DNA from: Amycolatopsis nalaikhensis
GTDB taxonomy: Bacteria > Actinomycetota > Actinomycetes > Mycobacteriales > Pseudonocardiaceae
Assembly (NCBI RefSeq): GCF_030264295.1
Contig: NZ_CP127173.1
Coordinates: 6,021,501 to 6,085,500 of the forward strand
Direction of reading: 5' to 3'
DNA length: 64,000 nucleotides
Below are positions 1 through 64,000 of the stretch, piece by piece; position 1 is the stretch's first letter, and every line of letters begins with the position of its first letter. The translations under genes and the position numbers were made by a program. A model generated the notes under the pieces. The model saw only the letters and a list, made by a program, of their open reading frames with translations. It did no database searches and was not told where the DNA came from.

Positions 1-1749
1 CATCGTCATGCCCTCGCCGAGGAAGTAGTGGATGCGGCCACTCTCGACGTACTGCTGGAACTGCTCCAGCGTCGGGTACGGATCCGTTCCGTTGAACCCG
101 CCCACCGCCATCACCGGTGCGCCGCTCGCCAGCTGGTAGCCCGCCGCCGCGTTGGACAGGACCGTGGCCGCCGTCCAGGTGTACTTCTCAGCGTCCTTCT
201 GCAGCAACGCCGTCAGCGACGCGCCCGGTGTTGTCGTGCTCAGCAGCGAACCCGGGCCGCCGCGACCGCCGCCGGGGGCGCCGCCGCGGAAGCCGAAACC
301 CGATGACGGTCCCGCCGACGGGATCGCTCCGCTGTGCGTCGTCGCGGCCGTCGCCAGGGTGTACGCGCCGCTGCCCGCCAGCAGCACCACCACGGCCAAC
401 GCCGCGACCGCCGAAGCCGCCCGGCGCGTCAAGTGCGCCGCGAAGAACAGCGCCACCGCCGCCAGCAGACCGCCCACCAGCACCGTCGGCGCCAGCCACG
501 GCTGCCACGAGGAGTCCGAGAGCAGCAGGTACGTTGTCAGCGCTGTCAACGCCACTCCGCCAGTGAGCAGGCCGGATGCCGCGGGCTGGTCCCGCAGCCG
601 CCACAGCTGGACCGCCGCCGTGCCCACCAGCGCCGCGATCGCCGGGGCCAGCGCCACCGTGTAGTACGGGTGGATGATCCCGCCCATGTAGCTGAACACC
701 AGCGCCGTCACCAGCAGCCAGCCGCCCCACAGCAGCAAGGCCGCCCGTGACCGGTCCGTGCGCGGCGCCCGGCGCGTGAACCACAGCCCGGCACCCAGCG
801 CGAGCACCGCCGGGGGGAGCAGCCAGGCGATCCCGCCCGCCATCTCGCTGCCGAACAGCCGGGTCAGGCCGGTCGAGCCCCAGCCGCCCCCGCCACCGCC
901 GCCGACGCTGCCGACCTCGTCGCCGGTGATCCGGCCGAAGCCGTTGTAGCCGAAGACCAGTTCCCACAACGAGTTCGTCTGCGACCCGCCGATGTACGGC
1001 CGGTCCGCGACCGGCCACAGCGCGACGACCAGCAGGTACCAGCCCGCCGAAACCAGCGTCGCCGCCAGCGCACCCAAGAGGTGCAGCAGCCGCTTGCCGA
1101 GCGAAACGGGCGCGGCCACCAGGTACGCGAGCGCGAACGCGGGCAGCACGAGGAACGCCTGCAGCATCTTCGCCAGGAACCCGAACCCGACGGCTACCCC
1201 GGCCAGTGCGAGCCACCGCGGGCTCGCCTTCTCGATCGCTCGCACGACGCAGTACGCGGCGGCGACGAGCAGGAGCACGAGCAGCGCGTCCGGGTTGTTG
1301 AAGCGGAACATCAGCGCGGCGGCGGGCGTCAGGGCCAGCACGAGCCCGGCGACCAGACCGGCGGCGGGGCCCGAAACGCGCCGGACCGCCGCGTACAGCA
1401 GCCAGACCGAGCCGACGCCCATCAGCGCCTGCGGCACCAGGACGCTCCACGCGTTGACGCCGAACAGCCGCGCCGACAGGCTCATCACCCAGAGCGCCGC
1501 CGGGGTCTTGTCGACCGTGATCGCGTTCGCCGCGTCGCTGGAGCCGAAGAACAGCGCCTTCCAGGTCTGCGAGCCCGCCTGCGCGGCCGCCGAGTAGAAC
1601 GCGTTGGCCCACCCCGAAGCGCCGAGGTCCCACAGGTAGAGCGCGGCCGTCGCCAGCAGCAGGACGCCCAGCGCGGGCCGGTGCCAGGTGCGTCCGGCGG
1701 GCGGGGAGGGGGTCACGACAGGTGTTTCGCGCGACGCGAGAGCGGTCAT
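1..1749 (-). CDS. Family 39 glycosyltransferase, membrane-bound (C-terminus beyond window)
   Basis: This is a polytopic membrane glycosyltransferase of the GT39/ArnT-like type (YkcB-like), predicted to move a sugar from a polyprenyl-phosphate donor to an extracytoplasmic acceptor. At least 583 codons are open from the ATG at 1749 to the window edge. The N-terminus has a first membrane helix near residues 25-40, then the family-typical luminal segment with FFGSSDAAN and TVDKTPAALW, and a series of hydrophobic helices follows. A Gly-rich linker (GGxGGGGGGGWG and later GGAPGGGRGGPG) separates the helices from a soluble tail ending IHYFLGEG, as in actinobacterial YkcA/B-type proteins. It starts 4 bp after the kinase stop, so the two are probably co-transcribed. 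The acceptor is unknown. Confidence 0.85.
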   Translation of the reverse strand, partial: MTALASRETPVVTPSPPAGRTWHRPALGVLLLATAALYLWDLGASGWANAFYSAAAQAGSQTWKALFFGSSDAANAITVDKTPAALWVMSLSARLFGVNAWSVLVPQALMGVGSVWLLYAAVRRVSGPAAGLVAGLVLALTPAAALMFRFNNPDALLVLLLVAAAYCVVRAIEKASPRWLALAGVAVGFGFLAKMLQAFLVLPAFALAYLVAAPVSLGKRLLHLLGALAATLVSAGWYLLVVALWPVADRPYIGGSQTNSLWELVFGYNGFGRITGDEVGSVGGGGGGGWGSTGLTRLFGSEMAGGIAWLLPPAVLALGAGLWFTRRAPRTDRSRAALLLWGGWLLVTALVFSYMGGIIHPYYTVALAPAIAALVGTAAVQLWRLRDQPAASGLLTGGVALTALTTYLLLSDSSWQPWLAPTVLVGGLLAAVALFFAAHLTRRAASAVAALAVVVLLAGSGAYTLATAATTHSGAIPSAGPSSGFGFRGGAPGGGRGGPGSLLSTTTPGASLTALLQKDAEKYTWTAATVLSNAAAGYQLASGAPVMAVGGFNGTDPYPTLEQFQQYVESGRIHYFLGEGMTM

Positions 1750-1753
1750 GACG

Positions 1754-3298
1754 TCAGCTTCCGGTCTCCAGCTGGGGCCGGGTTGTGCCGATGCTGTGCA
1801 CTCGCTGTGCGGGCACGGCCACGGGCACGCGCACGGTGAACTCGGTGCAGCCGGGGCGGCTGTGCACCTCGATCGTGCCGTGGTGGGCGACGACGACGGC
1901 GGACGCGATCGCCATCCCGAGCCCGGTGCTGCCCGCGGTGCGGGAGCGCGACGAGTCGCCGCGCGCGAACCGCTCGAAGACCTCCGGCAGCAGGGCCGGG
2001 TCGATGCCGGGGCCGTCGTCGGTCACCGTGAGCACGGCGCTGCCGTCAGCCGAGCGGGCGAGCGTGGTCACCACCGTGGTGCCCGGCGGGGTGTGCGTGC
2101 GGGCGTTGGCCAGCAGGTTCGCCAGGACCTGGTGCAGGCGCTGGACGTCGCCGAGCACGAGCACCGGGTCCGGCGGCAGCTCCAGGAGCCACCGGTGGCC
2201 GCGCCCGGCGACCCGGGCGTCGCCGACGGCGTCGGCGATCAGCCGGGTGAGGTCGACGTCGCGGACGTCGAGCGGGCGGCCCGCGTCGAGCCGGGCGAGC
2301 AGCAGCAGGTCCTCGACCAGCGCGCTCATCCGGACCGCCTCGGACTGGATCCGGCTCATCGAATGCGCGACGTCCGGGGGCACCAGCGCGCTGCCGCGGG
2401 CGGCCAGCTCGGCGTACCCGCGGATGGCGGCCAGCGGCGTCCGCAGCTCGTGGCTGGCGTCCGCGACGAACTGCCGGACGCGCAGCTCGCTGTCGTGGCG
2501 CGCTTCGAGGGCCTGTGCGACGTGGCCGAGCATGAGGTTGAGCGCCGAGCCGACCTGCCCGACCTCGGTCCGCGGGTCGGTGTCGGCTTCGGGGACGCGG
2601 ATGGACAGCGCCACCTGGCCGCGGTCGAGCGGCAGCTCGGTGACGCGGCCGGCGGTGGCCGCCACGCGGTCGAGCGGGCGCAGCGTGCGGCGGACCGCGA
2701 ACGCGCCGAGGAAAGCGGCGCCGACGACGCCCGCGGCGGCGACGCCGAACAGGATCAGCCCGACGGTGAGCAGCGTTTCGTCGACCGGTTGCATCGGCAG
2801 GCCGGTGACGACGACGTCGGTCGTGCCGACGACCGGCAGCGCCATCAGCCGGTACTCGCCGAGGTCGTCGAAGGAGACTGTGTGCGGCTTGCCGTCGGTG
2901 GGTACGGAGAGCATCACGGCCTGCTGCGCGGCGGTGAGCTGCAGGCGTTCGCCGTGCTCGGAAATGCTGTCGTCGTGGACGAGCCGCCGCCCGTCGAAGG
3001 TGCCGCTGACCGTGCCGACGTTCTGGCCGAGCGGGTGCTCGCCGGTCTGGTCGTCCGGTTGCGGCTGGGGGCCGCCGTCCTGGCGCGCGGCGTTGCTCGC
3101 GAAGATCAGCGAACGGGTCGCCGCGGCCGAGAGCTGCTGGTCGATCTGGCGGGTGAGGAACAGGTCGAGCGCGAACTCGCTGACCACGCCGACGATCAGG
3201 CACACCACGGTGAGCAGCACGACCATCGAGCCGGTCAGCCTCGCGCGCAGCGAAAGCCGTCCCCGGCGGGGACGGGACGAGGTGGTTCGCGCGGCCAT
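1754..3298 (-). CDS. HAMP-containing sensor histidine kinase (orphan in this window)
   Basis: Membrane two-component sensor kinase of 514 residues from the ATG at 3298 (MAARTTSS); longer in-frame starts exist, but this one precedes the basic stretch and first helix directly. Order: TM1 (LTGSMVVLLTVVCLIVG), an extracytoplasmic sensor of roughly 150 residues, TM2 (ILFGVAAAGVVGAAFLG), HAMP, HisKA with the phospho-acceptor motif FVADASHELRTP, then HATPase_c with the N box (NLLANARTHTP) and G1 (DDGPGI). No response regulator lies next to it: upstream is a divergent membrane-protein gene and downstream the GT39 gene. The partner may lie left of the window. Sensor kinases of this class often monitor envelope stress, but the signal cannot be read from sequence. 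Confidence 0.92.
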   Translation of the reverse strand: MAARTTSSRPRRGRLSLRARLTGSMVVLLTVVCLIVGVVSEFALDLFLTRQIDQQLSAAATRSLIFASNAARQDGGPQPQPDDQTGEHPLGQNVGTVSGTFDGRRLVHDDSISEHGERLQLTAAQQAVMLSVPTDGKPHTVSFDDLGEYRLMALPVVGTTDVVVTGLPMQPVDETLLTVGLILFGVAAAGVVGAAFLGAFAVRRTLRPLDRVAATAGRVTELPLDRGQVALSIRVPEADTDPRTEVGQVGSALNLMLGHVAQALEARHDSELRVRQFVADASHELRTPLAAIRGYAELAARGSALVPPDVAHSMSRIQSEAVRMSALVEDLLLLARLDAGRPLDVRDVDLTRLIADAVGDARVAGRGHRWLLELPPDPVLVLGDVQRLHQVLANLLANARTHTPPGTTVVTTLARSADGSAVLTVTDDGPGIDPALLPEVFERFARGDSSRSRTAGSTGLGMAIASAVVVAHHGTIEVHSRPGCTEFTVRVPVAVPAQRVHSIGTTRPQLETGS

Positions 3299-3475
3299 GG
3301 GTCCAGCGTCCGTCGGCGCCGTGTGTGCGGGTTGTGTGCTGCCTGTGAGGCGGCTGTGCGGTGCCGGGCGCCCGTTTTCTCCGGTCACAGGAATGGCTGA
3401 CGGGAGGCACAGTCCGCGCACAGCGAGGGGCTCCACCGTTGATCGCACCGAAGGATCTCGTTAAGGAGCACCACC

Positions 3476-3995
3476 ATGACCACACCGCAAGCACCGTCCA
3501 CTTCGGACCAGACGTGGGGCGCGGCGCCCGCACCGGGCACCCCGCCGCGGGCGAGCTGGTCGCCCGGCAAGAAGATCGCGGCGGGCGCCGTCGCGGCCGT
3601 GATCGTGGCCGGCGGCGGCGCGGCGGTCTGGGCGGCCTCGTCGTCCGCGGCCACCGACACCACCACCGCCGCCGGACCGGGCGGCATGGCGGGCGGCGGC
3701 CCCCGGCGGCGGCCTCGGCTCGGCGTTGCACGGCGAGTACGTGGCCTCGGACGGAAACGGCGGCTACGTCACGAAGATCATGCAGACGGGCGAGGTGACG
3801 GAGCTGAGCGCGACGTCCTTGACGGCGAAGAGCGACGACGGCTTCTCGAAGACGTACACGATCACGTCGGAGCAGGCGACGGGCCTGGCGACGGGCGACA
3901 CGGTCACGGTGGTGGCGACGGAGTCGGGCTCGTCGGCGACGGCGACGTCGGTGACCGAAGGGGAGACGGGCGCCCCACCCGCCCAGCCCGGCTGA
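3476..3995 (+). pseudogene. Single-pass exported protein, DUF5666-like, with a +1 frameshift
   Basis: The ATG at 3476 follows an AAGGAG ribosome site. The reading frame gives a Pro/Thr-rich cytoplasmic start, one membrane helix (IAAGAVAAVIVAGGGAAVWA) and a Gly-rich linker, and is then lost in a run of five C at 3700-3704. The protein continues in the next frame from about 3711 (GSALHGEYVASDGNGGYV) to a stop at 3995. The span is 520 bp, one base more than a multiple of three, and deleting one C restores a 172-residue protein. The tail (GEVTELSATSLTAKSDDG, then TYTITSEQATGLATGDTV) resembles the DUF5666 beta-barrel fold. It is divergent from the sensor kinase and may be its client or sensor partner. 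Whether the extra C is real or a sequencing error is not decidable here. Confidence 0.72.
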
Positions 3996-4004
3996 CCCAG
4001 GGTC

Positions 4005-4018
4005 CCAAGCGCCCCAAT
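4005..4018. repeat. Left remnant of the ~95-bp modular palindrome, ending in the 3-bp IS target duplication
   Basis: The sequence CCAAGCGCCCCAAT is the outer arm of a palindromic intergenic repeat. Its continuation was displaced to 5088-5158 by the first insertion sequence and its far arm to 6241-6253 by the second. AAT at 4016-4018 is repeated at 5088-5090, forming the target duplication. Removing both insertion sequences rebuilds a ~95-bp element that matches, in reverse orientation, the intact copy near 9090-9184. Confidence 0.8.
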
Positions 4019-5087
4019 GGGGTTGTTTCATCGTGGTTTGGGCTGGTCACGGCGGGGGGACCGGGTGTGGTATCAGCTCAGGGCTGCGGGTCTCGGACGC
4101 TCTGCTCGTGCTGGGTGAGCACGAGCAGAGCGCGTAGCAGGGTGGTGGCGTGGCGGGTGTCGAGACGGAGTTTGTCGAGGATGTGCCAGTGTTTGAGGGC
4201 GGCGAATCCGCCTTCCACCGCGCACCGCATCGCCGCGAACGCGGCGTTGGCCTGTTTCTGGGCCTTGGTCAGCGGTCGGCGGGCTTCGGCTTTGTAAGGG
4301 GTGAGCACGACCTGCTCGCAGGGACCTGCGCAGACCGGGCAGTCGCGGGTGGCGCGGACGTCTTTGTGCCAGCCGTGGAACCCTTTGTCCCCGGCCGGGG
4401 TCAGGCCGTGGGCGTGCAGGTGCTGGCGGATGCGAAGCCGGCGGGCGGCGGTGATGTCGGCGGTCCTGCCCGGCAGCGCTGCCGAGACCCATAGCAGCCG
4501 GCCCTGCTCGTCGGTCAGCCCGAGCGTGACCAGGCCGTGCTGTTTGTGTTTGCCGCTGTAGTTGGCCCGGTTGGCGCGTCCGGTGCGGCGCCGGGTCCGG
4601 ATCAGGGTGCCGTCCACCAGCACTACCGACCCGCCTCGCGCGACCAGCCGCCGCAGGACGCGGTCCAGTCGCGTGGCGCGGGCGGCGAGCAGGCCGATGA
4701 CTTCCAGCACCCAGCGGCGCACCGTGGACGCGGATACGCTCAGGCCGCCGCCGATGTGGGCCAGGCGCGGGTCGTGGCGCAGCACCGCCAGTACCGCTAG
4801 TGCCTGCTCAGCGGGGGTGGCTTTGCGCCATCGTGACCGCAGCCGGGATCGGCGGGTGCGGATGAGCCCGGCGACCAGTTGCAGGGTTTGCCGCGAGAGC
4901 GGAAGGGTGACCTGGTAGGAAAGAGGACCGAAGCCCTCGGCGGGTGATTGACTCACATCTCGATCTTGCCGAGGGCTTCACCTATGTCCAGGCTCGCCGC
5001 GCTGGTCCGGGCACCACTTCTTACCGTCACAGGCAAACACCAGGAGCTCGACGGCCTGACCAGCCACGTTCACGATGAAACAACCCC
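4019..5087 (-). mobile_element. IS5-type insertion sequence, copy 1 (1,069 bp)
   Basis: A complete insertion sequence bounded by imperfect inverted repeats: GGGGTTGTTTCATCGTGG at the left end and the complement of CACGATGAAACAACCCC at the right end. Further matching bases (CTGGTCA) lie about 10 bp deeper. The flanking 3-bp duplication is AAT (4016-4018 and 5088-5090). It carries one transposase gene on the minus strand. It is a diverged relative of the copy at 5159-6240, in the same orientation, and only 71 bp of older repeat sequence lies between them. Confidence 0.9.
4078..4956 (-). CDS. Transposase, DDE_Tnp_4 (IS5-type), copy 1
   Basis: A 292-residue transposase that cuts and joins the ends of the surrounding insertion sequence. 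A helix-turn-helix region (residues about 25-90, including SVSASTVRRWVLEV) recognises the ends. The catalytic core follows, with Asp115 in LVDGTLIR, Asp190 in PAGDKGFHGWH and Glu248 in CAVEGGFAALK, so the DDE triad is intact and no frameshift is needed. Four cysteines near 206-213 (CPVCAGPC) may hold a metal. The protein is full length compared with copy 2 (296 residues), with most differences in the inter-domain region and the C-terminal tail. It appears capable of activity. Confidence 0.9.
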   Translation of the reverse strand: MSQSPAEGFGPLSYQVTLPLSRQTLQLVAGLIRTRRSRLRSRWRKATPAEQALAVLAVLRHDPRLAHIGGGLSVSASTVRRWVLEVIGLLAARATRLDRVLRRLVARGGSVVLVDGTLIRTRRRTGRANRANYSGKHKQHGLVTLGLTDEQGRLLWVSAALPGRTADITAARRLRIRQHLHAHGLTPAGDKGFHGWHKDVRATRDCPVCAGPCEQVVLTPYKAEARRPLTKAQKQANAAFAAMRCAVEGGFAALKHWHILDKLRLDTRHATTLLRALLVLTQHEQSVRDPQP

Positions 5088-5158
5088 AATGTGGCCTTCG
5101 GTGCGTCAGACGCAACCAAGGCGGCCTTCGGTGCGTGTGACGCAACCAAGGCCACATT
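5088..5158. repeat. Core of the modular palindromic repeat, trapped between two IS copies
   Basis: This 71-bp segment contains two alternating modules: a GGCCTTCGGTGCGT / ACGCAACCAAGGCC pair and a second, GGCGGCCTTCGG. They are separated by short self-complementary cores (GCGTCAGACGC and GCGTGTGACGC). The ends are AATGTGGCC and GGCCACATT. It is not part of either insertion sequence; the same order of modules occurs uninterrupted, in reverse orientation, at about 9090-9184. Confidence 0.8.
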
Positions 5159-6240
5159 GGGGTTGTTTCATCGTGGTTTGTGCTGGTCAGGTCGGGTTGG
5201 TGGTGTGTGGTAATGCTCAGGCCGGGTCTGGCCGGGCGGCGTCGCGGATGCTCTGCTCGTGCTGGGTCAGCACGAGCAGAGCCCGCAGCAATGTGGTGGC
5301 GTGGCGGGTGTCGAGGCGGAGCTTGCCCAGGATCCGCCAGGCCTTGAGGGCGGCGAAGCCGCCCTCCACCGCGCACCGCATCGCCGCGAACACGGCGTTC
5401 GCCTGCTTCTGGGCCTTGCTCAACGGCCGCCGGGTCTCGGCCTTGTAGGGAGTGAGCACGACGTGTTCACATGCTCCGCCGCAGGTGTCGCAGGCTGAGC
5501 TGTCGCGGACGTCTTTGTGCCAGCCGTGGAAGCCCTTGTCCCCGGCCGGGGACAAGCCATAGGTGTGCAGGCGTTCCCGGATCCGTAACCGGCGAGCGGC
5601 GGTGATGTCGGCGGTCTTGCCCGGCAACGCCGCCGACACCCACAGCAACCGGCCGTTTTCGTCGGTCAAGGCGAGCACGACCAGCCCGTGGTGTTTGTGT
5701 TTGCCGTTGTAGTTGGCCCGGTTCGCTTTTCCGGTGCGGCGGCGGGTCCGGATCAGGGTGCCGTCCACCAGCACCACCTCCGCACCCCGGGCGGCCTGGC
5801 GACGCAAGACCCGGTTCAGGCGGGTGGCGCGGGCGGCGAGCAGGGTGATCGCTTCCAGCACCCATCGCCGCACCGTGGACGCCGATACGCCCATACCGCC
5901 GCCGAGGTGAGCCAAGCGCTGGTCGTCACGCAGCACGGCGAGCACCACGAGTGCCTGGTCGGCGGGACCGGCTTTGCGCCAGCGCGAACGCAGCCGACGC
6001 CGATGGGTGCGGATCAGCCCGGCCAGCATCTGCAGGGTCGACTGCGAGAGCGGAAGGACAACCTGGTAGGAAATGGGCTCGAAGCCCTCGGCGGGTTGTT
6101 GACTCACATCTCGATCTTGCCGAGGGCTTCACCCGTCTCCAGGGCCGCCACGCCGGGTCCCGACCCCACTCCCTTGCCACCACAGACAACCACCCACCAC
6201 CCAGCGCCCCGACCAGCCACAACCAGGATGAAACAACCCC
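5159..6240 (-). mobile_element. IS5-type insertion sequence, copy 2 (1,082 bp)
   Basis: The second complete element has the same terminal sequence GGGGTTGTTTCATCGTGG on the left. Its right end is the complement of CAGGATGAAACAACCCC. The flanking duplication is ATT (5156-5158 and 6241-6243), which is the reverse complement of the AAT beside copy 1. The insertion therefore lies at the mirror-image position of the same palindrome. The internal sequence is related to copy 1 but clearly diverged, so this is a separate insertion rather than a recent tandem duplication. Confidence 0.9.
5217..6107 (-). CDS. Transposase, DDE_Tnp_4 (IS5-type), copy 2
   Basis: A 296-residue transposase, colinear with copy 1. 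It keeps the N-terminal helix-turn-helix (SVSASTVRRWVLEAI) and the three acidic catalytic motifs LVDGTLIRTRR, PAGDKGFHGWH and CAVEGGFAALK. The start MSQQPAEGFEP is equivalent to MSQSPAEGFGP in copy 1, which supports both start choices. The C-terminal tail is a little longer (RDAARPDPA). The cysteine cluster near residue 206 is also present (CDTCGGAC). No internal stop or frameshift is visible, so it is probably functional. Confidence 0.9.
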   Translation of the reverse strand: MSQQPAEGFEPISYQVVLPLSQSTLQMLAGLIRTHRRRLRSRWRKAGPADQALVVLAVLRDDQRLAHLGGGMGVSASTVRRWVLEAITLLAARATRLNRVLRRQAARGAEVVLVDGTLIRTRRRTGKANRANYNGKHKHHGLVVLALTDENGRLLWVSAALPGKTADITAARRLRIRERLHTYGLSPAGDKGFHGWHKDVRDSSACDTCGGACEHVVLTPYKAETRRPLSKAQKQANAVFAAMRCAVEGGFAALKAWRILGKLRLDTRHATTLLRALLVLTQHEQSIRDAARPDPA

Positions 6241-6262
6241 ATTGGGGCGCTTGGGGCCGGGC

Positions 6263-8344
6263 TCAGCGGCGGTCGTAGTCGACCGCGATCTCCGGGGTCG
6301 TTGCCCGCGAGCGGCACGTCAGGATGCGGCACGACGCCACGTCGTCCTCCGTGAGCGCGTAGCGGACGTCCATGTCGACCTGGCCGTGCAGCAGCGTCGC
6401 CCGGCACGTGCCGCACGCGCCGCCGGTGCACGAGTACGGCACCTCGAACCCGGCCCGCAACGCCGCGTCCAGCACCGTCTCCCCGGCCGCCGCCGCCACG
6501 TGCGTCGTCGTGCCGCCCAGTGTCACCGCCACCCGGGCCGCCGTGCCCGCCGGGTCGCGTGGGGGAGCCGCGCCGCGGAACAGTTCGAAGTGGACGTTCT
6601 CCTCCGGGACGTCCGCGTCCGCCAGCGTCCGCCGCGCCAGGTCCATCAGGCCGCGCGGCCCGCACAGGAACCACTCGTCGACCTTCGCCGGGTGGAGCCG
6701 GTTCTGCAGCAGCGCGCGCAGCCGCGTCCCGTCGAGCCGGCCGCGCTGGTACCGCACGTGGGAGATGGCGAGCGCCTCGCCGAGCGTGTCGAAGTGCCGG
6801 GGCCGGTGCGCGTGCAGGTCCGGGTCGCGCTCGTCGGTGCGGTAGTGGACGACGTGCAGCCGTCCGCCGAAGCCTTCGGCGAGCGTGCTCAGCTCCCGCG
6901 CGAACAACGTCGTCGCGCCCGAAGTGTTCACGTACAACAACGTCGCGCGGCTGTGCGGTTCCGCCGAGAGCGCGCTGACCAGGATGGACAGCACCGGCGT
7001 GATCCCGCTGCCCGCGGCCAGCGCGACGTAGTGCGCGGTCCGCGACGGGTCCGGTGTGAGCGTGAACGCGCCAGTGGGCGGGAGGACGTCGAGGAAGTCG
7101 CCCGCGGCCAGCGCCGTGGTCGCGAAGCCGGAGAACGCGCCGCCCGGGCGCCGCTTCACGGCGATCCGCAGCTCACCCGGGTCGGCGGGCGCGCAGATCG
7201 AGTACGTCCGCCGCACCGGCTGCCCGTCGAGCACCGCGCGGACCGCCACGTGCTGGCCCGGCGTGAACCGGAACTCCGCCGCCAGGTGCGGCGGGACGTC
7301 GAAGGTGATCGCGACGGCGTCGGCGGTCAGCGGCCGGACCTCCCGCACCCGCAGCCGGTGGAACCGGCTCGGCCCGTGCGGCGGCGGCTCCGGGGCGGGC
7401 TCGTCGGCGAGGTCGCAGGTCAGCCGCCGCCACGCGCGGTACTCCGCCGGCGTCAGCTCGCGGCCCCACGCCGTGATGATCGGGACGTCGCGGGCCAGGT
7501 ACGCCTCGCGGTTGTCCTTCCACGCCCGCAGGTAGCGGTAGAACGGCACGGCGGGGTGGAGGTGGTGGACCAGGTGGTAGTTCTGGTACAGCATCATCGG
7601 CGTCATCAGCCACTCCAGCCCCACCCGCACCCGCGTGGTGCCGAACTTGTCGCGCGGCTTCGCGGCGGGCAAGCCGTGGTGCGGCAGCCAGTCGAACCAC
7701 CAGGCCAGCACGGCCAGCCCGAGCCGCTGCGGCACGACGTACCCGAGCAGCAGCTCCCAGCCGTGGCCGGTGGCGACGAGCGTGGCGGCCGCGGCGAACG
7801 CCACCGACAGCGTCACGATCGTCTCGGCCCGCTCCTGCGGCGGGCGGCTGCGCACGCGCACGGTGTAGAAGCGCGCGTACCAGAAGTCGATGGTCAGCCA
7901 GCGGAACGGCAGCGACCACCACACACCCTGCGACGTCCAGGCGTCCGGGTCGGTGTGCGAGTCCGCGTTCGTGTTCCGGTGGTGCTCGCTGTGGATGAAC
8001 CGCAGCAGCGGGAAGGACGCGTAGGCCGCGACGAACGGCATCGCCAGCCTGCCGAGCACCTCGTTGACCCAGGTCAGCTTCCCGGCGGCGTGGTGGGCCG
8101 ACTCGTGCACCACGGTGAACATGGTGAAGGTGACGATCGCGTGCAGCGGCACGGTGTACAGCGGTGGCGCGATCCCGGCGAGCAGGAGCCAGGTGGCGGT
8201 GCCCCACAGCGCGACGCCGCCGGTGAACAGCAGGAGCGTCGGCACCGACAGGCGCGGCAGCGGGATGCGGGGCGACGGCACCGCGCGCGGCAGGACGGCC
8301 GAGGACGTCCCGGAGCCACGCGGCGGGGTATCGACGACGGGCAT
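6263..8344 (-). CDS. Fused membrane fatty-acid desaturase/hydroxylase - ferredoxin reductase - 2Fe-2S ferredoxin
   Basis: A 693-residue, apparently self-sufficient oxygenase. Residues about 35-290 form an integral-membrane di-iron desaturase/CrtR-like domain with histidine boxes HESAHH (80-85), HSEHH (118-122) and HLVHH (257-261). Residues about 328-575 are a flavin/NAD(P)H reductase (RTYSICAPAD for flavin, AAGSGITPVLS for nucleotide, FLCGPRGLMD). The last ~90 residues are a plant-type [2Fe-2S] ferredoxin (YSCTGGACGTC plus a later Cys in ILTCRS). In mycobacterial DesA3/Oxy-type systems the desaturase and its reductase are separate genes, whereas here electron transport is built in. The substrate (acyl lipid, carotenoid or sterol-like) is unknown. 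The gene is divergent from a TetR regulator across 138 bp, which probably controls it. Confidence 0.9.
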   Translation of the reverse strand: MPVVDTPPRGSGTSSAVLPRAVPSPRIPLPRLSVPTLLLFTGGVALWGTATWLLLAGIAPPLYTVPLHAIVTFTMFTVVHESAHHAAGKLTWVNEVLGRLAMPFVAAYASFPLLRFIHSEHHRNTNADSHTDPDAWTSQGVWWSLPFRWLTIDFWYARFYTVRVRSRPPQERAETIVTLSVAFAAAATLVATGHGWELLLGYVVPQRLGLAVLAWWFDWLPHHGLPAAKPRDKFGTTRVRVGLEWLMTPMMLYQNYHLVHHLHPAVPFYRYLRAWKDNREAYLARDVPIITAWGRELTPAEYRAWRRLTCDLADEPAPEPPPHGPSRFHRLRVREVRPLTADAVAITFDVPPHLAAEFRFTPGQHVAVRAVLDGQPVRRTYSICAPADPGELRIAVKRRPGGAFSGFATTALAAGDFLDVLPPTGAFTLTPDPSRTAHYVALAAGSGITPVLSILVSALSAEPHSRATLLYVNTSGATTLFARELSTLAEGFGGRLHVVHYRTDERDPDLHAHRPRHFDTLGEALAISHVRYQRGRLDGTRLRALLQNRLHPAKVDEWFLCGPRGLMDLARRTLADADVPEENVHFELFRGAAPPRDPAGTAARVAVTLGGTTTHVAAAAGETVLDAALRAGFEVPYSCTGGACGTCRATLLHGQVDMDVRYALTEDDVASCRILTCRSRATTPEIAVDYDRR

Positions 8345-8482
8345 CGAGCGGTCTCCTCGGTCGAGAAGCTCCTGGCGAGGCGGGAGTCACCGTAGACAAC
8401 TCCTCGGGGTTTGTAAACGTATGGGCAAGGTCTGAAAAAAGGTCCCGGCCAGCGAAACGCAAGGGGTCGGTAAGCTCGGCGT
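8345..8482. promoter_or_regulatory. Divergent promoter region between desaturase fusion and TetR gene
   Basis: A 138-bp spacer between two outward-facing genes. Near its middle lies GTTTGTAAACGTATG. GTTTGTAAAC is close to a perfect inverted repeat (GTTT-GT-AAAC) and is the only AT-containing island here. It is the best candidate for the operator of the neighbouring TetR protein. This rests on symmetry and position only. Confidence 0.4.
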
Positions 8483-9073
8483 GTGAAGGCCGTCACCCAC
8501 CCCGCACCGGCCAGCACCCGCGACCGGCTGCTGGACGCGGCGGCCGCCGTCATCGCCGCGGACGGCTGGGCCGCGGTGACGATGGGGAAGCTGGCCGCGC
8601 GGGTCGGCGTCAGCCGGCAGACCGTCTACAACGAACTCGGCTCCAAGACCGAGCTCGCCGAAGCGCTCATGCTCCGCGAGACCGACCGCTTCGCCGAGCG
8701 CGTGACCGAGGTCGTCGCCGCCCACCCCGGCCGCCCGGTCGACGGGGTCACCGCGGCGTTCCGGCACACGCTCGAAGCCGCCAGGGTCAACCCGCTGCTC
8801 GAGCTCGCGCTGGGCGGCGCCCCGGGCGGCCGCGACGACTTCCTCCCGCTGCTCACGTCGCGGCCCGAGGCGGTGCTCGGGCGGTCGGTCGAAACGGTCG
8901 CCGCGCTGTTCGCGCACTGCTACCCGGAGGTGCGGCTGACGCCGTCGGAGTGGGCGGTCGCGGTCGAGGCCTTCGTCCGGCTCCTGCTCTCCCACCTGGT
9001 GCAGCCCAGCGGGTCGGCCGAGCACGCCAGCGGCCAGATGCGCTGGGTGATCGGCCGGATGCTCGGCGCCTGA
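8483..9073 (+). CDS. TetR-family transcriptional regulator
   Basis: A 196-residue regulator with an N-terminal TetR helix-turn-helix (RDRLLDAAAAVIAADGWAAV, then GVSRQTVYNELGSK) and a variable ligand-binding C-terminal half. The start is a GTG at 8483. It faces away from the desaturase fusion gene and probably represses it in response to a lipid-like ligand. The intergenic stretch 8345-8482 is less G+C-rich than its surroundings (GGTTTGTAAACGTATGGG near 8408-8425), and TTTGTAAAC there is a plausible operator half-palindrome. The gene ends just before the ~95-bp palindromic repeat. Confidence 0.88.
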   Translation: MKAVTHPAPASTRDRLLDAAAAVIAADGWAAVTMGKLAARVGVSRQTVYNELGSKTELAEALMLRETDRFAERVTEVVAAHPGRPVDGVTAAFRHTLEAARVNPLLELALGGAPGGRDDFLPLLTSRPEAVLGRSVETVAALFAHCYPEVRLTPSEWAVAVEAFVRLLLSHLVQPSGSAEHASGQMRWVIGRMLGA

Positions 9074-9088
9074 CCCTGCACCGCCCGA

Positions 9089-9184
9089 CCCAAGCGCCCC
9101 AAGGCGGCCTTGGTTGCGTCTGACGCACCGAAGGCCGCCTTGGGTGCGTCAGACGCACCGAAGGCCACATTGGGGCGCTCGGGC
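9089..9184. repeat. Intact ~95-bp modular palindromic intergenic repeat
   Basis: The outer arms are CCCAAGCGCCCCAA and TTGGGGCGCTCGGG. Between them alternate GGC(C/G)GCCTTGG and CCGAAGGCC modules, spaced by the cores GCGTCTGACGC and GCGTCAGACGC. The element lies just after the TetR gene and before tig. Read in reverse it matches the IS-split copy (4005-4018, 5088-5158, 6241-6253) almost base for base. It can fold into a long hairpin and may act as a terminator, but there is no T-run. Confidence 0.85.
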
Positions 9185-9229
9185 CCGGGGACTCGGTGGC
9201 CCCCGACCGGGCCGCGAAGGCCACTGGCC

Positions 9230-9235
9230 TAGACT
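9230..9235 (+). promoter_or_regulatory. Candidate -10 box of tig
   Basis: TAGACT, a typical actinobacterial housekeeping -10 hexamer, stands about 80 bp before the tig start. No convincing -35 is visible upstream. The same hexamer precedes valS and folC in this window. Confidence 0.4.
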
Positions 9236-9316
9236 CGGACGTCCCGGTCTGCAGGTGACCAGGGGTCATTCCAGCCGGATTGTCCAACCACATCGTTACC
9301 GCTCGAGGAGAAGACC

Positions 9317-10708
9317 TTGAAGAGCACCGTCGAGCAGCTCAGCCCGACGCGAGTCAAGATCAATGTCGAGGTGCCGTTCGACGAGCTCAAGCCGAACTTC
9401 GACCGCGCCTACCGCAAGATCGCCCAGCAGGTGCGCATCCCGGGCTTCCGGCCCGGCAAGGCGCCCGCTCGCGTCCTGGAAAGCCGGATCGGGCGCGGCC
9501 CGGTGCTCGACGAGGTCGTCAACGAGGCCATCCCGGCGAAGTACATCGAGGCCGTCCGCGAGAACGAGGTCCGCACGCTCGGGAACCCCGAGTTCGACGT
9601 GACCAAGCTCGAGGACCGCGACGTGCTCGAGTTCACCGCCGAGGTCGACGTGCGCCCGGAGATCGAGCTGCCCGACCTCGAGGGCTTCGCGGTCACCGTC
9701 GACGACGTCGAGCTGACCGACGCGGAGGTCGACGAGCAGCTCGACGAGCTGCGCGCCCGCTTCGGCACGCTGACCGGCGTCGACCGGCCGGCCGAGAACG
9801 GCGACTTCGTCTCGATCGACCTGGCCGCGACCGTCGACGGCGAGGCCGTCGAGGAGGCCGCCACCAGCGGGCTGTCCTACGAGATCGGCTCCGGCCAGCT
9901 CGTCGACGGCATCGACGAGGCGATCATCGGCGCGAACGCCGGCGAGACCAAGACGTTCACCACCCAGCTCGTCGCCGGTGAGCACGCCGGCAAGGACGCC
10001 GAGGTCACGGTGACCGTCCAGTCGGTCAAGAAGCGCGAGCTGCCCGAGGCCGACGACGAGTTCGCCCAGATGGCCAGCGAGTTCGACACGATCGAAGAGC
10101 TCAAGAACGACCTCCGCGAGCGCCTCGGCCGCGTCAAGAAGATGCAGCAGGGCGTCCAGGCCCGCGACAAGGTGCTCGACGAGCTGCTCGAGCGCACCGA
10201 GGTGCCGATCCCGGAGAAGGTCCTCGACGCCGAGATCGAGAACCGCAAGCACGACGCGATCCACCCGTTCGACCACGACGAGGCACAGTTCGCCAAGGCC
10301 CTCGAGGCCGAAGGCCGCACCCTCGAAGAGTTCGACGCGGAGACCCGCACCGAGTCGGAGAAGGCCGTCCGCACGCAGCTGCTGCTGGACACCATCGCCG
10401 ACAAGGAAGAGGTCTCGGTCAACGACGGCGAGCTCACCGAGCGGATCATCTACCAGGCCCAGCGCTTCGGGATCAGCCCGGACGAGTACGTCCAGCGCGC
10501 CCAGCAGTCGGGTCAGCTGACCGCGATCTACGCCGACGTCCGGCGCGGCAAGGCGCTGGCCTCCGTGGTCCGGAAGGCCACCGTGACCGACGGCTCGGGC
10601 GCCGAGGTCGACCTGACGGAGCTGTTCGGCGGCGACGAGCCGGCCGCGGACGACGCAACCCAGGAGACGCAGGTCACCGACGAAACGGCGAAGACTCCGG
10701 CGGAGTGA
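9317..10708 (+). CDS. tig: Trigger factor, ribosome-associated chaperone and prolyl isomerase
   Basis: A 463-residue protein that binds the ribosome exit tunnel and shelters nascent chains. The TTG start at 9317 is placed by a GAGGAG ribosome site at 9305-9310. The N-terminal ribosome-binding domain has the signature GFRPGKAP (residues about 47-54). An FKBP-type isomerase domain follows (about 150-245, including [10 protein letters not shown] and [15 protein letters not shown]). The helical C-terminal chaperone arms fill about 250-430. The last ~35 residues are an acidic tail. It stands directly before clpP1-clpP2-clpX, the usual actinobacterial order, which links folding with proteolysis. 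Confidence 0.97.
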
Positions 10709-10717
10709 AGCTGTGAG

Positions 10718-10759
10718 CGAACTTGGGCGGTGTCAGGCATTCTGCGCCGCCCAAGTTCG
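10718..10759 (+). terminator. Hairpin between tig and clpP1
   Basis: Arms CGAACTTGGGCGGTG (10718-10732) and CGCCGCCCAAGTTCG (10745-10759) pair with one mismatch around a 12-nt loop. There is no T-run after it, so it is either a GC-only actinobacterial terminator or an attenuator/processing site ahead of clpP1. Confidence 0.6.
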
Positions 10760-10846
10760 TTAGGGTCGGTTACAAGATCTCAAGTATCTGAAACGACAGC
10801 GGCGGCCGTCAGCACCGGGCCGCCGCCGGCGAAAAGGCAGGCAGAC

Positions 10847-11452
10847 GTGACGCAGCACACGCCCGAGGCGCGGACCGGCACCGCAGGGCTCAACCTCACC
10901 GACTCGGTGTTCGAGCGGTTGCTCCAGGAGCGCATCGTCGTCCTCGGTTCCGAGGTCAACGACGAGGTCGCCAACCGGATCACCGCGCAGCTGTTGCTGC
11001 TCGACGCGGACGACGCCGAGTCCGACATCCGCTTCTACATCAACTCGCCGGGCGGTTCGGTCACCGCCGGGTTCGCCATCTACGACACGATGCAGCTGAT
11101 CCGCCCGGACGTCGCGACCTACGCGATGGGCATGGCGGCCTCGATGGGGCAGTTCCTGCTCTCCTCGGGCACGCCGGGCAAGCGCTACGCGCTGCCCCAC
11201 GCGCGGATCCTGATGCACCAGCCGTCGGCCGGCGTCGGCGGTACCGCGTCGGACATCGCGATCCAGGCCGACCTGTTCAACAAGTGGAAGCAGGAGCTGG
11301 CGCGGATCACCGCGGACCAGACCGGCCAGACGGTCGAGCAGATCATCAAGGACGGCGACCGCGACCGCTGGTTCACCGCGCAGGAGGCGAAGGACTACGG
11401 GTTCGTGGACCACGTCCTCACCGCCGACATCGCCCGCGCGGGCTCCCGCTGA
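10847..11452 (+). CDS. clpP1: ATP-dependent Clp protease proteolytic subunit 1
   Basis: A serine peptidase subunit of 201 residues from the GTG at 10847; an in-frame ORF opens earlier at 10730, but it would run through the tig-clpP1 hairpin. The fold is complete: [13 protein letters not shown], the nucleophile motif [11 protein letters not shown] with the active Ser, and the catalytic His in LMHQPSAG. In actinobacteria ClpP1 and ClpP2 form a mixed double-heptamer that works with ClpX or ClpC1. The gene lies 25 bp ahead of clpP2, so they form one transcription unit. Confidence 0.96.
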
Positions 11453-11477
11453 GCGCGAAGCACCAAGGAGACTTTCG

Positions 11478-12131
11478 ATGAGCAACTTCAGGCTCCCGGG
11501 TGACTTCCAGGCCCCGAGCATCCCCCAGTCGCGGTACATCCTGCCGTCGTACGTGGAGCGGACCAGCTACGGCGTCAAGGAGTCGAACCCGTACAACAAG
11601 CTCTACGAAGAGCGGGTCATCTTCCTCGGCGTGCAGGTGGACGACGCGTCGGCCAACGACGTGATGGCCCAGCTGCTGCACCTCGAGCACGAGGACCCGG
11701 ACCGCGACATCCTGGTCTACATCAACTCGCCGGGTGGCTCGTTCACCTCGCTGATGGCGATCTACGACACCATGCAGTTCGTCCGCCCGGACATCCAGAC
11801 GTACTGCCTCGGCCAGGCCGCCTCGGCCGCCGCCGTGCTGCTGTCGGCCGGCACGCCGGGCAAGCGCTACGCGCTGCCCAACTCGCGCGTGCTGATCCAC
11901 CAGCCGGCCACCGAGGGCACCTACGGCCAGGTCTCCGACCTGGAGATCCAGGCGAACGAGATCCAGCGGGTGCGGCGCCAGATGGAGGTCATCCTGGCCA
12001 AGCACACGAACAAGGACCCCGACCAGATCAAGGCCGACATCGAGCGGGACAAGATCCTGACCGCCGAGGAGGCCAAGCAGTACGGCATCATCGACGAGGT
12101 GCTGCCGTACCGGAAGGCGTCGGCTCTGTAG
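11478..12131 (+). CDS. clpP2: ATP-dependent Clp protease proteolytic subunit 2
   Basis: A 217-residue paralogue of ClpP1. The start ATG at 11478 follows an AAGGAGA ribosome site. Motifs: [13 protein letters not shown], the active Ser in [14 protein letters not shown], and His in LIHQPATEG. The N-terminal ~30 residues ([20 protein letters not shown]) are longer than in ClpP1 and probably include a propeptide that is cleaved on assembly. It forms the second ring of the ClpP1P2 protease. A strong hairpin follows 10 bp after the stop, so clpX likely has its own promoter. Confidence 0.96.
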
Positions 12132-12141
12132 ATCCGCCAGG

Positions 12142-12175
12142 CCGGTGTGTGTCGAGAAGACGACACACACCGGCA
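12142..12175 (+). terminator. Perfect 14-bp hairpin after clpP2
   Basis: GCCGGTGTGTGTCG (12142-12155) and CGACACACACCGGC (12162-12175) form a perfect stem with a 6-nt loop AGAAGA. A T-poor tail follows. It is positioned as the terminator of the clpP1-clpP2 unit. Confidence 0.8.
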
Positions 12176-12361
12176 TCCTGGTTTAGGGTCGTCCTCTGAC
12201 GTGCTCCCGGCGCCTGTGGGTGTTCCCGCTCACGGCATCGGACGGGTACCGTCAGTGGCAATGCGTGAGGCTCCGCTCGGTCGTCCGTGACCGCCGGGTC
12301 GCACCGTCGCAACACACGTCAGGCGTGGACAACCGCGCCGGAGGGGACGAGGTCAACGGCC

Positions 12362-13657
12362 ATGGCACGGATCGGTGACGGCGGAGACCTGCTGAAGTGT
12401 TCTTTCTGCGGGAAGAGCCAGAAGCAGGTGAAGAAGCTCATTGCCGGCCCCGGGGTCTACATCTGCGATGAGTGCATCGACCTCTGCAATGAGATCATCG
12501 AGGAGGAGCTGGCCGAGGCCGGCGACGTCAAGCTCGACGAGCTGCCCAAGCCCGCCGACATCCACGAGTTCCTCGAGCAGTACATCATCGGCCAGGAGGA
12601 CGCCAAGCGGACTCTCGCGGTAGCGGTCTACAACCACTACAAGCGGATCCAGGCGGACGACAAGGCCGGGCCGAAGGACTCCAAGGAGGAGTCGGTCGAG
12701 CTCGCCAAGTCGAACATCCTGATGCTCGGCCCCACCGGGTGCGGCAAGACCTACCTCGCGCAGACGCTGGCGAAGCTGCTGAACGTGCCGTTCGCGATCG
12801 CGGACGCCACGGCGCTGACCGAGGCCGGGTACGTCGGCGAGGACGTCGAGAACATCCTGCTCAAGCTCATCCAGGCGGCGGACTACGACGTCAAGCGGGC
12901 CGAGACCGGGATCATCTACATCGACGAGGTCGACAAGATCGCCCGGAAGAGCGAAAACCCGTCGATCACCCGGGACGTCTCGGGCGAAGGCGTGCAGCAG
13001 GCGCTGCTGAAGATCCTCGAGGGCACCACCGCGTCGGTCCCGCCGCAGGGCGGCCGCAAGCACCCGCACCAGGAGTTCATCCAGATCGACACGACGAACG
13101 TGCTGTTCATCGTGGCCGGCGCCTTCGCCGGGCTGGAGAAGATCATCAACGAGCGGGTCGGCAAGCGCGGCCTCGGCTTCGGTGCGGAGATCCGCACGAA
13201 GTCCGAGATCGAGGAGAGCGACGTCTTCTCCGACACCATGCCCGAGGACCTGATCAAGTTCGGGCTGATCCCGGAGTTCATCGGCCGGCTCCCGGTCGTG
13301 GCGACGGTCAGCCACCTGGACAAGGAATCGCTGGTCAGCATCCTCACGCAGCCGCGCAACGCCCTGGTGAAGCAGTACAAGAAGCTCTTCGAGATGGACA
13401 ACGTCGAGCTCGAGTTCACCAAGACCGCGCTCGAGGCCATCGCCGACCAGGCGGTCCTGCGGGGCACGGGCGCCCGCGGGCTGCGCGCCATCATGGAAGA
13501 GGTGCTGCAGCCGGTCATGTACGACATCCCGAGCCGCGACGACGTGGCGAAGGTCGTGATCACCGAGCAGACCGTCCGGGAGAACGTGAACCCGACGATC
13601 GTCGCCCGGCAGCCGACGCGGCGCGCGCGCAGCGAGCGCGGCGAGAAGTCGGCCTGA
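12362..13657 (+). CDS. clpX: Clp protease ATP-binding subunit ClpX
   Basis: A 431-residue AAA+ unfoldase that feeds substrates to ClpP1P2. The ATG at 12362 was chosen because the conserved N-terminus [18 protein letters not shown] begins there; the ORF opens upstream at 12287. The zinc-binding domain has CSFC...CDEC (residues about 13-41). The ATPase has Walker A GPTGCGKT, Walker [11 protein letters not shown], and the sensor region [12 protein letters not shown]-like ([11 protein letters not shown]). The pore loop GYVGEDVE is also present. It is separated from clpP2 by 230 bp that include a terminator hairpin. Confidence 0.97.
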
Positions 13658-13707
13658 GGCCGGGCGTCTCCGGGCCGGCCGGCCCGGAGACCCGACAGGA
13701 AAGCTGA

Positions 13708-14121
13708 ATGACTGCTGACTCTTTCCCGGGTTCCGGGGGCGTGGCTCCCGGTGGTGGCGTGCAGGCGCCGCCGCCACCGGCCCCGGCGCCCGTCGAGGAC
13801 GCGCCGGCGGGGCCGGTCCTCGGGTTCCGCGAGCTGAGCGAACGCGTGATCGCGTCCGTGTTCGACCGCTATCCGTGGCTGAACCGCGCGCTGATGGGCG
13901 TGCTGGCCGTGTTTACCGGCACGTGCGTCGTCGCCGTGGTGGCCCGGCTCTCGCCGCTCCCGCTGCTCCCGATCCCGTTGTTCCTCCTCGGCGGGTACGG
14001 GTTGTGGCAGGCCCGCGGGGTGTCGGACCGGCGTCAGCTGTTCAACTGGGTGCTGCTGTTCGCACTGGCGACCACGGTCGGGTTCTGGCTGATCTCCGTG
14101 GTCGGCCGTTGGGTGGAGTGA
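13708..14121 (+). CDS. Small membrane protein with a Pro-rich N-terminus, unknown function
   Basis: A 137-residue protein that I do not recognise. Residues 1-40 are Gly/Pro/Ala-rich and probably disordered in the cytoplasm (QAPPPPAPAPVEDAPAG). An amphipathic stretch (FRELSERVIASVFDRYPWLN) follows. Then come three hydrophobic segments: ALMGVLAVFTGTCVVAVVA, LPLLPIPLFLLGGYGLW and FNWVLLFALATTVGFWLISVV. The start ATG follows AGGAAAG. It lies 50 bp after clpX in the same direction and may be read through from it. No enzymatic motif is visible. Confidence 0.75.
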   Translation: MTADSFPGSGGVAPGGGVQAPPPPAPAPVEDAPAGPVLGFRELSERVIASVFDRYPWLNRALMGVLAVFTGTCVVAVVARLSPLPLLPIPLFLLGGYGLWQARGVSDRRQLFNWVLLFALATTVGFWLISVVGRWVE

Positions 14122-14174
14122 AGTACCGCCGTCCGTAGGGTTTGCGGTCGTCGCGGGCTGGGTATGACTGTGCC

Positions 14175-15095
14175 GTGGTAGATGCCCTCAGACCCTTCCG
14201 GCATCCGGCCCTTTTCTATCGCGGTGACACTGAGTACCTCGATGGTGTCATTCCGTTCCTGCTCGAAGGTCTCGACCGCGGTGAGCCCGCGGCGGTGGCC
14301 GTTCCCGGGCGGAACCTGCTGCTCATCGAGAAGGCACTGGAGGACCGGGCGACCGAGGTCCGGCTGATCGACATGACCCGCGCGGGCCGCAACCCCGGCG
14401 CCATCCTGCCGTCGGTCCTGCTCGCCTTCGCCGGCGAGCACCCCGGCCCGGTGCGGATCGTGGGGGAGCCGATCTGGGCCGGCCGCTCCGACGTCGAATA
14501 CCCGGCGTGCGTGGAGCACGAAGCCCTGATCAACAACGCGTTCGCGGGCCGCGACCTGGCGGTGCTCTGCCCATACGACGTGGGGGCGCTGCCGCCGTCG
14601 GTGCTGGCCGACGCCGAGCGCACGCACCCCGAGCTGTGGGGCCTGGCGGGCCCGTTCATCAGCCCGCGCTTCGACCCGGACGGCGTCCGCGCGGACTTCC
14701 AGCGGCCGCTCGACCCGCCGGCCGGGGCGGTGGAGCGCACGTACGACATCGGGCAGCTGGCGTCGTTGCGTGGCTTCGCGGAGATCTGGGCGGCCCGTCA
14801 CGGCCTGCGCCGCCCCCGCCGGGACGACTTCGCGCTGGCGATCGCCGAGCTGACGACGAACAGCGTCCTCTACGGCGGCGGAACGGGCGTCCTGCGGCTG
14901 TGGGCGGAGGCGACGCAGGTGGTCGCCGAGGTGACGGACGCGGGCACGATCGCGGAGCCCCTGGCGGGCCGGGTCCCCCCGTCGGCGACGACGCTGGGCG
15001 GCCGCGGGCTGCTGCTGGTGAACCGCCTGGCCGACCTGGTCCGGACGTACTGGGTCCCGGGCCGCACGACGACCCGGGTGCACTTCACCCGCTGA
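14175..15095 (+). CDS. MEDS-domain sensor fused to a RsbW-like HATPase (anti-sigma regulatory protein)
   Basis: A 306-residue protein from the GTG at 14175 (VVDALRPFRHPALFY); a TTG at 14142 is possible but less natural. Residues about 1-165 match the MEDS sensory domain (named after methanogen/methylotroph DcmR-type sensors): HPALFYRGDTEYLDGVIPF, with further motifs VPGRNLLLIEKAL and PVRIVGEPIWAGR. The C-terminal third is a serine/threonine-kinase-like ATPase of anti-sigma factors (LAIAELTTNSVLYG as N box, TLGGRGLLLVNRLAD as G2). Such MEDS-HATPase proteins occur in actinobacteria and probably modulate a sigma/anti-sigma cascade. No sigma gene is adjacent. Confidence 0.85.
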   Translation: MVDALRPFRHPALFYRGDTEYLDGVIPFLLEGLDRGEPAAVAVPGRNLLLIEKALEDRATEVRLIDMTRAGRNPGAILPSVLLAFAGEHPGPVRIVGEPIWAGRSDVEYPACVEHEALINNAFAGRDLAVLCPYDVGALPPSVLADAERTHPELWGLAGPFISPRFDPDGVRADFQRPLDPPAGAVERTYDIGQLASLRGFAEIWAARHGLRRPRRDDFALAIAELTTNSVLYGGGTGVLRLWAEATQVVAEVTDAGTIAEPLAGRVPPSATTLGGRGLLLVNRLADLVRTYWVPGRTTTRVHFTR

Positions 15096-15100
15096 CCCGG

Positions 15101-15146
15101 CTCGTGAGTGTTCAGGGCGGTTAGAACCGCCCTGAACACTCACGAG
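15101..15146. repeat. 46-bp near-perfect palindrome, also a candidate bidirectional terminator
   Basis: Arms of 22 bp (CTCGTGAGTGTTCAGGGCGG at the left, completed by TT, and its exact complement at 15125-15146) surround a 2-bp centre AG. It lies between two convergent genes, 5 bp after one stop codon and 13 bp before the other. The same palindrome, with T for C at one position, is present at 20839-20868 and 23511-23525, split by an insertion sequence. Confidence 0.9.
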
Positions 15147-15159
15147 CGAGCAGGCGCGG

Positions 15160-16113
15160 TCAGTCCTTGCGGGGTACGTGCTTGCCGAGGAAGCTGATCA
15201 CGCTCGGCACCACCGTCCGGTTGAACGGGTCGCCGTGCTTGCCGTGCGCCGTGTGCGCCACCGCCGGGTGGGCCGCGTCGATGTAGCGGCGGACGCCCGT
15301 GATGAACGAGTCCTCCGTGCCGCACCAGATGCCGTTCGCCACGCTCTTCGTCTCGTCGATGTGGCGCAGCGGGTCCAGGGCCGTCCAGTCCTGGATGCCG
15401 GTGAAGATGTGCCGCTTGGCCATCTCCGGCCACGACGTGATCAGCGCCGGGGCCAGCGTCGCGACCGCCGACGGCGGCTGGCGCCGCTCCACCCGGCGGC
15501 GCGTGTACACCAGCGCGCCGAACCCGCCCATCGACACCCCCGTGCAGGCGAACGGCAATCCCGTGTCGCCGGCGAAGCCGCGGGCCCGCAGCCACTGCGG
15601 GACCTCCTCCAGCAGCATCGCCATCGGGTCGTCGCCCGGGTGGACCTCGTGCCAGTAGTTGTCGCCGCCGTCGACCGCCACGAAGCCGAACGCCGGGACG
15701 GCCTTGCGGGCGACGTCGCTGGCCAGCTGCTTGAGCGTGCCGGTCGGGGCCGCGCTGCGGGCGTTGCCGTGCAAGCCGTGCAGCATCAGCGACATCGGGA
15801 GCCCCTTCGTCGGGGTCTTCGACGGCAGGATGAACACCAGGTCGACCATGCGGCCGCGGGCGGCGGAGTAGACGCGCTCGACGCGGGTGCTGCCCAGCTG
15901 GGTCGTCGGGTTGGACGACGTGACGCCGAGCGTGCGCTGCAGCGCCTGGCTGAAGGGCAGCTTGCCGGTCGCGGTGCCGACGGCCAGGCCCGTCACGGCC
16001 AGCCCGGACGCGCCCGCGATCAGCACCGAACGGCGGCTCAGCCACCGCCGGGCGCCGTGGACGGCCTCCACGACCGCCCCGGACGGCTCCGCGTCCCCGT
16101 TTTCCTCGTTCAC
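15160..16113 (-). CDS. Exported alpha/beta-hydrolase esterase with a Tat-like signal
   Basis: A 317-residue esterase-family hydrolase from the GTG at 16113. The N-terminus has a twin-arginine stretch (LSRRSVLIAG) followed by a hydrophobic segment (LAVTGLAVGTATG), so it is probably exported by the Tat route. Catalytic features of the esterase D/antigen-85-like superfamily: oxyanion region LMLHGLHGNARS, nucleophile elbow GVSMGGFGAL, and a C-terminal His in TAHGKHGDPFNR. The substrate is unknown. It is convergent with the MEDS gene across the 46-bp palindrome. Confidence 0.85.
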   Translation of the reverse strand: MNEENGDAEPSGAVVEAVHGARRWLSRRSVLIAGASGLAVTGLAVGTATGKLPFSQALQRTLGVTSSNPTTQLGSTRVERVYSAARGRMVDLVFILPSKTPTKGLPMSLMLHGLHGNARSAAPTGTLKQLASDVARKAVPAFGFVAVDGGDNYWHEVHPGDDPMAMLLEEVPQWLRARGFAGDTGLPFACTGVSMGGFGALVYTRRRVERRQPPSAVATLAPALITSWPEMAKRHIFTGIQDWTALDPLRHIDETKSVANGIWCGTEDSFITGVRRYIDAAHPAVAHTAHGKHGDPFNRTVVPSVISFLGKHVPRKD

Positions 16114-16191
16114 CTGTCTCCGTCCCCCGCCTGCTGCTCCTAGGACGCCGCGCACCCGCTCCGCGTTCCCCTCGCGCCCCGTTACGCCGGG

Positions 16192-16899
16192 TTAGTCGTT
16201 CCCACCTTGCCCGGCGTTTCCGGTCCGCGCTCGCCAAGCCGCTTTCGCGGCCTCCGTCGAGCTGCGGGCCTTGTCCACAGTGTCCCCGAGACCCACCGCG
16301 AGGGTGATGCCGAGGGGTATCAAGATGTGGTCGACGCCCTGCTCACCGGGCCCGAAGTGACCGGACGCCTCGAGCGTGACGAACCCGTGCAGCGCGCTCC
16401 ACAGCTGGGCGGCGGCCTGGTACTTGTCGGCGGGCCGGAACCGGCCGGCGTCGATGGCGCGCTCGGTCGCCCGGACGATGTATTCGAACGCCTCCAGGCC
16501 CTCTCTCGCGGCTTCGCGGCCTTCCTCGGTGGTGAGGTCCGAGAGGGTCGCCCGCTTGCCGCCGGGCGCGGACTGGCCGAACGCGACGGCGAACAGCTGC
16601 GGCTGCTCGGCGACGGCCTGCCGGTAGGTGCGGGCCAGGCTGAAGATGTCGGCCACCGGGTCGTCGGTCTCCGCGACCCCGGCCAGCCACTCCGAGAGCC
16701 GCAGGAACCCCGCGCGCGCCACCTCGTCGACCAGCGCGGCCATGCCGCCGAAGTGCGTGTACACGGCCATCGTCGAGACGCCGACCTCGGCGGCCAGCTT
16801 GCGGGCCTGCAGGGCTTCGGGGCCGCCGTCGTCGAGCAGCCGGATGGCGGCTTCGACGAGGCGCTCCTTGACGTCGGTCGCGCGGGGCTTCGGGCTCAT
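16192..16899 (-). CDS. TetR-family regulator of the carotenoid-oxygenase gene
   Basis: A 235-residue TetR/AcrR regulator. The DNA-binding domain is at residues about 8-55 (LVEAAIRLLDDGGPEAL, then GVSTMAVYTHFGG), with a TetR_C-type ligand domain behind it. It is divergent from the carotenoid oxygenase across 72 bp that contain two CATAAC-N3-GTTAT(G/A) inverted repeats. This gives a specific inferred circuit: the regulator binds both boxes and controls itself and the oxygenase. It is followed on the same strand by the esterase gene, 78 bp downstream. Confidence 0.9.
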   Translation of the reverse strand: MSPKPRATDVKERLVEAAIRLLDDGGPEALQARKLAAEVGVSTMAVYTHFGGMAALVDEVARAGFLRLSEWLAGVAETDDPVADIFSLARTYRQAVAEQPQLFAVAFGQSAPGGKRATLSDLTTEEGREAAREGLEAFEYIVRATERAIDAGRFRPADKYQAAAQLWSALHGFVTLEASGHFGPGEQGVDHILIPLGITLAVGLGDTVDKARSSTEAAKAAWRARTGNAGQGGND

Positions 16900-16913
16900 G
16901 CTTGCCAGTATCC

Positions 16914-16951
16914 CATAACCCTGTTATAACTAGTTTCATAACCGCGTTATG
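16914..16951. promoter_or_regulatory. Double operator for the TetR regulator
   Basis: Box 1 is CATAACCCTGTTATA (16914-16928), with one mismatch from symmetry. Box 2 is CATAACCGCGTTATG (16937-16951), a perfect 6-3-6 palindrome. Their centres are 23 bp apart, about two helical turns, and they fill the short divergent spacer. This is a strong sequence-based operator prediction. Confidence 0.8.
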
Positions 16952-16971
16952 GCAAGATCGAAGGGGTCGGC

Positions 16972-18411
16972 ATGGGCAACAAGTTCCTCGAAGGAAACTT
17001 CGCCCCGGTGAGCCGGGAGCACACGATCACCGACCTGGCGGTCACCGGCCGCATCCCGGACTTCCTGGACGGGCGCTACCTGCGCAACGGTCCCAACCCG
17101 CTGTCCGAAGTGGACCCGGCCGCCTACCACTGGTTCATGGGCGACGGCATGGTCCACGGCGTGCGCCTGCGCGACGGCAAGGCCGAGTGGTACCGCAACC
17201 GCTGGGTGCGCAACCCGGCCGTCGCGGCGATGCTGAATGGCGAGGACGCGAGCCGCTTCTGCGGGCTGGACGCGCTCGGCGCCAACACCAACGTCATCGG
17301 TCACGCCGGCAAGACCCTCGCCCTGGTCGAGGCGGGCGCGCCGATCTACGAGCTGACCGACGAGCTCGACACCGTCGGCCGCTGCGACTTCGACGGCACG
17401 CTCCCCGGCGGCTACACCGCCCACCCCAAGCGCGACCCGCGCACCGGCGAGCTGCACGCCGTCTCGTACTTCTTCGGCATGGGCAACAAGGTCCAGTACT
17501 CGGTGATCGACGTCGAGGGCCACGCCCGCCGCACGGTCGACGTCGAGGTCACCGGTTCGCCGATGATGCACGACTTCTCCCTGACCGAGCGGCACGTCGT
17601 GTTCTACGACCTGCCGGTGACGTTCAACGCCGAGATGGCGGTCGCCGCGAGCGTGCCGAGCGCGCTGCGGACGCCCGCGAAACTGGTCGTCTCGGCGATG
17701 GTCGGCAAGGTGCGCGTGCCGGACCCGGTGACGGCGATGATGGCCCGCAAGATCGGCGCCAACGGCGGCCTGCCCTACCGCTGGGACCCGAAGTACCCGG
17801 CGCGGATCGGGGTCATGCCGCGCGAGGGCGGCAGCGGTGACGTCCGGTGGTTCGAGGTCGAGCCGTGCTACGTCTTCCACCCGCTCAACGCCTACGACGA
17901 CGGCGACAGCGTGGTGCTCGACGTCGTCCGCCACCCGAAGATGTTCGACCGCGAGCTGCACGGCCCGGACGAGGGTGGCCCGACGCTGGACCGCTGGACC
18001 GTCGACCTGACGGCGGGCAAGGTGCTGGAGGAGCGCCTCGACGACCGCGGCCAGGAGTTCCCGCGCGTCGACGAGCGGCTCGTCGGCCGCCACCACCGCT
18101 ACGGCTACGCGATGTCGGCCGACGGCGGCGCGAACCCCGGCGGCTCCCTGCTCAAGCACGACTTCCAGACGGGCTCACGCGAAGAGCGCGCGTTCGGCGC
18201 GGGCCGCCAGCCCGGCGAGTTCGTCTTCGTCCCGTGCCACGAAGACGCGGCCGAGGATGACGGCGTCCTGATGGGCTTCGTCTTCGACCCGGCGACCCAG
18301 CGCAGCGACCTGACGATCCTGGACGCCGGGACGCTGGAGACCGTGGCCGCGATCCACCTGCCGGACCGCGTGCCGAACGGCTTCCACGGCAACTGGGTCG
18401 CCGCGGGCTAG
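16972..18411 (+). CDS. Carotenoid oxygenase (RPE65/CCO family)
   Basis: A 479-residue iron-dependent dioxygenase that would cleave a conjugated double bond in a carotenoid, apocarotenoid or stilbene. N-terminal signature: [17 protein letters not shown] and [12 protein letters not shown]. The four iron-binding histidines of the seven-bladed propeller can be placed at [33 protein letters not shown] and the C-terminal GFHGNWVA. The length is typical. Transcription is divergent from the TetR gene through two operators. The stop codon TAG overlaps that of the convergent fdhD gene within one CTAG tetranucleotide. Confidence 0.92.
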
Positions 18412-19233
18412 GTCAGGATGCGGTGGTCGCCGGTGTAGAGGTTCATCGAGTCGCCGCGCAGGAAGCCGACGAGCGTCATGCCGTTCTCCTCGGCCAGCTC
18501 GACCGCCAGCGACGACGGCGCGGACACCGCGGCCAGCAGCCCGATCCCGGCCATCGCGGCCTTCTGCACCAGCTCGAACGACGCGCGCCCGGACACCAGC
18601 AGTCCGTGGCCGGGCGCGGGCACCCGGCCTTCGAGGACGGCCCAGCCGAGGACCTTGTCGACCGCGTTGTGCCGCCCGACGTCTTCGCGGACGACGTCGA
18701 GTTCGCCGTCCGGGGTGAACAGCGCCGCCGCGTGCAGGCCGCCGGTGCTGGCGAACACCTTCTGCCGGGCGCGCAGGGCGTCGGGCAGCCCGGCCAGCGT
18801 CTCGCTCTTCACCGCGAACGCGGCTTCGGCGGGGGAGAAGCGGGTGCGGAGCTTGACCGCGTCCAGCGCGGCCTTGCCGCAGACCCCGCACGACGAAGTC
18901 GTGTAGAAGTTGCGCTCGACGCCGGTGTCCGGCGGGGCGACGCCCTCGGCCAGCGCGATGTCCAGCACGTTGTAGGTGTTGCGGCCCTGGTCGTCGACGC
19001 CGTCGCAGTAGCGGGCGACGGCGATGTCCTCGCGGCCGCCGATCACTCCTTCGGACAGCAGGAAGCCGTGGGCGAAGCTCGACGTCGTGCCCCGGCGTGC
19101 GCATGGTGACGGCCAGTGCCTTGCCGCCCACCCGCAGCTCGAGGGGTTCTTCGGCCGCCAGCGCGTCGGGACGGCGCCGGTCGCCGGTCGCGGAGATCCG
19201 CCGGACCGGCCTGCGCACGGTCACCCTGCCCAT
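18408..19233 (-). pseudogene. fdhD: Formate dehydrogenase accessory sulfurtransferase FdhD, with a +1 frameshift
   Basis: FdhD transfers sulfur to the molybdenum cofactor of formate dehydrogenases. The N-terminal part reads [13 protein letters not shown] through [10 protein letters not shown] and [12 protein letters not shown] from the ATG at 19233. It then leaves frame at a doubled base (19075-19076). The remainder is in the next frame: [14 protein letters not shown], the catalytic Cys loop [25 protein letters not shown], and the end at 18408. The total span of 826 bp is one base over a multiple of three, and losing one base gives 274 residues, a normal length. The change is either a real inactivation or a base-calling error. 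The gene stands divergent from the OFA transporter. Confidence 0.85.
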
Positions 19234-19285
19234 CGGGACACCTTTCTCAGCCCTCAAGTTTGACACCCGGATGGTGCAACGTCGG

Positions 19286-19299
19286 GTATTTAGTAATAC
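19286..19299. promoter_or_regulatory. Short palindrome in the fdhD/OFA divergent spacer
   Basis: GTATT-TAGT-AATAC is a 5-bp-arm inverted repeat in the 102-bp spacer, 37 bp before the transporter start. It is in the form of GntR/FadR-like operators. A TTGACA at 19260-19265 could be a -35 box for the transporter, but the spacing to a -10 is poor. The call is tentative. Confidence 0.35.
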
Positions 19300-19335
19300 A
19301 TTCCCTCCATCATCCCCAGAGTACGGAGGGATCCG

Positions 19336-20691
19336 ATGGCTCTCGGCTTCCTGGACCGATCCCGGATCGTGGCACCACCAGGCTGGACGCGCTGGCTGGT
19401 GCCGCCGGCGGCCCTTTCGGTACACCTGTCGATCGGGCAGGCCTACGCGTGGAGCGTGTTCAAGACCCCGCTCGAGAAGACGATGGACCTGAACGGCACG
19501 CAGAGCTCGCTGCCGTTCCAGCTCGGCATCGTCATGCTCGGGCTGTCCGCGGCCTTCGGCGGCACGCTCGTCGAGCGCAACGGCCCGCGCTGGGCGATGT
19601 TCGTGTCGATGTGCTGCTTCAGCGGCGGGTTCCTGATCTCCGCGCTGGGCGTCGCGACCGGGCAGTTCTGGCTGGTCGTGGTGGGCTACGGCGGGCTCGG
19701 CGGCGTCGGCCTCGGCATCGGCTACATCTCGCCGGTGTCGACGCTGATCAAGTGGTTCCCGGACCGGCCGGGCATGGCCACCGGCATCGCGATCATGGGC
19801 TTCGGCGGCGGCGCGCTGATCGCCTCGCCGTGGTCGTCGTCGATGCTCGGCAGCTCGCCGACCACGGGCACCATCGCGACGGCGTTCCTGGTCCACGGCG
19901 TCGTCTACGCGGTGTTCATGTCGATGGGCTGGCTGCTCGTCCGGGTGCCGGCCGACGACTGGAAGCCGGCGGGCTGGGTGCCGAAGACCGACCACGGCAA
20001 GGCGATGATCAGCACGGCGAACGTCTCGGCCGCCAACGCGATCAAGACGCCGCAGTTCTGGTGCCTGTGGGTGGTGCTGTGCTTCAACGTCACCGCGGGC
20101 ATCGGGATCCTGGAGAAGGCGTCCCCGATGATCGTGGACTTCTTCAAGAGCACGTCCACTCCGGTCGGCACGGCCGCGGCGGCGGGCTTCGTCGCGCTGC
20201 TGTCGCTGTGCAACATGCTCGGCCGGTTCGTCTGGTCGTCCACTTCGGACCTGGTGGGGCGCAAGAACATCTACCGCACCTACCTCGGCGTCGGCGCGGT
20301 GCTGTACCTGGTGATCGCGCTGACGGAGAACTCGTCGAAGCTCGTGTTCATCCTGTGCGCGATGGTGATCCTGTCGTTCTACGGCGGCGGGTTCGCGACG
20401 GTCCCGGCGTACCTGAAGGACCTCTTCGGCACCTACCAGGTGGGCGCGATCCACGGCAGGCTGCTGACGGCGTGGTCGGTGGCGGGCGTGCTCGGCCCGC
20501 TGATCGTCAACCGCATCGCGGACAGCCAGAAGGCGGCGGGCAAGTCCGGCCCGGCGCTGTACGAGCTGTCGTTCTACATCATGATCGGCCTGCTGGTGGT
20601 CGGCTTCGTGGCCAACGAGCTGGTGCGCCCGGTCAAGGAGAAGTACCACGAGCCCGCGGTGGCGGGCACGGCCGCGAGGAGTGAGGCGTGA
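19336..20691 (+). CDS. OFA-family MFS transporter (oxalate/formate antiporter type)
   Basis: A 451-residue 12-helix major facilitator. The N-terminal motif VPPAALSVHLSIGQAYAWSV, followed by FQLGIVMLGLSAAFGG and PRWAMF, is characteristic of the oxalate/formate antiporter group. The central loop is ADDWKPAGW and the C-half has FVWSSTSDLVGRKNIY. It probably exchanges formate, oxalate or another small monocarboxylate. The ATG at 19336 precedes LGFLDRSRIV. Its stop overlaps the start of the 41-residue small protein gene (TGATG). It is divergent from fdhD. Confidence 0.9.
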   Translation: MALGFLDRSRIVAPPGWTRWLVPPAALSVHLSIGQAYAWSVFKTPLEKTMDLNGTQSSLPFQLGIVMLGLSAAFGGTLVERNGPRWAMFVSMCCFSGGFLISALGVATGQFWLVVVGYGGLGGVGLGIGYISPVSTLIKWFPDRPGMATGIAIMGFGGGALIASPWSSSMLGSSPTTGTIATAFLVHGVVYAVFMSMGWLLVRVPADDWKPAGWVPKTDHGKAMISTANVSAANAIKTPQFWCLWVVLCFNVTAGIGILEKASPMIVDFFKSTSTPVGTAAAAGFVALLSLCNMLGRFVWSSTSDLVGRKNIYRTYLGVGAVLYLVIALTENSSKLVFILCAMVILSFYGGGFATVPAYLKDLFGTYQVGAIHGRLLTAWSVAGVLGPLIVNRIADSQKAAGKSGPALYELSFYIMIGLLVVGFVANELVRPVKEKYHEPAVAGTAARSEA

Positions 20692-20816
20692 TGAGCGAGC
20701 CGTCGACCGAGCCGAACCGCGTGCCGCTGATGGTGCTGGCCTGGGCGTGGGTGGTGCTCCCGTTCGGCTACGGCGTGTACCAGCTGTTCCTCAAGCTGGT
20801 GCAGCTCTTCGGCTGA
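20691..20816 (+). CDS. MFS transporter small subunit-like protein (41 residues)
   Basis: A 41-residue, single-helix protein (MSEPSTEPNRVPLMVLAWAW, then PFGYGVYQLFLKLVQLFG). Its ATG shares a base with the transporter stop codon. Small one-helix proteins of this kind with a conserved WAWVVLPFGYGVY-like core are known directly after OFA-family transporters and are thought to stabilise them. The coupling by TGATG supports equimolar synthesis. Confidence 0.8.
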   Translation: MSEPSTEPNRVPLMVLAWAWVVLPFGYGVYQLFLKLVQLFG

Positions 20817-20838
20817 CGTCCGCCAGTCGCCCCGCCGG

Positions 20839-20868
20839 TCGTGAGTGTTTAGGGCGGTTCTAACCGCC
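20839..20868. repeat. Left part of the second 46-bp palindrome plus 16-bp target duplication
   Basis: GTCGTGAGTGTTTAGGGCGG and the following bases up to 20868 form the left arm, the centre CT and the first bases of the right arm. The last 16 bp (20853-20868, GGCGGTTCTAACCGCC) are repeated exactly at 23495-23510, where the palindrome resumes and ends at 23525. The insertion sequence therefore entered at the centre of the hairpin. Confidence 0.88.
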
Positions 20869-20951
20869 TGTCCCAGTTCAGGACATCGTGAACAGGTGAT
20901 GTTTCAGGACATCGTGGACACTGACCGGCCTGTCAGTGTGGTGACCAGTAG

Positions 20952-21478
20952 TTGTGTGGTGATCATGCGGCGATGGGCAGAGCAGGGTTTTCGATGGATC
21001 CTGAGTTCGTCGCCGCGGTCGCGCAGGCTGCGTCGGGTGAGAAAATCAACATCGCACGGTTCTGCCGCGAGCACGGCGTGTCCCGCACGGTGTTCCACAA
21101 GTACCTGAACCGGTTCCGCGCCGAAGGCGCCGAAGGGTTCACCCGCCGCAGCACCGCCCCGCACCACCACCCGGCCGCGCTCGGGCCGACGGTGGCGGAG
21201 GCGGTGCTGCGGGCCCGCAAAGAACTCGCCGACGAAGGGCTCGACAACGGGCCGATCTCGATCCGCTGGCGGCTGGAAGCCCAGGGCCACGACCGGGTGC
21301 CATCGCAGTCGGCGGTCTACCGGATCCTGCGCGAACACGGCCAGATCGTCCCGCAACCCCGCAAGAAACCCCGCACCCGGCGCCGGTTCGAATACGCCGA
21401 CCCCAACGGCTGCTGGCAGATCGACGGCATGGAACACTACCTCGCCGACGGCACCAAGGTCTGCATCATCCAGCTCCT
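20952..21478 (+). pseudogene. IS481-type transposase, N-terminal part
   Basis: This fragment gives the first ~175 codons of an integrase-like transposase. It has a helix-turn-helix (NIARFCREHGVSRTVFHKYL), a second DNA-binding region (PSQSAVYRILREHG) and the first catalytic Asp in GCWQIDGMEHYLADG. The natural start is one of the ATGs at 20973 or 20994 (MDPEFVAAVAQAA). The frame is broken at IIQLL by the IS3-family insertion. The in-frame tail GPPR and its stop (21492-21494) come from the inner element. Confidence 0.85.
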
Positions 21479-21518
21479 TGGACCGCCCCGGTGATGTTGG
21501 AGGCCGGTTGAGTTGGTT

Positions 21519-22367
21519 CTAGACCACTGCGCCAGACTCAGTGGCCGTGGCGCGGAACGTCTCCTCGTACTCAGCCGGAGGGGTGTTCCCGCAGAAAGAA
21601 TGTAGCCGTTCCCTGTTGTACCAGGCAACCCATTCCATGGTGGCCAGCGTCACGTCCGTGGTGTTCTCCCAGTCGCCTCGGTAGTCGATGAGCTCCTTCT
21701 TGTAGAGACTGTTGAGCGATTCGGCTGCGGCATTGTCATAGGAATCTCCTGTGCTGCCCACCGAACGCGCCGCGCCGATCTGATCAAGCCGCTCGGCGTA
21801 GCGAATGGAGGTATATTGAACGCCTCTATCGGAATGGTGAACAAGACCGTCAATACCGCCTCCGGAACTGCCTCCACGTGCCCAGATTGCCATCTCCAGA
21901 GCGTCGAGCGCGAGGTCGGCACCCAGGTGATCGGCGACCTGCCAGCCGAGGATCCGCCGGGAGTACAGGTCCTGGACGAACGCGGTGTACGCCCAGCCGG
22001 CCGCGGTGGCGACGTAGGTGATGTCGGCGACCCACCGCTGGTCCGGCGCGTCCGCGGTGAAGTCACGTTCAAGCAGGTCACCTGGCCTGTCCGCAGCCGG
22101 GATGGTGGTCCGTGGCCGCTTACGGGGCGCAGTCACCCCGCTGATACCCAGCTCGCGCATCAGCCGCTCGACCGTGCACCGCGCCACCTCGACACCGTCC
22201 CGACCGAGCTGGCGCCATACCTTCCGTGCCCCGTACAGGCCACGCCCCGGCCCATGCCACACCCGCAGAATCTCCTTCTTCAGCCATTCGTCCCGGACCG
22301 CGCGAGCAGACGGGGCCGACTCCCGTTTCTTCGCCGCCCAATACGTCGACGGCGACACCTCCAGCAC
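21519..22367 (-). CDS. IS3-family transposase OrfB (integrase core)
   Basis: This is the catalytic half of the IS3-family transposase. The core has an HTH_21 region (WLKKEILRVWHGPGRGLYGARKVW-like, here in segments), then a DDE domain: Asp in QRWVADITYV, Asp in LVHHSDRGVQYTS, and Glu in YDNAAAESLNSLYK. The ORF in this frame remains open upstream of the listed start to the slip site G-TTT-TTC at 22460-22454. The functional product is therefore probably the OrfAB fusion, with residues such as LVEFIDTHRDQFGVEPIC from the overlap. No defect is visible. Confidence 0.9.
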   Translation of the reverse strand: MLEVSPSTYWAAKKRESAPSARAVRDEWLKKEILRVWHGPGRGLYGARKVWRQLGRDGVEVARCTVERLMRELGISGVTAPRKRPRTTIPAADRPGDLLERDFTADAPDQRWVADITYVATAAGWAYTAFVQDLYSRRILGWQVADHLGADLALDALEMAIWARGGSSGGGIDGLVHHSDRGVQYTSIRYAERLDQIGAARSVGSTGDSYDNAAAESLNSLYKKELIDYRGDWENTTDVTLATMEWVAWYNRERLHSFCGNTPPAEYEETFRATATESGAVV

Positions 22368-22420
22368 GGCACAGATCGGCTCGACACCGAACTGATCCCG
22401 GTGGGTATCGATGAACTCGA

Positions 22421-22738
22421 CTAGCGCGGCGGTTTCGGGTCGAGTTCCCGGGCGAAAAACGCCGACGCGGCCTTCAGGATCTCGTTCGCCCGTCGCAGTT
22501 CACGATTCTCCCGCTCCAGCTCAGCGATCCGCTGGATATCACTTGTCGACGTACCGGGCCGCTTCCCACCATCGACCTCGGCCTGCCGCACCCAGGTCCG
22601 CAACGCCTCCCGATGCACACCAAGCTGGTCAGCGACCCGAGCGATCACACCCGTCCGCTCGCCCTGCTCACGTAGCTCAAAGACCATCCGGACCGCACGT
22701 TCCCGCAGCTCAGACGAGTATTTCCTCGGTGGTGCCAT
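22421..22738 (-). CDS. IS3-family transposase OrfA
   Basis: A 105-residue DNA-binding protein of the IS3 family. It has a helix-turn-helix (YSSELRERAVRMVFE, then VADQLGVHREALRTWVRQAE) and a C-terminal leucine-zipper coiled coil (IQRIAELERENRELRRANEI). Near the 3' end, GCG-TTT-TTC-GCC provides a slippery run for -1 frameshifting into OrfB. It ends LDPKPPR. Confidence 0.9.
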   Translation of the reverse strand: MAPPRKYSSELRERAVRMVFELREQGERTGVIARVADQLGVHREALRTWVRQAEVDGGKRPGTSTSDIQRIAELERENRELRRANEILKAASAFFARELDPKPPR

Positions 22739-22790
22739 AGCTCCTCACCTTTCCAGGTATCAGAGCCTCCAACCAACCCGGGGCGGTCCA

Positions 22791-23460
22791 CCTCGACGAC
22801 CACTCCCGCCTCGACGTCGGCACCTACGCCGCGGACAGCGAGAACACCACCAACGCCTGGGCCGCGCTGCAACACGCCTTCGCCGGCTACGGCCTGCCCG
22901 TCAAACTCCTCTCCGACAACGGGCTGGCCTTCTCCGGCAAACACCGCGGCCGGATGGTCGAACTCGAACGCCACCTCGCCCAGCTCGGCGTCACCACCAT
23001 CGCCTCCACCCCGCACCACCCGCAAACCTGCGGCAAGGACGAACGCAGCCACCAGACCCTGCAGAAATGGCTCGCCGCCCGACCACCCGCCGACAACCTC
23101 GCAACCCTGCAACGGCTTCTCGACGAATACCGCACGATCTACAACAACCGCCGCCACCAAAGCCTCAACGGCCTCACCCCACAGCAGCGCTACGACGCCC
23201 GACCGAAAGCCACCCCCGCCACCGGCCCTCGCCGGCCCAGCGGCGTCACCACCCGACCTGTCTCAGCCACCGGCGTGATCGCCTTCTCCGGCTGCTCCAT
23301 CGTCCTGGGACGCACCTGGGCCGGTCACACCGCCACCATCTACTGGCAAGGCGACCGCGTCACAGTCATGATCAACGACACGGTCGCCCGCCAGCTCACC
23401 CTAGACCGATCGGTACGCTACCAACGCCTCACCAACCCCAAACTGTCTGCGAAGTCCTGA
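22791..23460 (+). pseudogene. IS481-type transposase, C-terminal part
   Basis: This is the rest of the split transposase, resuming as LDDHSRLDVGTYAADSENT directly after the CCT duplication. The second Asp is in KLLSDNGLAFSG and the Glu in GKDERSHQTLQKWL. The IS481-typical tail YNNRRHQSLNGLTPQQRYD is followed by a beta-rich C-terminal domain. Joining 21478 to 22794 restores one open frame of about 620 codons minus the insert, so the split is a single event with no further decay. Confidence 0.88.
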
Positions 23461-23494
23461 AACACATCTGTTCACGAAGTCCTGAAACATGACA

Positions 23495-23525
23495 GGCGGT
23501 TCTAACCGCCCTAAACACTCACGAC
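23495..23525. repeat. Right part of the second 46-bp palindrome
   Basis: The 16-bp target duplication (23495-23510) followed by the outer right arm CTAAACACTCACGAC. Together with 20839-20868 it rebuilds the same palindrome seen at 15101-15146. The downstream SDR gene starts 46 bp later. Confidence 0.88.
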
Positions 23526-23570
23526 CGGGCCTGGGATCATGGTGCGCGTAACCGACTTCGGAGGTGTGCC

Positions 23571-24323
23571 GTGTCTCGTGGTGTGCTCGTCACCGGCGCG
23601 TCCCGGGGCATCGGGCGCGCCGTGGCCGAGGCGTTCGCCGCGCAAGGCGATCGCGTGGCCGTCCACTACGGACACCGCGCCGCCGACGCCGAGGTAACCC
23701 TCGCCGCCCTCCCCGGCGAAGGACACGTCCTCGTCGGCGGTGACCTCGCCGATCCCGAAGCGGCGCAACGCATCGCCGACACCGCCGAGACCGCGCTGGA
23801 CGGCGTCGACGTGCTGGTCAACAACGCCGCCGTCGCGACCTCGCCCGAGACCGCGCACCCCGTCGCCGAAGTGTCCTATGCGGACTGGCAACGGATCTGG
23901 CGCCGCACGCTCGACGTCAACCTCGTCGGCGCCGCGAACGTCAGCTACTGCGTCGCCCGGCACCTCATCGCCCGCGGTGCGCCCGGCCGGATCGTCAACA
24001 TCGGGTCGCGCGGGGCCTTCCGGGGCGAGCCCGACCACCCCGCCTACGGGGCCAGCAAGGCCGCCCTGCACGCGCTCGGCCAGTCGCTTGCCGTTTCACT
24101 CGCGCCGCACGGGATCTCCGTGACCTCCGTCGCGCCCGGCTTCACCGCCACCGAGCGGGTCGCCGACCGGATCGACGACGCCCTGCGCGCGCAGAGCCCG
24201 TTCGGCCGGGTCGGCACGCCCGAAGAGGTCGCCGCGGCCGTCGTCTACCTGGCCTCCGCCGAGGCGACCTGGGCCGCCGGCGCGATCCTCGACCTCAACG
24301 GCGCCTCGCACCTGCGGATGTGA
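23571..24323 (+). CDS. Short-chain dehydrogenase/reductase (FabG-like)
   Basis: A 250-residue classical SDR that would oxidise or reduce a carbonyl/alcohol with NAD(P)(H). It has the cofactor loop TGASRGIGRAVAE (residues 7-19), NNAAV, Ser in IVNIGSRGAF, and the catalytic Tyr/Lys in PAYGASKAALHALGQS. The end ILDLNGASHLRM is typical. It has a GTG start at 23571 after a GGAGG-like site. The residue after TGASRGIG does not give a firm cofactor preference. No pathway partner is adjacent. Confidence 0.9.
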   Translation: MSRGVLVTGASRGIGRAVAEAFAAQGDRVAVHYGHRAADAEVTLAALPGEGHVLVGGDLADPEAAQRIADTAETALDGVDVLVNNAAVATSPETAHPVAEVSYADWQRIWRRTLDVNLVGAANVSYCVARHLIARGAPGRIVNIGSRGAFRGEPDHPAYGASKAALHALGQSLAVSLAPHGISVTSVAPGFTATERVADRIDDALRAQSPFGRVGTPEEVAAAVVYLASAEATWAAGAILDLNGASHLRM

Positions 24324-24372
24324 CCTGCCTCACCCGTGCAGCAGGCCCGGGCCGGGATGCGTCGGTAGGGGC

Positions 24373-25776
24373 GTGCATCCTCTGGGGAAGATCGTCGTCG
24401 CCGCGCTGGCCCTCGTCGTCTTCTGCGGCACCGCGTACGGGTACGTGAACCTGCGGGCCCTCGACGACGTGACGCGCGACAGCGTGATCGACGGGGACGG
24501 CGGGACGAAGCCGGGCGAGCAGCCCGCCGACGGCTCCCTCGACATCCTGCTCGTCGGCCGGGATTCCCGCGACGACCAGCAGGGCAAGCCGCTGCCGCCG
24601 GAACTGCTCCGGGAACTGCGGGTCGGGGCCAACGGCGACGACCTCACCGACACGCTGATCGTGCTGCGCGTCCCGAACGGCACCCGGGAGGTGAAAGCGT
24701 TCTCCATCCCGCGGGACAGCTACGTCTCGATGCCCGGCGGGAAGGGGAAGATCAACGCCGCCTTCGGGCGGGCGAAGGCCGCGGAAGCGCGGCGGCAGCG
24801 CGAAGCGGGGGAGACCGACAAGGCCAAGATCCAGCAGGCCGCCCTCACCGCCGGGCGCCGGGCGACACGGCAGGCGGTCGAGGACCTCACCGGCGTCAAG
24901 ATCGACCACTTCGCCGAGGTCAACCTGCTCAGCTTCTACGAGATCAGCAAGGCCGTCGGCGGCGTCGACGTCTGCCTCAAGAAGGCCACCCAGGACCGGA
25001 ACTCCGGCGCGGACTTCCCCGCCGGGCCGCAACGCATCCAGGGCGCCGACGCGCTGGCCTTCGTCCGCCAGCGCGACAACCTCCCCGGCACCGACTTCGA
25101 CCGCGTCCGGCGCCAGCAGGTCTTCCTCGCCGGGCTGGCGCGGCAGGTGCTCTCGGCGGGCACGCTCGCCGACCCGGGGAAGGTGTCCGACCTGATCGAG
25201 GCGGTGAAGCGCTCGGTCGTGCTGGACGATTCCTGGAACCTGCTCGACTTCGTCGGGCAGATGCGCGGGGTCAGCGGGGGCGGTATCCAGTTCGCCACGA
25301 TCCCGGTCGTCAACGTCGACTACCGCTACGACCCGGACAGTCCCCGTGCGACGGCGGTGCAGGTCGACCCGGCGGCGGTGAAGGCGTTCGCGGCGAGCCT
25401 GATCGGGGCGCCCGCCCCCACGGCGCCGGCGTCCCCGGTCACCGTCGACGTTTCCAACGCGAGTCCGCGCGACGGCTTGGCGTCCCGCGTCGCGGGTTTC
25501 CTGAAGGACAAGGGGTTCACGCCGGGCAAGAAGGAGACCGTCAGCTCCCGGCGGACGTCGCTGGTCCGCTTCGGCCCCGACCTCGCGGAGCGGGGCGCCG
25601 AGGTGGCGAAGCTGCTCGGCGGGCTGGCGACGCAGCAGTCCGCGGCCGTCCCGGCGGGACACGTCGAGGTGGTCCTCGGGACCGTCTACTCCGGTCCCGG
25701 CGTCGCGGACGGCGGGGGCGCGCCCGCCGGTGGCGACGAACCGATCACCTCCGCCGGGGTCGTTTGCGTGAATTGA
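24373..25776 (+). CDS. LytR-CpsA-Psr (LCP) family protein with LytR_C domain
   Basis: A 467-residue enzyme that attaches glycopolymers such as arabinogalactan or teichoic-acid-like chains to peptidoglycan. It has one N-terminal membrane anchor (IVVAALALVVFCGTAYGY). The LCP catalytic domain contains DILLVGRDSRDD, DTLIVLRVP, FSIPRDSYVSMPG, GKINAAF and ADALAFVRQRDNL with its conserved Arg/Asp pairs. The C-terminal LytR_C domain runs from about residue 350 (VTVDVSNASPRDGLASRVAG). It has a GTG start at 24373. It begins 49 bp after the SDR gene and may be co-transcribed. Confidence 0.92.
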   Translation: MHPLGKIVVAALALVVFCGTAYGYVNLRALDDVTRDSVIDGDGGTKPGEQPADGSLDILLVGRDSRDDQQGKPLPPELLRELRVGANGDDLTDTLIVLRVPNGTREVKAFSIPRDSYVSMPGGKGKINAAFGRAKAAEARRQREAGETDKAKIQQAALTAGRRATRQAVEDLTGVKIDHFAEVNLLSFYEISKAVGGVDVCLKKATQDRNSGADFPAGPQRIQGADALAFVRQRDNLPGTDFDRVRRQQVFLAGLARQVLSAGTLADPGKVSDLIEAVKRSVVLDDSWNLLDFVGQMRGVSGGGIQFATIPVVNVDYRYDPDSPRATAVQVDPAAVKAFAASLIGAPAPTAPASPVTVDVSNASPRDGLASRVAGFLKDKGFTPGKKETVSSRRTSLVRFGPDLAERGAEVAKLLGGLATQQSAAVPAGHVEVVLGTVYSGPGVADGGGAPAGGDEPITSAGVVCVN

Positions 25777-26018
25777 GCGTTCCGCTTTCCGTCCGATTTC
25801 ACGAAATGCGCCCTTGATTTCCGCAAGCGGCGCGACGGCTCTTTCCGGCCCACCGGACCACGGTGGACCACCCGGGTCACTGGTCTTGACGCTGCCCCAC
25901 TGGTGAGGCAGGGTGCGGTGACCGTCGGCGGCAGCACCGTCCGGCGGCCCGGAAATGATCACCCGATCGGTGTTGTTCCGGAAAGTCAATTTCGAGAAAT
26001 ACGGAAAGTCCGGAACCT

Positions 26019-26630
26019 ATGCGCAGCCGCGTCGCCATCGGGTGGGTGCTCGCCGCCCTCATTTCGGCCGTTCTCTGCGCCGGCTGCTCGTCGGCGTCCG
26101 CCTCGGCGCACTACCCCGGCGCGATCGACGCCTGCAAGCTGCCGGGGCCGAACGCGCGGACCCAGCTCGCGCCCGGGACCGTGGAGATCCCGGCCGACTC
26201 GGTGAAGACCGCCGAAGCAAAGATCGTGCCCCAGGACCGCTCCAGCGACGACAACGAGCTCACCACCTGCAAGCGGCTCTTCGCCCGCGACCTCGGCGGC
26301 GGGAAGCCGAACCTGCAGGACTACCGGCTCGTCACGATCGCCGTCGTGCGGTTCACCACGTCCGACGCCGACGAGGCCGCCACCAAGGCCAGCCAGCTGA
26401 TGACCGACGCGCTGGGCGACCACTCGGGGGTCCGGCTCGCCACCGGGGTCGGGGACGAGGCCGGGTTCTCCGAGCAGTGGGCGGCCGTGCGCACCGGGAA
26501 CGTGGTGCTCGTGCTGGCCATCGCCGACGGCGGCACCGAGGCCGCGCTGATCCCGCCCGCGACCCTGGACAACATCCAGGCGATGGTCACGGACATGACC
26601 ACCACGCTGCAGCGCGACTACCAGGGCTGA
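26019..26630 (+). CDS. Lipoprotein of unknown function
   Basis: A 203-residue secreted lipoprotein: signal peptide with lipobox LCAGCSS (Cys22), followed by a soluble domain. Two further cysteines (DACKLPG and TTCKRLF) may pair. The fold hints at the DUF3558-like class of actinobacterial lipoproteins (beta-strand pattern, GVGDEAGFSEQWAAVRTGNVVLVLAI), but this is not certain. Its TGA stop lies inside the first arm of a 77-bp repeat. It is convergent with the molybdopterin oxidoreductase gene. Confidence 0.8.
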   Translation: MRSRVAIGWVLAALISAVLCAGCSSASASAHYPGAIDACKLPGPNARTQLAPGTVEIPADSVKTAEAKIVPQDRSSDDNELTTCKRLFARDLGGGKPNLQDYRLVTIAVVRFTTSDADEAATKASQLMTDALGDHSGVRLATGVGDEAGFSEQWAAVRTGNVVLVLAIADGGTEAALIPPATLDNIQAMVTDMTTTLQRDYQG

Positions 26631-26699
26631 AGGGGACTTTGCTCGCATCTGACGCGAGGAAAGTCCCCTTCAGCGCACCAGATGCACTGAACGTCCCCT

Positions 26700-26703
<4 letters not shown>
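26627..26703. repeat. 77-bp composite palindromic repeat, copy 1
   Basis: CTGAAGGGGACTTTGCTCGC (26627-26646) pairs imperfectly with GCGAGGAAAGTCCCCTTCAG (26654-26673). A 30-bp half unit ending GAACGTCCCCTTCAG follows. The element supplies the TGA stop codons of both convergent genes (26628-26630 on plus, 26700-26702 on minus). The same 77-bp design recurs at 48610-48686 and, inverted, at 58029-58105. Confidence 0.88.
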
Positions 26704-29009
<2,306 letters not shown>

Positions 29010-29056
29010 GTGTTCATCGTGCGCCTCGATGACCGCGCGCGCGAACAGGGGGTGGG

Positions 29057-30412
29057 TCACACTTCGGCGGCGCGCAGCCCCCGGTCGAGGAGGGTGACGG
29101 CGAGCAGCACGCCGCTGACCACGACCAAGGCGACGGCGAGCCGGTGCAGTCCTGCGGAATCCGCATGGGGGCCATAACAAATCGCGATGAGCGTCGAGGC
29201 GACGATCGCGCCGAGGTACTGGGCGGTGCGGAACAGGCCGCTCGCCGTGCCCATCTGGTCGGCGGGGGCCTCGCGGTAGAGCGTCGTCTGGTTCGCGACG
29301 CTGGTCAGGCCCTGGGCGAGGCCGAACAACGCGGCCAGGGCGAGCAGCGCGAGGATTCCGGTGCCGTCGTGGACGAACAGCAGCAGGGCCGAGCCGCCGA
29401 CGAGGGCCACCGCCACGGTGATCAGCCGGCCCCGGATGCCCGACGCGCGCCCGGAGAAGGCGGCCGCGCAGACCGCCGTGCCCGACATCGGCAGCAGCAT
29501 CAGCCCGGCGGCCTCTTCCGACAGCCGCCGCGTGGTCTCGAGCCACTGGACGTAACCGAACATGATCGCGTAGATGGCCATGAAGCTCAGGGCCTGCCGC
29601 AGGTAGGTGCGCAGGATCGCGCTGTTGGCCGCAAGCATCCGCAGGTCGAGGAACGGCGTCGTGCGGCGCAGTTCGACCATCGTGAACGCGGCCCCGAGGA
29701 CGGCGACGACGGCGAGCAGCCAGCTCTCGGCGCCCGGGTTCATCAGGAAGAACAGCAGCGCGAGCAGCGTCGCGGAGAACAGCGCGATGCCGAGCACGTC
29801 GATCGGCTTCGCCTCGCGGGAGCCGCGGTCGTCCTTCGGCACCCACAGCAGCGCCAGCACCAGCGACAGCCCGGCGAGCGGGATGTTCACCGCGAAGATC
29901 GCGGGCCAGCCGAACAGGCCGATCAGCAGGCCGCCCAGCGTCGGGCCGATCACCATCACCGTCTGCGCGGACATCGACAGCAGCGACAGCACGCGGGCGG
30001 GCACGCCCTGGCCGCTCGCTTCGGCGTGGTGGCGCAGCACGGCCATCGCGGCCGGGAACCCCGCACAGGTGCCGAGCCCGAGCACGACCCGCACGCCGGT
30101 GAGCCACTCGACCGACAGCGGGATCATGCCCGCGATCCCGGCGATGATCACCAGCACCGCGCCGCCCAGCAGGACGCGCCGGGCGCCGTAGCGGTCCACC
30201 AGCAACCCGACCACCGGCTGCCCGACCGCGGTGGCCAGGTAGAGCGCCGAGATCAGCCACGCGGTCTGGCCGGGTCCGGCGCCGAAGCTGTGCCCGATCG
30301 GCACCAGCGCGACGGCGATGAGCGTGGAGTTGATCGGGTTGAGCACCGCGCCGGCCACCAGCGGGGTGACCAGGCGGGCGCCGAACTTGGCGGGTGCGGT
30401 GATGGTGGTCGT
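29057..30412 (-). CDS. MFS drug-efflux-type transporter; apparent ACG start
   Basis: A 12-14-helix major facilitator of about 450 residues. It has LDRYGARR-like motif A (VDRYGARRVLLGG), GTCAGFPAAMAVLRHH, and motif C-like GPTLGGLLIGLFGW, so it belongs with proton-driven multidrug exporters. The best ribosome site, AGGAG at 30418-30422, is 5 nt before ACG-ACC-ACC-ATC, where an ATG would be expected. The first canonical start is GTG at 30358, which would remove 18 residues including TAPAKFGARLVTPLV. It is preceded by a MarR gene (10 bp gap) and followed by the oxidoreductase (47 bp). Confidence 0.85.
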   Translation of the reverse strand, partial: TTTITAPAKFGARLVTPLVAGAVLNPINSTLIAVALVPIGHSFGAGPGQTAWLISALYLATAVGQPVVGLLVDRYGARRVLLGGAVLVIIAGIAGMIPLSVEWLTGVRVVLGLGTCAGFPAAMAVLRHHAEASGQGVPARVLSLLSMSAQTVMVIGPTLGGLLIGLFGWPAIFAVNIPLAGLSLVLALLWVPKDDRGSREAKPIDVLGIALFSATLLALLFFLMNPGAESWLLAVVAVLGAAFTMVELRRTTPFLDLRMLAANSAILRTYLRQALSFMAIYAIMFGYVQWLETTRRLSEEAAGLMLLPMSGTAVCAAAFSGRASGIRGRLITVAVALVGGSALLLFVHDGTGILALLALAALFGLAQGLTSVANQTTLYREAPADQMGTASGLFRTAQYLGAIVASTLIAICYGPHADSAGLHRLAVALVVVSGVLLAVTLLDRGLRAAEV

Positions 30413-30422
30413 GAGAACTCCT

Positions 30423-30866
30423 TCAGTGCTGGGCGACGCGCTGCAGCAGCGGCAGCGCGCGGGTGACGGTCTCCAGCTCGGCGGGGGTCAGCTCGTCCAC
30501 CAGCGCCTGCGCGAGCCATTCGTCGCGGTGCTGCTGGATGCCGCGCACGGTGTCCGTGCCGGCGGGGGACAGGCTGAGCACCACGCGGCGCCGGTCGGCC
30601 GGGTCGGGGGTGCGGGCGAGGTAGCCGAGCTCGTCGAGGACGCCGAGGGTGGCGGCCATCGACTGCTGCCGGACGTGTTCGGCCGCGGCCAGCTCGCCCT
30701 GGGTGGCGGGGCCTTCGCGGTGGAGCCGGTTGAGCACGGCCGACTGCGACGGCGTCAGGATCCCCGCGTTGTCGACCTGGCGCAGCCGGCGGTGCAGCTG
30801 CGCGACGACCCCGCGGATCCAGCCGGCGCTCTCGGCGACGTGTGCAGGTACTTCACCCATGCACAC
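30423..30866 (-). CDS. MarR-family regulator
   Basis: A 147-residue winged-helix repressor: LTPSQSAVLNRLHREGPATQ, recognition helix HVRQQSMAATLGVLDELGYL, wing DPADRRRVVLSLSPAG. It is first in the MarR-MFS-oxidoreductase transcription unit and probably senses the substrate of the transporter. An alternative ATG two codons in (MGEVPAH) is equally possible. The short upstream spacer (30867-30907) contains CTGTACAG, a self-complementary octamer that is a candidate operator core. Confidence 0.88.
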   Translation of the reverse strand: MCMGEVPAHVAESAGWIRGVVAQLHRRLRQVDNAGILTPSQSAVLNRLHREGPATQGELAAAEHVRQQSMAATLGVLDELGYLARTPDPADRRRVVLSLSPAGTDTVRGIQQHRDEWLAQALVDELTPAELETVTRALPLLQRVAQH

Positions 30867-30907
30867 AGGTTAAACTGTACAGCCCAGACTGTGCATCTGG
30901 TTGTGAC

Positions 30908-31930
30908 TCACTTCGCGGTGCAGGTGTCTTCCGTCGGCATCGGCCGGTTCGGGTCGTAGGCCCCGGCGACGTCGCCGCCGTCGCCGGGCACGCCGGTGGC
31001 GTCCGGGTTGCTGTAGGACGGGGCGAGGAAGCCCTGGTCGAGCGCGGCGCAGCCGATGGAGTCGTAGAAGCTGCCCCCGCCGCCGTCGGCCCACAGGCCG
31101 CGGCTGCTCGCCGCGAAGCTCTTGCCTTGGCGCACGAGGTAGCTCTCGTCCGAGCGCACGAAGCTCACGATCTCCGACGGCCCGCGCAGGCCTTCGGGGT
31201 GCGGGTGGTCGAAGGCGTAGGCGACGACGTACTTGACGTCGACGGCCAGCTCCCCGGGCTCCTTACCGGGGTGCGCGGTGATCGTGCCGAACGTGCGCGG
31301 GCCCTGGTCGAGCAGGTGGTAGCCGTCGGCGAGCTCGGTGACGAAGGACGAGAAATTCGGCGCCTTGCCGTCCCCGGCCGGTTTCGCGGCCAGCACGGGG
31401 GCGATGTCGGTCTGGGCGTCCTTCGCGAAGAGGGCGAGGAAGGCCGAGGTGTCGTGCCGCTCGAGCACGGCCGGATCGAGCCGGGCGGCGGTGATGACCT
31501 GTTTGACCTTGGCGTAGGCGTCCGCGACCTGGGCGGCGGTGAAGGAGCCGATGGCGGCCGGGGCGGGCGCGGTGATCCCGTCGATGCCCTTCGTCCAGAC
31601 GTCCGCCGGTGTCCGCGCGTAGGCGTGCTTGAGGTCGACCGGCGCGTACTGGGCGACCGAAGTGGGGTTCACGGTGGTGGGCACGGGCGTGCCCGATCCG
31701 CCGCCTTCGTCCGAAGACCGCTGCCCGAGCGCGATGACCACGGCGGTGGTGACTGCCAGGACGAGCACGAACGCGACGAGCCCCCACTGCCTGCCGCGCC
31801 TCGGGCGCTGCTGCTTCCGGAACTTCTTGCGGTCCTTCTTCGCGCCCAGCCAGGCATCGGTCTGGGCGTGCCTGCGCCACTCCGGGTCCATCAGATCCGG
31901 GTGCGAGTCGAGCAGGTTTTCCTCGTCCAC
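30908..31930 (-). CDS. Single-pass membrane protein with HPDLM motif, unknown function
   Basis: A 340-residue protein from the GTG at 31930 (VDEENLLDSHPDLMDPEW). The cytoplasmic N-terminus carries SHPDLMDPEWRRHAQTDAW then LGAKKDRKKF and a basic stretch. One membrane helix (WGLVAFVLVLAVTTAVVIALG) leads to a large extracytoplasmic domain of ~270 residues with Ser/Pro/Thr linker and two late cysteines (SIGCAALD, EDTCTAK). I recognise no family. The N-terminal motif is shared with the next gene upstream (99 residues), so the pair probably arose by duplication. Confidence 0.8.
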   Translation of the reverse strand: MDEENLLDSHPDLMDPEWRRHAQTDAWLGAKKDRKKFRKQQRPRRGRQWGLVAFVLVLAVTTAVVIALGQRSSDEGGGSGTPVPTTVNPTSVAQYAPVDLKHAYARTPADVWTKGIDGITAPAPAAIGSFTAAQVADAYAKVKQVITAARLDPAVLERHDTSAFLALFAKDAQTDIAPVLAAKPAGDGKAPNFSSFVTELADGYHLLDQGPRTFGTITAHPGKEPGELAVDVKYVVAYAFDHPHPEGLRGPSEIVSFVRSDESYLVRQGKSFAASSRGLWADGGGGSFYDSIGCAALDQGFLAPSYSNPDATGVPGDGGDVAGAYDPNRPMPTEDTCTAK

Positions 31931-31982
31931 GTGCGTCCCCCAAGGTCGACACCACCTCATCGGCGGCGGGGGACGAGCGTTA

Positions 31983-32282
31983 CTAGCCGAAGTACACGAA
32001 GGGGTCCTCGTTGACGCCGACGCCCTGGATCTGGTGCACGATGATCGCCGCCGCGACGAGACCGGCCACGATCAGCAGGGCCAGCACGCCCGGCCAGCGG
32101 CTCTGCCCCGGCTGCTGGTAGCCGCCGGTGCGGCGCTCACGCTTGCGGCGCTTCTTCAGTTCCTTCTTCGCGCCCAGCCAGGCGTCCCGCTCGGCGTACT
32201 TCTGCCACTCCGGGTTCATCAGGTCCGGGTGGGTCTCCAGGCGCCGGTCGTCCGGATCCTGCGGCTGCTGAGGCTGTGCCAT
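31983..32282 (-). CDS. Small single-pass membrane protein with HPDLM motif
   Basis: A 99-residue protein from the ATG at 32282 ([20 protein letters not shown]). It contains [20 protein letters not shown] followed by [15 protein letters not shown], a Gly/Gln linker, one membrane helix ([20 protein letters not shown]) and a very short outer tail (NEDPFVYFG). The motif matches the neighbouring 340-residue protein almost residue for residue up to the helix. It is first in a two-gene unit and divergent from valS across 50 bp. The function is unknown. Confidence 0.8.
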
Positions 32283-32296
32283 TGCCTTCCCCCTGG

Positions 32297-32324
32297 GTGA
32301 CCCGCCGTGACGGGTTCGTAGACT
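32297..32324 (+). promoter_or_regulatory. valS promoter, probably giving a leaderless mRNA
   Basis: The -10 TAGACT is at 32319-32324 and a -35-like GTGACC at 32297-32302, spacing 16. A start site about 7 nt after the -10 box would fall at or within 1-3 nt of the GTG start codon (32333). There is no purine-rich ribosome site in between. Leaderless messages are common in actinobacteria. Confidence 0.6.
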
Positions 32325-32332
32325 TGTCCATT

Positions 32333-34954
32333 GTGACCGAGAACGCTCCGCAGCAGACCACCGACCTTCCGGGTGCCTGGGACCCGGCCGCCGAGGAAGC
32401 ACCGATGTACGACCGCTGGGTAGCGGCCGGGTACTTCACGGCTGACGCCTCGTCGGGGAAGCCGCCGTTCTCGATCGTACTGCCGCCGCCGAACGTCACC
32501 GGCAGCCTGCACATGGGCCACGCCCTCAACCACACCCTGATGGACGCGATGAGCCGCCGCCGTCGCATGCAGGGCTACGAGGTGCTGTGGCTGCCGGGCA
32601 TGGACCACGCGGGCATCGCGACGCAGAACGTCGTCGAGCGGCAGCTGGCCGGTGAGGGCCTTTCGCGCCACGACCTGGGCCGGGAGAAGTTCGTCGAGCG
32701 CGTCTGGGAGTGGAAGGCCGAGTACGGCGGCAAGATCCTCGGCCAGATGAAGCGCCTCGGCGACGGCGTCGACTGGTCGCGCGAGCGCTTCACCATGGAC
32801 GAGAACCTCTCGAAGGCCGTCCAGACGGTGTTCAAGAACTTCTACGACGAGGGCCTGATCTACCGCGCCGAGCGGATCATCAACTGGTGCCCGCGCTGCC
32901 AGACGGCGCTGTCGGACATCGAGGTCGACCACAACGACGACGACGGCGAGCTCGTCTCGATCCGCTACGGCGACGGTGACAACGCCATCGTGGTGGCGAC
33001 CACCCGCGCGGAGACGATGCTGGGTGACACCGCGGTCGCCGTCCACCCGGACGACGAGCGGTACGCGCACCTGGTCGGCACCGAGGTCGAGCTGCCGCTG
33101 ACCGGCCGCCGCATCCCGATCGTGGCCGACAAGCACGTCGACCCGGAGTTCGGCACCGGCGCGGTCAAGGTCACCCCGGCGCACGACCCGAACGACTTCG
33201 AGATCGGCCGCCGCCACGACCTGCCGATGCTGACGATCATGAACGAGCGCGCGGAGATCACCGCGGCGGGCCCGTTCGAGGGGCTGGACCGGTTCGAGGC
33301 GCGCCCGGCGGTCGTCGCCGCCCTGCGCGAGGCCGGCCGGATCGTCGCCGAGAAGCGGCCGTACGTGCACGCGGTCGGGCACTGCTCGCGCTGCGACACG
33401 GTCGTCGAGCCGCGGCTGTCGCTGCAGTGGTGGGTCAAGGTCGAGGAGCTGGCCAAGCTGGCGGGCGACGCCGTGCGCGACGGCCGGACCAAGATCCACC
33501 CGCCGGAGCTGGGCAAGCGGTACTTCGACTGGGTCGACAACATGCACGACTGGACGATCTCGCGCCAGCTGTGGTGGGGTCACCGCATCCCGGTCTGGTA
33601 CGGCCCGGACGGCGAGGTCGTGTGCGTCGGCCCGGACGAGCAGCCGCCGTCCGGCGAGGGCTGGACGCAGGACCCGGACGTGCTGGACACGTGGTTCTCT
33701 TCGGGCCTGTGGCCGATGTCGACGCTGGGCTGGCCGTCCGCCACGGAAGACCTTGCGAAGTTCTACCCGACGAGCGTTTTGTCGACGGGCTACGACATCC
33801 TGTTCTTCTGGGTCGTCCGGATGATGATGTTCGGCGTGCACCAGATGCGGGGCAAGCAGCCCTTCGACCACGTGTACCTGCACGGCCTGATCCGCGACGC
33901 GAACGGCAAGAAGATGTCGAAGTCGCGCGGCAACGTGATCGACCCGCTGGAGTGGATGGACGCGTACGGCGCGGACGCCACGCGCTTCACGCTGGCGCGC
34001 GGCGCGAACCCGGGCGCGGACATGGCGCTGGCCGACGAGTGGGCGGCGGGCTCCCGCAACTTCTGCACGAAGCTGTGGAACGCGACGAAGTTCGCGATGA
34101 TGAACGGCGCTTCGGTCGCGGACCCGCTGCCTGACGCCGCTTCGCTGACCGAAGCGGACCGCTGGATCCTGGGCCGCCTGAGTGCGCTGGTGTCCGAAGT
34201 GGACGGCCTGTTCGAGGACTTCCAGTTCGCCAAGGTCGCCGGGGCGCTCTACCAGTTCACGTGGAACGAGCTGTGCGACTGGTACCTGGAGCTGGCGAAG
34301 GTCCAGCTGTACCAAGGGGACTCCTCGCGGGTTTCGTCGACGCGCGCTGTCCTGGGGCACGTGCTGGACACGGTGCTGAGGCTGCTGCACCCGTTCATCC
34401 CGTTCATCACGGAGAAGCTCTGGACGGCGCTGACGGGCGGCGAGTCGCTGGTGGTCGCTGCCTGGCCGGCGCCTTTCGAGGGCTACGCGGATTCTTCGGC
34501 GGACGCCCGCATCGCGGACGTCCAGAAACTGGTGACGGAGATCCGCCGCTTCCGCGCCGACCAGGGCCTGAAGCCGGGCCAGAAGGTGGCGGCGCGCCTG
34601 GCGGGCTACGTGGGCGGGCACGAAGAGGCGGTCCGGTCGCTGGTGCGCCTGACCGCGCCCACCCCGGAGTTCGCGGCGAGCGCGTCCCTGGAGGTGGCCC
34701 TGGCCGACGGCGTGGTGACGGTGGAGCTGGACCTCTCCGGAACGGTCGACGTGGCGGCCGAGCGCAAGCGCCTCCAGAAGGACCTCACGGCCGCGGAGAA
34801 GGAGCTGTCGCAGACGGAGGCGAAACTGGGCAACGAGGCGTTCATCGCGAAGGCCCCGGAGCACGTGGTCGCGAAGATCAAGACCCGCAAGGAAACGGCG
34901 GTGGCGGACATCGACCGCATCACCGCCCGGCTGGCGGCGCTGCCCGCTTCCTGA
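32333..34954 (+). CDS. valS: Valyl-tRNA synthetase
   Basis: A class I aminoacyl-tRNA synthetase of 873 residues that charges tRNA-Val. The GTG at 32333 begins [16 protein letters not shown]. The HIGH signature is HMGH in [15 protein letters not shown] (near residue 60) and the KMSKS loop is KKMSKSRGN (residues ~526-534). The CP1 editing domain (about 195-330) discriminates against threonine. The C-terminal ~65 residues form the tRNA-binding coiled coil typical of ValRS ([20 protein letters not shown]). The length is normal. It is convergent with a LysR gene, with which it shares a terminator hairpin. Confidence 0.97.
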
Positions 34955-34961
34955 GGTCGCC

Positions 34962-34994
34962 GAGGCGGCACTTTCCCTACGAAAGTGCCGCCTC
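34962..34994. terminator. Bidirectional hairpin between valS and LysR gene
   Basis: GAGGCGGCACTTTC (34962-34975) and GAAAGTGCCGCCTC (34981-34994) form a perfect 14-bp stem with loop CCTAC. The right arm overlaps the stop codon of the LysR gene (34993-34995), so it serves both convergent genes. Confidence 0.8.
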
Positions 34995-35895
34995 AGCCCG
35001 CCTCGATCGCGCGGGCGGCCTCGATCAGCGCCGCCACCTCCGGAGTCACCCGGCGCTCCGCGGGCGTCGCCAGGAACGTCGGCATCCTCGGTGACGGATC
35101 CCGCAACGGCCGGAACACCACCCCCGGTACCGGCAGCAGATTGGCGTGCGCGCGGTAGAACACCGTCCAGTGCGGACGGCCGAACCCCAGTGTCCCCAGC
35201 GTGTCCTGAGCCGTGGTGAAGTCCTTGCCCAGCACGGGTTCGAACCCCGCCTCCCGGCACGACGAAACCACCAGCTCGTACAGCGGCCGGTTGCGTTCCG
35301 GCGGGCTCAACCGCGCCGGTAGCCCGGCCAGGTCCGCGAACGCGACGACTTCGGCCTCGGCGAGCGGGTGCGAGGCGGGCAAGGCCACCCAGACCTCGTC
35401 CGTCCACAAGGGAGTGAAGTCGAGCCCCGAGGCGGGCTGGTCGCCGCGGACGATGGTCGCGTCCAGGGACCCGTCGCGGACGCGTTGGAGGCGCTGCGCC
35501 GTCGGTGCGTGGACCAGTTCCAGCTGAGCCTCCGGTGCGAGGCGTGCGAACGCCGCCAGCAGCCCGTCCAGCCGGTCGCCCATGCCCTCGCTCGTCCCCA
35601 GCCGCAGCAGGGACCGGGACGTGCAGAACTCCGTCACCGAATCGGCCGCGCGGTCCGCCGCGGCGAGCACCGCGCGGGCGTGCGGCAGGAACCGTTGCCC
35701 GGCTTCGGTGAGTGACACGCTCCGCGTGGTCCGGCCGAACAGCTCGACGCCCAGCTCCCGTTCCAGCCGCCGGACCTGCTGGCTCACCGCGGGCTGGACG
35801 ATGTGCAGCCGCTCGGCCGCCCGCCCGAAGTGCAGCTCCTCGGCGACGGCGAGGAAGTACCGCAGCTGCCGCAGCTCCACGTCCACCTCATTCAT
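34993..35895 (-). CDS. LysR-family transcriptional regulator
   Basis: A 300-residue LysR regulator. The N-terminal winged helix is textbook (LRQLRYFLAVAEELHFGRAA, RLHIVQPAVSQQVRRLE, LFGRTTRSVSLTEAG), followed by the substrate-binding domain with LGTSEGMGDRLDGLLAAF. The ATG at 35895 (MNEVDVELRQL) was preferred over an upstream ATG at 35931 because the HTH begins 7 residues later. It is divergent from two linked alpha/beta-hydrolase genes across 92 bp and probably regulates them. Confidence 0.92.
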   Translation of the reverse strand: MNEVDVELRQLRYFLAVAEELHFGRAAERLHIVQPAVSQQVRRLERELGVELFGRTTRSVSLTEAGQRFLPHARAVLAAADRAADSVTEFCTSRSLLRLGTSEGMGDRLDGLLAAFARLAPEAQLELVHAPTAQRLQRVRDGSLDATIVRGDQPASGLDFTPLWTDEVWVALPASHPLAEAEVVAFADLAGLPARLSPPERNRPLYELVVSSCREAGFEPVLGKDFTTAQDTLGTLGFGRPHWTVFYRAHANLLPVPGVVFRPLRDPSPRMPTFLATPAERRVTPEVAALIEAARAIEAG

Positions 35896-35987
35896 CAGCG
35901 TTCGTGATGAGTGTAGGAGCGGACCGCTCATTGGCCGCCGGCGCCGCGCGCGGTTGGCTCGGTGACGACCCCGAGAGAGGAAAGACC

Positions 35988-36749
35988 ATGCCCTACCTGC
36001 ACGTTCGCGGCACCCGGCTGCACTACGAGGACGCCGGCACCGGCCCGGCGCTGCTGTTCCTGCACGGCTGGGGGACCAGCGGCCGCGTGTGGCAGTCGTG
36101 CCTGCCGGACCTCGTGCGCGACCACCGCGTCGTCACCCTCGACTGGCGCGGGTGCGGCCGCTCGGACCACCCGGCCGACGGCAACACCATCGACGGCATC
36201 ACCGCGGACCTCGCGGCGGTGATCGAAGAGCTGGAGATCCACCCGACCGTCGTCGGCTCCTCGATCGGCGGCGTCTTCGCCACCGAGCTGGCGCTGGCCC
36301 GCCCCGGGCTGGTCGATCGGGTCGTCGCGGTCGACAGCCCGGGGTACTGGCCGGGCACCGGCATGCGCGAGACCGTGCACGACCTGCGCGAACGGCTCGT
36401 CGACGACCGCGTCGGAACCCTCGCGGGCTGGGTGCCGGACTGGTTCGCGCCGGGCGCCGCGCCCGGACTGGTCGACTGGACGGTCCGCCAGCTGCTCGAC
36501 TCCGGCGTCTACATCGACGAGCTGTTCACCGAGGTCACCACCTACGACCCGCGGCCGCGCCTGCCGGAGCTGAGCGTGCCGATCGTCTACCTGCACGGCG
36601 AACAGGACGCTCAGATCCCGCTCGAAGTGGCGCGCAGCTGCGCCGCGGCCACGCCCGGTGCCCGGGTGCACGTCCTCGCGGGCTGCGGGCACGTTCCGCA
36701 CCAGGAGAACCCGCGGACGTTCACGGCGGCACTGCGGAGTGTCGCGTGA
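35988..36749 (+). CDS. Alpha/beta hydrolase 1
   Basis: A 253-residue soluble alpha/beta hydrolase starting at the ATG at 35988, after GAGAGGAAAG. It has the oxyanion region LLFLHGWGTSG, the nucleophile motif VVGSSIGGVFA (GxSxG with Ser-Ile), the acid in YLHGEQDAQIP and the His in AGCGHVPHQENP. The Trp in HGWGTSGRVWQ is typical of haloperoxidase/esterase-type members. The gene overlaps the next hydrolase by GTGA, so they are translated together. The LysR neighbour probably controls both. Confidence 0.88.
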   Translation: MPYLHVRGTRLHYEDAGTGPALLFLHGWGTSGRVWQSCLPDLVRDHRVVTLDWRGCGRSDHPADGNTIDGITADLAAVIEELEIHPTVVGSSIGGVFATELALARPGLVDRVVAVDSPGYWPGTGMRETVHDLRERLVDDRVGTLAGWVPDWFAPGAAPGLVDWTVRQLLDSGVYIDELFTEVTTYDPRPRLPELSVPIVYLHGEQDAQIPLEVARSCAAATPGARVHVLAGCGHVPHQENPRTFTAALRSVA

Positions 36750-37537
36750 AGGCCGCGCCCGTGACGCTGGCCGGGGGAGAGGCCGCCGTGCACTACGACG
36801 TCGACGGCGGCGGGCCCGCGTTGCTGCTCCTGCACGGCACGGCGGCGTCCCGCGAGCAGTGGGCGCCCTTGACCGAGCGGGCGGCCGGGCGGTTCACGGT
36901 GCTGACCCCGGACTTCTCCGGTTCGGGCCGCACGACCGACCACGGCGGCCCGATCGACGTCGCCGACCTGGCGGCCGAAGCCCTCGCGGTGCTGGACGAC
37001 GCCGGTGTCGCGGCCGCCCACGTGGTCGGCCACTCGCTGGGCGGAGTGGTGGCGGCGCACCTGGCCGGCACCCACCCGGACCGGGTGCGCTCGGCGGTGC
37101 TGCACGCGGCGTGGCCGGTGACCGACGTCCGCCAGGACGCGGAGTTCCGCTACTGGCTGGAGCTCCTCGAGACGGGGACGTTCGCCCGCATGCTCCCGCT
37201 GATGGCGTTCGGCCCGCGCTACTGGGAGCAGGCGACGGCCGAAAGCAACGAACAGGTGGTCAAGGCCCTGACGGAGATGATCCAGCCGGGCGCGGCCCGC
37301 CAGATCGAGGCCGACCGCGGTGTGGACCTGCGGCCGGTGCTGGGATCGATCACGGCACCGGTGCTGGTGCTCGGCAGCGCGCACGACCGGGTGGTCACGG
37401 CCGAGCAGCAGCGCGAGCTGGTGGCGGCGATTCCGCACGCGCGCCCGGCGACGATCGACGCCGGGCACGGGGCCCCGGCCAGCTTCCCGGACGAGTTCGC
37501 CCGGCTGGTGCTGGACTTCGTCGCCGAGCACGCCTGA
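36746..37537 (+). CDS. Alpha/beta hydrolase 2
   Basis: A 263-residue alpha/beta hydrolase translated from a GTG that overlaps the stop of hydrolase 1 (GTGA). Motifs: LLLLHGTAASREQW, nucleophile HVVGHSLGGVVA, acid in LVLGSAHDRVVT, and a terminal DAGHGAPAS, where the His is expected. It has low similarity to its partner outside these motifs. Two coupled hydrolases under one LysR gene suggest consecutive steps on one ester or lactone substrate, which cannot be named. Confidence 0.86.
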   Translation: MKAAPVTLAGGEAAVHYDVDGGGPALLLLHGTAASREQWAPLTERAAGRFTVLTPDFSGSGRTTDHGGPIDVADLAAEALAVLDDAGVAAAHVVGHSLGGVVAAHLAGTHPDRVRSAVLHAAWPVTDVRQDAEFRYWLELLETGTFARMLPLMAFGPRYWEQATAESNEQVVKALTEMIQPGAARQIEADRGVDLRPVLGSITAPVLVLGSAHDRVVTAEQQRELVAAIPHARPATIDAGHGAPASFPDEFARLVLDFVAEHA

Positions 37538-37591
37538 CCGGGGCGAGGGTGGCGCGGCCGACTGCGCCACCCTCGACCCGTGCAGAGCAGC

Positions 37592-38455
37592 TCAGCGCAA
37601 CCGGCTGAGCACCACGGCGGCAACCCCGGCCATCCCGGCCTTCAGCGGGTGATAAGCAGCGGCTTCGAAAACGTTCTGATCCTTCCCGTTGATCCAAGCC
37701 GACCCACCACGAGCACAAGCGTCATGCCCCCGCGAGGGCCCGAAGGTATCCACGTACTCGGCGTCCCCATCCGCGTCCGCGGCATCGGACAACGTCTGGT
37801 TCAGCTTCTCCTCGACGCCGTTCAGCCACGCGTAATCACCATCGGCGAAGGGCAGCACGTCCGGGCAGTAACCCCGGTCCGGGGCGATCCGCGGGTAGCC
37901 GATCACCAGGACCCGCGCCTTCGGGGAACGCTCGTGGATCGCCGCGAGCACCGCCTCCACCCGCGGCCCGGTGTTGTCGATCGCCTTCGTGATCGCGTCG
38001 CCGAAGTGTTCTTCGCACGGGCTGCCCGTCGGGTCGCTCGCGCGCAGGCCGGGGCACGTCGAGGTGAGGCTGCCGAACACCCCGTAGTCGTTGCCGCCGA
38101 TGCCGAGCGTCACCAGGTCCGTGTCCACCCGCAGCGCACCCAGCTGCGGTGGGTTCGTGCCGTTGAACGGCACTCCCTGCGGGCGCGTCATGTTCGTCGT
38201 GTCCGCGCCGGCGCAGCTGACGTCGGTGAACTTCGCGACGTCCAGCTTGTCCGCCAGCACCGACGGGTAGTTCGCCGTCGAGCGGCCGCAGCCCAGCGGG
38301 TCGAGCCGCTGCGTCGGGATGAACGGCCCCGACGTGTACGAGTCGCCGAGGGCGACGTAGTGGTGGAACCGGGCTTCCGCCGAAGCGGCGGCCGCGGTGG
38401 TGGTGAGCAGGGTGGCTGCCGAGACGACGGCGGTGAGCAGCCGGGCGATGCGCAT
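37592..38455 (-). CDS. Secreted SGNH/GDSL lipase-esterase
   Basis: A 287-residue extracellular lipase. Signal peptide: MRIARLLTAVVSAATLLTTT followed by AAAASAEA. Block I has ALGDSYTSGPF (Ser nucleophile), block III GIGGNDYG, and block V AYHPLKAG (catalytic His). Six cysteines (GCGRS, VSCAGAD, STCPG, SPCEEH, RGYCPD, HDACARGG) fit three disulfides, as in the Streptomyces SGNH lipase group. The ATG at 38455 gives the best signal peptide. It is convergent with hydrolase 2. Confidence 0.9.
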   Translation of the reverse strand: MRIARLLTAVVSAATLLTTTAAAASAEARFHHYVALGDSYTSGPFIPTQRLDPLGCGRSTANYPSVLADKLDVAKFTDVSCAGADTTNMTRPQGVPFNGTNPPQLGALRVDTDLVTLGIGGNDYGVFGSLTSTCPGLRASDPTGSPCEEHFGDAITKAIDNTGPRVEAVLAAIHERSPKARVLVIGYPRIAPDRGYCPDVLPFADGDYAWLNGVEEKLNQTLSDAADADGDAEYVDTFGPSRGHDACARGGSAWINGKDQNVFEAAAYHPLKAGMAGVAAVVLSRLR

Positions 38456-38524
38456 GGAGACCCCTCTTGTTCCGGAAACGCTCCTTCCACATCTAGCGAG
38501 CACCGGACGGCGAGGGGCCGGACT

Positions 38525-39160
38525 TCACCCGCCTGTCGGGTCACCTTCGCCGTGCTCACGGTAAGTGATCAGGGTGCGCCAGAACAGCAACGGCCGGACC
38601 GTGCTGCCGGGCAGCAGGCGGGCCGACTCGCGCCGCAGCTCGGCGATCGTCGGGAAGCGGAACAGCGTCGGCGCCTGGGGACCGTCGTCGACGCCGCCGT
38701 TGAGCCGCTCGCCCGCGTACACGACCAGCCGGGCCAGCGCGTTCGCCGGCACGGCCACCAGCTCGCGCGCCCAGTCCACCGGGCTGCTCGGCCGGGCCGG
38801 GGTCAGCACCACGAGCACCCCGCCCGGCACCAGCGCGCGGCGCAGCTTCGCCACCGTCTCGAACGGCATGTGGTGCAGCGACGAGACGCACGAGATGAAG
38901 TCGTAGTGCTCGACGGGCAGGGCGTCGGCGGTGACGTCGGCCTGCCGGTAGACGATCTCGCCCGGGCCCGGCGAGCCCAGCCCGGCCGCCGCCTCGACCA
39001 TCGCCGCCGAGACGTCGACCGCCTCCACCGCCATGCCCGTCGCGGCCAGCCGCCGCGCGAACCGGCCGGTGCCGCACCCGACGTCCAGCGCGATCCCCGG
39101 CCCCGGCGGCAGCAGGTCCAGCAGCAGCGGGTGGTAGTGGTCGTTGTGGTTGAACGGCAT
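38525..39160 (-). CDS. Class I SAM-dependent methyltransferase
   Basis: A 211-residue methyltransferase from the ATG at 39160 (MPFNHNDHYHPLLL). SAM-binding motif I is ALDVGCGTGRFARRLAATG, motif II VEAVDVSAAMVEAA, and the post-I region DFISCVSSLHHMPF. It probably methylates a small molecule; the acceptor is unknown. An upstream in-frame ATG at 39310 would run through the folC promoter and is disfavoured. It is divergent from folC. Confidence 0.87.
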   Translation of the reverse strand: MPFNHNDHYHPLLLDLLPPGPGIALDVGCGTGRFARRLAATGMAVEAVDVSAAMVEAAAGLGSPGPGEIVYRQADVTADALPVEHYDFISCVSSLHHMPFETVAKLRRALVPGGVLVVLTPARPSSPVDWARELVAVPANALARLVVYAGERLNGGVDDGPQAPTLFRFPTIAELRRESARLLPGSTVRPLLFWRTLITYREHGEGDPTGG

Positions 39161-39188
39161 GCGTCGAGAGTGCCACCAAGCACGCACG

Positions 39189-39194
39189 TAGACT
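39189..39194 (+). promoter_or_regulatory. Candidate -10 box of folC
   Basis: TAGACT lies 39 bp ahead of the folC GTG start. A GGAGGA ribosome site follows at about 39221-39226. No clear -35 box is seen. Confidence 0.45.
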
Positions 39195-39233
39195 CGGAAC
39201 GCAAGTGCGAAACCCCAGGCCGGAGGAGATTCA

Positions 39234-40889
39234 GTGCCGCAGGATGAGACAGGTCGCAAGCCGGACCTGTCGGATCTGGACAGCTTCGCGGGCGTCGACG
39301 AGCTGGGCACGTCGGGCTACGAGGACTCCGACGACCACGACCCGGAGCTGGACGTCCGCGACACCGCGTTCGAGGCGGGCGGCGGCGCGCGCGGCGGGAT
39401 CGGCGGCGTCGGCCAGCTGGGCGACAACCTCGCCACCGGCCCGGTGCCCGACCTGACCGTGCCCGAGGACGCCGAGCTCCACGAGCTCGACGACCAGGGC
39501 GAGCAGGCGGAGTACGGCGACCCGGACGGCCCCGAAGCGCGGCGCGAGCTGCTGGCCGTCGAGGCCGAGCTGAACCAGCGCTGGCCGGAGACGAAGATCG
39601 AGCCGTCGCTCACCCGGATCTCGGCGCTGACGCAGCTGCTGGGCGAGCCGAACCGCGGCTACCCGGTGCTGCACGTGGCCGGCACGAACGGCAAGGGCTC
39701 CACGGCCCGGATGATCGACGCGCTGCTGACCCGGATGGGCCTGCGCGTCGGCCGCTACACCAGCCCGCACCTGCAGCTGGTCACCGAGCGGATCGCGCTC
39801 GACGGCCGCCCGATCTCCGCCGCGCGCTACGCCGAGCTGTGGCACGACATCGCGCCGTACGTGGCGATGGTGGACGGCGCGGCCGCGGACGGCGTCGCGA
39901 TGAGCAAGTTCGAAATCCTCACCGGCATGGCCTTCGCCGCGTTCGCCGACGCGCCGGTCGAGGCCGCCGTGCTGGAGGCGGGCCTCGGCGGGCTCTGGGA
40001 CGCCACGAACGTCGCCGACGCCGACGTCGCGGTCCTCACCCCGATCGGCCTCGACCATGTCGAGTACCTGGGGCCGGACGCGGTGAGCGCGGCCCGGGAA
40101 AAGGCCGGGATCATCAAGCCCGGCTCGGTCGCGGTCATCGGCGAGCAGGACTCCGAAGTGCTGAAGGTGCTGCTGGAACGCGCGGTCGAGGTCGACGCCG
40201 CGGTCGCGCGCGCGGGCAGCGAGTTCGGCGTGCTGGAGCGCGAGGTCGCCGTCGGCGGGCAGCTGCTGAAGCTGCAGGGCCTCGGCGGCGTGTACGACGA
40301 GATCTTCCTGCCGCTGCACGGCGCCCACCAGGCCGCGAACGCCGCGCTCGCGCTGGCCGCGGTCGAGGCGTTCTTCGGCGCGGGCAAGGACAAGCAGCTG
40401 GTCGTCGAGGCGGTGCGCGAGGCGTTCGCCGAGGTCGAGACGCCGGGACGGCTCGAGCGCGTCCGCGCGGCACCGACCGTGCTGCTCGACGCGGCCCACA
40501 ACCCGCACGGCGCCCGCGCGCTCGCGGCGACGGTGGCCGAGGAGTTCGCCTTCCGCCGCCTGGTCGCGGTGGTCGGCGTGATGGCGGAGAAGGACGCGCA
40601 CGGCATCCTCGACGCGCTGGAGCCGGTGGTGTCCGACATCGTCGTGACGCGTAACTCGTCGCCGCGGTCGATGCCGCTGGAGGAGCTCAACCAGCTGGCG
40701 ATCTCGGTGTTCGGCGAGGACCGCGTGGTCGCCGAGACGGACCTGGAGACGGCGATCGAGACGGCGATCGCGCTCGTGGAGACCAACGACGACCCCGAAG
40801 AGCCGCTGTCGGGCGGTGGCGTGCTCGTCACCGGGTCCGTGGTCACCGCGGGCGAGGCGCGCACGCTGTTCGGGAAGGAGCCGGCGTGA
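39234..40889 (+). CDS. folC: Folylpolyglutamate/dihydrofolate synthase with acidic N-terminal extension
   Basis: An ATP-dependent ligase that adds glutamates to folates (and possibly forms dihydrofolate). It is 551 residues long, versus ~430-480 for most bacterial FolC proteins. Residues 1-103 are an Asp/Glu/Gly-rich, likely disordered extension (SDLDSFAGVDELGTSGYEDS). The Mur-ligase-type core then begins: P-loop VAGTNGKGSTARMI, YTSPHLQLVTERI, LEAGLGGLWDATNV, GLDHVEYLG and DAAHNPHGARAL. It has a GTG start after GGAGGA. DUF4233 follows with a GTGA overlap. Confidence 0.93.
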   Translation: MPQDETGRKPDLSDLDSFAGVDELGTSGYEDSDDHDPELDVRDTAFEAGGGARGGIGGVGQLGDNLATGPVPDLTVPEDAELHELDDQGEQAEYGDPDGPEARRELLAVEAELNQRWPETKIEPSLTRISALTQLLGEPNRGYPVLHVAGTNGKGSTARMIDALLTRMGLRVGRYTSPHLQLVTERIALDGRPISAARYAELWHDIAPYVAMVDGAAADGVAMSKFEILTGMAFAAFADAPVEAAVLEAGLGGLWDATNVADADVAVLTPIGLDHVEYLGPDAVSAAREKAGIIKPGSVAVIGEQDSEVLKVLLERAVEVDAAVARAGSEFGVLEREVAVGGQLLKLQGLGGVYDEIFLPLHGAHQAANAALALAAVEAFFGAGKDKQLVVEAVREAFAEVETPGRLERVRAAPTVLLDAAHNPHGARALAATVAEEFAFRRLVAVVGVMAEKDAHGILDALEPVVSDIVVTRNSSPRSMPLEELNQLAISVFGEDRVVAETDLETAIETAIALVETNDDPEEPLSGGGVLVTGSVVTAGEARTLFGKEPA

Positions 40890-41281
40890 GCGAGCGGGAG
40901 ACGCCCAAGCCGAAGGACCCGATGAAGGGCTTCCGCGGCGTGATGTCGGGAACGCTGATCATGGAGGCGATCACGGTCGCCCTGGCGATCCCGGTGGTGA
41001 ACAAGCTCGGCGGCGGGATCAGCACGGGCACCGGCTGGACGGTCATCGCGGTGGCCGTCCTGCTGGTCGTGACGTGCGGGTTCGTCAAGCGCCCGTGGGC
41101 GGTGCCGCTGATCCTCGGCCTGCAGGTCGTGCTGATCGCGCTGGTGTTCTGGCTGCCCGCGATCGCCGTGCTGGGCGTGATCTTCCTGGCGGTCTGGCTG
41201 TGGCTGCTGTGGCTGCGCCGCGACGTCGCCCGCCGCATGGCCGCGGGCACGCTGGCGAGCCAGCAGCAACCCCAGCCCTGA
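40886..41281 (+). CDS. DUF4233 membrane protein
   Basis: A 131-residue protein with four predicted helices (MSGTLIMEAITVALAIPVV, WTVIAVAVLLVVTCGFV, VPLILGLQVVLIALVFWL, AIAVLGVIFLAVWLWLLWL). Genes of the DUF4233 family are typically found directly after folC in actinobacteria, and here the start overlaps the folC stop (GTGA). A cytosolic charged start (SERETPKPKDPMKGFRGV) and a basic end fit a small inner-membrane protein. The function is unknown. Confidence 0.9.
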   Translation: MSERETPKPKDPMKGFRGVMSGTLIMEAITVALAIPVVNKLGGGISTGTGWTVIAVAVLLVVTCGFVKRPWAVPLILGLQVVLIALVFWLPAIAVLGVIFLAVWLWLLWLRRDVARRMAAGTLASQQQPQP

Positions 41282-41284
41282 CAG

Positions 41285-42178
41285 TCAGAGGTAGTCGCCC
41301 CGCGCGACGTCGTCGAGCAGTCCCGGCTGGGTGGGGGACCAGCCGAGCAGCTCGCGGGTGGCCGCGCTCGAAACCGGCGCGTCGAAGCCGTAGACCACCG
41401 CCATGAACGGGCTGGCGAAGTGCCCGGCGGCCGCTTTGGGGCTCAGCGAGACCGTGGGCAGCCCGAGTCCGTCGGCGATCGTCTCGGCGATGCGCCGGAA
41501 CGGGACGTTCTCGGCCGCGCCGTGCAGCACGCTGCCCGCCGGGGCCTTCTCCAGCGCCAGGCGGAAGAGGACGGCTGCGTCGCACCGGTGCACGGCGGGC
41601 CACCGGTTCGCGCCGTCGCCGACGTAAGCCGATCGGCCGGTCTTGCGCGCGGTGCCGACCAGCATGCCGATGAACCCGTGGTCCGCGGGGCCGTGGACGG
41701 TGGGCGCGAGCCGGACGACGCTCGCGCGCACGCCCTGGTCGGCGAAGGCGAGGCAGGCCCGTTCACCCGCGATCCGGAACGCGGCGATCCCGGTGTCGTC
41801 GGGGGCGTCGTGTTCGGTGCTTTCCCGGCCCGCGGGCATGACCAGCGTGCCGGACGTGCTGACGAACGGCTTGCCCGTGTGCCGAAGCGCCGCACCGAGC
41901 GCCTCGATCGCCGTGCGGTCGCGGCGCATCATGTCGTCCGGGTCGGCGAAGTCGCCGCCGAAGGCCATGTGCAGGACGCCGTCGGCGGCTTCGGCGCCGC
42001 GGCGCAGGCTGTCGAGGTCTTCCAGGGAGCCGTGGTGCGCGGTGGCGCCCAGCGCCTCCAGCCGGGCGGCGGCCGCGTCCGAACGGGCCAGGCCGGTGAC
42101 GGTGTGGCCGGCCGAGAGCAGCTCGGTGACCACGGCGGGCCCGGTCAGGCCGGATCCGCCGGTGACGAAGACGTGCAT
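41285..42178 (-). CDS. NAD-dependent epimerase/dehydratase (extended SDR)
   Basis: A 297-residue extended SDR with cofactor loop FVTGGSGLTGPAVV at the N-terminus and HHGSLEDLDSL as the second Asp motif. The usual YxxxK is not obvious: the region corresponding to it reads FRIAGERACLAF, where Tyr and Lys are missing. It may therefore be a NmrA-like or atypical member. It is divergent from a TetR gene and shares a strong operator palindrome with it. It is convergent with DUF4233 with only 3 bp between stops. Confidence 0.82.
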   Translation of the reverse strand: MHVFVTGGSGLTGPAVVTELLSAGHTVTGLARSDAAAARLEALGATAHHGSLEDLDSLRRGAEAADGVLHMAFGGDFADPDDMMRRDRTAIEALGAALRHTGKPFVSTSGTLVMPAGRESTEHDAPDDTGIAAFRIAGERACLAFADQGVRASVVRLAPTVHGPADHGFIGMLVGTARKTGRSAYVGDGANRWPAVHRCDAAVLFRLALEKAPAGSVLHGAAENVPFRRIAETIADGLGLPTVSLSPKAAAGHFASPFMAVVYGFDAPVSSAATRELLGWSPTQPGLLDDVARGDYL

Positions 42179-42195
42179 GGGACCCTCTCGCCGAG

Positions 42196-42253
42196 GTAGT
42201 GACAGTGACTGACGCTACGAACGGTACCGCGTAATGTCAGTCGCTGTCACTAC
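42196..42253. promoter_or_regulatory. Large inverted-repeat operator between epimerase and TetR gene
   Basis: GTAGTGACAGTGACTGAC (42196-42213) and GTCAGTCGCTGTCACTAC (42236-42253) are 18-bp arms with a single mismatch, separated by 22 bp. Each arm also contains a weaker internal symmetry (CAGTGACTG). The positions suit repression of both divergent promoters by the TetR protein. Confidence 0.8.
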
Positions 42254-42268
42254 GGTTAAGCTGACGAG

Positions 42269-42838
42269 GTGCCCCGAAGTGGAGAAGAAGCCCGCCGCCG
42301 CCTCCAGCAGGCGGCACTGGACCTGTACCGGGAACGCGGGTTCGACCGGACGACGACGGCCGAGATCGCCGCGCGCGCCGGGGTCACCGAGCGCACGTTC
42401 TTCCGCCACTTCCCGGACAAGCGCGAAGTGCTGTTCGGCGGCGAAGCCGACCTGCGCGCGGCCCTGACCCAGGCGGTGGCCGACGCCCCCGACGGCCTGC
42501 CGCCCCTCGACGTCCTGCTCCGCGCCTTCCGCGGCGCCGCGCGGATCCTGGAGGACAACCGCCCGTTCTCCGAACCGCGGCTGGCGGTCATCGCCGCGAC
42601 CCCCGCATTGCGCGAGCGGGAACTGGCCAAGCACGCGTCACTGACCGCCGCGCTCGGCGAGGCGTTGCGGCAGCGGGGTGTCGACGCCCGGCGGGCCGAC
42701 CTGGCCGCCCAGACCGGCTGGGCCACTTTCCAGCACGCCGCCGAGGCCTGGATCGAGGACCCTTCGCGGAGCCTCGACACGCACCTTTCCGAGGCGTTCG
42801 CGGACCTGCGCGCGCTGTCGGCGGAGGCGGGCCGCTGA
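42269..42838 (+). CDS. TetR-family regulator of the epimerase gene
   Basis: A 189-residue TetR regulator with a GTG start. The HTH region is RRRLQQAALDLYRERGFD, TTAEIAARAGVTERTFFRHF and PDKREVLFGG. The C-terminal domain is of the mycobacterial EthR/short type, and it ends SAEAGR. It overlaps no other gene. The divergent epimerase and the shared 18-bp inverted repeat indicate a local repressor pair. Confidence 0.9.
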   Translation: MPRSGEEARRRLQQAALDLYRERGFDRTTTAEIAARAGVTERTFFRHFPDKREVLFGGEADLRAALTQAVADAPDGLPPLDVLLRAFRGAARILEDNRPFSEPRLAVIAATPALRERELAKHASLTAALGEALRQRGVDARRADLAAQTGWATFQHAAEAWIEDPSRSLDTHLSEAFADLRALSAEAGR

Positions 42839-42859
42839 ACCCGCCTCCGCCGCGGAAAC

Positions 42860-45217
42860 TCAGCGCAGCACGACAACTCGCAACGCGGGGGAGCGCACGA
42901 TGTCCGCTTCGCAGAAGCGTTCCTTCACCCATTCACCGCGGCTGTAGAGCTTCGTCTGGTCGCTGAAGTACGGCGACTTCGGGTTCGACGACTGCGAGTA
43001 CGTGAGCAACGTCGACGAGTCCGGGCACCCGTGGCCGCTGAACCCGACCACCTGGATGTAGCTCGACCCGTGCTCGACCTCGACGTTGCCGCGCGCCGGG
43101 TCCCACACCGGCGTCATCACGTTGAGCACGCCGAGGAAGCCCTGCGCGCCGTGGATCGGGATGCGCTCGCCGTTGCGCGTCACGGCCTGGCCGTCCCGCA
43201 GCTTCGCGTCCGGAGCGAGCCCGGCCGTGCGCAACTCCACCAGCGCGTCGCCGAACGCCTGCCGGACCCCGGCGCCGCCGACGTTCAGCGTGTTCGGCGT
43301 CGTCAGCGGTGCCTGGGGGTCGAACGGCACCGAGAAGCGGTCGACGCCGCCGAGGCGCGCGGCGAACCGTTGGAACAGCAGGGAGCCACGCGTGTCGAGC
43401 GTGTACGTGTGATCCCAGCTCGCCAGCGCGTCACACGCCGGGCCGACCGGCACCGGACCCGACGACGACGGCGCCTGCCCGTCCGGGAAGGACGCGCACA
43501 GTTTCGCCAAGTCCGCTGCTGTCAGGTCGGCGAGCAGGCTGTGGTCGGCGAAGAGCATCTTCTTCATCGAGTCCGTCGTGAACCCGCCCTTTTCCGCCGT
43601 GAGCAGGGCTTCCCGCGTGCGCGGCGAGCGTTCGGTGCCGATGTCGCCGACGATGTGCGGGTACCCCGTGATCGGCGCCTTCGCGTTGGCCAGCCAGGCG
43701 CTGTCGTTGGCGTTCAGCTCGTAGTCACGGCGTTGCTGCTGCGGCAACCGCGACGGCGCGAAGATTCCGGGCTCGAGCGCGCCCGCGTCGGACCCCCACC
43801 CGCACGACGACTTCGAACCGTCCAAAATGGCCAGTCCGACCGCCGCGAACGTCCCTTGCCCCAACGGTGTGCTGCACGCCTTCGCGTGCTCGTCGGTGAC
43901 GTGCGGGACGACCTGGATGTCGGCGTAGAGCGCGTTGCCCGCCCGGTCGGTGGCGATCGTGTTGACCCACGGGACGCCCTGGGTGCGGCTCAGCGCGCCG
44001 ACGACGTCGGCCGTGCTGCGGGCCTGGTCCAGCTCGAACCACGTGTTGAGGCCACGCATGTTCGTCGCGTTGGCGTCGCGCAGCGCGTACGCCGACTTCG
44101 CCGTCCACGGCAGCGGGATGCCCTGGAAGTCGTCCATCACCGGCCCGTACCGGGTCGACCAGAACGTCTGCCGGACCGGCCGCACCGAGCCGTCGGCCTG
44201 CCGCACCTGGACGGTCACGTCCTGGGAAGTCATCTTTTCGGGCTTGCCGTCGACGAGGTAGGTCGTCGGGTCGCCCGCCCGCAGCGGCACCTCGAAGAGG
44301 CCGAACGTGACCGGCGTCGACACCGTGTGCGTCCAGGCCGCGTCGGCGGTGTGCCCGATCTGGACGAACGGCATCCCGAGCAGGCTCGCCCCGGCGACGT
44401 CGAACCGGCCGGGGATGGTCAGCTGGCTCTGCCAGAACCGGCGTCCGGCCTGCCACGGGTAGTGCGGGTTGCCGAGCAGGACGCTGCCCCGGCCCGTCGC
44501 CGTCGAATCCGCGCCGACGGCGATGCCGTTGCTGCCGAGCCCGCTGCCGCCGAGCGCCTGCGCCACCTTCGCCGACAGCTGGTCGGCCGTGCCCGGCGCC
44601 GGCGTCGGACCCGACGGCGGCGCGGCGAACAGGCTTTCGGTGACCACGCCTTGGCCGCCGGTGACCGCGATCGCGTAGTAGTGCCGGTAGAAGTCCTGTT
44701 CGGTGATCGGCCGGACCCACTCGGCGCCCCGGCACGCGGGGTCGGTGATCCCGGTCCGGCCGGTGCGCGCGAGGTAGGCGTTGAACCCCTGGACGTACCC
44801 GGAGACGATCTCGCGGACCTCGCGCCGCGGCCCCAGCGGCGCGGGCTGGGCGACCAGCCGGTCGACGACGCCGGAGTCTTTGATGCGCTGGAAGAACAGG
44901 TCGCTGTGGAGGTTGGACTCGGCTTCGGACAGCGACGGGTAGCCGCCGCCGTCCGGGCCCAGGTACTTCGACCGCTGCGCGCTCACCGTGAGGTAGATGT
45001 TCGCGAGCTCGCAGACGTTGTCCGTCGCCGCCGCGAAGCCGTACCCGTAGCCGAGCCCGGCGAAGTCCTTCGCGACGATGTGCGGGATGCCGTGCTCGGT
45101 GTACCGGAGCACGGCTTTCGCGCGGCCTTCTTCCCCGGCCGACGCGACCCCCGTGCCGAGGGCGGTCACCGACAGCGCCGCCGTCAGCACCGCCAGGGTC
45201 TTCCTGAAGAGTGTCAT
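42860..45217 (-). CDS. Secreted penicillin/aculeacin-type acylase (Ntn hydrolase)
   Basis: A 785-residue precursor of the penicillin-acylase family, probably an acyl-homoserine-lactone or lipopeptide acylase like the aculeacin A acylases. Signal peptide: MTLFRKTLAVLTAALSVTAL, with cleavage near ASAGEE. The alpha chain ends near Gly229; the beta chain begins with the N-terminal nucleophile Ser in LGSNGIAVG. Further catalytic motifs are HTADAAWTHTVS and NANDSAWLANAK. A spacer with an autocatalytic processing site (GGSGLGSNG) is evident. It probably degrades signals or lipopeptides outside the cell. It is convergent with the TetR gene, 21 bp apart. Confidence 0.9.
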   Translation of the reverse strand: MTLFRKTLAVLTAALSVTALGTGVASAGEEGRAKAVLRYTEHGIPHIVAKDFAGLGYGYGFAAATDNVCELANIYLTVSAQRSKYLGPDGGGYPSLSEAESNLHSDLFFQRIKDSGVVDRLVAQPAPLGPRREVREIVSGYVQGFNAYLARTGRTGITDPACRGAEWVRPITEQDFYRHYYAIAVTGGQGVVTESLFAAPPSGPTPAPGTADQLSAKVAQALGGSGLGSNGIAVGADSTATGRGSVLLGNPHYPWQAGRRFWQSQLTIPGRFDVAGASLLGMPFVQIGHTADAAWTHTVSTPVTFGLFEVPLRAGDPTTYLVDGKPEKMTSQDVTVQVRQADGSVRPVRQTFWSTRYGPVMDDFQGIPLPWTAKSAYALRDANATNMRGLNTWFELDQARSTADVVGALSRTQGVPWVNTIATDRAGNALYADIQVVPHVTDEHAKACSTPLGQGTFAAVGLAILDGSKSSCGWGSDAGALEPGIFAPSRLPQQQRRDYELNANDSAWLANAKAPITGYPHIVGDIGTERSPRTREALLTAEKGGFTTDSMKKMLFADHSLLADLTAADLAKLCASFPDGQAPSSSGPVPVGPACDALASWDHTYTLDTRGSLLFQRFAARLGGVDRFSVPFDPQAPLTTPNTLNVGGAGVRQAFGDALVELRTAGLAPDAKLRDGQAVTRNGERIPIHGAQGFLGVLNVMTPVWDPARGNVEVEHGSSYIQVVGFSGHGCPDSSTLLTYSQSSNPKSPYFSDQTKLYSRGEWVKERFCEADIVRSPALRVVVLR

Positions 45218-45341
45218 TCGTACCCCCTTGTCGTGATCGCCACGCTACCCACGGCGAGCACCGCCGGGCATGGGGGAAACCCCCGATGTTCGTTCACCCG
45301 CGCGCAAACCGGCGTTGGCCGCGGCGGGATAGGAACGGCGC

Positions 45342-46106
45342 ATGACCGAACCGACCCCCCGCTCCCGCCGCGCCCTGCTCAAGGCCGGGCTGACCGGCGC
45401 GTCCGCCGTCGCCGCGGGCCTCGCGCTGCCGTCCACCGCCTTCGCGGCCGTCCCGCTCGTGCGCGCGGACCGGCCGGTGCTGACCCACGGCGTCCAGTCC
45501 GGCGACGTCACGCCCGGCTCGGCGATCGTCTGGTCCCGCGCGGACCGCCCGTCGCGGCTGGTCGTGGAGATCGCGCGCGACCCCTCGTTCCGGCACGCGC
45601 GCCGGGTGCCCGGCCCACTGGTGGGCCCGAGCAGCGGCGGCACCGGCAGCGTGCGCGTCGCGGCGCTGCAGCCGGGCACCGAGTACCACTACCGCGTCAC
45701 GGCGGAGTCGCTCGACGGGCGCGCCACGAGCGAGCCGCTGACCGGCCGGTTCGCCACCGCGCCGGTGGGCCGCCGCGACACGCGGATCGTGTGGTCCGGC
45801 GACGTCGTCGGCCAGAACTGGGGCATCAACCCGGACCTCGGCGGCATGACGATCTTCTCCGCGATGGCCGCCCGCACCCCGGACCTGTTCCTGCACAGCG
45901 GCGACACGGTGTACTCCGACGGGCCGCTGACCGAAACCGTCACCCTCCCCGGCGGCCGCACGTGGCGCAACGTCGTCACGGCGGAGAAGGCGAAGGTGGC
46001 CGAGACGCTCGACGAGTTCCGCGGCCAGCACGCGTACAACCGCCTGGACGACAACTTCAAGCGCTTCGCCGCGCAGATGCCCAGCTACGTCCAGTGGGAC
46101 GACCAC
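45342..46106 (+). pseudogene. phoD: Alkaline phosphatase D, N-terminal part (gene interrupted)
   Basis: This is the first 255 codons of a Tat-exported PhoD-type phosphodiesterase/phosphatase. The signal is SRRALLKAGLTGASAVAAGL with a hydrophobic segment, and a beta-sandwich domain (THGVQSGDVTPGSAIVWSR) and the metallophosphatase core follow (IVWSGDVVGQNWG, LFLHSGDTVYSDG). The frame is disrupted right after QWDDH at 46106 and reads on into the insert to a stop at 46181. Joined to 47785 the sequence would read QWDDHEVLNNWYPGKILDN, so the original gene is clear. Confidence 0.9.
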
Positions 46107-46260
46107 CATGACGTCAACCAACAACACGCTACCAGTGCTGCACCATGTCGAAAGCCGGTCGAACGCCGCTGCTTCCGTTGACGCGTCGTAGTAGCTGCCG
46201 CCGCCTTCGTGCGATGTGAAGCACTCCAGCGTTATGGCAATACTTGTAGGTGTACGTGAC

Positions 46261-46680
46261 TCAGTCTTCATCCTCGGTGGCGTTCGGCCAGCGCCGCGTA
46301 CCACCTAGCCGCTGGTAGCGCTGCCGCATGCCTTGACGAGTAAGGCCGCAGGCCGCGCCGAGTGATTCGAAGGTCTCGCCGCGATCGAGCGCGGCTTCGA
46401 TGAGGCTGATTTCCGTCGCGTCAAGGTCACGTCGTACCTGAGGAACGAGGTTCAGGGCCGCGCTGATGTCCTCGACGCCGACCTCGGTCGACGCGGGAAG
46501 ACCGCGCGCACGTTGCTCATCGTCGAACTTGGGGTCGTTGTTGGCGCAGACGCTGACGATCTGCGGGAAAACGTGGAGACCGGGGTGGGTCCCCTTCATG
46601 TCGGCCGGTAGGTAGCGATCCAGTTGGCGGAGGATGTTCTGCTCGTCCTGCAGGCTGAGGCGGTTCGTCGAGGGTGCCAT
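46261..46680 (-). CDS. Small HTH protein in the phoD insert
   Basis: A 139-residue protein from the ATG at 46680 (MAPSTNRLSLQDEQNILRQL); an in-frame GTG at 46728 would extend it by 16 residues. The C-terminal ~45 residues look like a helix-turn-helix (RGETFESLGAACGLTRQGMR, QRYQRLGG), similar to sigma-region-4-type domains. The N-terminal half (LPADMKGTHPGLHVFPQIVS) matches nothing that I know. A perfect 15-bp inverted repeat overlaps the start codon, so the protein probably represses its own gene. It is last of three genes on the same strand. Confidence 0.7.
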   Translation of the reverse strand: MAPSTNRLSLQDEQNILRQLDRYLPADMKGTHPGLHVFPQIVSVCANNDPKFDDEQRARGLPASTEVGVEDISAALNLVPQVRRDLDATEISLIEAALDRGETFESLGAACGLTRQGMRQRYQRLGGTRRWPNATEDED

Positions 46681-46710
46681 GCTCGACAACATACCGTTGT
46701 CGAGCATGGC
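46676..46710. promoter_or_regulatory. Perfect 15-bp inverted repeat over the HTH gene start
   Basis: GCCATGCTCGACAAC (46676-46690) and GTTGTCGAGCATGGC (46696-46710) are exact complements with a 5-bp centre ATACC. The left arm includes the complement of the ATG start of the HTH gene. It is a candidate autoregulatory operator at DNA level, or a hairpin that hides the start codon in mRNA. Confidence 0.75.
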
Positions 46711-46743
46711 GCGCAAACTCGATGCCACTATGGAGTGTGGTAC

Positions 46744-47022
46744 TCAGTCGGTGGTGCCGTCATCGACGTAGAGGGCGCTCCCGCCGTTCTCGGCGATACA
46801 GAACCAGCCGGTCCGGTCGGGGTGGGCGTTGTGCCACGCGACCCCGTAGACGGAGCACTCATCGGCCGTCGGGTACCACCCATACCAGACGTACGATTCG
46901 ACGCTGTTCGTTGATGTGGGTGAAGGGCTGACGTCCGCAGCGAATGCCGACGTCGCGCCGACGCATGCCAGCGCGCCGGTAACCGCTCCGGTTGCCGCAA
47001 TCTTCGTGATCCGCGAAAGCAT
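46744..47022 (-). CDS. Small secreted two-cysteine protein A
   Basis: A 92-residue precursor with a signal peptide (ITKIAATGAVTGALACVGAT, cleavage after SAFA) and a mature part of ~60 residues: YVWYGWYPTADECSVYGVAW, then HPDRTGWFCIAENGGSALYV. The pattern W-Y-x-T-x-x-x-C ... W-x-C ... L-Y is shared with the neighbouring 99-residue protein. The class of small secreted actinobacterial proteins with one disulfide is known as hypothetical proteins only. Its stop is 15 bp before the GTG of the HTH gene. Its likely role is extracellular, but the target is unknown. Confidence 0.7.
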   Translation of the reverse strand: MLSRITKIAATGAVTGALACVGATSAFAADVSPSPTSTNSVESYVWYGWYPTADECSVYGVAWHNAHPDRTGWFCIAENGGSALYVDDGTTD

Positions 47023-47067
47023 AAAAGTATCCCCTCGAAATGATTTGATTCGGTATTGCGATAGCGT

Positions 47068-47367
47068 CTAGCGGCCGGTTTCGTTCATGTACAGCTTCCA
47101 GACGGGAGCCTGATACTGGCACCAAACGCCGGAGAACGCCCATGGCTCGTCGTTCTGGAGCTTGTTGCCAGCGTCGATGCAGGCCGCTTCAGTGGAGTAA
47201 GTTCCCCATGGATACCAGTCCTCGACGGAAACCGGCGTCACATGCCCTGCGGGCGACGCGATCGTGATGCTGCTCGCCTGCGACGGCAGTGTTTCGGCGG
47301 ATGCTGCTCCGATGGTCAAGAACGACCGTGCCGCTACGCCGCCCAAAAGGGCGATGGATTTGCGCAT
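47068..47367 (-). CDS. Small secreted two-cysteine protein B
   Basis: A 99-residue precursor. Signal peptide: MRKSIALLGGVAARSFLTIG, cleavage near ASAE. The mature part includes VEDWYPWGTYSTEAACIDAG and a later SGVWCQYQAPVWKLYMNE. The positions of Trp, Cys and the terminal LY motif match protein A, so the two are paralogues with about 30-40% visible similarity in the core. A spacer of 45 bp with an AT-rich stretch (AAATGATTTGATTCGG) separates it from protein A and may hold a promoter. Confidence 0.7.
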   Translation of the reverse strand: MRKSIALLGGVAARSFLTIGAASAETLPSQASSITIASPAGHVTPVSVEDWYPWGTYSTEAACIDAGNKLQNDEPWAFSGVWCQYQAPVWKLYMNETGR

Positions 47368-47778
47368 GACAGCTCATCCCTCCTTGCTTGGATGCCGCTT
47401 GGGAACGGTGCATCAAGCAAGAAGAAGTGGAGATGTCAGAGGCTACTTCTGTGACACCCCAAATCAGAATCCCCCTGCGCATCAATGCCCTCCCAAACAG
47501 TTGATGACGATCATTGACTCTGGTGGATCGGCAGGGTGAGTCGGTGCCGCCGGGAGGGTGAATCACCGAGATGCGAGTTGGCTGGTGAAGAACCACCCGT
47601 TGGTCGATGTGGGCGCTTGGCAACTGCTGATGTGAGCTGCTCGCTGGGCTTGCTGGTCGGCGACTCCGGGGGGTGCGACCGGCGGGTCGGATCGCGGGGC
47701 CGGCAGTCAGCCGGATCACCGCACGAAGAATTCGGGAGGGGCTCAACTCTGCGCGTTCCGGCCTTTACTCGATAGCTT
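47368..47778. other. Right part of the phoD insert, no clear gene
   Basis: A 411-bp stretch upstream of protein B on the minus strand. The ORFs that cross it are short or have composition unlike proteins. It probably holds the promoter of the three-gene set. It contains moderately AT-rich DNA (TTTGGGGTGTCACAGAAG on the minus strand near 47465-47448). No repeat or recombination site is evident, and the right boundary is the GACCAC at 47779. Confidence 0.5.
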
Positions 47779-48576
47779 GACCACGAGGTCTTGAACAATT
47801 GGTACCCGGGCAAGATCCTCGACAACCCGGCCTACACCGAGAAGCGCGTCGACGTCCTCGCGCCGCGCGCGTACCAGGCGTTCCACGAGTGGCACCCGAT
47901 CGACTCGCGCCAGGCCGTCGACGGCCGCGTCTACCGCAGCTTCCGCTACGGCACGCGCGCCGAGATCTTCGTGCTGGACATGCGGACCTACCGCAACGCG
48001 AACACCGCGGACCAGACCAAGCCGGGCTACATCCTCGGCGACCGGCAGGCCCGCTGGCTGGCCGACGCGCTCGGCCGCAGCACGGCGACGTGGAAGATCG
48101 TCCAGGCGGACATGCCGCTGGGGCTGGTCGTGCCGGACGGCGCCGACATCGAAGCCGTCGCGAACAACCTGCCGGGCGCGCCCGGCGGCCGCGAGACCGA
48201 GCTGGCCTGGGTGCTGCGGGAGATCCAGCGCCGCCGCGTCCGCAACGTCGTCTGGCTGACCGCCGACGTCCACTACACGGCCGCACACCACTATTCGCCC
48301 GACCGGGCGGCCTTCCAGGACTTCGACCCGTTCTGGGAGTTCGTGTCCGGGCCGCTGAACGCGGGCGCGTTCGGGCCCAACTCCCTGGACCCGACGTTCG
48401 GCCCGGAAGCGGTGTTCGTGCACGCCCCACCGGCCGCGAACACCGCCCCGATCGACGGCTTCCAGCACTTCGGCGAGCTGAACATCGACGGCGCGAGCGG
48501 CGACCTCACGGTCGACCTGCGCGACGCCACCGGGACGTCGCTGTGGTCGAAGAAGCTGCACCCGCAGGGTCGCTGA
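47779..48576 (+). pseudogene. phoD: Alkaline phosphatase D, C-terminal part
   Basis: This is the rest of the interrupted gene: DHEVLNNWYPGKILDNPAYT, RAYQAFHEWHPI, FRYGTRAEIFVLDMRTYRN, ILGDRQARWLADALGRS, RNVVWLTADVHYTAAHHYS, and the end SLWSKKLHPQGR. The metal/active-site residues of the C-terminal half (ADVHY, FEFVSGPL-type region WEFVSGPLNAG) are intact. Together the two parts give about 520 residues, the normal length for actinobacterial PhoD. There is no further decay, which points to a recent insertion or one that can be excised. Confidence 0.9.
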
Positions 48577-48609
48577 CGACCAGGATCCGACCCACCCGGC
48601 CGATGCGGG

Positions 48610-48686
48610 CTGAAGGGTCCTTTCCTCGCATCAGATGCGAGGAAAGGACCCTTCAGCGCGTCAGATGCGACGAACGTCCCCTTCAG
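48610..48686. repeat. 77-bp composite palindromic repeat, copy 2
   Basis: A perfect 23-bp-arm palindrome (48610-48632 and 48634-48656) begins CTGAAGGGTCCTTTCCTCGC and ends GGAAAGGACCCTTCAG. The 30-bp half unit CGCGTCAGATGCGACGAACG, followed by TCCCCTTCAG, follows to 48686. It lies between phoD and ndk. It has the same length and order as copy 1. Confidence 0.9.
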
Positions 48687-48768
48687 CTCCATTCCGACCG
48701 GCGAATCCGGCCGCTGAACAGGGTCGGCTACGCTCACGCGCACCGATACGCAACCGCAACAGTGACAT

Positions 48769-48820
48769 CCGGGGCTTCGCCCCGAGCCGGGGGCTCCGCC
48801 ACCCGGACCCCCGAAAAGCA
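48769..48820. repeat. GC-rich double hairpin typical of dispersed actinobacterial repeats
   Basis: CCGGGGCTTCGCCCCG contains a short stem (GGGGC-TTC-GCCCC). It is followed by a second stem, CCGGGGGCTCCGCC / ACCCGGACCCCCG. Sequences of this kind are scattered in many actinobacterial genomes. It stands 21 bp before the ndk start and may influence the ndk leader. Confidence 0.6.
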
Positions 48821-48840
48821 GTAGAAGGAGAAACACCGTC

Positions 48841-49251
48841 GTGACTGAACGCACGCTGGTCCTGGTCAAGCCCGATGGCGTCGCGCGCGGCCTCGTCGGC
48901 GAGGTCATCTCGCGGATCGAGCGCAAGGGCCTCAAGCTCGTCGCCCTCGAGCTGCGCACCGTCCCGCAGGCGCTGGCCGAGGAGCACTACGCCGAGCACA
49001 AGGAGCGTTCGTTCTTCGGCGAGCTGCTGGAGTTCATCACGTCGGGCCCGCTGGTCGCGCTCGCCGTCGAGGGCCCCCGCGCGATCGCGGCGTTCCGCCA
49101 GCTCGCCGGCGGCACCGACCCGGTCGAGAAGGCCACCCCGGGCACCCTCCGCGGCGACTTCGCGCTGGAGACCCAGTACAACCTGGTCCACGGCTCGGAC
49201 TCGCCGGAGTCGGCCGAGCGCGAGCTGAAGCTCTGGTTCCCCGACCTGTGA
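48841..49251 (+). CDS. ndk: Nucleoside diphosphate kinase
   Basis: A 136-residue enzyme that balances NTP pools by transferring a phosphate through a phospho-histidine. Start GTG at 48841 with AAGGAGA ahead. Motifs: [19 protein letters not shown] at the N-terminus, and the active His in [17 protein letters not shown], with the neighbouring Gly-Ser-Asp as in all Ndk proteins. The length is normal. It is followed 53 bp later by a mycothiol-type isomerase gene. Confidence 0.97.
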
Positions 49252-49303
49252 TCGTCACCGGGGCCACGCCCGCGCGTGGCCCCGGTCCCCGCTCGGAGGC
49301 ACC

Positions 49304-50020
49304 ATGACCACGATGCCGTTCCCGGCCCGCGACTACCTCCCCGTGCTGCGGGAGCTGACCGACGGGTTCGCCACGCTCCTGCGCACCGCCGACCCGGCCG
49401 CCCGGGTGCCGGACTGCGGGACCTGGACGCTCGCCGACCTCGGCACGCACCTCGGGAACGTGCACCGCTGGGCCGCCTCCGTCGTCACCGCCGGGGAAGT
49501 CCAGCCCCAGAACTTCGAAGACGGCCCCGGTGACGCCGGCTGGTACGCCGAGAGCGCTCAGCTGCTCGTCGACGCGCTCGAGAAGGCGACCCCGGAAGAC
49601 CGGTGCTGGCACTTCGGCGGCACCGAGAAGACCAAGGCGTTCTGGTACCGCCGCCAGGTGCACGAGACGGTCGTGCACCTCGCCGACGCGCACCTCGCCA
49701 CGGGCCGCGAGTTCACCGTCGACCCGGCGGTCGCCGCCGACGGCGTCGACGAGGTCCTCGGCACCCTCTTGCCGCGCGTCACGCGCTGGCACCCCGTACC
49801 CCAGCTGCCCGGCCCGGTTTCGCTGCACGCGACCGACACCGGCGACGTCTGGACCGTCCACCCCGGCGAGCCGCCCGCAATGGGCCCGGCCGCCGACGGC
49901 GCGACCGTCGAAGCGCCCGCGCGCGATCTGTTGCTGCGGCTGTGGAAGCGCACCGGCCCGGCCCCGCGCAGCACCGGCGACGCCGCGGCCGCGCTGCTCG
50001 AAGCGCCCCTCACGCCTTGA
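49304..50020 (+). CDS. Maleylpyruvate isomerase-family (mycothiol-dependent, DinB-like) protein
   Basis: A 238-residue protein of the actinobacterial TIGR03083 group. The N-terminal four-helix bundle carries the metal/thiol site motifs: CGTWTLADLGTHLGNVHRWA (His in THLGNVHRW) and RRQVHETVVHLADAHL. The C-terminal half is the MDMPI_C-like domain (LPGPVSLHATDTGDVWTVHP). The family includes mycothiol-dependent isomerases and transferases of unknown substrate. ATG at 49304 after GGAGG. It is probably linked with ndk by position only. Confidence 0.86.
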   Translation: MTTMPFPARDYLPVLRELTDGFATLLRTADPAARVPDCGTWTLADLGTHLGNVHRWAASVVTAGEVQPQNFEDGPGDAGWYAESAQLLVDALEKATPEDRCWHFGGTEKTKAFWYRRQVHETVVHLADAHLATGREFTVDPAVAADGVDEVLGTLLPRVTRWHPVPQLPGPVSLHATDTGDVWTVHPGEPPAMGPAADGATVEAPARDLLLRLWKRTGPAPRSTGDAAAALLEAPLTP

Positions 50021-50125
50021 TGGTGTTCTAGACCATTCAGGCGGCGTTCACCGGGAAGCCTTCCGTCGGCCGTGCGGCTGCGCTGTGCTGGTCCGGCTCA
50101 CTCTCACTCGATACTGGGGTACCTG

Positions 50126-53100
50126 GTGAAGAAGTCCCACATCGTGCTGCCGTTCGCCGCGTTGTTCGCGACGGCGTTCGTCGTTCCCGCCCACGCCGAT
50201 CCGCTGGCCGCGCCACTCGGCACTCCACCGGTCGAGGCCGCGCCCCCCGCGTCGTCGGCGCACGAAGGCCCGAGTGCCTTCGCCGTCGCCGACCCCGACG
50301 ACGGGCTCGTCACCGGCAGCGCGACGACCGAGGTCGCGCCCGGGCTCGACCTGACCCAGTTCGACCGGTTCGACCCGGCGGGCTGGATCCGCGGCGACAC
50401 CTTGACGGTCGACCTGGGCAGCCGCGTCCTCAAGCCGACCTACCTCAGTCCCGGCACGGTTTCCGCGCGCACGCCGCTTTCGCAGCAGATCGCGCGGACG
50501 GGCGCGGTCGCCGGGGTGAACGGCGACTTCTTCGACATCAACGCGACCGGCGCGCCGATCGGCGTCGGCATCGACCGCGGGCAGCTGCAGACCGCGCCCG
50601 CCGCCGGGCACAACTACACGGCGTCGATCACCGAGGACGGGAAGGCGCGGCTGGCGTCGATCTTCCTCGAAGCGACCGTGACCCTGCCAAGCGGCGCGGT
50701 GCGGGCGACCAACTTCAACAGCCCGGTCCTCGGCCCGGACGCGATCGGCGTCTACACGCCGTTGTGGGGCTCTTCCGGCCGTCGCACCTCGGTGGCCGGT
50801 GCGTCGCGCGTGGTCGAGGTCGAGCTGCGCGACGGGGTGGTGACCGCGGTGCGCGAGCAGCCCGCCGACGGCCCGATCGCGGCGGGCACGACGGTGCTGC
50901 TGGCCCGCGAAGCCGGGGGCGACGCCCTCGCCGCGCTCAAGCCGGGCGACGCGGTCGGCGTCACGTACGCGCCGCGCACCGACGCGGGGAAGATCGCGGT
51001 CGCGGTGGGCGGCAACGAAGTCCTGCTCCGCGACGGCGTCGTCCAGCCGGTCGACGACGTCGCCATGCACCCGCGGACCGCGGTCGGATTCTCCGCCGAC
51101 GGCAAGCGGATGTGGCTGGCCACTGTGGACGGACGGCAGGCCGACAGCCGCGGGATGACCGAGCTGGAGCTGGCGCGGCACATGAAGAGCCTGGGCGCCG
51201 ACGACGCGATCAACCTCGACGGCGGCGGCTCGTCGACCCTGTTGGCGCGCAACGAGGGCGAAGCCGGGCCCGCCGTCCGGAACTCGCCGTCCGACGGCGG
51301 GGAACGCCTGGTGCCCAACGGCATCGGCTTCGCGACCGTGCCGGGCAGCGGCAAGCTCACCGGCTTCGCCCCGGCCCCGGCGGTCGCGACGGACGACGCG
51401 ACGCGCGTGCTGTCCGGCCTGTCGCGGCACCTGGTCGCCGACGGCCACGACGAAACGGGCGCGGCGGTGGCGGCCGACCCGCACTGGATCTCGTCGGACC
51501 CGCGGCGGGCCACGGTCACCCGCGGCGTCGTCACGGGGCACAGCGCGGGCGGCGTCGACGTCGTCGCGAAGTCCGGCCGGGCGACGGGCAAGACGTCGCT
51601 GTCGGTGCTGGGCAAGCCGGTCCGGCTCGGTACGAGCACCGAGCAGGTCGCGCTGTCGGGCGCGGGTGCGAAGAGCACGTTCAAGGTCTACGGCTACGAC
51701 GCCGACGGCTACGGCACCTGGCTGGAGCCCGACGACGTCAAGCTCGACTACGACCACTCGGTCGTGCGGATCGAGCCGTCCGGGGACGGGTACGCGGTGA
51801 CCGCGTTGACGGCGTCCGGCGCGACGGCGATCACCGCGACGGCGGCGGGCCTGACCACGCACCTGGCCACCTCGGTGGGCACGGTGCCGCAGGTCGCGGC
51901 GCCGCTGGACGGCCCGGCGGGCTGGAGCGCGACGGTGTTCCCGGCGGTGGTCGGCGCGGCGCTGTCGGCCGCGCCCGGCCGGGACGGCGGCCAAGGACTG
52001 GCCCTGGACTACCGGCTCACCGGCACGACGGCCACGCGCGCGGCCTACGTGACGCCGTCCGCGCCGCTCGCGGTCCCGGCGGGCACGCAGAAGATCGGGT
52101 TGTGGGTGAACGGCGACGGCAAGGGCGCCTGGCTGCGGGCCGAGCTGCGGGACGCCGCGAACGTCGCGTCCATTGTGGACCTTTCGCTGAGCGTCGACTG
52201 GACGGGCTGGCGGTATGTCACGGCCACGATCCCGGCGGGGTTGCCCGACGGCCAGCGGCTGGCGCGCTTCTACGCCGTCGAGAACGTGCCGGACCAGCAG
52301 TACGAGGGACGGCTGGTGTTCGACGACCTGACGTTCGAGGTGGCACCCACGACGACGGTGCCCGCCGACCCGGCCCCGCGCGACCCGGCGCTGGTCACCG
52401 ACGGCGTTTTGGCAGGCGGCCTGCGCGTCGCGGTCGTCAGCGACGCGCAGTTCACCGCCGACGACCCGGCGGGCCCGCTGGTCGCCCAAGCCCGGCGCGC
52501 GCTGCGCGAAGCCGTCGCGGCGAAACCGGACCTGGTGCTGATCAACGGCGACTTCGTCGACCGCGGCACGGCGCCCGACTTCGTCCTGGCCCGCCAGGTG
52601 ATCACCGAGGAGCTGGACGGCAAGGTGCCCTGGTACTACGTGCCGGGCAACCACGAGGCCGAGGGCGGCAACGGGGTGGCCAACTTCCAGGCCGCGTTCG
52701 GCGTGACGCACCAGGTCGTCGACGTCCACGGCATCCGGCTGGTCTTGATGGACTCCTCGCGTGGTTCGCTGCGGGCGGGCGGGTTCGACCAGGTGCGGAT
52801 GCTGCGTTCGGCGCTCGACTCGGCGGCGTCGGACCGCTCGATCCGCGGGGTGGTCGTGGCGATGCACCACCCGGTGAAGGACCCGAGCCCAACAGGCAAC
52901 TCCCAGCTCGGCGACCGGAAGGAAGCCACGCTGCTGACCCAGTGGCTGACCGGGTTCGAGCAGAAGTCGGGCAAGCCCGCCGCCTCGGTGGCTTCGCACG
53001 CGGGGGTGTTCTCGCTGTCGCGCGTGGACGGCGTGCCGTACCTGGTGAACGGCAACTCGGGCAAGGCACCGGCGGCCGCCCCCGGCGACGGCGGCTTCGT

Positions 53101-53425
53101 CGGCTGGACGCTGCTGCGCGTCGACCCGGCCGACCGCGCCCAGCCGGTCCGGTTCGAAACGCGGCCGAACGTCGACTCGCTGACGCTGTCCGGACCGTCG
53201 GAAATGGCCCGAGGCGAACGCGCGGTCGTCCACGCGTCCGTGCGGCAGGGCACTCGGGACGTGCCGGTGTCGTACCCGGTGAGCGCGGACTGGACGGTGG
53301 GCTGGGGAGTCGTCGCGTTCGACCCGGCTTCGGGCGTGCTGACGGCGTTGCGGCCCGGGGTCGCGCGGCTGTCGGTGACGGTCAACGGGGTGACGCGCGC
53401 GCTGGTGGTGACCGTGCGGGGCTAA
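50126..53425 (+). CDS. Secreted phosphodiester glycosidase (NAGPA) - metallophosphoesterase multidomain protein
   Basis: A 1,099-residue exported protein from the GTG at 50126. Signal peptide: VKKSHIVLPFAALFATAFVV, then PAHA. Residues ~95-420 are a NAGPA domain (GVNGDFFDINATGAPIGVGI, DDAINLDGGGSSTLLAR, VPNGIGF). Ig-like repeats follow (LGTSTEQVALSGAGAKSTF), then a jelly-roll, carbohydrate-binding-like domain (GLALDYRLTGTTATRAAYV). Residues ~770-1000 are a calcineurin-type metallophosphoesterase (VAVVSDAQFTADD, LINGDFVDRG, YYVPGNHEAEGG, VVVAMHHPVKD), and the end is a Big2-type domain. It probably processes phosphodiester-linked glycans or teichoic-acid-like polymers outside the cell. Confidence 0.88.
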   Translation: MKKSHIVLPFAALFATAFVVPAHADPLAAPLGTPPVEAAPPASSAHEGPSAFAVADPDDGLVTGSATTEVAPGLDLTQFDRFDPAGWIRGDTLTVDLGSRVLKPTYLSPGTVSARTPLSQQIARTGAVAGVNGDFFDINATGAPIGVGIDRGQLQTAPAAGHNYTASITEDGKARLASIFLEATVTLPSGAVRATNFNSPVLGPDAIGVYTPLWGSSGRRTSVAGASRVVEVELRDGVVTAVREQPADGPIAAGTTVLLAREAGGDALAALKPGDAVGVTYAPRTDAGKIAVAVGGNEVLLRDGVVQPVDDVAMHPRTAVGFSADGKRMWLATVDGRQADSRGMTELELARHMKSLGADDAINLDGGGSSTLLARNEGEAGPAVRNSPSDGGERLVPNGIGFATVPGSGKLTGFAPAPAVATDDATRVLSGLSRHLVADGHDETGAAVAADPHWISSDPRRATVTRGVVTGHSAGGVDVVAKSGRATGKTSLSVLGKPVRLGTSTEQVALSGAGAKSTFKVYGYDADGYGTWLEPDDVKLDYDHSVVRIEPSGDGYAVTALTASGATAITATAAGLTTHLATSVGTVPQVAAPLDGPAGWSATVFPAVVGAALSAAPGRDGGQGLALDYRLTGTTATRAAYVTPSAPLAVPAGTQKIGLWVNGDGKGAWLRAELRDAANVASIVDLSLSVDWTGWRYVTATIPAGLPDGQRLARFYAVENVPDQQYEGRLVFDDLTFEVAPTTTVPADPAPRDPALVTDGVLAGGLRVAVVSDAQFTADDPAGPLVAQARRALREAVAAKPDLVLINGDFVDRGTAPDFVLARQVITEELDGKVPWYYVPGNHEAEGGNGVANFQAAFGVTHQVVDVHGIRLVLMDSSRGSLRAGGFDQVRMLRSALDSAASDRSIRGVVVAMHHPVKDPSPTGNSQLGDRKEATLLTQWLTGFEQKSGKPAASVASHAGVFSLSRVDGVPYLVNGNSGKAPAAAPGDGGFVGWTLLRVDPADRAQPVRFETRPNVDSLTLSGPSEMARGERAVVHASVRQGTRDVPVSYPVSADWTVGWGVVAFDPASGVLTALRPGVARLSVTVNGVTRALVVTVRG

Positions 53426-53466
53426 ACCGTTCGGTTTTTGTCGGTGGTGGGTCCTATCTTCGAGAC

Positions 53467-54411
53467 GTGGACCAAGTGGAGGAGCGGGAACCGGCACTGG
53501 TGCAGGCGAAGGCACTGGTGAAGCGCTTCGGCGAGTTCGAGGCCGTGCGCGGGATCGACGTCGAGGTGCGGCGCGGGGAGGCGTTCGGCTTCCTGGGGCC
53601 CAACGGCGCGGGCAAGTCGTCGACGATGCGGATGATCGCGTGCGTGTCACCTCGCACGGACGGTGATCTGCGGGTGCTCGGCCTCGACCCCGAGGTGGCG
53701 GGGCCGCGCATCCGCGCGCGCCTGGGCGTGGTGCCGCAACAGGACAACCTGGACGTGGAGCTGACGGTCAGGGAGAACCTGCTGATCTACGGCCGCTACT
53801 TCGGGCTGTCCCGCGCGGCGGCCCGCAGCAAGGCGGCGGAGCTGCTGGAGTTCGCCCAGCTGACGGACCGGGCGGAAGACAAGGTGGACCCGCTGTCGGG
53901 CGGCATGAAGCGGCGGCTGACGATCGCCCGGTCGCTGGTGAACGACCCGGAGCTGCTGCTGCTCGACGAGCCGACGACGGGCCTGGACCCGCAGGCCCGC
54001 CACCTGCTGTGGGACCGGTTGTTCCGGCTGAAGGCCCAGGGGACGACGCTGATCGTCACGACGCATTACATGGACGAGGCGGAGCAGCTGTGCGACCGGC
54101 TCGTCGTGATGGACCACGGCCGCATCGCGGCGGAGGGGTCGCCGTCGGAGCTGATCAGGCGGTATTCGACGCGCGAGGTGGTCGAGCTGAGGTTCGCCTC
54201 GGGCGAGCAGGTGTCGGCGGCCCAGCAGGTCGAGGGACTGGCGGAGCGGGTGGAGGTGCTGCCGGACCGGGTGCTGCTGTACAGCGACGACGGCGAGGAC
54301 ACGCTGGAGCGAGCGCATTCGCGTGGGGTGCGCCCGCTGTCGAGCCTGGTGCGGCGGAGTTCGCTGGAGGACGTGTTCTTGAGGCTGACCGGCCGGACGT
54401 TGGTGGACTGA
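53467..54411 (+). CDS. ABC transporter ATP-binding protein (DrrA/NodI type)
   Basis: A 314-residue ATPase of an ABC-2 exporter: Walker A GPNGAGKSS, Q-loop VVPQQDNLD, signature LSGGMKRRL, Walker B LLLLDEPTTGLD, and His switch VTTHYMDEAE. The GTG at 53467 was taken because the N-terminus aligns from there (VDQVEEREPALVQAKALVKR). The C-terminal ~90 residues are the DrrA/NodI-like regulatory extension. Its stop overlaps the ATG of the next ORF (TGATG). It probably exports a lipid-like or drug substrate with the two permeases. Confidence 0.93.
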   Translation: MDQVEEREPALVQAKALVKRFGEFEAVRGIDVEVRRGEAFGFLGPNGAGKSSTMRMIACVSPRTDGDLRVLGLDPEVAGPRIRARLGVVPQQDNLDVELTVRENLLIYGRYFGLSRAAARSKAAELLEFAQLTDRAEDKVDPLSGGMKRRLTIARSLVNDPELLLLDEPTTGLDPQARHLLWDRLFRLKAQGTTLIVTTHYMDEAEQLCDRLVVMDHGRIAAEGSPSELIRRYSTREVVELRFASGEQVSAAQQVEGLAERVEVLPDRVLLYSDDGEDTLERAHSRGVRPLSSLVRRSSLEDVFLRLTGRTLVD

Positions 54412-54836
54412 TGGCGAAACTCCAATCGGCGACGCCTGGAACAGCCCGCGCCGGTGCCCCGCATGGCGGCGCCTTCCCAGCCGATGCTGCCGCCTGGCAG
54501 CGCGGCCCGGTGCGCGGATCCGACCTCGCCCGCGGCGCGCGATCCCGCGCCGGTGCCCCGCGGCGCGGCCACACCTTCCCAGCCGATGCTGCTGCCTGGC
54601 AGCGCGGTGGGCTCCTCCCAGCCCGCGCGGGTGGCGAGCATTGCGGTCGCGGAAGCGGCGGCGTCCCAGCCCATCCCGCCGCTCAGCGGCGTGGCCTCGT
54701 TCGCGGCGGCGTCCCAGCCCAAACCGCCGCCCGGCAGCGCGGCCGCACCCTCCCAACCCACTCGGCCGCCCACCACCGCACCCCAGCCGTGCCCCCGACC
54801 CCACACCGCGCGCACCCCCTCCGGGAGCCGCGATGA
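54411..54836 (+). CDS. Translationally coupled, repeat-rich ORF inside the ABC operon
   Basis: A 141-codon ORF whose ATG overlaps the ATPase stop (TGATG) and whose TGA overlaps the permease start (ATGA). The product is Arg/Ala/Pro-rich with imperfect repeats: GGAFPADAAAWQRG, GHTFPADAAAWQRG, GGVPAHPAAQRRG, GGVPAQTAARQRG. The same DNA is open in another plus frame (repeats of PSQPMLPPGSA) and on the minus strand (GGSIGWEGAA). The DNA is thus a tandem-repeat tract and the coding status is uncertain. The double overlap is the main evidence for translation. The function is unknown. Confidence 0.5.
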   Translation: MAKLQSATPGTARAGAPHGGAFPADAAAWQRGPVRGSDLARGARSRAGAPRRGHTFPADAAAWQRGGLLPARAGGEHCGRGSGGVPAHPAAQRRGLVRGGVPAQTAARQRGRTLPTHSAAHHRTPAVPPTPHRAHPLREPR

Positions 54837-55633
54837 CGGTCTCCACCGGCCGCGTGGTCGGCAAGTGGCAGGGAGCCTGGCTCCAGGTCGAGGGCCGCTG
54901 GACCTGGTACCGCCGCCACTGGGTGTCCACTTTGTACTCGACCGGCCTCCAGCCCGTCCTCTTCCTGGCCGCGATGGGCCTCGGCTTCGGCTCGCAGGTC
55001 CAGCCGGGCGCGGTCACCGGCGGCCTGTCCTACCTCCAGTACATCGCCCCGGCCCTCCTCGCCGCGGGGGCCGCGCAGCAGGCGGTCGGCGAGTCGAGCT
55101 ACCCGGTGCTGTCCGGTTTCAAGTGGCAGAAGGAGTACCTGGCCGTCACGGCCACCCCGGTGTCGCCGGGCCAGGTGGTCGGCGGCCACCTGATCTGGTC
55201 GGCCCTCCGGCTGACCTTGGCGGGCGCGATCTACGCGCTGGTCGCCCTGTTCTTCGGCGCCTGGACCGGCCCGGGCGTCCTGCTGGTGATCGTCGCGGGC
55301 ACGGTCACCGGTCTCGCCTGCACCACCCCGATGGCGGCGCTGGCCGCGCACACCTTTGACGAGGGTCAGCGGTTCGGCCTGATCTTCCGCTTCGTCGTGA
55401 TGCCGATGACGTTGTTCTCCGGCACGTTCTTCCCGATCTCGCAGCTGCCGGGCGCGATCCGCTGGCTCGCCTGGATCTCGCCGTTGTGGCACGGCACGCA
55501 GCTGGCTCGCGGCGTGAGCGTCGGCGGGGTCGGCGCCTGGGCGATGCTCGGCCACTTCGCCGTTCTCGCGGCGCTGTTCGCGGCCGGGTGGGCGGTCGCG
55601 CACCGGGCCTTTTACCGGAGGCTGGTGGTCTGA
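54833..55633 (+). CDS. ABC-2 type permease 1
   Basis: A 266-residue permease with six predicted helices (for example [66 protein letters not shown]). It starts at the ATG at 54833, which overlaps the ORF before it by ATGA. It contains the typical ABC-2 loop FRFVVMPMTLFSGTFFPISQ. The stop overlaps the start of permease 2 (TGATG). The two permeases and the ATPase form one exporter. Confidence 0.9.
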   Translation: MTVSTGRVVGKWQGAWLQVEGRWTWYRRHWVSTLYSTGLQPVLFLAAMGLGFGSQVQPGAVTGGLSYLQYIAPALLAAGAAQQAVGESSYPVLSGFKWQKEYLAVTATPVSPGQVVGGHLIWSALRLTLAGAIYALVALFFGAWTGPGVLLVIVAGTVTGLACTTPMAALAAHTFDEGQRFGLIFRFVVMPMTLFSGTFFPISQLPGAIRWLAWISPLWHGTQLARGVSVGGVGAWAMLGHFAVLAALFAAGWAVAHRAFYRRLVV

Positions 55634-56454
55634 TGGTGTCCGTCGAAGCCCGAGCCGGTCTGCTGCTGCGGATCCTCCCGCCCGGCCTGTACGCGGGCCG
55701 GGCGCGCATGCTCGTCGAACGCTCGGTCATGGTGTACCGCGGCAGCTGGCTGATCTTCCTGTCCGGCGCGGTCGAGCCGTTCCTCTACCTGCTCGCGTTC
55801 CAGCTGGGCTTCGGCAGGCTGGTCACGGAGGTGGCGGGCCCGGACGGTCACCCGATGAGCTACGTCGCGTTCGTCGCCCCGGCTTTGCTGGCGACGTCGG
55901 CGATGAACGGCGCCGTCTTCGAGTCGACGTACAACCTGTTCTTCAAGCTGCGCTACGCGAAGCTGTACGACGCGATGCTGGCGACGCCGATCGGCCCGCT
56001 GGACGTCGCCCTCGGCGAAATAGGCTGGGCGATCACTCGCGGCGGCCTCTACGCGGTGGCGTTCCTCGGCATCGCGGCGGCGATGGGCCTGCTGGCGTCG
56101 TGGTGGGCCGTGCTGATGGTGCCGGCGGCGCTGCTGGTGGGCCTGGCGTTCTCGGCGATCGGCATGGCACTGGTGACGTTCCTGCGGTCAACCGCCCAGT
56201 TCGACTACATCCAGCTGGGCCTGACCCCGATGTTCCTGTTCGCGACGACGTTCTTCCCGCTGTCGGTGTACCCGGAGCCGCTGCAGTGGGTGGTCCGCTG
56301 CCTGCCGCTGTACCACGCGATCGAGCTGATGCGCGGCCTGGCAACGGGCCTCCTCTCCGGCGGCATGCTGGTCAACCTGGCGTACCTGCTGGTCCTGGGC
56401 GCGGTGGGCCTGTGGGCGTCGACGCGGCGGATCGCCAAGCTCTTGCTGACCTAA
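55633..56454 (+). CDS. ABC-2 type permease 2
   Basis: A 273-residue permease, a paralogue of permease 1. Its helices include GAVEPFLYLLAFQLGFG, YVAFVAPALLATSAMNGAV, GLYAVAFLGIAAAMGLLA and LGLTPMFLFATTFFPLSVYP. The typical end is YHAIELMRGLATGLLSGG. A heterodimer with permease 1 is likely, as in NodJ/DrrB-type exporters with two permease genes. The stop codon overlaps that of the convergent protease gene by 3 bp. Confidence 0.9.
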   Translation: MVSVEARAGLLLRILPPGLYAGRARMLVERSVMVYRGSWLIFLSGAVEPFLYLLAFQLGFGRLVTEVAGPDGHPMSYVAFVAPALLATSAMNGAVFESTYNLFFKLRYAKLYDAMLATPIGPLDVALGEIGWAITRGGLYAVAFLGIAAAMGLLASWWAVLMVPAALLVGLAFSAIGMALVTFLRSTAQFDYIQLGLTPMFLFATTFFPLSVYPEPLQWVVRCLPLYHAIELMRGLATGLLSGGMLVNLAYLLVLGAVGLWASTRRIAKLLLT

Positions 56455-57878
56455 CGGGCGGGGTCGGGCCGTCCCCGCGGGGCGACGGCCGCCAGCGCGT
56501 CGACCATCCCGTGCCCGTAGAAGCCGTTGAACTCCTCGTACCCCGCGCAGTACGCGTCCTGCGTCCCGTCCCCGGTGAGGTCGTAGTCGGCCGGGCACGG
56601 CATCGGCATCGCGCCGCGGTCGAGCGTGCGGCGCAGCTGCCGTGGCCGGGCCTCCCGGTCCTTCGACGCCAGCAGCGCGAGCACCCCGGTCACGTGCGGG
56701 GCGGCCATCGACGTCCCGCACAGCGGCGCGTACCCGCCCGGCACCGTCGAGAGCACGCACTCGCCGGTCTCCCCACCAGGAGCCGTGACGTCGATCACGC
56801 CCAGTCCGTACGAGCTGTAGCCCGCCTTCACGCGGTCCGAGCCCACGGCCGACACCGCGACGACGTCCCGCAGCCCGGCGGGCAGGGCTTCGCAGCCGCT
56901 GCCTGCGCCGGGCGAACCCGAGCGCGCCGACGGCGTCAGGTCGACCGCCTCGTTGGTCGCCGCCGCGACGTTCAGCGTCCCGGCCGCCGTGCTGTACTCC
57001 ACCGCGCGGGCCAGGGCTTCGTGCACCACGCCGCGGTCGTTGCCGCGGATGCACGACAGCGTCCACGGGTTGACGAAGTAGCTGCTGTTCGTCAGCCGCA
57101 GGTGCCGCGACGCCGCCCACATCAGCCCGCACACCGCCGCTTCGGGGTCGGCGTAGCCGCGGTCGTCGATCACCTTCACCGACGCCACACGCACCCCGGG
57201 CGCCACGCCCGTCACGCCGTGGCCGTCGTCGGCCGCCGCGATGATGCCCGCGACGTGCGTGCCGTGCACCGACGTCGTCGGGGCCCACGCCGCCGTCGAC
57301 CGGTCGGGGGCGCCGGTCAGGCAGCCCGCCGAGTCGTCGCGGTCCAGTGCCTGCGCGAGGTCCGGGTGGTCCGGGTCGATCCCGGAGTCGAGCACGCCGA
57401 CGACGACGTCGCGGCTGCCGTCGGTGAACGCGTGCGCCTTCCCGGCGTTGATCATCCGCATGTCCCACTGGCGCGCGCTCAGGTCGGCGTCGGGCACCTT
57501 CGCGGGATCGGTGGCGGGCAGGACGGCCCGCGCGGGCTGGGGCTTCACCGTGTCGGTGGCGCGCTGCGCGGCCAGCCGCGACGCCTGGGCGGAGAACGCC
57601 CGGTCCAGCCCGATCCGCTCGCCGAAACCGGAGTCGCCGGACGTGGCGACCGCGACGGCGATCTGCGGGTAGTAGACGGTGGTCGCGCCGCAGGCCCCGG
57701 TGATCTGCGACCGCGCGGTGGCCTCAGGAGTGCCGCGGTCGAAGGTGACGACGTAGCGCAGGGCCCGGCCGTGGCCGCAGGCGGGCTCGTCGGCCGCCGC
57801 CGGACCGGCGGTGACGCATCCCGAAAGCACCAGGACGGTGCACACGACCGCTCGCAGCGGCCGCGCCAGCAGGGACAC
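56451..57878 (-). CDS. Secreted subtilisin-like serine protease (S8)
   Basis: A 475-residue subtilase from the GTG at 57878 (VSLLARPLRAVVCTVLVLSG). A signal or lipoprotein-like start (LVLSGCVTAG) precedes an inhibitor_I9-like prodomain (LRYVVTFDRGTPEAT). The catalytic triad is Asp in VVVGVLDSGIDPDHPD, His in SVHGTHVAGIIAA, and Ser in LCGTSMAAPHVTGVLAL. No C-terminal membrane anchor is seen, so it differs from mycosins. The Cys in LSGCV could be lipidated. It is convergent with permease 2 and followed by a long divergent spacer toward rne. Confidence 0.9.
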   Translation of the reverse strand: MSLLARPLRAVVCTVLVLSGCVTAGPAAADEPACGHGRALRYVVTFDRGTPEATARSQITGACGATTVYYPQIAVAVATSGDSGFGERIGLDRAFSAQASRLAAQRATDTVKPQPARAVLPATDPAKVPDADLSARQWDMRMINAGKAHAFTDGSRDVVVGVLDSGIDPDHPDLAQALDRDDSAGCLTGAPDRSTAAWAPTTSVHGTHVAGIIAAADDGHGVTGVAPGVRVASVKVIDDRGYADPEAAVCGLMWAASRHLRLTNSSYFVNPWTLSCIRGNDRGVVHEALARAVEYSTAAGTLNVAAATNEAVDLTPSARSGSPGAGSGCEALPAGLRDVVAVSAVGSDRVKAGYSSYGLGVIDVTAPGGETGECVLSTVPGGYAPLCGTSMAAPHVTGVLALLASKDREARPRQLRRTLDRGAMPMPCPADYDLTGDGTQDAYCAGYEEFNGFYGHGMVDALAAVAPRGRPDPAR

Positions 57879-58535
57879 CGGACCTCCCACCGGATGCAGG
57901 AACCGCGGGTGCCGGCGCGCGAGATCCCGGTCACCCCGAGCCGCACGGTAGCCACCCCGTGCCCGGCGGACAAGCGGTACGGCCAAGTTCCCCCGGCCGG
58001 TGGGCCCGGCGACGTGGCCCGAAGCGTGCTGAAGGGGACGTTCGTCTCGTCCGACGCGCTGAAGGGTCCTTTCCTCGCATGTGATGAGACGAACGGACCC
58101 TTCAGCCCGCCCCGGCCGGTGGGCTCGCGGCGCGCCCGGCGGCGTGGGCGGAGGTACCGAGTACACCGGAGCAGTCACCCGGTGTGGGATACTCGGGGTG
58201 GCCGCTGGGCCGCGGGGCGCACGTGAGAGGTGCTGCCTGCGGCGTTGTGGCCCGGTGAGGTGCATGTACAGCACGACGCGCGTCGCCGCCCGTTGGCGGG
58301 CGGCTGGACGACGTGGCGGGCGGCCCGGGGGCCGCGAATGCCTGGCCACGCACAGCGCCGAGCAGACCTTTGACCGGGTTGCGCGTCACCGAGTGCGGTG
58401 GTGCGGCGCCCGGTCGTCGGGCAAGGATTCCCGTCGCTGGTGACCACCACGGCGGAACGAGCAGAAAGGGGCCCCTGCGCGGCCGCGTCCCTGCCGGTGC
58501 GAACCGGCAGACGCGCCCGGGGGCGGAGGAGACAC
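57879..58535. other. 657-bp divergent spacer with a 77-bp repeat and the rne leader
   Basis: The spacer lies between the protease and rne. It contains repeat copy 3 (58029-58105) and then about 430 bp without a convincing ORF. GATACT at 58189-58194 is a possible -10 box, and TTTGACCGGG near 58370 a possible -35. A GC-rich hairpin (GCCGGTGCGAACCGGC) precedes the rne start, with GGAGGAG as ribosome site. A long leader is usual for RNase E genes, which regulate themselves through it. Confidence 0.5.
58029..58105. repeat. 77-bp composite palindromic repeat, copy 3 (inverted)
   Basis: Here the half unit comes first (CTGAAGGGGACGTTCGTCTC to 58058) and the palindrome second (58059-58105, CTGAAGGGTCCTTTCCTCGC ... 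GGACCCTTCAG). Its palindrome is diverged in the right arm (GAGACGAACGGACC). The order is the mirror of copies 1 and 2. The total length is again 77 bp. Confidence 0.88.
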
Positions 58536-61473
58536 ATGTCGAACGCGGAAACACCCGCCGAGCACAGCGGCGGGAATCCCGCCACACCCACGACCGGGCC
58601 GCTGGCCGACCTGCCCGCCCGGATCCGGGTGCACGCGCTGGCCAAGCTGCTCGAGTCGCACAGCCGGGACGTCCTCGCGAAGCTCGCCGAACTGGGCGAG
58701 ACCGTGCGCAGCGCACAGTCGAGCGTGACCAGGGATGTGGCGCTCAAGGTCGCCGAGGCCTTCACGCCCGGCGACGCGGCCGCCGAGGCCGCGCCCGAAG
58801 CGGCGGACCAGCCGGTTCCCGCCGCGCAGCCCGAAGCTCCGGCCGGGCCGCCGCCGGTGCCCGAGGTGCCGGTCGCGGAGGCCGAGAAGCCGCGCCCGCG
58901 TCAGAAGACCCGCGCCCACCTGCCGGTCTTCGCCGCGCCGTCGCCGGTCTTCCTGCCGCCGGAGCCCGCCGAGCCCGCGGCCAAGCCGGCCCGCAAGCCC
59001 GCCGACCCGTTCGCGGAGCCGGAGCTCCGGCCCGAGCCCGAGCCCGAGGTCGCCGAGGACGAGACCGAAGACACGTCGGGCGCCGACACGGGCCTCGACG
59101 AAGACGGCGAGGACGGGGGCAGCCGCCGCCGTCGCCGCCGGGGCCGTCGCGGCCGCGGCCGCGGCAAGGGCGCCGAGGGTGGCGACGAGTCCGCCGAGAA
59201 CGAGGACCAGTCCGAAGAGCAGCAGCCGCGCCGCAAGAGCCGCAACGGGGACGAAAAGCCCGAAGCGGACAGCGAAGAGGCCGAGGAGACCGCTGAGTCG
59301 GCTTCGGACTCCGAAAGCGACTCCGACGAGGGTGAAGGCGGCAGCAAGCGCCGTCGTCGCCGCCGTCGCCGCAAGGGCTCGGACGGCGACGAGGCCGAGA
59401 CCACGGACGACCCGCCCAACACCGTCACGCACGTCCGCCAGGCCAAGGCCGAGCAGGCCGAGCGCCCGGCGCGCGACGAGGTCCGCAGCGTCCGCGGCTC
59501 GACGCGGCTGGAGGCCAAGCGCCAGCGCCGCCGCGACGGCCGCGAGGCCGGCCGCCGCCGCGCCCCGATCCTGTCCGAGGCCGAGTTCCTCGCCCGGCGC
59601 GAGTCGGTCGAGCGCACGATGGTCGTCGCCGAGAAGGGCGACTCGACGCAGATCGGCGTGCTCGAGGACGGCGTGCTGGTCGAGCACTTCGTGACGCAGT
59701 CGGGCTCCGGCTCGATCGTCGGCAACGTCTACCTCGGCCGCGTCCAGAACGTGCTGCCCTCCATGGAGGCCGCGTTCATCGACATCGGCCGCGGCCGCAA
59801 CGCCGTGCTGTACGCCGGTGAGGTCGACTGGGACGCCGCCGGTCTCGAGGGCAAGGCCCGCAAGATCGAGCAGGCGCTGTCGACCGGCGACTCCGTGCTG
59901 GTCCAGGTCACCAAGGACCCGGTCGGGCACAAGGGCGCCCGGCTGACCACGCAGATCTCGCTGCCCGGCCGCTTCCTGGTGTACGTCCCCGCGGGCGGCG
60001 CCACCGGCATCTCCCGCAAGCTGCCGGAGAACGAGCGCCGCCGCCTGAAGGACATCCTCAAGCGGATCGTCCCGGAGGACGCGGGCGTCATCATCCGCAC
60101 CGCCTCCGAGGGCATCAGCGAGGAGGAGCTGGCTCGCGACGTCGACCGCCTGAAGGCGCAGTGGGACGTCATCAAGGAGAAGGCCGCCGCCGGTTCCGGC
60201 AAGAAGGGCGGCGCGCCGACCATGCTCTACGAAGAGCCGGACCTGCTGGTCAAGGTCGTGCGTGACCTCTTCACCGAGGACTTCGCGAAGCTGGAGATCC
60301 AGGGCAACCGGTCGTGGGAGACCATCCACGGCTACGTCCAGCACGTCGCGCCGGACCTGACCGACCGGCTCAAGCGCTACACCGGCACCGGCGACGCGTT
60401 CGCCGACCACCGGATCGACGAGCAGATCACGAAGGCCCTCGACCGCAAGGTCTGGCTGCCCAGCGGCGGTTACCTGGTCATCGACCGCACCGAGGCGATG
60501 ACGGTCATCGACGTCAACACCGGCAAGTTCACCGGTTCGGGTGGCAACCTCGAGGAGACGGTGACCCGCAACAACCTGGAGTCGGCGGAGGAGATCGTCC
60601 GCCAGCTCCGGCTGCGGGACATCGGCGGCATCATCGTGATCGACTTCATCGACATGGTGCTCGAGTCCAACCGCGAGCTGGTGCTGCGCCGCCTCACCGA
60701 GTGCCTCGGGCGCGACCGCACGCGCCACCAGGTCGCCGAGGTGACCTCGCTCGGCCTGGTGCAGATGACCCGCAAGAAGATCGGCACCGGCCTGCTGGAG
60801 GCGTTCTCGACGCCCTGCGAGCACTGCAAGGGCCGGGGCGTGATCGTCTCGACCGAGCAGCCGCGCACGCACTCCCACGGCGGTGGCAACGGCAACGGCG
60901 GTGGCAACGGCGGCGGCGGGGAGAGAGCTCCGCCGGTCGCGGGGCCGCGGCAAGGGCGAGGAGGCCGCGAAGGAGCCGGCCGAAGCCGCCAAGGCCGAGG
61001 TCCACGCCGTCCCGACGCCGGAGCAGCGCGAGTCGATCGCGTCGGCGGTGGCGGCGATGGCGAACGCGTCGAAGGCCGCCAAGGAGCACGACCACGGCGC
61101 GGTCAACGGCACCGGGCCCGTCCCGGAGCCCGCCAAGGAGGTCGCGGACACCGCCGCGACCACGGAGGCGGACGAGACGCCCGTGACGGCCGAGCCGCCC
61201 GCGGAGCCCGCCCAGGAGGTCGCGGACGTCCCGGTGACCACCGAGGCGGACGAGACGCCGGTGCCGCTGGACGAGGAGCCCGCCGTCGAGTCGTCGTCGG
61301 CGCCCGAGCCGGCCGAAGAGCCGGTGAACGAGTCTTCGGAGGCCGCTGAGCCGGTCGCCGAACCCGAGGTCAGCGTGCCCGAACCGGCCGCGCGCCCGAC
61401 CCGGCGCCGTCCGCGCCGGGCCGCGTCGCGACCGGCGGGCCCGCCGGTGCACGCCTCGGACCAGAGCAACTGA
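58536..61473 (+). pseudogene. rne: Ribonuclease E/G, with an apparent +1 frameshift near the C-terminal tail
   Basis: An endoribonuclease for mRNA decay and rRNA maturation. The ATG at 58536 (MSNAETPAEHSGG) gives a long disordered Glu/Arg-rich N-terminal region (~350 residues). The catalytic core follows: S1 domain with NVYLGRVQNVLPSMEAAFID, the Mg-binding Asp motifs TVIDVNTGKFTGS and IVIDFIDM, and the zinc-link CEHCKGRG. After GGGNGGGG the frame shifts at about 60918-60921 (GGGG). The tail (KGEEAAKEPAEAAKAEVHAV ... VHASDQSN) is in the next frame. The span is 2,938 bp, one too many. The core is intact, so the enzyme may still work. Confidence 0.88.
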
Positions 61474-61485
61474 ACGACTAGGGGA

Positions 61486-61507
61486 CCCCGGTGGTAACGC
61501 ACCGGGG
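61486..61507 (+). terminator. Hairpin after rne
   Basis: CCCCGGTG (61486-61493) pairs with CACCGGGG (61500-61507) around a GTAACG loop. It is 13 bp after the rne stop and 131 bp before rplU. There is no T-run. It could be a terminator or part of the rplU leader. Confidence 0.55.
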
Positions 61508-61637
61508 CACCCCACGTAACCTGTAGTACGGCCTGCCACCAGAGCAGGCCGCCTGCGCGAGTCCAGGACCGCCGTTTCCACCAGGTGGGCCGGTCGCGCA
61601 AGCCCCCACCCATTGTCGAGTAATGCAGGAGACTTCC

Positions 61638-61952
61638 GTGTCGGCGTACGCGATCGTCAAGACCGGCGGCAAGCAGTACAAGGTGGCCGTCGGCGACGTC
61701 GTCGAGGTCGAGAAGCTCGAGGGCGAGCCGGGCACCGAGCACACCTTCCCCGCCGTGCTGTTCGTGGACGGTGGCGAGGTCACCACGGACGCCGACGCGT
61801 TGGCGAAGGTCTCGGTCACCGGCAAGGTCGTCGAGCAGACCAAGGGTCCGAAGATCCGGATCCACAAGTTCAAGAACAAGACGGGCTACCACAAGCGCCA
61901 GGGTCACCGGCAGAAGCTGACCCGCGTCGAGGTCACCGCCATCTCCAAGTAG
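61638..61952 (+). CDS. rplU: 50S ribosomal protein L21
   Basis: A 104-residue L21 that binds 23S rRNA near the exit side. The GTG at 61638 ([16 protein letters not shown]) is placed by AGGAGA at 61627-61632; the upstream ATG at 61623 would lie within the ribosome site. The family motifs are the start [13 protein letters not shown] and the end [13 protein letters not shown]-like ([15 protein letters not shown]). It is 40 bp ahead of rpmA and forms an operon with it. Confidence 0.96.
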
Positions 61953-61992
61953 TTCTTCTCCGGATCTTCGTTTTCAGAAAGAGGATTGAGCT

Positions 61993-62250
61993 ATGGCTCA
62001 CAAGAAGGGTGCGTCCAGCTCCCGCAACGGTCGTGACTCGAACGCGCAGCGCCTCGGCGTCAAGCGCTTCGGCGGCCAGGAAGTCAACGCGGGCGAGATC
62101 CTGATCCGCCAGCGCGGCACCAAGTTCCACCCCGGCGTGAACGTCGGCCGTGGCGGCGACGACACGCTGTTCGCCCTGGCCGCCGGCGCGGTCCAGTTCG
62201 GCGAGAAGCGTGGCCGCAAGACGGTCAACATCGTACCGTCGGAAGCCTGA
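61993..62250 (+). CDS. rpmA: 50S ribosomal protein L27
   Basis: An 85-residue L27, which reaches the peptidyl-transferase centre. The N-terminus [20 protein letters not shown] is classical and needs no processing. Further motifs are [27 protein letters not shown] and [19 protein letters not shown] ribosome site precedes the ATG. A strong intrinsic terminator follows 26 bp after the stop, so obg is likely transcribed from its own promoter or by read-through. Confidence 0.97.
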
Positions 62251-62276
62251 GTCTCGGCTTCTGTCTAGACCTCTGA

Positions 62277-62324
62277 CGAGGGGTGGGGCCGGAATATCCG
62301 GTGCCACCCCTCGTTTGTTTTGTT
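62277..62324 (+). terminator. Intrinsic terminator after rpmA
   Basis: CGAGGGGTGGGGCCGG (62277-62292) pairs with CCGGTGCCACCCCTCG (62298-62313) around the AATAT loop. It is followed at once by TTTGTTTTGTT. This is the only hairpin in the window with a true T-tract. Confidence 0.92.
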
Positions 62325-62358
62325 CGTACCTTGTCGTTGAGTGAAGTGAGGCAGAGTC

Positions 62359-63816
62359 ATGGCGTCCCGGTTCGTGGACCGCGCGGTCATCCACCTGACC
62401 GCCGGTGACGGGGGCAACGGCTGCGCCTCGGTGCACCGCGAGAAGTTCAAGCCCCTCGGCGGCCCCGACGGCGGCAACGGCGGCAACGGCGGCGACGTCC
62501 TGCTGGTCGTCGACCCGAACGTGCACACCCTGCTGGACTTCCACTTCCGCCCGCACGCGAAGGCGGGCAGCGGCAAGATGGGCCAGGGCGGCAACCGCGC
62601 GGGCGCGGCGGGGGAGACGCTGGTGATGAAGGTGCCGTCCGGCACCGTCGTGTTCACCGAAGACGGCGAGATGGTCGCCGACCTGATTGGCCCCGGCACC
62701 ACGTTCGTCGCCGCCCAGGGCGGCCGCGGCGGTCTCGGCAACGCGGCGCTCGCGTCGAAGGCCCGCAAGGCCCCCGGGTTCGCCCTGCTGGGCGAGCCGG
62801 GCGAGGCCCGCAGCCTGACGCTGGAGCTGCGCTCGGTCGCCGACGTCGGCCTGCTCGGGTTCCCGTCGGCCGGCAAGTCGTCGCTGATCTCGGTGCTGTC
62901 CGCGGCCAAGCCGAAGATCGCCGACTACCCGTTCACCACGCTGGTGCCGAACCTCGGCGTCATCACCGGCGGCGACACGGTGTTCACGATGGCCGACGTG
63001 CCCGGCCTGATCCCCGGCGCGTCCGAGGGCAAGGGCCTCGGCCTCGACTTCCTGCGCCACATCGAGCGCTGCGCGGTGCTGGTGCACGTCGTCGACTGCG
63101 CCACGCTGGAGCCCGGCCGCGACCCGGTGTCCGATGTGGACGCGCTGGAGGCCGAGCTGGCGAAGTACACGCCGAGCCTCGGCGGGAAGCTCGAGGAGCG
63201 GCCGCGTGTCGTCGTCCTCAACAAGATCGACATCCCGGAGGCGGCCGAGCTCGCCGAGTTCGTCCGGCCGGAGTTCGAAGCCCGCGGCCTCCGCGTGTTC
63301 GAGGTTTCCACGGCGTCGCGCAAGGGCCTGCGGGAGCTGACGTTCGCGCTGGCCGCGATCGTCGAGGAGTACCGCGAGGCGCAGCCGGTGCTGGAGCCGG
63401 AGAAGATCGTGCTGCGGCCGCTCGCCGTCGACGACTCCGGGTTCACCGTCGAGATCGACCCGGAGGAAGAGGGCGCGTTCATCGTGCGCGGCGCCCGCCC
63501 GGAGCGGTGGATCCGCCAGACGAACTTCGCCAACGACGAGGCCGTCGGCTACCTGGCCGACCGGCTCAACCGCCTGGGCGTCGAGGACGAGCTGGCGAAG
63601 CTCGGCGCGAAGCCGGGCAGCCCGGTCACGATCGGCGACGTCCAGTTCGAGTGGGAGCCGTCGACGCCGTCGGTGGCGGTCCACCTGTCCGGGCGCGGCA
63701 CGGACGTCCGGCTGGAGCGCAGCGACCGCGTCGGCGCGGCCGAGCGCAAGGAGGCCCGCCGGATCCGCCGCGAAGGCACGGGCGAGTTCGACGAAGACGT
63801 GGACGTCGAAGAGTGA
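62359..63816 (+). CDS. obg: GTPase Obg (CgtA)
   Basis: A 485-residue ribosome-assembly GTPase. The Obg fold is at residues 1-158, with glycine-rich left-handed helices ([32 protein letters not shown]). The GTPase domain is at ~160-330: G1 [11 protein letters not shown]2/G3 [12 protein letters not shown] and [17 protein letters not shown]4 NKIDIP. The C-terminal OCT domain is at ~345-430 ([17 protein letters not shown]), and the acidic actinobacterial tail ends DEDVDVEE. The ATG at 62359 follows a GAAGTGAGG stretch. The stop overlaps the proB start. Confidence 0.97.
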
Positions 63817-64000
63817 GCGGCACGCGTGAGGCCATCGCCGCCGCCCGGCGGCTGGTGGTCAAGGTCGGTTCGTCGGCGCTGACGACGGCGGGCAGCGGCC
63901 TCGACGCCGCCCGCCTGGACGCCCTGGTCGACGCGATCGCCGAGCGCGTCGCCCGCGACACGCAGATCGTCCTGGTGTCCTCGGGCGCGATCGGCGCGGG
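63813..64000 (+). CDS. proB: Glutamate 5-kinase, N-terminal part (cut by window end)
   Basis: The first 62 codons of the enzyme that phosphorylates glutamate in proline synthesis. The GTG at 63813 overlaps the obg stop (GTGA). [20 protein letters not shown] contains the amino-acid-kinase start motif KVGSSAL, and the fragment ends in [12 protein letters not shown], the conserved glycine loop. The obg-proB arrangement is standard in actinobacteria. Confidence 0.93.

Follow-up and report, generated by a model that had tools for sequence, protein, structure and literature searches.

REP-like palindromes are widespread, and to our knowledge RAYT is the sole dedicated enzyme known for them. According to PMC3733652 and PMC8266576, the REP/BIME elements and their RAYT partners are high-copy extragenic palindromes located after genes, where the RAYT gene is itself flanked by palindromes and enzyme and palindrome co-evolve. 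The CGTC REPs are reportedly without a dedicated transposase (Di Nocera et al. 2013, PMC3733652), in a paper whose main text is without the words actinob-, Amycolatopsis and Streptomyces but which notes REP-like sequences without a tag in M. tuberculosis. PMC8450116 describes ISPpu9 as an insertion sequence that targets REPs. Here we analyze palindromes of Amycolatopsis nalaikhensis in which each hairpin family brackets its own nuclease-like gene, suggesting a REP-like mobile element with an enzyme unlike RAYT.

The starting point was a stretch of 64,000 nucleotides (NZ_CP127173.1, positions 6,021,501 to 6,085,500), in the following called the window. A preliminary description had claimed that a palindrome of about 95 bp is present twice in opposite orientation, one copy being intact and the other to be rebuilt by taking out two insertion sequences. 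Both claims were borne out, since the arm at 5084-5162 of the split copy and the arm at 9097-9175 of the intact copy are 92% complementary over 79 nt, and the split copy is restored by joining its three pieces. The palindromes of this type are referred to as family A, and the features are:

4009..4018, unstranded: left piece of the split family-A palindrome (site 1, flanked by convergent genes)
4019..5087, minus strand: insertion sequence 1 (transposase ORF 4078-4956, DDE_Tnp_4; target AAT of CCCC-AAT-GTGG)
5088..5158, unstranded: middle piece of the split family-A palindrome
5159..6240, minus strand: insertion sequence 2 (transposase ORF 5217-6107, DDE_Tnp_4; mirror-image site ATT)
6241..6250, unstranded: right piece of the split family-A palindrome
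9094..9178, unstranded: intact family-A palindrome (85-bp body GCGCCCC...GGGGCGC; 9084-9188 with flanking extensions)
9116..9126, unstranded: hairpin core 1, GCGTCTGACGC
9146..9156, unstranded: hairpin core 2, GCGTCAGACGC, 30 bp from core 1

The two insertion sequences are about 80% identical to each other and are flanked, as judged by eye, by 3-bp target duplications (AAT and ATT, respectively), a length that rests on a ninth copy of the group located outside any palindrome with AGT at its flanks. The other eight of the nine copies are found at one site inside family-A palindromes. The group thus resembles ISPpu9 in targeting palindromes, but the palindrome family is different and the transposase is of the DDE_Tnp_4 type.

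Folded as single-stranded DNA, the 105-nt family-A copy reaches -49.6 kcal/mol (z = -9.8; equalled by none of 200 shuffles), and as RNA the palindrome forms a strong hairpin of -82.7 kcal/mol; no known RNA family was found in the window at gathering thresholds. Family A occupies at least 40 places in the genome at 93-100% identity, the window copy counted, a lower bound because scoring covered 40 of the 179 first-look candidates. Among the best 30 of these copies 66 of the 85 positions are invariant, and four of the five columns that differ in at least four copies fall within the two 3-nt loops. The family is present in high copy number, extragenic and mostly located after genes, as are the palindromes of the REP/BIME-RAYT system ('REPtrons', TnpA-REP), where the enzyme gene is likewise flanked by palindromes. 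REPs are, however, 20-40 bp long, whereas the body here is 85 bp with two hairpin cores, and the GTAG foot of REPs was absent by eye from the 85-bp bodies of 30 copies from this genome. A search with PF01797 (Y1_Tnp) gave no match in the genome, while 5 of 14 control genomes were positive, and mobilisation by a RAYT was therefore rejected. The CGTC-tagged REPs are also dispersed palindromes, but there CGTC is an unpaired end tag on a stem of 8-9 bp, whereas here it lies within the paired apex, is not universal, and the arms are longer.

Besides family A the window holds two further families, B and C, and a fourth, family D, is found beside a paralogue of the bracketed gene elsewhere in the genome:

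15100..15147, unstranded: family-C palindrome, a single hairpin without the GCRTCNGAYGC core
20837..20868, unstranded: left piece of a second family-C copy, which is interrupted by an insertion at 20869-23494
23495..23527, unstranded: right piece of the same family-C copy
26624..26704, unstranded: family-B palindrome with the arm-core-arm-core-arm plan of family A and different arms
48607..48687, unstranded: family-B palindrome
58026..58106, unstranded: family-B palindrome

The core GCRTCNGAYGC had been proposed as a module common to otherwise different families, with its enrichment in intergenic over coding DNA set beforehand as the test of an accidental resemblance. It occurs six times in the window against 1.8 expected, and 332 times in the whole genome, where the reversed pattern occurs 25 times. 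A 0.9955-Mb sample, whose genes were called by a simple purpose-written script, contains 37 intergenic cores (281 per Mb) and 5 coding ones (5.8 per Mb), a 48-fold higher density outside genes, while the reversed pattern is found 0 and 4 times, respectively, and for this reason we reject an accidental core. The sharing itself holds for families A and B but, by eye, not for C and D, which lack the core, so the idea of cores as universal modules was abandoned. A modular construction is seen in the arm-core-arm-core-arm plan with its 30-bp period and in the different arms of A and B, but the core is the inner end (apex) of a hairpin and not a free block; family A has different middle bases elsewhere (TTGGA, TCCAG, TTCAA, TGGGG in other genomes). 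No description of such an architecture was found in full-text searches of an open-access library, in agreement with the preliminary description, which knew of no earlier account. Beyond the shared core alone, the families have in common that each brackets a nuclease-like gene, and these genes are homologous to one another.

In this genome four paralogues, P1, P2, P3, and P5, adjoin families A, B, D, and C, respectively. P1 and P2 (G000:C1:6290519-6291454) have their family on both sides; P3 has family D on both sides by eye, of which the script detects the upstream copy only, and P5 (L239) has family C upstream and a half copy of it at the 3' end. The fifth paralogue, P4, reads AWQYR where the others read AWEIDS and so lacks the catalytic motif, and the script found no palindrome within its 3.9-kb locus. 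Across 51 homologues, residues E205, D238, E249, and D251 do not vary. In a structure model of the partner protein (pLDDT 90.9), residues 202-307 match the catalytic domain of I-Bth0305I (Z 12.9, 2.5 A, 96 residues) and the C-terminal domain also matches Vsr (Z 11.3), while residues 5-197 match the AbiEi antitoxin 6y8q (Z 11.5, rmsd 6.7); AbiEi profiles match P1 at E 6e-12. The partner is thus modelled as an AbiEi-like N-terminus joined to a C-terminus with the Vsr/homing-endonuclease fold. RAP-domain proteins (mitoribosome chains, FASTKD4) match the C-terminal domain as well, with Z about 10, so the fold alone is no proof of a nuclease. The protein resembles the EDxHD/Vsr-type homing endonucleases in this fold and in having its gene between copies of a putative target, but it differs from them in the AbiEi-like part and in the many potential target palindromes per genome. 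From the AbiE type IV toxin-antitoxin systems, with which it shares the N-terminal similarity, it differs in its additional nuclease-fold domain and in the palindromes on either side of its gene.

By sequence the family is poorly covered. Two cassette proteins had no curated Pfam or NCBIfam match, the 51 members gave weak Pfam matches (AbiEi_4 in 16, DUF559 in 4, MTES_1575 in 4; E up to 0.1), and the single PDB match (E 0.98) is meaningless. Broader DUF559 relatives (17 loci, from 9 of 13 genomes and not from A. nalaikhensis) have a palindrome upstream at 6 loci and downstream at 3, and the palindrome link is hence partial in these. Viral contigs gave 86 pattern matches, none of them a relative, and a viral origin was rejected; plasmids gave a single match to P1. 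Both results count against the mobile element proposed below. The widened element pattern corresponds to 43 elements and the narrower first pattern to 10. A PafBC-like promoter was also noted; the consensus letters of this motif were not found in the main text of the papers searched for them.

The link between gene and palindrome was quantified at 80 loci. Within 400 bp and at a score of at least 13, a palindrome is found upstream at 67 loci, downstream at 43, on both sides at 37, and on at least one side at 73, leaving 13, 37, and 7 loci without one upstream, downstream, and on either side, respectively; at the stricter score of 15 the numbers are 61 upstream, 40 downstream, and 33 on both sides. 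In bins of 150 bp the first two upstream bins hold palindromes at 46/79 and 18/77 and the first downstream bin at 42/80, against 30/2874 (1.0%) and 15/3008 (0.5%) in all remaining upstream and downstream bins. Some of the counted matches, such as those at L166, L168, and L180, are of little length and perhaps unrelated.

The pairs are also specific. The two palindromes flanking one gene have a mean similarity of 0.86 against 0.21 between loci, and the own flank partner is the best match at 29 of 33 loci (those of the 37 two-sided loci with palindromes of score at least 15). Protein and palindrome similarity are correlated (Mantel r = 0.62, n = 41, p = 0.0001) for the 41 of 51 proteins with a scored palindrome. 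Across 75 genomes, all 20 with a P1-clade gene, defined by a 60% identity limit chosen post hoc after the hit list, contain 47-524 family-A arm matches, whereas 44 of the 55 without such a gene have fewer than 40, and 21 of those have none (Fisher p = 1e-10, uncorrected for ancestry). The remaining 11 of the 55, with 47-352 matches, count against the partnership; gene loss or another partner is proposed as a candidate account of them. Altogether we consider the partnership of palindrome and gene well supported, and the product of the bracketed gene is a better candidate for a core-binding protein than the host protein proposed in the preliminary description.

Forty palindromes of families A-D in the 0.9955-Mb sample were placed relative to genes: 19 lie between convergent, 17 between tandem, and 2 between divergent genes, 2 are located at an edge, and none is intragenic, while 11% of the intergenic bases are convergent and 34% divergent. 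Families were assigned by regular expression, and at least two family-B copies were left among 122 'other' palindromes. At one convergent site each of four genomes has a different palindrome. This placement could reflect a host function, the palindromes being bidirectional terminators or RNA-protecting hairpins by which the nuclease gene is merely insulated: the preference for convergent sites, the location after genes, and the strong RNA hairpin are compatible with it, and the four different palindromes at one site fit selection for the presence of a palindrome there. Terminators nevertheless leave the frequent upstream palindromes, the restriction of each nuclease gene to one family, and the co-divergence with the protein unexplained, and we find this account improbable.

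AbiEi antitoxins repress their own promoters. The AbiEi-like part could by analogy repress its own gene through the palindrome, the dispersed copies being binding sites that serve regulation or chromosome organisation and not mobile progeny, and the common upstream palindromes would agree with an operator. It is difficult to reconcile with this that the dispersed copies avoid divergent, promoter-bearing regions (2 of 38 placed), that the palindrome downstream of a gene is of the family found upstream of it, and that palindrome sites differ between species; we regard it as very improbable.

The sites are indeed variable. The intact family-A palindrome of the window is missing in all 28 relatives with a readable site, and G067 and G037 have no counterpart of the family-B palindrome at 26624..26704 in the corresponding position. 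Among relatives site 1 is empty, carries a solo family-A palindrome (7), or carries palindrome-gene-palindrome (2), and at 6.12 Mb A. nalaikhensis has a solo palindrome where relatives carry the cassette; at one site the cassette is inverted. By eye, 13 filled sites compared with relatives showed no constant target duplication, although window position 58026 has an imperfect one about 15 bp long, and filled sites often bring extra non-element DNA along; both features count against the mobile element proposed below. A simple DDE-type insertion (MITE) was rejected because a target-site duplication of constant length is lacking.

The solo and cassette states seen at these two sites, the same family on both flanks, and the C-terminal fold closest to I-Bth0305I could also mean that homing came first, i.e. 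that the palindromes spread by other means and a free-standing homing endonuclease cuts a solo palindrome, into which its gene is then copied with a palindrome left on each side. Recombination from cassette to solo would leave the same pattern. Homing moreover explains neither palindromes at new sites nor a copy number that tracks the gene, unless another enzyme moves the palindromes, and we consider it unlikely.

We therefore prefer, with a probability of about 0.62, to regard the palindrome as a non-autonomous, REP-like dispersed element whose partner is the AbiEi-Vsr-fold protein encoded by the gene that the same palindrome brackets. The support consists of the linkage, the family specificity, the co-divergence, the co-occurrence, the palindrome-less P4, and the site variation of palindromes and cassettes; the mobilisation by the partner protein is our inference from these. 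In the mechanism we envisage, the N-terminal part would recognise the family-specific arms, and the nuclease domain would cut or nick close to the apex of the hairpin or cruciform. Repair of the break could then copy or join palindromes into new places, sometimes carrying along a gene located between two of them. Insertions would survive mostly after genes, chiefly between convergent ones, where they break nothing, and insertion sequences may later land in the palindromes as harmless sites.

On a broader scale we suggest, tentatively and at slightly less than even odds, that this is a second, independent palindrome replicator: extragenic families, some of them multi-hairpin, in Pseudonocardiaceae and Rhodococcus relatives, each with a dedicated AbiEi-Vsr-fold nuclease as its driver instead of an HUH transposase, spreading via hairpin cutting and break repair, and with an expression that may be coupled to DNA damage and DnaA. 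The gene flanked here encodes an AbiEi-Vsr-fold protein, unlike the HUH/Y1 transposase of RAYT, and no prior description of its pairing with a palindrome was found in full-text searches of an open-access library. If a second, unrelated class of enzyme has its own bracketing palindromes, such a lifestyle must have arisen at least twice. A testable function could then be assigned to an uncharacterised actinobacterial gene family, and many of the intergenic palindromes in Amycolatopsis genomes would be explained. Given the marked differences between families and the high specificity of the pairs, the rules of recognition may be readable from natural variation.

The two family-A palindromes of the window, which covers positions 6021501-6085500 of a single-contig chromosome of 10.67 Mb, are 92% complementary over 79 nt. 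This confirms the paired inverted palindromes of the preliminary description and shows that its rebuilding of the copy split by insertion sequences was right. Both insertion sequences encode DDE_Tnp_4 transposases.

Palindromes and inserted elements in the window (window coordinates)
4019-5087 and 5159-6240: insertion sequences interrupting the second family-A copy, between convergent genes
9094-9178: intact family-A palindrome, body 85 bp
12141-12174: palindrome GCCGGTGTGTGTCGAGAAGACGACACACACCGGC
20869-23494: element with integrase-core (rve) ORFs that splits a family-C palindrome at its centre
34962-34994: small palindrome of another type, GGCGGCACTTTC-CCTAC-GAAAGTGCCGCC
42196-42253: palindrome in a divergent intergenic region

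Family A follows the plan arm, core, arm, core, arm with a period of 30 bp, and as single-stranded DNA the intact copy is predicted to fold at -49.6 kcal/mol (z -9.8). The 85-bp body is common to the 30 best own-genome copies, with 66 invariant positions; of the five columns that vary in at least four copies, four lie in the two 3-nt loops (CAG 29, CTG 16, GAG 11, GTG 2, CTT 1, TGG 1) and one, column 35, lies outside. A set of 43 distinct family-A elements, of which the own genome supplies 18, has C-G at the outer pair 13:67 in 27, G-C in 13, A-T in 2 and A-G in 1. Pairing there thus survives changes on both sides in 42 of the 43; at other positions mismatches are frequent. The invariant columns of this set prove nothing, since the pattern that selected it fixes many conserved letters.

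Counting the family-A copy of the window itself, the genome has at least 40 places that match this copy at 93-100% identity (scores were computed for 40 of 179 candidates). Genome-wide, the core GCRTCNGAYGC has 332 occurrences and its reversed pattern 25. In 0.9955 Mb of own sequence, with genes called by an in-house codon-score script, the core reaches 281 per Mb of intergenic and 5.8 per Mb of coding DNA. In the same 0.9955 Mb, 40 palindromes could be placed in families (A 15, B 11, C 9, D 5); 19 lay between convergent genes, 17 between tandem and 2 between divergent ones, 2 were at an edge and none was intragenic. Convergent positions are in excess (p = 3e-9 by intergenic bases, 3e-7 by regions) and divergent ones in deficit (p = 3e-5 and 7e-5).

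A search of 75 genomes yielded loci for 29 relatives. None of the 28 readable at the 9094-9178 site carries a family-A element there, and in 21 of them 150 nt of the window correspond to exactly 36 nt. At site 1, where the split copy lies, the 27 readable relatives show a family-A palindrome (9), a different palindrome (3), no palindrome (13) or too much divergence (2). In two of the nine (L071 and L075) the site holds a palindrome-gene-palindrome cassette, which led to the key observation, a nuclease-like gene. The preliminary interpretation of a modular palindrome system was partly right; its missing half is one such gene per palindrome family. A profile search found five paralogues in the own genome.

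Paralogues of the nuclease-like gene (chromosome coordinates)
5999371-6000306: P1, family A on both sides
6290519-6291454: P2, family B on both sides; same family at window 26624, 48607 and 58026
6376138-6377076, minus strand: P3, flanked on either side by family D when read by eye, upstream copy only by script
1332650-1333540: P4, AWQYR against AWEIDS in the other paralogues; no palindrome found by script in the 3.9-kb locus
1719020-1719292 (match): P5, distant, reading frame apparently broken; family C upstream and a half copy overlapping the stop codon

Family C is also found at window 15100 and 20837/23495, so that, from the flanks of P1, P2 and P5, each of the three named dispersed families of the window (A, B and C) has a matching gene at another place in the chromosome.

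The 317-aa protein matches no curated Pfam or NCBIfam family. Homologues (E 1e-20 or better) occur in all 75 genomes of the genus sample, the own genome included, at 1-10 each, and P1 is 87% identical to one from Amycolatopsis eburnea; judged by such relatives, the chromosome is probably Amycolatopsis-like. A named-genome scan, of which the best 80 of 96 relatives were taken as loci (some genomes giving several), found them in Amycolatopsis, Prauserella, Kibdelosporangium, Kutzneria, Lentzea, Actinophytocola, Allokutzneria, Saccharomonospora, Haloechinothrix, Pseudonocardia, Rhodococcus, Prescottella and others. Palindromes fall in the first two upstream 150-bp bins at 46/79 and 18/77 against 30/2874 in all others, and in the first downstream bin at 42/80 against 15/3008. 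Within 400 bp of the gene, 67 of the 80 loci have a palindrome upstream, 43 downstream, 37 on both sides and 7 on neither; a stricter score gives 61, 40 and 33. Palindromes flanking the same gene resemble each other (similarity 0.86 against 0.21 between loci) and make the best-matching pair in 29 of 33 cases. Palindrome similarity also tracks protein identity (Mantel r 0.62, n = 41), shared ancestry of the loci being part of this correlation. One locus (L290) has a DUF559 gene between long palindromes with arms unlike the main families, which hints that the link extends beyond the family studied.

Across 75 genomes, matches to the family-A arm pattern numbered 47-524 in each of the 20 that carry a P1-clade gene; of the 55 without it, 44 had fewer than 40 and 11 had 47-352 (p = 1e-10, ignoring ancestry and with the clade limit, 60% identity or more, chosen after the hit list was seen). 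In these 11 the P1-clade gene may have been lost, or a different gene may serve instead.

An AlphaFold2 model from 51 homologues (mean pLDDT 90.9) gave M. tuberculosis Rv2827c (E 5.5e-5) and an AbiEi antitoxin (E 1.6e-4) as top Foldseek matches. With a second aligner, residues 5-197 matched an AbiEi antitoxin (Z 11.5, rmsd 6.7), and residues 202-307 the I-Bth0305I homing-endonuclease domain (Z 12.9), Vsr (Z 11.3) and also RAP-domain proteins (Z about 10); P1 matches AbiEi profiles at E 6e-12. E205, D238, E249, D251 and H256, invariant in 51/51 sequences, would be what a Vsr-like nuclease needs.

TGTCGG lies within 120 nt upstream of 30/80 genes (4.3 expected), in most of these followed at fixed spacing by CANNNT, which we take to resemble the PafBC/RecA-NDp DNA-damage promoter consensus. 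TTRTCCACA, a DnaA-box form, lies within 300 nt upstream at 25/80 loci (L115-L194; 0.6 expected); many of the other loci have the spaced TGTCGG and CANNNT pair.

Several comparisons point to mobility. Eleven neighbourhoods hold the genes of 33 loci (homologues of at least 60% identity; two genome sets pooled, so that some genomes may count twice), a cassette is inverted between genomes at one site (L087, L093), and a solo palindrome stands at 6.12 Mb of the own genome where the flanks of L092 and L095 contain a cassette. At one convergent site four genomes each carry a different palindrome. At 13 filled sites read by eye against relatives, no constant target duplication was seen. Additional DNA foreign to the element accompanies some insertions, two of the family-B insertions start at a GGCTGA already present in the empty site, and an imperfect duplication, about 15 bp long, was read at one site; this pattern is more suggestive of repair at breaks than of DDE transposition. 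Two family-A elements of G067, a relative's genome, lie at separate sites (block offsets 92394 and 127861; L073) and each have a short additional insert, similar in both and placed in the same part of the element.

Family-A palindromes are themselves landing sites for the window's insertion-sequence group, as eight of its nine genome copies (L046-L054) lie in them at the same AAT/ATT; in the window, two copies with about 80% identity to each other occupy mirror-image sites of one palindrome. This resembles ISPpu9, for which REPs are reported to be landing sites (PMC8450116). The rve element is flanked on both sides by a 16-bp duplication, GGCGGTTCTAACCGCC. The small palindrome at 34962-34994 belongs to a type repeated at several places in the own sample. 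The palindrome at 12141-12174 is conserved, unlike the mobile families, since the same sequence occurs in the G037 and G003 genome blocks, and is possibly an operator near genes that we take from gene order to be clp; that at 42196-42253 has a near match in the G003 block and resembles a conserved operator.

The palindrome and its nuclease-like gene form a pair that behaves like REP and RAYT yet falls outside that group, because its enzyme does not fit. The most likely mechanism is a putative dissemination of the palindromes by the nuclease-like protein.
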